Assembly: GCF_037038585.1 (NCBI RefSeq) | Contig: NC_092524.1 | Location: 45,717,001 to 45,781,000 of the forward strand | Reading direction: 5' to 3' | DNA from: Patagioenas fasciata | Lineage: Eukaryota > Chordata > Aves > Columbiformes > Columbidae | Length of the DNA: 64,000 bases | Shown: in pieces, positions 1 through 64,000 of the stretch | Layout of the letters: each line of letters opens with the position of its first letter | How positions within the stretch are numbered: the stretch's first letter is position 1 | The notes under the pieces: generated by a model | The model's input: only the letters and a program-made list of their open reading frames with translations | What the model was told of the DNA's origin: nothing | Database searches by the model: none | Made by a program: the position numbers and the translations under genes

Positions 1-540
1 GACACAGACCTGGAAAGCTCTTCAAGTACACTGGAGGACAGGCTTAGCATTCCAAATTGTCTTGGCAAACTGGGAAAGTGGTTGAGAAAAGATAGATGCA
101 AGTCAGTAAGAAACAATGCAAAGAATATTAGTGATGCAGAAGAAAATGAAACACATAAATAGGAGTTGGAAAACAACTTGTTAGGCAGCAATTCTTCCAA
201 AAAAGCACTAGGGGTAAGAACAGATTACAGGCCCTGTCAAAAATAGTATACCGTTGCAAAAAAAGCAAACCTTCTACCATACGGCATAAATAAGACTACA
301 GCTGTCAAGACCTCTGGAAATTATATTTCTTTCTAGTCAGCATTGCTGAGACTTTAGTTGGTGTTTTGAACCCAGTTTTGGCACTGGCTTTCAATGTGGA
401 CCCATTGGAGGGTGTCTAAAGGAGGGCAATGAGAATGACCACAGACCTAAGACATGTCCTACAAGGGAAACCTGAAAGAAGTGGTGTTGTGTAGCTTGGA
501 GTGAAGACTGAGGGAGGATAAAAGAAAATCCCCAGCCATT
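1..540 (+). mobile_element. Old CR1 LINE fragment (sense)
   Basis: From about 320 to 540 the sequence resembles the 3' part of a CR1 reverse-transcriptase ORF, the stretch that usually encodes a 'valid-the-ten-pairs' region read as ...CCCAGTTTTGG..., GGAGGGCAATGAGAATGA and ...AGCTTGGAG...GACTGAGGG. Frames are broken by many stops and indels, so it is an old, dead copy. The part before 320 is weaker and may be the upstream part of the same element. Recognition is from remembered CR1 family patterns, not from an alignment. Confidence 0.45.
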
Positions 541-1476
541 AAAGCAGTAAAGGGAAAGTGAAAAAAACGTCCTCTGTGCCCATGGCACGCAGGTAAGTCC
601 ATGGCAAATTGTAGCAAGAAAGGTCTGTGTTTGATATTAGGAGCAAATTTAAGAAAAATGAGGGGGTGGGGAGAGAGAAAGACTTCAAGGGAGACACCTG
701 AAGAGATTACTTAGGTGCTTTTCCATCTGTCAAGAATGAGACAGGTATAGCCTGCCATGAGGCAGAGAGGAGGAAGAGATGGCTTCTCTGGTTCCTTCAG
801 TCCTAGTTTTCTAGGAGTCTGTCTTCTCATTTCTGACATCCATCACCTAACCTTCAGCAATATTAGAGGCAGAAGTACACAAAGAAGGATGAGGCATAAG
901 GAACTGCCACTGGTTCACTGAACACATCACTGCTTTCCTCAAACCCCAGCGTATGCTTACTGACCAGGAATGATGACAGGATGGAGACCTAAGAGATGAT
1001 CGAACCCTTCAGATGGACAAAGTGTTGCCCCCTACTATCTTCTGGGACTTGGCAAAAAGAAAAGGGCAGGGGCATGCCACCCAGGTCACTGCCATGCCAG
1101 CCCATGACTGCCTGAGTGTTGCTGCTAGAGTTAAAACAGGGGTGTATCTGCCTCCCCATCACCATCAGATAACTGACATGACTGCTGGTACTGCTCCTCC
1201 CTGCTAGGAAATCTGAATCAAGCCATGGCTTGAAGACTTACTGTAAACTGTCTATATGCCTTAACAGAAGTGTCTATTTCTGCAGCATTTCCTTGGGGAA
1301 ATCTTCGGAGGTTGGAAGTCTATCAGGCTGGAATAAGTATCCACCTCAACTAATGAAGTTTCAAGTAAAGGGTGAAATTTTTTTCCTCATCCCTTTCTCT
1401 CTGTTTCCAGCTATTTTCAGTCTGTATGTTTGTCTTCTGCCACCTTTTCTTTGACCCTTGCATTCCTGGCCATAGA
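541..1476. other. Intergenic, nothing recognised
   Basis: No exon, RNA gene or repeat could be recognised here. Short open frames exist on both strands, but none has splice sites in register or resembles a known protein. Confidence 0.5.
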
Positions 1477-2090
1477 ACAGAATCATAAAATTATTTAGGT
1501 TGGAAAAGACTTTTAATATCAGAGACTCCAACTGTAAACCTAGCACTGTCAAGTCCACCACTAAACCATGTCCGTAAGTGCCACATCTACACATCTTTTA
1601 AATACCTTCAGGGATGGTGACTCCACCACTTCCCTGGACAGCCTGTTCCAATATTTGACAACCCTTTCAGCAAGAAAATTTTTCCTAATAGCCAATCTAA
1701 ACCTCCTTTGGTGCAACCTGACACTCTTTCCTCTTGTCCTTCTGCTTGTTATTTAGGAGAAGAGACCAATACCCTCCATGCTACAACCTCTTTTCAGGTA
1801 GCTGGAGAGAGTGAGAAGGTCTCCCCTCAGCCTCCTTTTCTCCAAATTAAACCCCAGTTTCCCCAGCTGCTCCTCACAAGATTTGTACTCTGGACCCTTT
1901 GTCAGCTTAATTGCCCTTCTCTGAAGTTGTCAAGCACCTCAATGTCTTTCTTACAGTGAGGGGCCCAAAACTGAACACAGGATTTGAGATGCGGCCTCAC
2001 CAGTGCTGACTACAGAGGGACGATCACTTCCCTGGTCCTGCTGGCTACACTATTTCTGACACAAGCCAGGATCCTTGTATCACTCCCTTG
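1477..2090 (-). mobile_element. Old CR1 LINE, 3' half, antisense
   Basis: Read on the minus strand this is the 3' end of a CR1 element. The plus strand shows the typical antisense landmarks in order: AGAATCATAAAATTATTTAGG, TTGGAAAAGAC, a stretch around 'gatggtgactccaccac', 'ttttcctaatagccaatctaaacctcc', 'cagcctccttttctcc' and 'gggcccaaaactgaacacagg'. The 3' terminus is at the left (about 1477). Many substitutions and broken frames show it is old. The right boundary is approximate. Confidence 0.8.
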
Positions 2091-3928
2091 TATCATGCTT
2101 CATGTTCCACACACCGTTGTCTGTCTGAGAAACACAAAACCTTCCATGTTTTCTTTTGAGGTGAGAGATAGACCACAAGAGGATCATGTTCCCTTGGCCA
2201 GGTGGGCCTTGGACTTCTATTCATGATGTCTGGGATTAAAGGTGGACATGTTCAAGGCCCTCTTTTTCTTCAGACTGTTATGAAACAACTCACTGTTGTG
2301 TTCCAGTGGTTGTGCTGTTTCCCACATTGCATTATCTGCCAAGCCAGAATATTAGCTCTGATCTTCGAAGCCCTCTCAGAGTCAATTATGTCTGAGTATG
2401 CATTTTTGTCACGGCCCACCTGCTCCTTTGGGAGAGTGAAGTTGACTAAGTCCATGATGAAGTGAGGGAAACTGGAGATTAAATGGGAATAAATGGCAAG
2501 AAGGTTTGGCTACCAAATAAGGTTGCAGAAGAAATACTCTACTCCAAACAGGATACATTTAGGACACAGAGCACTGCTCCCTTTCTTAATAAGCTTTTCC
2601 ACTATAACAGAAAAGAGGGCTTAAGATTATAAAGTATGATTAAAACAAACAAACAGAAATGCAACAGTCCCATTTTAACAGATTATATTAGCAGTTACCA
2701 AAATAGTTTAATGGTCATAAGGAATATTGGTTTGAGACCCTAAGACATATAGCAGCCCCCCATATGCTTAGCGAAAGACATGGAGCATACAGAAGGTCAC
2801 AAGAAAACATGTCAAAGAGGTTGGGAAGGGGCGTGAGGAGGGTTGGAACAGGATGTGGTACACGGTGTAGAAGTTTCCTGCAATGCAGATGCCTTCACCA
2901 GAATCCACATGAGCCAAACATGGAGGATGCAAGGGGTCAGCACCATTGCACGGCTCCTGTGTCTGGCACTGGTGGCTACCACCAGTAATAGGGCAAGAGT
3001 GTTAGAGTGAAAACATCAAATGTATTAAATGTGCCCCATGACATAGCTCCCACAGTCCTTCCAGCTACTCTGCGGAGATGTCTACATCTTGGTGTCATCC
3101 ATCCTTCTCAGTGCTCACCTTTATCTTTGGCATAGATGATCTGTGACCTGCGTTTCACTTAGTGACTGTTACTGCTGTTCCTGGTGCTACCCCAGACCTT
3201 CAGTCTTCCTCCTCAGATTTCGTACCATTCTAGTAGCTGAGGAATTACTACTCCCTTCCCTTTAGTTATCACTTAAGCGAGTCAGGCACATCTATGCATG
3301 GCTCACAGACCAAAACCACAAGTTCCCAGTAATTTTCTTTCCTGTTCTATAGACTTTGTTCAGTTTGTCAGTATTTTCTTAAAAAACAAATGTGCAAAAC
3401 TGCACAGAAAATTCAACTCAACACTAGAGCAATATAGCATTAATGGGCTGCTCTACAATGTCACGCTTCTGAATGTGGAGCTCTCTCAATCCTTTTTAGA
3501 GCTTTGTCATATTGCAAATGTAGGTTGTGATCGCACCAAACTATTGTTTCCAGCTGTTCTCACTGTCCAGCTGTCTGTCTCTCAGGTATATTTTTGGCTC
3601 TGGGATTTTCCCTGTACCACAGTTTGCTGAGTTGACTCCCACCTATATTCTCTTTGCAGCGGCATTCTGGTTCTCACCCTTTGGCGGGCACAAATTCTTC
3701 CAACTCAACATCACCTGAAAATGGCATTAATATTCAACTTGGCCTGCTTTCTGCATCGTTTATGAAGATTTGAAGAAGGGCAGATTTAAACTCTCCTTGC
3801 TGGAGAACTTCTGTCCCAGCCTGACAGTTGCGCTCCGAACCTATTATTTACAGTCATCTGGCTGCATTCTCATTGGTAATTTCTATCTGAAAACTCACAA
3901 TAATTTTCCCAGTGGCACTTCGCATTTT

Positions 3929-3936
3929 GCTAATTA
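3929..3936 (-). promoter_or_regulatory. TAATTAGC homeodomain site
   Basis: GCTAATTA on the plus strand is the reverse complement of TAATTAGC, the reported preferred site of the VSX2/Chx10 homeodomain. The match is exact, but an 8-mer like this is expected by chance in AT-rich DNA, so function is only a possibility. Confidence 0.2.
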
Positions 3937-5783
3937 GGACCTCAAGAACAGACCTGAAAAGGGGATTTTTTAAATCAACAAAATAAACCACAGAGCTGAA
4001 CAAAGCCCAGTGTATTTCTGACACTGGGCAAGAAGGTCACTTGAACCAGTTTCATTTCATTTGGATTTTGTCCTTGGCAATTCAACCTGAATTTATTTTG
4101 GCAAACAAATCTTGTGAGTAGTTTTCCCACATGTTTAATGTATCTGTGGTATTCTCTTCCTCTAACAGTTCCATAATGCTAAGACAATTCAGTATGCACA
4201 GCAAAATTCCTCCTGTTATGATATTGAGATAGAAACAAAATTTTTGCCGTAGCAATTGAGTCTAGCATTCTTTCCCCCTTTGGAAGATAAATTTAGCTAT
4301 CATGCTTCTTTCTTCAGGACCTAGCTCTGTGGCATCCAAATGCAGCAGAAAAATAATACAACCACAGTCCAGAATAAGAACTTCTTTTTAATCTTCGCCC
4401 TTGTTCTAAGGTGGAGGAATATTCATTTGCACTGTTCCATTACTGCAAAAGCAGAATAATACCTCGTCTCCCTTAGAGTGGGGGCCATCTCTCCAAACTT
4501 TAGATGCCTACACCTGAGCTACTCATGGGATACTTTTGTAGTCAATATCAATCTTGTCGATAAAGTCAATGGGCATATAATTCCTCTGATCCAACATGGA
4601 CAACTGTTTCAAGATAAGATGAACTGTGCCCTCGGCTCTGCTGAGCCTATTGACCAGAGCCCTCCGGCTGGAATAGGAATGTGCTCACTGCGAACTCTCT
4701 ACACTGTAGGTGTTTACACAGGGTCTAATGAATCTCATTGCTCTTTGAAGGCCACCTACACAAGTTTGTCCTGATTCACAAATTCAGGGTTGGGGACAAG
4801 TAGTGAGGGATTAGACCATGTCTATCGAAGAGCATAGAAGTGTTTTTTGAGGAGTTTAGAGATAGTCCCAGAGGTTAAGATCAGGCCTGCATAAGGTCTT
4901 AGACTTGACAGCTGGCTGGTGTTCATCCACCCAGCAGTGCTGGTGATGGGTGGCTAGCTGTTGAGAGATTCTGTGAGATAGCAGCCCCTGGTCACAGCAA
5001 AAGGACACCAAGCCACTTGTGAAGCCTCATGTGCCTGTGGCTGAGCCAAGGCTGCTCTGTTCCCTAGCCCTGGCTCTGGGCACCCAGGTCCCGTGAGATG
5101 GCTGGGTCTCAGTCCCCAGGAGAGACCATGATCACCCAAGGCCTTTCTCCAGGCTGCTTGGCTCCACCTGGGATAACTGAGATGCGGTAGCTCCTGTGCT
5201 GCTGCCCCAGCCCCACGGATGGGTCAGTGCAACGCTGGGGCATTGTGCTGTAAATTGGGGTGGTGAAAAGATCTGGATTAGAAACAAACTCTTCCTGGGA
5301 GGCAGAGGGCATCTTCAGATGCTGATTTGGCCTTGGGAGAAATGATGTTCAATACAGGTAGGTCCCTCGGGTCAAGTGACACAGCTCAGGCTTGATGGCC
5401 TCTTGTACATGTGTTAATATCCAGCACACAATACCCAAATATCTCCAGCAACCCCCATCACACCTGAGTCCTCCCAGGGAGTAAGGGCAGCTTTTGGAGA
5501 CTCGTCATTAGGTCACTGGCCTCAGGAGCCGAAATCTCCCCTCCCCCACCTCTGTACACAACTGTTCCTCATTTACATAAATTATCTCTATTCAATTATC
5601 TGTCCAGATGTCCGAATTGTGCCACCAATGATCTGTGAATGAATTAAAAATGGAATATAATTTAATAATAACTGATTAGAAGGAGATTAGTTGTTATATA
5701 AAAAGGAAAAACCAAGAGATAGCTAGTTGCCCTTAATCCGAGCCAATCCACAGTAATTATAGAAATAGAGTCTCGCTTGTTTG

Positions 5784-5939
5784 CCTTCCCCATTTCTCTT
5801 CTGCTCCGCCCCCCCATTTTCTCTCTTCTTTTCCCTTTTCTCTCCGTCCTTTCTTTCCTCTCTCTCCCGGCTCTCTCTTCTTTCCTTTTAGTTTCTTGGT
5901 CTCCATCCCTCCTGTGCCTTCTCTCCACTTTCTCCTCCT
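5784..5939 (+). repeat. Polypyrimidine tract
   Basis: About 155 nt of almost pure C/T on the plus strand, with a C7 run at about 5811 and interspersed TTTC, CTCT and CCTTT units. It is low-complexity sequence of the kind that can form triplex (H-DNA) structures. It also creates spurious K/R/E-rich open frames on the minus strand, which I do not call as genes. Confidence 0.8.
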
Positions 5940-8900
5940 GGTTATACATACCTGCATCAACAGTCACAGCCCCTCCGGCTCCTGAGACACCCATGTGGCT
6001 GGGCACGTCCTGGCAGGTCTGGCCAGCAAGAGATTTCGGCTGCATATACGTCCTGTCTTTCAAGCCATGTTAATGAAGGTATCTTTATACTCTCACTTTT
6101 CAGTTAAATATTTCTGGAATCACTGCATTTTCCCTGGGTTCCTAGGACAGACTCTTTTCAGGTTTCCCTTTCTGTGTCTTTCAGAGTCTTGCAGAGCAAT
6201 TTCTACATTGTGCTGGATGTAATAAAATCGTAAGTAGCACAGAAGCTCTGGCTCCTCCTCTTGCACCAGGAAGCACCAGCAGCAAGTCCCTGAGCCCCCA
6301 CAGTGTCTCTCTCTGGTGAGCTGTGCCCAGACTTTTCCAGGAAACTTGTCAGGGATTTTTCAGTTACGTTTTCTCTTCTCCCAGGCACATACAGTCACAA
6401 TACCCCAGAGCCAGGCTGAGAGTGCAGCACTTGTCTAGGTATTTGAGACAGAAAAAATTGGAGAGAAAAAATTCAGCACCCTGCTACCTGAATGCTCCAT
6501 GAGCGTCCACCACCTTGTCTAACAGAGCCCCCTCTCTCCCTCCTAACTGTCACCTGTCTATGTCAACTGGGACTGCTGGTGCAAACCTCCATCATTTGCT
6601 GTGATTTGCATAGCTAAAAACTATTATTAGTTTATTTTTACTTGTCTCGTAAATTAGAAAAAGGGAAAAAAGTAATTTGCTGATGTTCAGTGCTGAGCTG
6701 GAATGGGCTATTTATTTCAGGTAATTTCAAACATGAATTGGAAACTCTCAGTTAATTTAAGTCAGATTTACTCCCTAGTTCCCCTAGTTCAACAGGGAAC
6801 TTATCAGATCTGGGCAGTGATGATTAGTGATAGGGCTTAGAGAAATGCTTTTTTACAAGAAAAATGAAGCTGAAAACCCAAATATATTCACTGGCTTAGA
6901 TGCATCTGCCTGTGCTAAAGTACCAGGTATTTAAAACCTTCAATGTCTTGGCTTACTATATGAATGCTGTCTTCTTTGACACCTTGTTTCTGAGTTAAAA
7001 GCTCTGCTCCCCCTTAAGAGCACTGCTCAAAGCAGCAGGTCCACCTTTCCTTCTTCAAAGCACTAAGCCATCTGCAGTCCGTATCCCTTTCCCCAAAAGC
7101 AGTCCATGAACAGCTACTCCACCTCTCAGGGACAACTGCGTGTTTGGAAGTCAATGGAACCAGCTCCTGTGTTCCTTCAGCGTCAATTTAAATCCACATC
7201 TCCAAGCTGCGCCTGCACTAGGATCTGTCCTCTATCACTGACACTGGTGAGATCAGATCAGGCTCAGCACTTGCACAGGAGTTCAGGCTGAGATCCTGGC
7301 TTTGCTGCAGAGAGGTCTGAGTTAACAGGAAGGGGAGAAGGACCAAGCATAGCTCAGGATCCAAAAGCTTCAGGTGCAGCAGTGTTGTACATAGAAATAT
7401 TTGCATATAATATTATTCACAAACATCTATTTGAAGTATCTAATCTAGATTTTTATGCTGTGTTCATTACCATGACATCTGAGCATCCTATGAATGTAAC
7501 CCAATACAAATCATTTGACATAAATAACACTTTGTATGTTGGCGTTTTTGTTATCTTCTACACCTCTTAGTCAAAGGAAACTTTAAGGAGGATCTTCTTT
7601 AAGCAGTATGGTGATCAATTCTCTGCCCTTTTAATTATCACAGACTTCTTCCTCTTAGGGAAAGATGGTACTGACAGATTTACTGGAGCTGCTGCATTTT
7701 GAGGTATCCAGCCTGGTTTGGTCCAGCTGGAAAGCATCACTCCCCGCTGAATCTACTGAGGAGGAGCAGAGATCAGAGACACCGAAGGTCTAAAGCCTAG
7801 AGAGAAAACTTAACATATGATTTAATGGGCTGCAGACCATTTTGCTGAGGTCACTGATGACATTGTGATGACAGTTGGTGGTGATTTTACCCTTTAATAC
7901 ACTCTTATTTCTTTAAAATAGAAAGCTATTTCTAGACACAAAGGAATTTAATGTTAGAATTCAGTTAATGCTACAGCTGCACTGACAACCAGCAAATGTT
8001 TCACAAAATAAGTTCTGAGAATGTTAGCATAAAAAAATAAACACCGAGCGTTTAAAAACTAATAGAAATTAATTACTACAAAATCTGTGAAGTTTTGATT
8101 ACCCTGTCATTCATCTCCTTTCATTAGCACAAATGTAAATGTGAAGATTTCTTTTGTCATTCCAGTAACTTGCAGTCTGGATCAATTATCTTGTTTTTCC
8201 TGTGGAAAGTCCACTCTGCACTTCAAAAAAATATTTATGGAGGTTTGTTCTGGTGAGCTAGTCCGTGGAAGTGCTGGAAGCACAGGGTTTCCCTGTTTAG
8301 TCAGTAACTCGAGGATGGACTGTCAGTTCCAAAGGAAGCTGATCAAGATCTTGTTAAGGTAATGTGTCTCCTTTACAGGTCACTGCAAGCAAAAGAATTC
8401 ATTAATTGTAACATCTGTGTTGCCAAAATTTGCCATGTTGCCTTGCATCTGACTGTATTTGTGGTTTTCACAAAGACCTCTAAGAATCAAGAGATTACAA
8501 GAAAATTTCAGCGATTGTTAAAAGTGTCTCCGCCTCGACTGCTGCAAAAGGTTTGACAGCACTAACTGGAGCGATTCTAATGCTCAAAAAAAGAAGCTTA
8601 ATACATTATTTAAAGACTTCCATGATTTTCAACCTAATATATTTATATTTTATGGACTTAATTCAAATACTTCAGACTCTTGGGCTTTTACATTGAGCAT
8701 TTTTGTATTTCGATAATTAAAATGTTAGGGCTCTGTGGCTAGAAGACGTGTTCAGCAGACTTTGAAGGATATTATTTACATATGATTTGGCTTTAATAGT
8801 CTCACCTTTTTGAGTGATATTTTACTCACAAGTAGTTCAAATGGCTTCTAGGAACATTATTCAATATGATAACACGAGGAGAGGTAGCAAATCTGCCCTT

Positions 8901-11739
8901 CAGGTTAATGCAAGAAAAGCCACAGTTACTGAAAGTATATTAATGCTTTATGTTTTTTAAAAAATACATTGGCTCTGTTTTATAAATCCACCTCTGAAGC
9001 ACATATGAAAGTGTTATGCACCTTGGTATTTCTGTTGCAGAGATTCAGAGGGATTACTGAAACGTTTCTCTACCGTTAATTTTCCCAGGTTTAGATTTAT
9101 GTTAGAGGACGTGCAAACTGGAAGCATAACCAAACCTTTAACACATGTTACCTTTCCATTCTCCTTTCTTTTTTTTCTCCCCCACATTGTTTCCATCAGG
9201 ATTTTGGAATGTGCTTTGCGAAAGGTTGTTAACTTCTGAAGGAACCTCCAGTTTGAAGCTGATTTTGTTGATGGTTGTTATGGAGGTTTTCAAGGAAAAC
9301 AACAAATTTAAGAACATATTGTAATGCCAAGTGATGCTCAGCTTTGTTTTTCAGTGTAGGATTTGTTAGGAGTCTGAGGACAAAGGGCAATGCCATAGCA
9401 TGAGCAGAGGCACTAGGAGCACTGCAGTCCAGCCCTACCCTAACTTCATCAGAAAACAATGGCTTTTAGCAAACACCAGAGCCAGATGACTTCTCTGGGC
9501 CACCCCATATGCAGGATCTTCTCTGGACGACCACTCTGCACACAATCCAGGAGAGGCAGCGGTGTCATCCTGTGCCACTGGCTTTGCCCAGTCTCAGCCC
9601 TGAGGAACAAGCACTGCTTTCCTTCCAGGGCCTCCAAACACCCTAGTTCAGTTCTAAGTACTTCCTTGTCTCTTTAACCTATTCCATCTGACAAACCTGC
9701 CTATGTCCTGGCTCATTTCCCTCAGCTCCACCTCTGCCTCGCAAACCAAACCTCTGGCAGGTGGCTGTGATTCAGCTTTGCCTGTGCTCTACCACACCAG
9801 AGCAGCAGCACTGACAGAGTCTTCCCCCATCCCAGACTGTCAAAATGCTCTTTTAAGTCTCCTAGGTTGGGTCATAAAAAGCCTGGAGAGTGAGACTTTT
9901 GTGTATTCAGAAATCTGTGCTGACCTGCAGACGGGCTGTCGTTCAGTGCTGTTGCAGTAGTGCTGCTCACCTCCACACAACGGTAAAGGCAGGGATGTGT
10001 GGCTAAATAGAGGCTATTTTCCAACAGAATGGAACGCACATTGGAAGATATTAAGCAAGGACGTAAGATGAGACAGAGGCCCGGGAATGTTCATAAACCA
10101 TGGACCTGTCCCAAGCAACCTGATGTTGATATAGGCATGAGATCTCCCAGGTGCTAACTCAGAGTCCACAGAAACAAGTGGGCACCCTGGGTGCCATCTT
10201 TGCCATCTCAGCCTTTTTGGTCACCAAGGGGGAAGCTGATGGAACTCCAGTGATTCACACTGAAATGGGGTAAGTGATGCCTACTGCCAGATGCCTGCGC
10301 AGCTGGAGCACAACGTTTCTCCCTGCCGCAGAAGCAAGGGTACCATGGAGTCACAGCGAGCTTCTGCACAGCTCTGGTTTGGGATTATCACCCGTTTACA
10401 GCCTCCTGGGATTGCCGGGATCAGGGATCTTTTGATTCCATCCCTCCACCCTAATTCTTCATGACTACACTCTCACCATGGCTTCAGGTAGACATTTTGT
10501 GGCTTTGTCTGCCCTGCAGGTTATTAATTCATTAGGGGAGGCCAGGAGCCACTAATGACTGTTGGTGCTAAAGACGTGACACCTCTGCTGTAGATGTTTG
10601 GGGCGATTTCTTTGGAATAGTTCTTCTCTGGTGCCATGGACTGAAGACCCATTAGCAGCTGGAGGATGCTGGGGGGTTCCTGCAACACGTCATGTTCCCA
10701 TCCCCTTTCATCTGTGAGGACACCAGACTGCACCTCCTGGGACCCTTGTGCAACACAAAGTGCAGCAACGGAGGTGATCAGGATCCTCGCACCCAGAGTG
10801 CACTTCCGAGGCAAAAGCGATGTTCAATGTTGGCAGACACATTATTTGCCTAGTCTGACCTGTGTCAAGGCTGAAAGTGTTGTCTGTGCTGGAGCATGTA
10901 TTTAAAAAGATCTATTAATAAGTGGAAAGATCATTCCTCAGGTAAACATTTTTAATGCTTGAATATTAGAGGTGGTTCTAAATCAGGTTTTCTCATGCTG
11001 TGGGAAATTCTAAGATTTTAGAAAATCTTCTTTCCATGGAGAATTAATGTCGTCATTGTAAAATGTTGGTTTGTAACTCCATTTGTTTAGTTTTTTCGTT
11101 TGGTTTTTTTTTTTTTATTTTCCTAATAATCTTACAGGTCACCAACAATAGCTGACAGCAAGCACAGCCTGCACTATGCACACACCTGTTGCTGGCAACA
11201 CACCATGACTGACAACAGAGATAGTGATTCCTATTTTATGTTTTAAAATCATGAAGGTCATCAGAAACTTCATGGCACATGAAATATTTCACACTTTTGG
11301 CAGTACAAAGATTCTCTGCTGTGTTATAATGAAAGAATTTTCCATCAATTTAGTATTCATTCAGTACTATGTAGCGAACATATTTAAGAGTTTGAAAATT
11401 GAAACGAAAATAGATTTCAACTTTTTTTCGTGGTATAATGTGATAATAGGACAATAACATAAAATGAAAATGCAAAAATCAACATGAAAAAAATACATTT
11501 CAGAAGATTTTTCTAAAACATTTCAAAATATATTGATGTTGGAATTTCTGTAAACAACTATCTATTTTTCTGTCAAAACCCCAAACATTTCCGTCAAAAC
11601 AGCTTTTTTTCCATCAAGAATCTCTTTCAAAAATGTCTTTCCTACTCTACTAGTTATTCTCACTGTGAAAAATCTAGGCCTTATATAAATACTTATATTT
11701 AATTAAATTAATTAATCTAATTATGAATTAGCTTGACCT

Positions 11740-12350
11740 TCCGGTGCTGAATCCTGTTATGCCTTTGTCTAACAAATTAAAGAACCTTGCACCCTCGAAA
11801 AGTGTCTCTCCTAACTGCTTACAGAGGGTGACCAAACCACCTCCTAATTTTCTCTCTAACAAGCTGAATAGATTGATCTTAATTCTCACTGTTGGGCAGG
11901 TTTCCCAGCTCATAGGTTGCTCTTGAAGCTCTTGTCTGAACAGTTTCCAGTTCTTCGGTGTTATTTTTGAAAGTGCAGACACCAAAAGTGGACACAGTAT
12001 GAATCTGCTATGGTCTTGGGATGCCAAGATCATCCTCAGCCTCCTAGGTAATATTTTTCTTGCAGATATATCCAAAAATTGCTTAGCTCCGATAGAGCAG
12101 ATTACACCAAAAATCCACGTTTATTTTTTATTATCTGTCACATCCTCTGCATCCTCCTCAGTGCCACTGCTTCCCATGACAGCATCCCCCATCCTGTGAC
12201 CTTCATTTTCTGTTCTGAGATATATGATCTTGCATTTGGCTATATTAAAATCACATATTGTTCAAATGAGCAGAGCCTGCCAAGTGATCCAGATTGCTCG
12301 GTGTAACTGACCTGCTCCCATCATTATTTATTACTCAAGTAGAAATCATT
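11740..12350 (-). mobile_element. Ancient CR1-like LINE fragment, antisense
   Basis: The plus strand carries antisense landmarks of very old amniote CR1 elements: 'ctgttgggcaggtttcccagctcatagg', 'aaagtggacacagtatgaat', 'catttggctatattaaaatcacatattg' and 'aagtgatccagattgctcgg'. The last two recur in reptile and bird fossils of this class. It is highly diverged and has no coding capacity. Boundaries are approximate. Confidence 0.6.
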
Positions 12351-12439
12351 ACCAGCATTGATTTTGTATTTTCTTCAGAGCCGCTACAAAGATATTACAC
12401 TGTGTGGACTGAGAGCCCATCTCTGGGAAACCCACCTTT

Positions 12440-13520
12440 AAAGCTTCGCCGCCGGCGAAGGATTCCCTGCCGAATTTTTCAGAACCACTAATTAGCTTTT
12501 AATTAATTTAACGTGCGTAATTCTGATTTCACCTCAAGCTAATTTTTTTACCAGGAAGGTCACGAGATGCCAAGCAAAGTGCTAACCCGACATTTAGACG
12601 CGCCGTGACAGAAGCTGCTTCCACGCCGCTTTATTTCTTTCTCTCCGGGAAAACAAGTTCTCAAAATAATGTTCTCCTTTTGGGGACCCGTGTCCCGAGA
12701 TTATTGGGATTGTGGATGTGGGCACCTTCACCCCGCCGTGCGAAGCGGCACCGCAGCAGCCGGGAGCTGGTCCGGCTCCGCCGGGACTCCCCGGGGGTGC
12801 CCCCCCCGCGGGAAGGGGATGGCCCGGGGGCTGCCCGGCTCTGCGGGGGGCTCCTGCCGGCGCCAACCCGCTACGGGGAACCGGGGGTCCTCATGCCTGG
12901 GACACCTCCGAGGCCAGAGCTGCCGCGTGTAATTAGCGGCATTAGCGGAAGGAAAGTTGCCTGCTCTGATCTCCCATCCCGAGGCACAAGGTCCCCGGGC
13001 GTCCGCGTCCCTTTCCTTTCCTCACTGCTCTATTGCACGCCGGGGCGGCCTCCCCCTTCTGCCCTCTCCGCCAGCCGGGAGAGGCTCCCGCTTGTATTTA
13101 CCAGCAAATGATTAATTGTTGCTCGGCGCTGGCTGCTAATGCTGCTAATCCGGGCGGCTGCGTGTTCGGCCGCTCGCCCGGTGCCAGGCCCGGCGGGCGG
13201 AGGGGGCGCAGGGCCGGGCGGGGGCCGGGCTGCGCCCCCGGCTGTAATTACTCCCCAGACAAATCTCTGCAAACAGAGGAGCGGGGAAATCTCTGCCCAT
13301 ATTGCAAGGGGCTGCGGCCCCCACCCGCGGAATAATTTTGAGACTCAAATCCCAGCAAAGACCTGCTACAAATTGCTGCAAATTAAGCTGATTTTGCCCC
13401 GAATGAGGGATTTTCTGCTGCAGATCAGCCCTTCCCGGAGCTGATGAGGTGGGGATTAGAGAAGGGACTGAAATCAAAGGGACAGGATGGTGCGGGAGGG
13501 GGGGAGCCCGCGAGGGGACC
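12440..13520. promoter_or_regulatory. GC-rich island with homeodomain sites, candidate enhancer
   Basis: A block of high GC and many CpGs lies at about 12,590-13,300, some 9 kb before the VSX2 start, bordered by AT-rich DNA. It contains two exact TAATTAGC motifs (12488-12496 within CTAATTAGC, and 12930-12937), a TAATCC OTX/CRX-type site near 13143, and a perfect 17-nt palindrome (12444-12460). No exon with a known protein match was found in the island, although several open frames cross it, as expected for GC-rich DNA. It could be a VSX2 enhancer, or the promoter of an unannotated non-coding RNA. Confidence 0.4.
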
Positions 13521-14420
13521 GCAGCAGTGAAAGTCCTGGAGCATTAACACTTATTGATTTCTACTTTGCTGACATTTTATTCTATTACCAAGTTTCCGAT
13601 TAGCCTAAACTAGGATCCCTGACAGCCAAGGCAGGGTGCGGAGCCCCGAGGGGCAACGGCTCTTTGGGTTTGCGCCCGCCCTGCCCCGCAAGCATCGGCT
13701 CTGAGCAAATGCCACCTCCCAGGGGCTGCCCGGCCCTGGAAGGGCTGCGAGGCGAGCTGGGTTTGCGGCCCTGGGGAGGCTGCGAGCTCCTCTTGCTCAC
13801 CATAGGTGCTGGTGATTTTGAGGGGAGGGAGCTCTGTCCAAATTCTATCTTTTTATAAAACCCCAAATCTTAAACATTACATGTGACAGGGAGATGAAGT
13901 TCACCTCCTTTTCAACATCAGTCTGTCTGTCCATCTCTTCCTCCCCCCTCCCTCTGGATCCTCATTTCTGTTTAAAGAGCAACAGCAATGTATGTTGCAG
14001 GTATTTCAAATTGCACCATTAAAGATTTTATGTTGTGGATGTTAAAATTAAAAAGATATATGTGCAAATAGTCACTACAAATTTAATCAACTTGATTTAA
14101 TACTAATAGGAAACAGCAAATGGAATTTATGACTCAAAAAGAAGTGAATTTTTTTTAAATAAATACAAGTACTTTGTGCAAAACAGAAAAAAATCCCAAT
14201 CTGAAGAGTTTATTAGAGTCTAATCCCCCAACAACAACCGAAACCGGGGCTGCCCACCCAATAATCCTGGCTGCCATTAAAATATTAAAGATAAATCTAA
14301 TCGTCTCTTTATCCAAAATAAGCGACTTTTGTGTGGAGAGAAAATGTCTAACCCTTTGGGAAGAGAATTACTCCTAATGCATCAAATGGAATTCAGTCAG
14401 GATGACAAAACTAGGTTTAA
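13521..14420. promoter_or_regulatory. AT-rich candidate conserved non-coding block
   Basis: Non-coding sequence rich in ATTA and TAATC cores: CCGATTAGCC near 13598, TCTAATCCCCC near 14219, ATAATCC near 14260, and CTAATCG near 14297. It has the look of a deeply conserved developmental enhancer (few simple repeats, dense homeodomain cores), but conservation cannot be shown from one sequence. Confidence 0.25.
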
Positions 14421-16089
14421 AAGCAAATGAGATGGTAATAGAGATAAAGGCCAGTATAACAAATTAAAAACACTCATTTACACGAATTAAAATCCCTCCT
14501 AAAAGGGTTCTGAGTAAGGAGGCCACTGGACGGTCTTGGTCCTTCTTGGTATGCAGGGGCTTATGCAGCCTCTCTTTACTCAGGGGAAGGCAGGCTGAGG
14601 TGCTGAGTAGCTGTGGGGAAGAAGTTTTGCTCCTGATCCCAACTTCTTGAGCTGTTTTTCACTCGTGTCTTACCATGGCCCTTTATTGCATCCCCAAATC
14701 CATGTGCATCGGAGGTTATATATACCAGCCTCTGTCTTCCAAATAGTTGCCCCATAATACCCACGCCAGCTGATGTGCCTGGGATGTCTCTGTTCCACCC
14801 ACAATCTCCAGTTGGGATGCTGGATTCCCCCACGCTCCAAGACTTGTAACATGTTGTATCAGCTCCCAGTGTCACCCTGAGCTCATGCTGGACATAAGAA
14901 GGTGCCCAGCTTGAGACCTGGGTGATGTCTATCTATGGGAGCACCCTGTTAAGGAGGAGTCTCTCCAAGGAGCTCGCCCAGCTGGCCTCCTCAGACAAAA
15001 TCACCTCTGGGGCCAGGAAACCCAGCTTGCTGCGTGCTGGAAGCAGGAGCTGCACCCAGGGTGGTTATGTTGAGCACAGAAACCCTGAGCAGAAGTCTGG
15101 AACCTGTGAGTTCCCTCTACTTTCCTGCCACCTGCACAGCTCAAAAGTAGCGGAGCAAGTCAGAGAGGAGCCCTGTCCCCACTGCTGCGGCACGCTACCT
15201 TCCCAAGCCTCCTGCCTGGACAGAACCGAAGTCCTAGCAATACTGTCCCTGCACACGGCTTCACAACCCCACATGGGAAGGCACCTCCTAGACATGACCC
15301 TCTGGACCCCCATGGTGGAGACATGGGTGTGGGCAAGAGCAGCACGCCAACTGCTGGTGAGTGATGCGGTGGGGGCTGCTGCAGCACCCTGCGTCCTTGC
15401 ACATGCTCCCTGTAGATGAGAAAGGTTGCAGCTGGTCCCACCACCTTGTTAGATCATTTTGAGATTGTCTGTGTGCCTCGGTTTTGGAAACACCAATCTC
15501 TTTGTAGGTGCACTGGAAGAAAAAATCCCACTAGGGTCCTTCTTCCCAATACTACAGCCACAAGTTAAATCCAGCATGGCACGGTCCCAGGCAAGGTGCC
15601 ATTTGCAATGCGTTACAGCCAAGCACATTTGCCAAAGCTGGGAAGATGCTGAGTTCCCTCAGAACCAACTTCATGAAAGACATCTGTTAAATCCATAAGA
15701 ACAAGCCTTTACCTGCTTAGACTTCTAGTATGAAATGCAAACTTGTTTCCAAGGTAAGAAAGTGAGACAGTGAAATTTGAACTGTCCCCACTAGCAATAT
15801 GTGACATTAATAGGAGCAGTTCTCTGCAGCGCTGGAGCTTCAGGCTGCTTAGATTCCCTGACACCATTTTATCTTCAGTTTGTGATTTTAAGATTGATGC
15901 AATTTTATAGATGAGATTTTTTTTCTTTACTTAATGCTTAGGGTCTGGAAAACAAGATTGTTTCCTCTGGGAAAAAATGCCATTCCTCTTCCCAAATGTG
16001 ATTGTTAGACTTCACCCTTGGTAGAAGGCTTCTGTCTTCTGAATGGTAGTGAAATAAGTGATGTTCTTGGCATCTTGGCTTCTTATTCA

Positions 16090-16370
16090 TATGAACAATT
16101 ACAGCTCATAAGGGCCTCTCCAGGCTCTCTAGTCCTCTCCCAGCTCTAAGTGGGATCCACTATACACAAACCAATAATTTGAGGTGTTTGTGTAAACTGT
16201 CCTTAAACCTACCCAAAGAAGTTTCTCCAAGATCGTCGTTCTGTCCTAATGCCTGTCCTATAGTCCTCACTTTATCTTACTCTCTTGCTACAGGCTAAGT
16301 CATCTCTGATAACTGTCCACTATATCTGCTATCCTCAGTAGACAGAGTGGTCGATTTTGGAAGCTCACCA
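16090..16370 (-). mobile_element. Ancient CR1-like fragment, antisense
   Basis: The order of degenerate landmarks fits an antisense CR1 3' region: 'gtttgtgtaaactgtccttaaacct', then 'tgtcctaatgcctgtcct', then 'ttgctacaggctaag'. Divergence is high, so the call rests on pattern memory only. Confidence 0.35.
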
Positions 16371-18309
16371 CTGCTACATTTTAAAAAATGTATTTGAAGA
16401 CTGATGGTATCTCACTTCAGTCATCTTTTTTCTAGGCAAAAAAAAACCAAAAAAACTATGCTTTCTGGACATCTTGTTATTTTTCCAGTCCCTCACCAAT
16501 TAGTCCAGATCTGTGATGAAGTTCAGTACCCAGAGCAGGTAGTGCAGGGTGCAACCCAGGTCGTGGGCTGGCTAGAAAGTTGCTTTAGGTACTTGCCTTT
16601 GTCTTGTATACTGTCCCCAGTATGGACACTCACCTGTGGGCAGAAGCTGGGTCTACTAATATTTTCCTATATGTTTATTTTCCCTAAAGGCTCCATGCTA
16701 TGGAATAAAAATAGCTCTCCGTGGATTTCCCCCCATGCCCCCTCCTCTGCTTTTCTTTGAACAGCGCAGACTATTTTGTTACCTGATAATGGATAGAACA
16801 TCAAATTGATTCCCAAATTTCCTCTTTCTCACAAACAAAAAAAAGGGAACACTTAATACAGTTGAAGAACAATGCATCAGCGAAAATCCTTTGGCATAGT
16901 GTATAATTTAGCTGTGGTACTTATATCCCAAAACAATATTTAGAACTGAGTAGGACATCCTCACCCAAAAGCTAGTATTAGAATGAAATGGCTAATGAGG
17001 TGGCCAACAGTCACAGTGTATCAAGCACATCTTTATATACATTAATGGCAGCTTTGTTTAGGATGCCCACATCAAACATCCTTACTTGCCTATGCCACAT
17101 TTCAGCTGACTTTAAAATTACCTCGGCTGAACAGATTTTAGTCCACTTGCTTGCACCCCGGTATAGCCCACGTCTGGTCGCTTTGTTACTTTTTAATGAA
17201 TCAACATCAGAATAAGCACTTGAAACTGGTTGAACAAAAATAAGCTTGTTTGCTTCAGAACAGCTAAAAGCATGTCTACACTACGGGTCTAGGTCTGAAT
17301 AAAAAACACTTTTAGTAAGCTTATTTCAAAAGAAGATAGAAACATTTATTAATTGCATATTATTCCCTTCTATTTTAGGGGATGGGAAAGAGTGGCAAGA
17401 AACCTCTGGTATTGGCCCATCCAGCACTGCCCACTCTCAGAGAGATGAGGTGGGATCAGATGTGATGGGGCACTGACATGTAGTACCCACTCCAAATTGG
17501 CCCAAATTTTAAGATTTTTCCCTTTGATTTACAGGTCACTGGGAGCAGCTGATATATTCAACTAACAGAAAGCTTTGGTGTCCAGCCTTTACCCCTCTGT
17601 AGCCCCACACAGAAAAGATATTGTCTAATTCCTTGTCCTGAGCAGGGCAGAACTGCCCAGTGGCTCAAGCTGAAAGATGGCAGAGGAAACATGTCAGGAA
17701 TTGCTCTGTCCTCGCCACAGGAAAACTGCAGGATGGAGGAGCAGCCTCTGGTGCGGTGTGGTTGAATCCTAGCAGCTGGATGCTGCTCCACATGGCACGA
17801 ATGGAGACACTCAGCCACAGGAGAGAAACAAAAGGAAAACTATGGATATGTCTGTGTCAGGAGAGAAGATGAGGTATAATGGAAAAAAAACAAAATGCCA
17901 AAAGAAGTGCTATGCAAAGTGAAACCCTAGATCTGTTCAGTGTCAGTGTCCAAGGTCCCACTGACTTCAGCAGGACAAGGATTTTACCCAGGCATTAAGA
18001 GGTGCAGCTTGAAACTACCAGGATAATTCAGAGCAGGCAGAAACAGAGAGGTCTGCTCTGGGCTGCAGTAACCCAGCCAGAAGCTGCCAGCTGAGAGCAT
18101 TTAGCAATGGGCATGACAGGTGTCATAATCTCCTTGTCATCTACTTGGTATCTTCAGTGATTATTTATAAATCAATATACTAACATGTAAAGAAAAATAT
18201 ATGCTTGGCAGAGCACTGGAATAGACACCAGAAGCTTCTTATATGTGAAAGCTTTTTTTTTTTCTTTTCAGAAAGAACATGTCTAACAGACAACATGAAC
18301 ACCATGGAG

Positions 18310-18520
18310 TCTGAGATTTTAGGACTTGAAGGGATCATTGCAACCTTCTAGCCTGAACTTCAATATAAAATAGCCTACAAAACTTCACCAAACAATTTCT
18401 GCATCAAGCCAATAGCTTCTGGACGAGTTATAGATCACCTCTTAAGAAGATTTTCAGCCCTCGTTTGAAGACTTTATGTGACAGAGAGAATCTACAACAT
18501 CTGTGGGTAGGTAGCTATAG
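18310..18520 (-). mobile_element. Ancient CR1 3' fragment, antisense
   Basis: The plus strand shows 'ggacttgaagggatcattgc', 'cttcaccaaacaatttctgcatcaagcc' and a later 'gagaatctacaacatct', the usual antisense layout of a reptile/bird CR1 3' end. Old and non-coding. Confidence 0.55.
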
Positions 18521-21500
18521 TCACTCTTTGTGTTTCAGCAGTTTTTATTTGTATAGCAAGTGTTTGTTTTGTCATATTAGCATTATCATGTCCTATATCC
18601 ATCTACAGTGCAACATATGGTAGAAGGATAATGTGAAAATGTCCAGTGCCTGAGACTTCAGTAGGTCACCAGTGCTCTCCAAAGTTAAAAAACACAACTA
18701 AAATGAAAATATACTGGGGAAGGATTTTTATTCAAAGTATTTTTCCTCATATAGGATTTGAAGAGAGATAGGCAGGAGCTGCATGGCCACGTCCACTGGG
18801 AGAACATGCAGAGGAGACCAAGACAAGTGAGGCTTTGCTGGAAGGACACAAAAGCCATTGTGAGGGAGACAGAAGAGCATCAGGGAGATCAGATACATGA
18901 CCTATTGGCATGAATCCACTGAAGTTTGTCTACACAAAGGGCAAGGCAGCTTTGAACCGGATGCTGAAAGAAATCACACAAAACACACATGATAGAAATG
19001 GAGAAGAAGTGACACTTCTTTGCAAACTGAGAGGGTGATGACAAATATTGCTCCTACTAGGATTCAGGACGTTCATGGACACAGAAGGAGAATGGGAGAA
19101 AGTTGAGACTGGATGAAGAACCAAGTCAGCCCAAACTGTGTAATCTGGATGAAGGACAGATTTCCAAACAGAAATGGGAGTAGTGGAAAAGTTCAGCATC
19201 AAGGATAATGCAGCAGAAGAGGTTAGTCACAGAGGTATTGAGATATAAGTATAAGCAAGTGTTGAAATATAAGCTCAGTTTCATAACAACAAAAGCTTGC
19301 AGGAAGGCAAAGAGGAATGAGAAGGCATACTAAAAAGAAAACAGCCAAGCAATGAGTTTTGCAGCTCAGTGACTAGAGACTCAAAAAGAACTTGGCAAAA
19401 GGGGACAGAGCTGTCCTCACAGCTTTGGAAGCATGGTCAGGAAAACAGAGTGCTCTCCAGCATCACCAGGAGAAACAGAGGTGAGTATATGCAGGGTACC
19501 ACTGAGTGATGTTCCAATGCAAAGCCAGCAAAACACTCCAGTGGGCAGGTGACAAAGTGTTTGGAGCAAAGCAATGAAAACACAGAGAAACTCCAGGATG
19601 TATCAGCAAGACCCCGGCAGTGCTCAGGGCATTAACTTGTATTAAGTACAGTGCTTACTTCAAATCACCAGTCGAGGCACAAAATGATAGAGGTGACACG
19701 TGCTGTAGAATGGACCTCAGGCTGATAAGCTCTAATGGACTTGCCAAGTTGGGCTCTGTGGTAGAACTGCTTGAGTTAGGAAATGTTGTCATACTCAAAT
19801 AAACCACACCCCTGTACCTGTCCTTGTGTCGGGATGCAGAGCTCAGTTTGAAGTATAAGGTGGAGGAAGGGTGGTGTACAGAGATGAGAACATGAGCTCA
19901 AGTTGAGAAGCCGCCCTTGTGCATCTCTACACCCTGTGTGAGCCCTGGGCAGCTCTTTAGGCAAAGCCACAACGTGCACCTTCTCACACTGATGCTGGTA
20001 CCAAATAGAGGTAGTTGGCAACATTCCAGAGGGCTTCAGACCTGGTAGTCTTGGTTCTGCAACAGGCTGCAGCTTGGAGCTGTGTAACCCAGATAATGCA
20101 GAGTTGAATCAGAAATGTGTGGGAAGGAACTGTTTCTGGATAAATTTGAATCAGTTCCTGGACAACCAGAGAAATAAATGAATAATCAGAACAAAGTTCT
20201 GAACAATTTATGTGCAACCTGATAGCTTGAATTTTTACCCTAACAGACCCAGTCATGCTGAGCCAGGGTTTGTGTAATTCCAGGCTGAACACTGGGAAGG
20301 AAGTGGCATACCATACCTGGGGAGCCCTGGCAGGGTGGGACCGAGGGCGAACCATGCATTAGCTGCCACGGACAAGACATAACCAAGGTGTAAGGTGGTA
20401 GGATGGCTTGTGGTGACCCTGTCAAAGCCTGTGACATGGTCTACCTGACTTCTAGGAGTGAATCTGGTTGTTCAAGGTCAGCTCACCAATACAGGCTGCA
20501 GTTAGGAAAGACCTGGAGGGAGCTCCAGCAGGGGCTCCCCCTCCTTTGCTTGGCAGCTGCTTTTAAGCTGAGGCTCATTCCTGGCTCCTGCCTGAGCTAC
20601 GGGGCAGCCAGGCCTGTACCTGCCCATGCAGCCCACTTGTCTGGACCCTCACACAGGGACTTGACTTCCCAACTTGAACTGGCATCTGCCTCATCCCCAC
20701 TGACTTGTCTGATGATCTTGACTGGAGGCTGAGCCTGGCTGTTGCCCACAAACTGCTCTGCTTGCCTTGCTCAGGCTGGTGGCATCCTGCCCCAATGGCT
20801 CTGTTATCACACTTGGCTCCCAGTTCCCTTAGGGAACAGCTGGCCCCTGCGGCACCCATGCAGTTTTCATTGACCCCTTGTGAACCATTTCTATCACTGT
20901 GGAGACATGAGCTGCTTTACAATTACAGCTGGGAATATCTGAAACACCAAGTTGGTACATGACTCCCTTACAGGTCTCACAGGAGATGGCCTCAGCAATA
21001 CTGCCATTGGGGTGGAAGTGTCCTCAGTTTGCTCAGGAAAGGGATGATATGCACCATTTGCAGCAGCCTAAATCTTTTGGCAGGCTAAGACTGAGTCTGC
21101 CGGAACACATACGCAGAACACGGCCTGTGGGCAGTCCATAAAACCTGTGGCCATCCTGGACAGATCTCCTTGATTTCAGAGGCAGTTCCCAGCTCTCACT
21201 GTGCCATCACACACCAGGCACCAGAGAACCTCCTCTGGACACCCAGAGTGCCTCCCCTTCACAGGAAGGCAGGAGCTGTTTGACCTGATAGACTACCCCG
21301 GAGACCTGTAAAGCTGAGGAGAAAGAGGGAAATGCTTTACATTGAAGCTGGGGTGGAAGATGGGATTTTTTTGCTGATCTGGAGCTGCAGTCCCAGCCCC
21401 AGCTTGACGTCCCACTGATTGACTGGCCCCCATGGGCAGACTTTAGGAGCCATGCTGTGGTGGAGCTGTTGCCTCAGGTCGAGTGAAACAAGGGATGACT

Positions 21501-21714
21501 TATGCTTTCTCTTAGTTGCATGTCTTCGGTTGGCACAGAGCTGGCAGGGATAATGTGTATGGTATCTTGCCCATGGGAGGTGAAAGGCTCTCTCTGTTTC
21601 TGAAGAACCATGTGGCTCAGAAACTGTGCTGATGGGCAGGAGCGTCTAGAGAGTCTGAGCAACTTTAACCACCTCTGATGACGTGAAGCCATATGTTTTT
21701 TCCAAAATACAATG

Positions 21715-21866
21715 CTTCCAGCTCTACACTTTCAAGGCACACTGCTTGGATTTTGTCCTTAGGCTTCCTCCGTGCACCCGTATTTCCCTGCTTCCAGCTC
21801 TACACTTTCAAGGCACACTGCTTGGATTTTGTCCTTAGGCTTCCTCCGTGCACCCGTATTTCCCTG
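21715..21866 (+). repeat. Exact 76-bp tandem duplication
   Basis: Positions 21715-21790 are repeated directly at 21791-21866. I see no difference between the two copies, so the duplication is recent, or an assembly artefact. It lies about 0.5 kb before the VSX2 promoter. Confidence 0.9.
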
Positions 21867-22115
21867 CTGACCTGTATTTATCCCAGAATATGGGTTGAGC
21901 AAGAAAGCCGGGGAGGCCCGCCGTTTACCTATGTGGCTGTTTCGCTCATCTCTCCTCCGGGATCAGTGCCCCGTGCTGTGAACGGCCAGGTTGGAGCCGG
22001 GAAGTACGGATGCTTCCATCCCTCCCTACCCTCATGTCTCCCAGCACGGCTGGAGGCGAAGCGGTGCCCGGGCCTGCCCCGCCGGGGCGGCCCCTCTCGG
22101 TGCGGGGGCGGGCGC

Positions 22116-22177
22116 CGGCCCCAGCCCGCTGGTGGGCACCGGCCCCAGCCCGCTGGTGGGCACCGGCCCCAGCCCAC
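22116..22177 (+). repeat. 24-bp tandem repeat in the VSX2 promoter region
   Basis: The unit starting CGGCCCCAGCCCGCTGGTGG occurs twice in full (22116-22139, 22140-22163) and once in part (22164-22177). It ends about 65 bp before the CCAAT box, so copy-number variation would alter promoter spacing. Confidence 0.9.
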
Positions 22178-22241
22178 CGAGCAGCGGGCCCGCCACCGCC
22201 GGTGCCGGCTTTTTGGCATCCCTAATCGCGGCTGGCCCCTG

Positions 22242-22297
22242 TGATTGGCTGCGCGGCTCTGACCCCGCTCGGGCTCCCGGCTGGGCGGATAAAAGGG
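22242..22297 (+). promoter_or_regulatory. VSX2: VSX2 core promoter
   Basis: An inverted CCAAT box (GATTGG, about 22243-22248) is followed 40 bp later by a TATA-like box, GGATAAAAGG (22288-22297). A start about 25-30 bp downstream of the TATA element would lie near 22,320, giving a 5' leader of only about 40 nt before the ATG at 22358. A TAATCG core near 22223 is a possible OTX-like site. The spacing fits a focused TATA promoter inside a CpG island. The start site itself is inferred. Confidence 0.6.
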
Positions 22298-22357
22298 GCC
22301 TGAGCCGGGGGCTCCCAGGCATTCCCGGAGCGGGCACCAGGGACCGCCGGCCGCAGC

Positions 22358-45442
<23,085 letters not shown>

Positions 45443-46800
45443 GGGAGGGAGAGGCAGCAGAAGCCAGCCTCGACAGACATTGTGTCCTCTGGGGGCTGCA
45501 TTTCCCCTTGGACTGCCAGGCCCCTCAGCTCCCCCTGCCCAGGGAGCGGGGCACCAGTCTCTGCATTTGGGGCTGCCTGGCAGGGGCAACCCCCACACAT
45601 GCCCCTGCCCCTCACTCCTCCACCCTGTGGGGCTTTCCTCACCCCCCCACCCCTTCTTTTTGGGGGACTGGGAAGTGACCTATCATAGTTGCCACCTGAG
45701 AGGACACTGAGGCTCTGGGTCCCTCCAGCCTCACAACCAGCTCTGGGGCTCTCTCCTCCTGCTCCCACCCAGGATCCCATCTACCATCTTGGAGCGAGCC
45801 TGTCCCCTGCCGCCATGCCCCTCCTCGGTGCACGTCTCTCCCCAGTGCTGCCTGGGTGTCCCGTCCCACCATCCCCCAGGCAGACCTGACACCTTCTCCC
45901 AGCCATCACCTCTGCCTCTGGCCCAGGCCACAGCAGGACAAGCCCATGGCAGTGTTTGCATGAAATGGTGACTCTCCATCCAGGGTGGTTTGCACCTTCC
46001 ACCTGTCTCTCCCCACCCAGTTCTGGTGTCTGCTGGGAAGGGGCTGTAGCTTTAGAGTGGTTGAGTTTTGCCTACATTTGGCAGGAAAGCAGCTTCAACC
46101 TGTGCGTGCGACAGCCTGGTCCCACTTGGCACCTCGAGGTGACCCTAGCCCATGCACCTGGCCACCGTTGCTGGGTCTGACTCTGCCCCAAACACCAAAG
46201 CCCTGCACCCTGTGGAGTGACCGAATGGGGAATTTGTTTACTGAATACATTAGTCCAGGTGAGACAACATCTGCCCAGTGTATTTATTGAATTAAATTTG
46301 TCCAGCTCGCTCTCTGAGTGTTAAAGGGAATGACAGCCATGTACATCCACCCTGATACACCCCATGATCTGTACATATGTCTCCCAGCCAGCCCCACATA
46401 AGCACACGTAGACCCATGAAGCCAAATCCACTCTGTGGTACCATCACCTTCCCATCCCGGTAAGGCACTCTTTTCCCCTGAAAGCCATAGGACAGTGACT
46501 TCCAGGTGACCCTTTCTGTCCTGCTTTCAGTTGTGAGCACCCTTTCCCCAGAGCTACTGTTTTTCTTCCATCAAAGGTTAAGCCCCTTCATTCAGCCCTT
46601 GTTTGTCTTTGTCCCCCAGTCGTTTGACGTGTTAGATGATAGCCCATGGTGTGTAAATAATGTATATACAGTGAGAAAAGAATTCAGTATTGAGGTGTTT
46701 GAGATATGGAGCTGTAACAACTTCTAGTCATCCAGCATCTGTGATTTATGTGCCATTTTCTGTAAAGATATGAACAAGAATAAAACTAAATGGGAATACT
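45443..46800 (+). other. VSX2: VSX2 3' UTR and poly(A) signal
   Basis: After the TAG at 45440-45442 there is no further coding sequence. An AATAAA signal occurs at 46779-46784, with a preceding AT-rich stretch (tgtaaataatgtatatac). This gives an inferred 3' UTR of about 1.35 kb. An ATTAAA near 46293 is a possible alternative proximal signal. Confidence 0.6.
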
Positions 46801-48862
46801 GTGTAAGAGTCTGGTCAATGATGTTCAAGGAGGGTGAATTCAGCCATAGCTGGGAGGGGGTTGGACAGGCTGTCGCTAGAGAGAGATGGGAGCTCCAAAG
46901 GGGCACAGAGGGGTCTGCACCTTCCTCCCCACCCAGGCAAGGAGAAGACAAGGCTTGGGTGCCACCCTCCCTTTGAGGTGAAAGACAAAGCTGAAAGGAG
47001 TATGCTTGTACCTGGAGCAGATGTTAGGCATCATGGCATACAACTGGTCATGGAACAAGTCACTTCAGCATCCATAACAGCCCCAGTCACCTGGTATCAC
47101 ATGTTCCCTGGCATCAGAGAGAAAGTCGGACCTTCAGGCAGGCTCAGCCTCTGCCAGGAGCAGGTAGTGGGGCCCAGCCAGCCCTGGAAGCAGAGTTGGC
47201 AGCCAGATGCCGCAAGCACAGGGGAGCTTGTTGCGTGGGAGTGGCACAAATGGGTTTCCAACAAGGCCAGCTTCAGTTTGAGAGTAGCAGGAGCCCATAC
47301 TGAGGTATCAGAGAAGAAACCAAGATTCGCCCATCCCGCTAAGGACGGGTGGGTATGGTCTGATGGAAACACCTGATGTCTTACAGGGGGAAAAGGCTGA
47401 GGCAGGGCAGACATGCAAAGGAAATGAGAGACTTTGCTTGTGGAATGATGAGACTGCTTGGGTTTGTCTTTGTGGAACAGCAGTAAGCCCACAGGACTGT
47501 GTTTTCCCGGGGTGACAGAGCCCTCCTAAGTCCTCACGTAGCTCTAGAAGCAACTCTGATACCAACCAGGTGTGTGGTCTAGGATGAGTGTACCTGCTGT
47601 CAAATAGCACCTGTCTCCCATACTGGTGTCCAGCCTGTTCACCCAAGATATCAGCCCTGCAGACCACCAGAGGTGTCGTACTATGAAGAACACAGAAGAG
47701 ATCTACTAACCTCTCGTTACTGCTGTGGATCCCATTGGTGTGTCTGGTTGAGAACAGCCCTGCCTGTAGGGAGAGCTTTCTTCTGCTCTTCTCTTGTGCC
47801 CTCTAGGAAGGGAAGGGAACCTAGTCAATGAAATTAAGGAAACCTCCAAGCTCTGCCTTAAAAAACCACTACTTATATAGGGCCTGAAGGAGAGGAAGGC
47901 AGACAGACATTTGGAGGCATGGGGGCAGCTTAGCCTGGCTACAGCAGGTGGTGGGAGATCTTGGTGTGAGATGTGCTGCAGTGTTTCATGCCAAACCAGC
48001 ACCTCAATCTACCATGGCCTCATTGAGTGCTTCCAGTCCACCCTGTGGTTCAGGCCTGTCTGAAGTGTTTGGGAGGAGGCAGAGAGCCCAGCCCAGCATG
48101 CCAGGGGAGACAGCTCTGATAGCCACCCAGCAGTGAGGTGGGATGGGATACAATATCCCCCTCCTGCAACAGACAGCCGCAGGAGAAAAACATTCCCTGG
48201 CCCACCAGAGACACCACAGCCCAGTGCTCTGCAGGGAATGGGCTTTAATTCTGGGAAGGAGATGGTCCTGTCACCCACAGCTAGCATGGAGGGGACCCTA
48301 ACATTTACAGGTGGGCTGCCCTGGGCTGCCCTCATGGCTGGCAGAGGACCAGGGGGCTGCAGCCAGGGGCCTGTGAGGAGTAAGGGGATGAGGATGAATA
48401 GAGAGAGGTGGAAGACAGGCAAGTGGGGGCAAAGCAGAGGGGTCCAGGGATGCAGCTCAGCCCCAAGAGAGTGGGAGCAGGCTGGTAGAGCCTGGTCCAG
48501 GCACTTCAGTCCCCATGGGGAGCCCAGGCACCCGCTCGACCTGGCTCCCATTCAAGAGCAGCCGTCAGGACTCAAATTAGCATGAAGGTTATTTTCAGTT
48601 AAATATTTCTACAGTCCACCCTTTTGCCCTCCCTTAAAGGGATTGAATTTCATTTTTCCCATAGTGCTCTGGGAGAGACGAGGGGAGGAATGAGTCAGAG
48701 GAGAAGGGGTTCCCTGCACAGGAACTGTTTTGTGTCCAGTCAGCCCAGGGCAAAGTAGCCCCAGATCTCACAGGGGCCTGTCTTGGCCAGGTCAGGTATC
48801 CCAAGTGGCTGTGAGGGCTCCAGGCACCCATCTGCTTGATAAGAGGCAGGTGCCCTGGTATG
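46801..48862. other. Spacer between VSX2 and the ACSS1-type gene
   Basis: About 2 kb between the VSX2 poly(A) signal and the next start codon, both on the + strand. No exon was recognised. The promoter of the downstream gene should be here, but no clear TATA or CpG island is visible. Confidence 0.5.
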
Positions 48863-51800
48863 ATGGCTAGGCTGCTGGCCAGGGCTCTCTGCTCTAAAGC
48901 TCTTCCTTGGGGTCCCAGATGCTCCCCTGGGTCAGTGACTGCCCAAGCCTGGAGCCATGGGCCCCTCACTGCCTACATGCCCGAAGCCGTCGCCTTTCCC
49001 AGACTCAAGGACCACCAAGGCTTGTACAAGATGTCGGTGGAGCAGGGGGACGACTTCTGGGGAGCGCTAGGGAGAAGCCGGCTCACCTGGATCACTCCCT
49101 TCCGCTCTGTCCAGGACTGCGACCTGCGCCAGGGCAGGGTCTCCTGGTTCCTTGGTGGGCAGCTCAACGTGGCAGGTAAGGAGGGAGACGGACGTGGGAG
49201 CCCTCTAAGTGCCTGTGAGTGCCTCTCTGCAAAGAACTTTGGCCCTGGGAGCAGACTGGAGGAGCACAGAGTTAAAGGGTTGGAGTGAGGAGGACGCTCC
49301 AAAGGTCCAGTTGGTCCTGCAATGGCTGTAGTGTAGTGATGCAGCTGGTCCTAAGGGAGCAACTGGGTCTCGCTGGCGGGGCTGCAGCTGGGTGAGGGTG
49401 TTCTGGGAGCCGCGTTGCTCTCCCTCAGCTCCCATGGCTCACACAGCAGCTCAGCAGTTCCATTTTGCAGGACCACAGGCAACAGCGCTGAACTCTGTGC
49501 ATTCAGCAGGCAGTGCTGCACTAGGCTGTCCCTGTGCAGCGAAGGCAGTCTGTATCTGCAGAAAGCAAAATGCAGGAGCAATGGGTGGTATTGGAAGTCC
49601 TCACAGCCATGTGAGGCTCCTTCTGTGGGCTGGGGCTACCAGGGGAAGACATAGGGGCTGGTGACACTGTGTCCTGCTTACAGTACTCTTGGTCCCAGTG
49701 TCCAAAATACAAGACAAGACCTCAGAAATCATGTCCTAAACAGTCTATTTGGGTAGGAGAGCAGTGGTTATTTGCCTTTGGGATTTGAGGTCTTACTGTT
49801 CCCCCTTCCGTGTGTGTTTCTTTCTCTCCTGTACGACTACAAACGGTGAGGAGAAAAAGGCATTTTGGTATGCAAACTGGGGCTGCTACACCATCCCATG
49901 ACCTCGCTAGTGGGTTTGAGGAAAACAAAGAGGGGAACAAAGCTTCTGAGGAAACTGCAGCTGCCAGCAATGTAGGAAACTTTTCGCAGAATTACAGCCC
50001 AAGCCTCACCCTACCATGTCTCTGGAAAGCCAGGGGCTGTGCACACCTGGCCTTTGGTCTCCTCCATCTTGGACAAATGCACCCTCCAGCCTTCCTGTGA
50101 AGAGCTTTGCCTCATCCTACTTTTGTTATTTAGCCACTGAAAATCTGCCCTAGTCCACTCCAGAGGCAGTTGCAAGGCAGTGCTGGGTGGAGTCATGGCT
50201 GAGTTAATGTTTGCCAGGCCCTCTGAGGGCACTGGGGATGTGACCTCCAAAGCAACTTCAAGCACTTTTTGTTCTGGACTGCATTAGGTTTCAATTAAGG
50301 GGGAAGCTGATAGTGGGGATTGGTAGGCATTGGAGTGCTGAGGAGTGTAACGAGCTTGGGATGGTGCTTGTGGTCTGCTGGCTGGTATCCACAAAAGTTA
50401 TTCCAGTGGATGCACAAGGCTGGTACTGAAGAGACTCACGCACAGCCCTGACTCTGATCTGAAAATGGGGCTGCCAGTGCTGGCTTTACGGGAGGTAAGA
50501 GGTACTGAGGGTTGCTCTGGCAATGAGGCTGGTTCATCTTTTCCAGTGAATTGTCTGGATCGACATGTCCATGTAGCCCCAGACAAAGTGGCCTTAATCT
50601 GGGAGAAGGATGAACCAGGAGAGGAGGTGCGGGTCACGTACAGGTCAGTACTTACCTCTGAGCATATGAGACATGTCACAGCGTGCATGAGCACTGCACA
50701 GGGCTGATCTGCTGATGTGCTTCACGTGAGGGGATGCAGCATTTTTTTGTACAGATAGATCAACAATATGGTGGCTGTTGGCTTGCCTGTGCTGATCTGA
50801 GACTTCAGCCTACACTCTGATTAACCCTTTGGTTCCGAGGGGTCCCTACCCAGGTGGGGAGGCAGATGTAAGCCCCTTGTGGCAGCACCGCAATGCTTGT
50901 AGGTAAGATCACATGGGAAAGTCACATGTGTGCCTTTCTAGAAAGGCTCCTGGTGTCTAAACTTGGAAGTGAATGGTCTGCAAGAGAGGCCAGATTCACA
51001 GCCACATGGGTGCTGGGAGGTCCTGTGCGCATCCACACATCAGCAACACTGCTGGGTTTGGTTCTTTGTGGGGGCTGCCTGTCCAGCCTTGCTAGGTTGG
51101 TCTGGGCCCCCCCCACCTTCCAGCTCAGTTTGCCTGCTCTCTCAGTCTCCACTGCAAAATCCATGTACATCCCTCTGCACACAGAATAAGTCTCTCTGTC
51201 CTCTCTGGCTCCAGACCTCATACGATAAACGTGACCATCCACCCCTGCCAATCTCCCTGCATGGAGAGCCCTTCCATTAAATGAGTCACTGACAGCCAAG
51301 CCATGGTTTCTGGGAGGGATGCTTTTCAGGAGAGGCATCGTTTTGCTCACTGCTTTCCTACAACTGCTGTTCTCACTGGTGGGCACAAGCTCTGGAGAAC
51401 TTGACCTTGTCAGCTTTAGCAAAGCACAGGGCCCTGTTTTCATGGGGAAAGTTATCAGACTCCCCTTGTGTAGCCTCTAGCCTTGCAGGGCACTGTGTTT
51501 CTTCAGTTGTATGGGCTGATAAGAATTGTCATTGGGAAAGTCAGCTGAGGTGGTGTGGGCTTGCTGTGCCAGATAAATTGCCAGTGGCCATTGCTGGCCC
51601 TATGGCTTGCTCCTCATGCTGGCCAGAGAGAGTGTCAGGCTCTGTACAGAGGCCATTCTGATTTATTTATTTTCCATAAATAATTGCCCATGTTAGTGAC
51701 TGTCTTCTCCTTCCCACTGATATTTTATAGTTCTCCCATGGACTCCCAGTGTGGGAGGTTAGGGTACACAGGGATGTAAGCTGCACAGCTGAGGCCCCCC

Positions 51801-54800
51801 ATCTTTATGCACGCTGGTGAGATCTGCGAGGAAGTCTCTAACTGTGCCATTGGTTCTTTGGGCAGGGAACTGCTGGAGCTGACGTGCCGCCTGGGGAACA
51901 CCTTAAAACGTCAAGGGGTGAAACGTGGTGACAGGGTGACAATCTACATGCCCCCATGCCCACTGGCAGTGGCTAGCATGCTAGCCTGTGCCCGCATTGG
52001 GGCTGTGCACGCAGTGGTGTTTGCTGGGTTCAGCGCAGAGTCCCTTGCAGACAGGATCCGGGATGGTAAGAGCCAGTGGGTAACAGGAATGTGTGTTTCC
52101 CTTGGGGGACAGTGCTGAGCTTGTTGATTTGGCAGCTGGGGAGGCTCAGGGTTGCGCTGATAGCAAAACTTTCTGGAGTAAGACTCCCTGGGCTCAGTGA
52201 GGGTGGCCGGCCATGATGTGTGGCCATAGAGCAGGGATTAGCACCCCAGGAAACCACACAGGCTCACTAAATATCTTCCAGCCCATAGGGTGGACTGGTT
52301 CTCTCCTTCATCCAAGGGACTGAAGTGGCCTAGGATACAGTGTCTCCTCTGAGAGGATGCAACACAGGCAGGAATGAATAGCAAACAAAGATGCAAAGCT
52401 GCTGTTTCTGCTAAACTGAGGGCATGAGTAACAGGGGCTGGGAGACAGTGGGAGAGGTGCAGGGTCATGGCAGAGCCAAACTGCTGTGTGGTGGATGAAG
52501 AGGGGCAGAGCTACTTATGTGGTTCTTCTGCCTTTGCAGCCCAGTCGGAGACAGTGATCACAGTGAACCAGGGCCTGAGAGGTGGCAAGGTTATTCAGCT
52601 AAAGAAGACAGTGGACCAGGCTGTGAAGCAGTGCCCAGGAGTGAAACGGGTTCTGGTTTCCATGAGGACTGATAGCAAAGTTCCCATGACAGCCATGGAT
52701 GTGCCGCTGGAGGAGGTGAGAGGCTGCCCAGCACTACTGCTGCTTCCCATGGGCAATGTGCCTGGTCTGGGAGCAGGGACAGAGCGTGGAGATAAGGTCC
52801 TGGCTAGCCATGACAGTTTTTCTGGTGTTGACATGATGTAGGGACATTGTCCTGCAGCAGCAGCAGCTGGAGCTGTACACAAGTTCAGGAGAGTCTTGGG
52901 AGCCATCAGGAGAGGTAACTGGTAGCTCTTCCTGCACACCAGCCCTATACTGTCACAGGCAGGCAGTGCAAACCAGGGCTAGTAGCAGGGTGGACGAGGG
53001 GCTAGAAACACCCCAGGCATGGGCTGACATGTGAGTTCAGCCTTGTACAGCCACTGCACTGTCACACACAGCTCTGCTGGCAGACCTGGCACCCCCTGTG
53101 AGCACCGCTGGCAGCTGGTGTCCAATTAAGCAGGCAGAGAAGCTGCTCATGTGCTCTTTATCCGTGGCACACAGGATGGCCAGGCTGCCAGCATGGAGCA
53201 CTGCTGCTGAAGAGGTGAGCCCCTGCTGTGTGTTTCTGTTAGCTCCCTGGGGCTACAAAGAGGTTTCTCTGCCTCTGCTCATCCCATCCGCAAGCAATCA
53301 GTGCTAGAAAGCCTTCCTGGCAGAGTTCTGTGCTGGTCAAAGCAGCAGCAGAGTAAAAATAGCTGCCTCTTACTCAGCAGGTCTGCTCTGGCTGATGACA
53401 GCATTTACCAGCTCAGCACAGTGAAAGAGAAGTCAGGATGGAAAGCAAGGGGGTGCAGGTGGGGAGGTGGGGGGGACAGTATGTGGGGAGCCGGGTGGTG
53501 CAGGTGCTTGGAAGATGCTCAAGGGAGAAGTGCACATGTGGATGTACGGACAACACAGGGAAGCCTGTGAGAGCCTGTGAGACAATGGCTGTGCTCTCTC
53601 CTGCAGGAGATGATGAAGGAGGATGCACACTGTGAACCCGCTGTCATGGACAGTGAAGACATGTTGTTCCTTCTCTACACATCAGGTAGCACTGGCAAAC
53701 CCAAGGGCCTAGTTCACTCCCAAGCTGGTTATTTGCTGTTTGCTGCTCTCACGCACAAGGTAATGGGACCCAGCCACAGAGTGCTTGTGAGCTGGCAGTT
53801 CATAGACGGTGCAGGGAATAGATATGGTGTCTTGTTGCACCATGAGATCATCTTTATCCAGAACACAGTCTCTGGGAAGCCCTCCTAGAGCATCAGCCCA
53901 GTAGAGCACATCTGCCTACAGGTAGTGGGGAAGAGCAACACATGCTCAGAAGCAGGGCCTCCCAAAAACTTACTCCTTTGAGCATCTCTGCTGGGATCCT
54001 TGCTGAGCTCAGGGTTTTCCTGAGGGTTTATGGTGCATTTGGAGCCTAGTAGTGCCTGTGGGTGGCTCATGGAGGCCTCTACCTCACTGCCTTTGCCTAC
54101 AACTCCTTGCCTTCAATGTGGGCCTGTGGGTGTGGAGGGTCCATCCTCACCCTGAAATTTCTCCTACTTTGATGCTAGAGGATACTTGGATCAGCCTTGT
54201 CTAGACACCAGTAGAAGAAAGGGGCTGTAGCTTTCTCCTTTGGAAAAGAGAAAATTTGGCTGTGTTAGTTTTGTTTGTTTGGTTTTTTTTTGGTCTCTCT
54301 TCCTTCCTCCTGCACCTTCATAAAGCACTCGATCACTCGATTTTTTTTTTTTTTCTGATAATATAATAATACTCTGATAATATAATAAAACTCTGCAGGA
54401 AGAGGGTGTCCCTGCAGGGGTGGTGTAATGATGGAAGAATGTAATAACATTATGGCTAAGTGAGGGTACACTGCTCCTGGTTGTCCTCCTTGCCGGGAGG
54501 GCAGGCCCAGGTTGTCCTTATCCCCCTCACTGCCTCTCCTCTCTTGAGCAGTATGTGTTCGACTACCAGGACAGAGACATCTTTGGCTGTGTGGCAGACA
54601 TCGGCTGGATCACGGGGCACACCTATGTGGTCTATGGCCCCCTCTGCAATGGCGGCACTACAGTCCTTTATGAGAGCACTCCCATCCATCCTAACCCTGG
54701 TGAGTAAGAAGGCGGCTAGAGCGAGCTGGGATACGCCACAGCCACCCTGCGTGGGGTGGGCAGCTGGCGGCTTGATGCCAGGACACAGACAGCAATGCTT

Positions 54801-57800
54801 CTGCCTCGGCAGGAACAGACTGTGGGCTGTGCCTAGCTGAGAGCTGCAAGGGAAAGGGACTTTTCCTCTGGTTAGGAAGCCACTGCTGCTTCTCTAGGAG
54901 TGAAGTTGTTTCTCCCTGTCCCTCCCTGCAGCAGGGAGAGTAGCAGAGCTAGGTGATGTCAAAGAAAAAGGGTTGCAGCTGCTCCTGGGCTGCTTTAGTC
55001 ATTCCCAGAGTGGGGTTAACTTAGCTGAGGGTCCAGGCGCTGCTGGAGAGCCCTTCCTCTCACCTCCTCTCTCTTGGTCTTGGGGATCCTGTGCAGATGT
55101 TTACTGGCCCTGTTTCCATTCCAGGCCGCTACTGGGAAACAGTGGAGAGGTTAAAAATTAACCATTTCTATGGGGCACCCACTGCCATCCGCCTGCTCCT
55201 GAGATACGGTGATGAATGGGTGAAGAAGTATGACCGCTCTTCTCTCAAAGTGCTTGGCTCAGGTAACTGCTGGTGGCATGGGCTAGAGCAGCACATTCTT
55301 GAACAACAGGTTTTGCCTCTTCCCACAAATGCCAAGAGTAACAGCATATGAGAGTAGAAAGTCGTCAGACTCTCCTATTTGGGGGGTGACTCCATGAGCA
55401 GGCCTTTGGAAGCTGTGTCTTTGACCTGATCTTTCAGCTCTGTTCCCTTGTCCTTCCCTTTGCAGTGGGGGAGCCCATCAACAAGGAGGCGTGGGAGTGG
55501 TACTTTCGTGTGGTCGGCGAGACACGGTGCCCAGTAGTGGACACGTGGTGGCAAACTGGTGAGATGTGTATGACCCCTCGTTCCAGCTTCTGCTCTCCCA
55601 GGCTGTAGGAGTGACTTGCTGCTTTGTTGGCCAAACGGAAGTGGTTGTTACCGGAACTCTTGTATGAGCAATGCCATAAGCGGCCATAGGCACCAAAACA
55701 CTAAAGAGATAAATGGCCTTTAAAACTATCCCAGAGAAACACAGGGCAGGTGGTGGTAGGGAGCTGATCTCTGCTGAACTAAATGAGCAGGATCATCCTT
55801 CTGCAAAGAGCCTTTCCCTGCTCTCCGGCAAACCCAGCCTCAACCTGTGGTCCAGCAGCATGCAGCAAGGGCCAGGGCAAAAGCTGTTGGCCAAGCAGTG
55901 CTACCTGGCTTTCCTCTTGCCCCTGACTTTGATGAGCATTACAGCTTCTTTTTCTTCAGAAACAGGAGGCATCTGTATCTCACCTCGTCCTTCTAATCCT
56001 GGAGCTGAAATCCTTCCAGGCATGGCTATGAGACCTTTTTTTGGGATCAGCCCCTCCCTCCTGGATGACAAGGTACATTTTTAACCTGCAGCCCCAGCAC
56101 CAGCTCAGCTCACTTTCCCCCAGATGCTTGCAGACAGGTGTGGAAATTTGCAAACCCCTTTCCTGCTCACCTCTGCTAGATGGCCACCCTCTTTACCAGA
56201 AAAGGACTACCAGTAAAGCTGTTCTTGCACCTAGTGCAGAAGTCGAGTTGTTTTCTACCTTGCTCTGTCCTGACAAGACAGGCTGTGCTTGGGTTCTCTA
56301 CTGGCCTTTCCAGGGTGAGGTAGCTGGGCAGGCACAGCCAGCCTCCCTGGATGAGCCCTGTGTCCCAGCACGGCAAGCAGCTGGTGGCAGACCTCCTCTG
56401 GGAGAGACTGGGCCTGTCCCCTTGGAGCCAGGGGCATAGGACACCCCTCACTACCTTCCCTGGCGCTGCCATCACAGGGTTGTTACTGGACATAGTGGTA
56501 AAAATAGACAATGACTAAACAACCCAAGTACCCTCAGCCATGGTTACTAAACGTAACTATTTTGCAGGGAAATGTCCTTCTGGAAAACAACATCTCTGGA
56601 GCCCTGTGCATCTCACGAGCCTGGCCAGGCATGGCACGAACCATTTACAAAGACCACAAGAGATTTCTGGAAACCTACCTGACTCCTTATCCAGGTAAGG
56701 AAACATTGTGGCAGGTCACGGCAGAGGTGTTTGGTTTGGTACACCTGGGTCTGCCTGCTGGCTTTCTGCACAGGGCAGGACTTGGGAGAGCTGGCACTGT
56801 TGCTTCATTCTTCTACACTCCCTACGGTGTTGAGGGCCTTCATCTGCCCCTGCCTGAGACCTCATCACTGCCATGAGAATAGGCTTCTGTCACTCACTTT
56901 CCCCATTGGATCACATGTGGTTTTATGGCAGTGGATTTTTCCTTCTGCCTCCAATGCCCTCAAGCACAGAGAGGCCTCTTGCTGCATCTCTTGCAAACCC
57001 TGTTGGCTCCTGTCGCTCATACAGAGACACTGAGCAAGCCCAAGTGTGTGTCTCCATGTGAAGCAAAGGGGTCAAGCAGCAAGACCACAGGTACCTGCAC
57101 TGGGGCAAATTTGCTGATGACACCAAGTTGGGGGGCAGTGTTGACCTGCTGGAAGGCAGGAGGGCTCTGCAAAGAGATCTGGATAGACTGGAAAAATGGG
57201 CTGATTCCAATGGGATGAAGTTCAACAAGGCCAAGTGCCGGGTCCTGCACTTTGGCCACAACAACCCCCTTCAGCGCTACAGGCTGGGCACAGAGTGGCT
57301 GGAGAGCAGCCAGACAGAAAGGGACCTGGGGGTACTGATTGACAGCAAGCTCAACATGAGCCAACAGTGTGCCCAGGTGGCCAAGAAGGCCAATGGTATC
57401 CTGGCCTGTATCAAAAATAGTGTGGTCAGCAGGACAAGGGAAGTGATCCTTCCCCTGTACTCTGCATTGGTGAGGCCACACCTGGAGTATTGTGTTCAGT
57501 TCTGGGCCCCTCAGTTCAGGAGGGATATTGAGGTGCTGGAGCGGGTCCAGAGAAGAGCAACAAGACTGGTGAAGGGACTTGAGCACATGACCTATGGTGA
57601 GAGGCTGAGGGAGCTGGGGTTGTTCAGCCTGGAGAGGAGGAGGCTTAGAGGTGACCTCATTGCTCTCTATAACTACCTGAAGGGAAGTTATAGTCAGGTG
57701 GGAACTGGTCTCTTCTCCCAGGCAGTTAGCAATAGGACAAGGGGACATGGGCTTAAACTCTGCCAGGGGAAGTTTAGGCTGGATATTAGGAAGAAGTTCT

Positions 57801-59638
57801 TTACGGAAAGAGTGATCAGGCATTGGAATGGCCTGCCTAGGGAGGTGGTGGACTCACCGTCCCTGGAGGTTTTTAAACTGAGATTGGACATGGCTCTTAG
57901 TGCCATGATCTAGTAAATGGGCTGAAGTTGGACCAAGGGTTGGACTTGATGATCTCTGAGGTCTTTTCCAACCTAGCCAATTCTGTGATTCTGTGATTCT
58001 GTGATTAGCACACTGCAGAATGAGGAAAGGAGCCCAGTGACGGAGCAGGTAGCAACAGAGGCAGACAACTAGTAAGGAAGGTAGGCACATGACCCCTGGT
58101 GTCAACAGAGAGGAGAAGGGTCAAGGTGAGAATGTGTCTGGTGAGCAGTTCACAAGCTCACTGTAACAACTGACAATGGCATGGTTCTGGCCCCTGCAGG
58201 GTTTTTCTTCACTGGGGATGGCGCGTATCGTACCAGTGAGGGCTACTACCAGCTGACAGGACGGCTGGATGACATCATTAACATCAGCGGGCACCGGCTG
58301 GGCACTGCAGAGGTGGAAGATGTTGTGGTAAGAGAAGTGGGTGGGAGGTAAAGCCATTTGAGGGGGCAGCGAAGGTGCACTGGTGGTGCCCAGGGAAGCC
58401 TCTTGGAAATACCCAGAGAGAAACACACTGCTGCTGTAGCTTCAGGGAGCACTGCTGGACACATGGCCTGCCTGCAGGAACAGCTTCCCACCCTCTCCCC
58501 TCCCTTTTCACTCTGCAGCAAGAGAGGTACAAAGCCTGATACGCTTGATGCTGTAAGCAGGCAAATCCGAAAGCATCCATGGGCCAGTAAAGGTTGTGGG
58601 ACCTAGTGGAGCAATCTGGAGGTGCACAACAGTGTCTAGAAGGTGCAAGACTAAATCAGCCAGAGACAGGGGGAAAGACTTGTGTTTGCAGACCAACCTG
58701 CTAAGGGAAGAAGGAAAAAGGGCAGAGGCCACCTGAGGCCCTTTCCTATTGTTCCACATTACTGTGGGTTGCAGCAGCCAAGCCAGGGCAGGGTGGGTCC
58801 CAGGTGGCAGACAGACTGCTGAAAAGTGCTGAGACAAACCCTAGCCCTGTTTTCTTCCAGAATCACCATGTGGCAGTGGCGGAATCTGCTGTCATCGGCT
58901 ACCCACATGAGATCAAGGGAGAAGGTGAGACACTTGCTTTCCTGCACCCAAAATGCCTGTCTTGGGCTGTTGCAATGCAGTGGGAAATAGCACTGTCACA
59001 CCAACCACTGGTAACAATGCTGTGCCAACGCCCCCGAGTGGGGATCTTGACACAGCCATCACAAGCTATACTGCAACCAGTTGGGCTCTGCACGAGGTGC
59101 AAGTGCTGTGGTCAAAAGCACTTACAGCTCAGGGTACTGAGTATCCCCCAAGGCCACCAGCAGAGAGGCAACTCTCCTGGCACGAGGTCCAGGCAGCCTC
59201 TCAGGAAGACACTGCACACACTGTCCAGTAACCCCACGGTCCTTCTGCCAGGAGCCTACGTGTTTGCTGTGCTGAAAAAGGGCAGCAGCTACACGCAGGA
59301 GACTCTTGCTGCTGAGCTACGGGAGCTGATCTCCAAGAAGATTGCAAAGTATGCAGCTCCAGAGTACGTTCAGGTAATGCCTGTAGGCTGACCCAGCACT
59401 CACTCTGGCAGCCTGGTGAAGCCCCTTCCCTCAGCCTTAGCTCTGCTCCTCCCTGTTACAGGTCACGCACCGGCTGCCAAAGACACGCTCAGGGAAGATT
59501 ATGCGTCGGGTGCTAAGGAAAATTGTGGAGGGCAAGGCCAGTGAGCTTGGGGACATAACCACCCTGGATGATCATGAAGCTGTGCAGCAGATCATAGAGG
59601 GACACAAGCATCTGGTGGAAAGGCAGAAGAGCTGCTAG
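48863..59638 (+). CDS. ACSS1-type mitochondrial acetyl-CoA synthetase, 14 exons
   Basis: Makes acetyl-CoA from acetate, ATP and CoA, probably in the mitochondrial matrix. Exons: 48863-49175, 50547-50643, 51866-52065, 52540-52715, 53607-53759, 54552-54699, 55125-55262, 55466-55558, 55960-56072, 56568-56694, 58200-58327, 58861-58924, 59252-59373, 59462-59638. All junctions are GT-AG and in phase: 682 codons, close to human ACSS1 (689). Motifs: [11 protein letters not shown] 286-296 (ATP loop), WWQTETGG 436-443, TGDGAYR 524-530, [13 protein letters not shown] 540-552, and PKTRSGK 630-636 with the conserved catalytic lysine K636. The start at 48863 has a good Kozak context and gives a basic leader ([12 protein letters not shown]) like a transit peptide. 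An upstream ATG at 48860 is also possible. Resembles ACSS1 rather than cytosolic ACSS2 ([19 protein letters not shown]). Its place beside VSX2 suggests an ACSS1 ohnologue, not ACSS1 itself. Confidence 0.93.
53607..53759 (+). CDS. ACSS1-type gene exon 5 (P-loop of adenylate-forming domain)
   Basis: In-frame 51-codon exon, phase 0 at both ends, encoding [11 protein letters not shown] and [20 protein letters not shown]. This is the phosphate-binding signature (core motif A3) of the AMP-binding superfamily and is fully conserved. Confidence 0.95.
54355..54392 (+). repeat. 19-bp tandem pair after a poly(T) run
   Basis: Two adjacent copies of CTGATAATATAATAATACT (second slightly changed) follow a run of about 15 T in intron 5 of the ACSS1-type gene. 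Simple low-complexity repeat. Confidence 0.7.
57105..58006 (+). mobile_element. Second young CR1 copy in ACSS1-type intron 10
   Basis: A 5'-truncated CR1 in the sense orientation, filling about 900 of the 1505 nt of intron 10. Its 897 nt (57105-58001) correspond to 33176-34072 of the VSX2-intron copy with constant offset and, by eye, no difference. It keeps the 3' part of the RT frame (FADDTKLGG to [10 protein letters not shown]) and the ATTCTGTG tail, which here has one more partial repeat. Splice sites of the host intron are untouched. Confidence 0.95.
59462..59638 (+). CDS. ACSS1-type gene terminal coding exon (catalytic lysine)
   Basis: 58 codons plus TAG, acceptor GTTACAG. Encodes [20 protein letters not shown], the C-terminal swinging domain with the lysine that acts in adenylation, then a helical tail to QKSC. 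No AATAAA was found in the 0.5 kb after the stop, so the 3' end of the mRNA is unplaced. Confidence 0.93.
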
Positions 59639-60156
59639 CTTGGCTCTGTCAGCAGCCACCTCCTGGTCCTTCACTGCAGAACTGGGGCCATATCCAGAAA
59701 TATCAGTAAGCAACTGGTGCTCAGTAAGTTCTCAGAGGCTGTTACCTCCACTGCAGTCTCAGAGTGACCTCTGCACAACAGAGACCCTCAAAACCTCTGT
59801 CTTCACACCCCTGTGGGACGCAGGGAAGAAAACACGATACATCATAGGCAGAATGGTAAGGGGAGACCAGCTCTGTTTCCTCCCTAGAGGAAAGACCCAC
59901 AGAAAGCCAAAAGCCCTCAGTGGGTTCCTTGTGCCTTGCAGTAGCTGTGGTAATAGCAACAGGGTAGGATACTACAGCCAGCCCTGGACAGGTATATCAC
60001 TTCTACCCTGCTCTGCTCTTCAGTAGACTAGTCCAAGAGCACCGCCAATATTCAAGCATCTCCTCCAAAGCAAACCCCAGGAGGAAAAGATGCAGCAGCC
60101 AGGTTAACAACTACTGACTCTTCTCCATAAACATTATTGGAAAACAGGCCCCAGAT

Positions 60157-60162
60157 TTTAAT
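60157..60162 (-). terminator. ABCD4: Possible ABCD4 poly(A) signal
   Basis: ATTAAA on the minus strand (TTTAAT on plus), about 550 nt after the ABCD4 stop codon. The position fits a 3' UTR end, which would leave under 0.6 kb to the end of the convergent ACSS1-type coding sequence. A single hexamer is weak evidence. Confidence 0.35.
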
Positions 60163-60715
60163 ACAAAGATGTTCCTTAGACCTGTAACCCTGTGTCATAA
60201 GGAGAGCAGAGACATGTCCTTCTTTGCGCCAGCCATCTCTTTCCCTTGGCTCCTGCTGGGGAGCACAACCTTCGACACAGCCACTAGTACAGAAGCCTGT
60301 TCTGCAGAACTGTGTATCAAAGAGACGGAGGTCCCAGCGAGGCACAGAGGGCAGAACAGGAGGCTGCATCTCAGCCTTGCACCACTGCACCATGCACAAG
60401 TGGAGGCTCCTCTGGCCATTGCTTCTGCAAGCTCCATGAGGCAGCATCTTCTCTTTGGGCAGCCTAGCAGCTCAGCCCCTTCCCCCATGAAAGGCAGGGA
60501 GGTAGGAGAAGGGTGGCATAGATGTGTGTGCTCCTGGCAGAATCTCACACCACAAGTTCAGACTTGGCTCTGCATCCACCAGCAAATTGCAGAACTGGTC
60601 TTGCACTGGATGAATCCTTTGTTGACAGCTGTTGGCTCAGCAGCCCTATGTCTGCTAGGCAGAGCTCTCCCATGCATGTGCAGGATCTGCGGCTGGCCAG
60701 ACAAGAGCATGTTTT

Positions 60716-63075
<2,360 letters not shown>

Positions 63076-64000
63076 CTAGGGGAGAATGCGGTAAAGCATA
63101 AACAGAGTCAATGTGTGCTGAGGCCACAGCTGCAAGGGGTTGGTGGGGCAAGAGGGAAGGTTTGGAGGATCTCCTGAGGTCCAGTGTAGCTGACTATATG
63201 AGGTTCTGAGCTTTGGCACTGAGAGCTCCCAAAGACTGACCTTCCCTAAAAATGTTAACTGTGCCTGTAAGCAGCACGCCAGGAGGCAGCTTGGCTCCAC
63301 AGACACACCTGAGACTTGGCTCAGTCCATGGTCACAGGTAGACACAGCCTGAACACAAGGATCCAGGCCTCAATTGCCAAGGCCCTGCTCACCAGCCACT
63401 GTCTGATGGCTGACTGCTCGCTGCAGGCAGTGAAGTCATGGGAGCAGTTGCTCAGGTAACAGCCAGCAAAAGGAACCTAAGGGGGGGTGGGAAAAACCTC
63501 AGGGTGAACCAGCTGTGGACCAGAACATACTCTTACGCTGATACAGCTGCTATGGAAGCTGAGCAGAAGGGCTGTGCATCTGCCATGGACATCTCTCAAG
63601 CTGCTGAAAGACCACAACAGCAGCTGATGGCTGCAGTTACTCTCTGCAAGACTGTGACTCTCAAGTGTTGGAAAGCAGCACGTAGCACTGTTTCACTCGG
63701 ACAGAATCACAGAATGGTTGGGTTTGGAAGGGACCTCTGGAGATCATCTAGTACAACCCACCAGCTAAAGCAGGTTCACCCCAAGCAGACTGCACAGGAA
63801 ACTTAAACCTGGACATCTGTGAGCTGCAGCAGAGCACATGCATGGTCTGGCTTGGGAAGAGGGCAGGGAAAAAGGTCTATGTAGTCTGACCTCAACAGCA
63901 TGCAAGGCCCTGGGACATCATTTGAAAAAAGAGGAACAGTGGAAGATGGAGGTGGATGGAAAATGAGAAAAAGGCAAACATGGCTTCCCCAAAGGCAGGT
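63076..64000. other. ABCD4 intron sequence to window edge
   Basis: The next upstream ABCD4 exon (which in human encodes the segment ending YPDSG) was looked for on the minus strand and not found, so this is read as intron. It contains a CR1 3' fragment listed separately. Confidence 0.6.
63700..63800 (-). mobile_element. CR1 3'-end fragment, antisense
   Basis: The plus strand reads AATCACAGAATGGTTGGGTTTGG, then AAGGGACCTCTGGAGATCAT and CTAGTACAACCCACC, the well known antisense 3' end of avian CR1 elements. It is only about 100 bp long. The moderate divergence suggests it is older than the two young copies. Confidence 0.85.

Follow-up and report, generated by a model that had tools for sequence, protein, structure and literature searches.

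The ACSS1-type gene located between VSX2 and ABCD4 in the pigeon genome is very probably ACSS1B, a second ohnologue of the mitochondrial acetyl-CoA synthetase originating from the early vertebrate genome duplications. The gene occupies positions 48863-59638 (plus strand) of the window, i.e., the complete stretch of 64,000 nucleotides that was analyzed (C5:45717001-45781000; genome size 1.45 Gb, 359 contigs). According to the proposed scenario, a block comprising VSX, ACSS1 and ENTPD would have been doubled in early vertebrate whole-genome duplications, and the copy on the VSX1 side would have become ACSS1 (hereafter ACSS1A), that on the VSX2 side the gene in the window. The latter copy would then have been retained in the pigeon lineage and be absent from the corresponding human locus, as we know of no ACSS gene between VSX2 and ABCD4 at human 14q24. 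An origin as ohnologue had already been proposed in a sequence-only reading of this DNA, and is now supported by a second copy on contig C3, an exon plan shared by both copies, and several gene pairs common to C5 and C3.

The gene model is intact and consists of 14 exons encoding 682 codons plus a stop codon, without any in-frame stop. All 13 introns are of the GT-AG type with phases kept. The previously noted exon and codon numbers were confirmed. Exon 1 (48863..49175) provides the start codon and a basic N-terminus free of acidic residues; an in-frame ATG is present one codon upstream at 48860, and the true start could be there. Exon 2 (50547..50643) is equal in length to exon 2 of the C3 copy, and exon 13 (59252..59373) is 3 nt longer than its counterpart there. 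The remaining exons were placed by the gene model together with a comparison to the C3 copy: exon 3 (51866..52065), exon 4 (52540..52715), exon 5 (53607..53759), which carries an 11-residue motif, exon 6 (54552..54699), exon 7 (55125..55262), exon 8 (55466..55558) with TWWQT, exon 9 (55960..56072), exon 10 (56568..56694), exon 11 (58200..58327) with GDGAYR and SGHRLGTAE, exon 12 (58861..58924), and exon 14 (59462..59638) with RSGKIMRR and the stop codon; all 14 exons are on the plus strand. The core adenylation motifs and the catalytic lysine claimed earlier were all located in the translation, with a 12-residue motif at residue 285, TWWQTE at 435, GDGAYR at 525, SGHRLGTAE at 549 and RSGKIMRR at 633. 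We take the tryptophan within TWWQT to be the acetate-pocket residue and the lysine within RSGKIMRR to be the catalytic one, and the roles of the adenylation motifs are likewise assumed. The Pfam domains ACAS_N, AMP-binding and AMP-binding_C were identified in the protein. Its top NCBIfam family is the acetate--CoA ligase TIGR02188 (908 bits at a cut-off of 725, residues 49-670), and this full-length match above the curated cut-off together with the motif set places the protein among the acetate--CoA ligases (AcsA/ACSS). The scores for the two propionate ligase models in NCBIfam remained below their respective cut-offs.

To our protein search, the genome yielded 35 listed exon matches at four loci, namely the window locus and loci on C3, C20 and C1. 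The C3 gene, ACSS1A, is encoded on the minus strand by 14 exons with 665 codons, its start codon being at C3:11407370 and the end of its stop codon, as calculated from exon lengths, at about C3:11377286. Eleven of the 12 internal exons are equal in length to those of the window gene, the exception being exon 13 with its difference of 3 nt, and all phases are equal. Both genes also share the core motifs and the basic, acid-free N-terminus. However, the two proteins are identical at only 418 of 659 aligned residues (63%; 62.6% of 663 in a six-way alignment), the genes reside on different chromosomes, the first exons agree in neither length nor sequence, intron lengths differ, and only ACSS1A has a CpG-rich start. 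The C20 gene, taken as ACSS2, belongs to the same enzyme family (54.2% identity to the window protein over 461 columns) but has other exon borders, e.g., a cut inside the stretch that corresponds to exon 3 of the window gene. The C1 locus presumably represents ACSS3, a weaker relative. Membership of the window gene in the ACSS1 subfamily is indicated by its ACSS1 intron positions and by its grouping with ACSS1 rather than ACSS2, which was also obtained without the human sequence described below.

Four lysine or arginine residues and no aspartate or glutamate occur within the first 40 residues of the window protein, and the N-terminus encoded by exon 1 would likely act as a mitochondrial targeting peptide. 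The predicted ACSS1B protein would most likely be imported into mitochondria and convert acetate, with ATP and CoA, into acetyl-CoA through the usual acetyl-AMP intermediate. An intact ohnologue with a changed function, acting on a different short-chain acid or in a different compartment, would be compatible with the 37% divergence from ACSS1A, the dissimilar exon 1, and the lack of a CpG-rich start. This alternative is nevertheless unlikely, as 33 residues and RSGKIMRR are identical in ACSS1A, the acetate ligase score exceeds its cut-off while the propionate ligase models stay below theirs, and the N-termini are basic and acid-free in both copies. With respect to regulation, the observed/expected CpG ratio over exon 1 of ACSS1A was 0.76 and 0.86 in two 400-base windows, whereas values near the start of the window gene ranged from 0.03 to 0.37 (ten windows over 47900-50099). 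The missing CpG-rich start suggests a narrower expression, and ACSS1B may thus be active in fewer tissues than ACSS1A. We tentatively propose, as a possibility falling short of an even chance, that birds possess two mitochondrial acetate enzymes with divided duties, ACSS1A acting broadly and ACSS1B in fewer tissues or states, and that this division was lost in the human line.

The position of the gene between VSX2 and ABCD4, and tail-to-tail with the latter, was borne out by the analysis of its neighbors. Upstream, the 3' part of a homeobox gene, which we take to be VSX2, extends on the plus strand from the homeodomain end (the V of a 10-residue stretch) via an intron to the stop codon (43897..45442; exon matches from 43897 to 45358) and includes an OAR motif. 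A PDB search with the VSX2 sequence yielded nothing beyond general homeobox similarity at the end of the homeodomain. Downstream, a piece of ABCD4 including the VLDEATSAL... region was identified on the minus strand at 60974..61096, where 41 residues were matched to ABCD4 in PDB (E 2.3e-13); a Pfam scan of this short piece gave no match. The gene had been described as starting 2 kb after VSX2, which holds if counting begins at the poly(A) signal (46779; 2.1 kb to the start codon) but not if it begins at the end of the VSX2 stop codon (45442; 3.4 kb).

Gene pairs between C5 and C3 were found for ACSS1, VSX, ENTPD, phosphorylase, CD225 and PAX, the members being named by family and place. On C5, a PAX gene is located at 44.45 Mb, an ENTPD gene at 45.61 Mb, VSX2 at 45.76 Mb, the window gene at 45.77 Mb, a CD225-family gene (SYNDIG1L by place) at 45.82 Mb, and glycogen phosphorylase at 68.87 Mb. 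On C3, the order is a PAX gene at 0.79 Mb, a Str_synth gene (APMAP by place) at 11.36 Mb, ACSS1A at 11.38-11.41 Mb, VSX1 at 14.04 Mb, an ENTPD gene at 14.09 Mb, phosphorylase at 14.11-14.12 Mb, and a CD225 gene at 15.18 Mb. The VSX genes were identified by exon matches and the ACSS1 genes by gene models, all others by family searches. Single family matches prove little, since other contigs hold further members of several of the families: ENTPD also occurs on C11, C33, C27 and C2; phosphorylase has three loci (C5, C3, C46); CD225 gave 15 matches on six contigs; PAX, for which the two best of 14 matches were those on C5 and C3, is also found on C30, C12, C11, C48 and C1 and at a second place on C5; and for Str_synth the strongest match falls on C1. 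For VSX, three matches were listed, two of them on C5, the third on C3 and none elsewhere, and it is this pair together with the adjacency of the window gene to VSX2 that carries the weight of the synteny case. Human 14q and 20p share gene pairs of this kind.

The sequence-only reading had further asked for a check for a separate ACSS1 next to VSX1 in the same species. A full copy is indeed present on the VSX1 chromosome, but ACSS1A and VSX1 are 2.64 Mb apart (11.41 versus 14.04 Mb) and not adjacent. On C3, a stretch of less than 80 kb contains VSX1, ENTPD and phosphorylase, whereas ACSS1A is separated by 21 kb from the APMAP-like gene on the same strand; human ACSS1 presumably also adjoins APMAP. 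We infer that a rearrangement within C3 separated ACSS1A from VSX1. The disrupted block in the pigeon genome could also be taken to indicate that a single-gene duplicate of ACSS1, arising in an early tetrapod or sauropsid, was inserted beside VSX2 by chance. We consider this quite improbable, as the chance of an insertion no more than 20 kb from VSX2 in either direction, in 1.45 Gb, is about 3 in 100,000, the strand and order of VSX2 and the window gene match what we take to be those of human VSX1 and ACSS1, and a tree including a provisional human sequence would place the split before that of birds and mammals.

An old separation of the two pigeon genes is also indicated by their divergence. 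Differences between ACSS1A and the window gene amounted to 0.27, 0.20 and 0.55 at the three codon positions, and a simple Nei-Gojobori count gave a pS of 0.70, a saturated dS of about 2.1 and a dN/dS of about 0.14, indicating that the split is old and that purifying selection has acted on the proteins for most of the time since. A pseudogene was set aside in view of this ratio and the intact 682-codon model. It is barely conceivable that the window gene is a young ACSS1 duplicate of birds or an assembly artifact of ACSS1; no evidence pointed that way, and both readings are contradicted by the 63% protein identity to the C3 copy, the saturated synonymous sites, the differing intron lengths, and the lack of any listed exon match above 77% outside the window locus.

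The tree was calculated from six sequences, i.e., the window gene, the C3 gene, the ACSS2-like gene on C20, fungal enzymes, and, as the sole mammalian sequence, a provisional human ACSS1 that does not stem from a database record. In this tree, the C3 gene and the provisional human ACSS1 formed a pair with the window gene outside (bootstrap 100), and the two alternative topologies, tested with the same provisional sequence, were rejected (p-AU 0.0045 and 0.0007). Hence, the window gene is not nested within the ACSS1 clade as expected for a recent copy, as far as a single provisional mammalian sequence can tell. Identity to the provisional human protein over 569 columns was 79.3% for the C3 gene and 70.7% for the window gene. 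Where two of these three sequences agreed, C3 and human did so at 92 sites, window and human at 43, and window and C3 at 27; the same order was less clear in the first half of the alignment (32, 23, 12) than in the second (60, 20, 15). Informative quartet sites were barely decisive with ACSS2 as the only outgroup (9 : 8 : 4) and clear with the fungal enzymes (22 : 5 : 3 and 19 : 2 : 4). Once the provisional human sequence is removed, all the tree shows is that the two ACSS1 genes group with each other and separately from ACSS2 and the fungal enzymes. Given the provisional nature of the human sequence, the tree provides strong support for, rather than a proper test of, a split preceding the mammals, and because this genome and the provisional human sequence are its only vertebrates, the date at the two rounds of genome duplication rests on synteny.

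A pair of ACSS1 genes is already known in kind. Excerpts of chicken papers employ the names ACSS1A and ACSS1B (PMC10531955, PMC11426133, PMC9484139; no others turned up under the name ACSS1B), which, as in the pigeon genome, makes two ACSS1 genes in one bird; among these sources, chicken ACSS1B (UniProt E1BZT9) is listed in liver protein data, its transcripts are mentioned for liver and ovary, and both genes are mentioned for heat-stressed breast muscle. We infer that chicken ACSS1B corresponds to the VSX2-linked copy; as excerpted, these reports in liver, ovary and heat-stressed muscle neither show nor exclude divided duties. In addition, PMC3890633 cites a study by Castro et al. (2012, Gene, PubMed 22313524) which, by its title, concerns a novel vertebrate Acss1 and paralogue retention and loss, and thus an extra vertebrate Acss1 gene like that in the window; by this title, the idea is in print in outline. 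Given the chicken names and this title, the novelty of the gene pair is low, and the detail added here is the VSX2-ABCD4 locus, the parting of ACSS1A from VSX1, and the promoter contrast. Literature searches found no work joining ACSS1 with VSX2, none on ABCD4-VSX2 synteny and no vertebrate gene-duplication phylogeny of ACSS1/ACSS3; among the matches listed for VSX1/VSX2, ohnologs and chromosomes no title concerned ACSS genes and no paper contained the term ohnolog, and the excerpts on zebrafish acss2l did not give its locus. When knowledge on ACSS1 is transferred from mammals to birds, e.g., regarding acetate use, heat stress or egg laying, two genes should be counted. The pair would also be a clear-cut example of a metabolic ohnologue retained in one amniote line and, to our knowledge, lost in another.

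A CR1-like LINE piece is situated inside intron 10 of the gene and, together with the gene content, is indicative of a bird genome. Across the window, no Rfam family matched at gathering thresholds. As a point against the proposed reading, neither AATAAA nor ATTAAA occurs on the plus strand from 59638 to 63000.

At its 5' end, the window copy, ACSS1B, carries a second in-frame ATG at 48860, one codon upstream of the start codon assigned in the sequence-only reading (48863), and the nearest in-frame stop 5' of this second ATG lies at 48812. Within L044 (C3:11404700-11412700), a CpG-rich stretch holds exon 1 of ACSS1A, the second ACSS1 of the same genome, whereas ACSS1B is without such a stretch.

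Neither AATAAA nor ATTAAA was found on the + strand downstream of the ACSS1B stop codon (59638-63000). A search for ten variant hexamers downstream of this codon, as far as 61200, turned up three of them, namely AAGAAA at 59826, CATAAA at 60126 and AATACA at 60160.

Within intron 10 of ACSS1B, the stretch 57062-58006 contains a LINE reverse-transcriptase fragment of CR1-like type, with a reading frame open for 283 codons from stop to stop, and after it a ATTCTGTG array (57980-58006). Elsewhere in the window, 2.1 copies of a 76-base unit with 100% matches form a tandem repeat (21713-21868) shortly ahead of a GC-rich stretch (22001-24000; 0.73).
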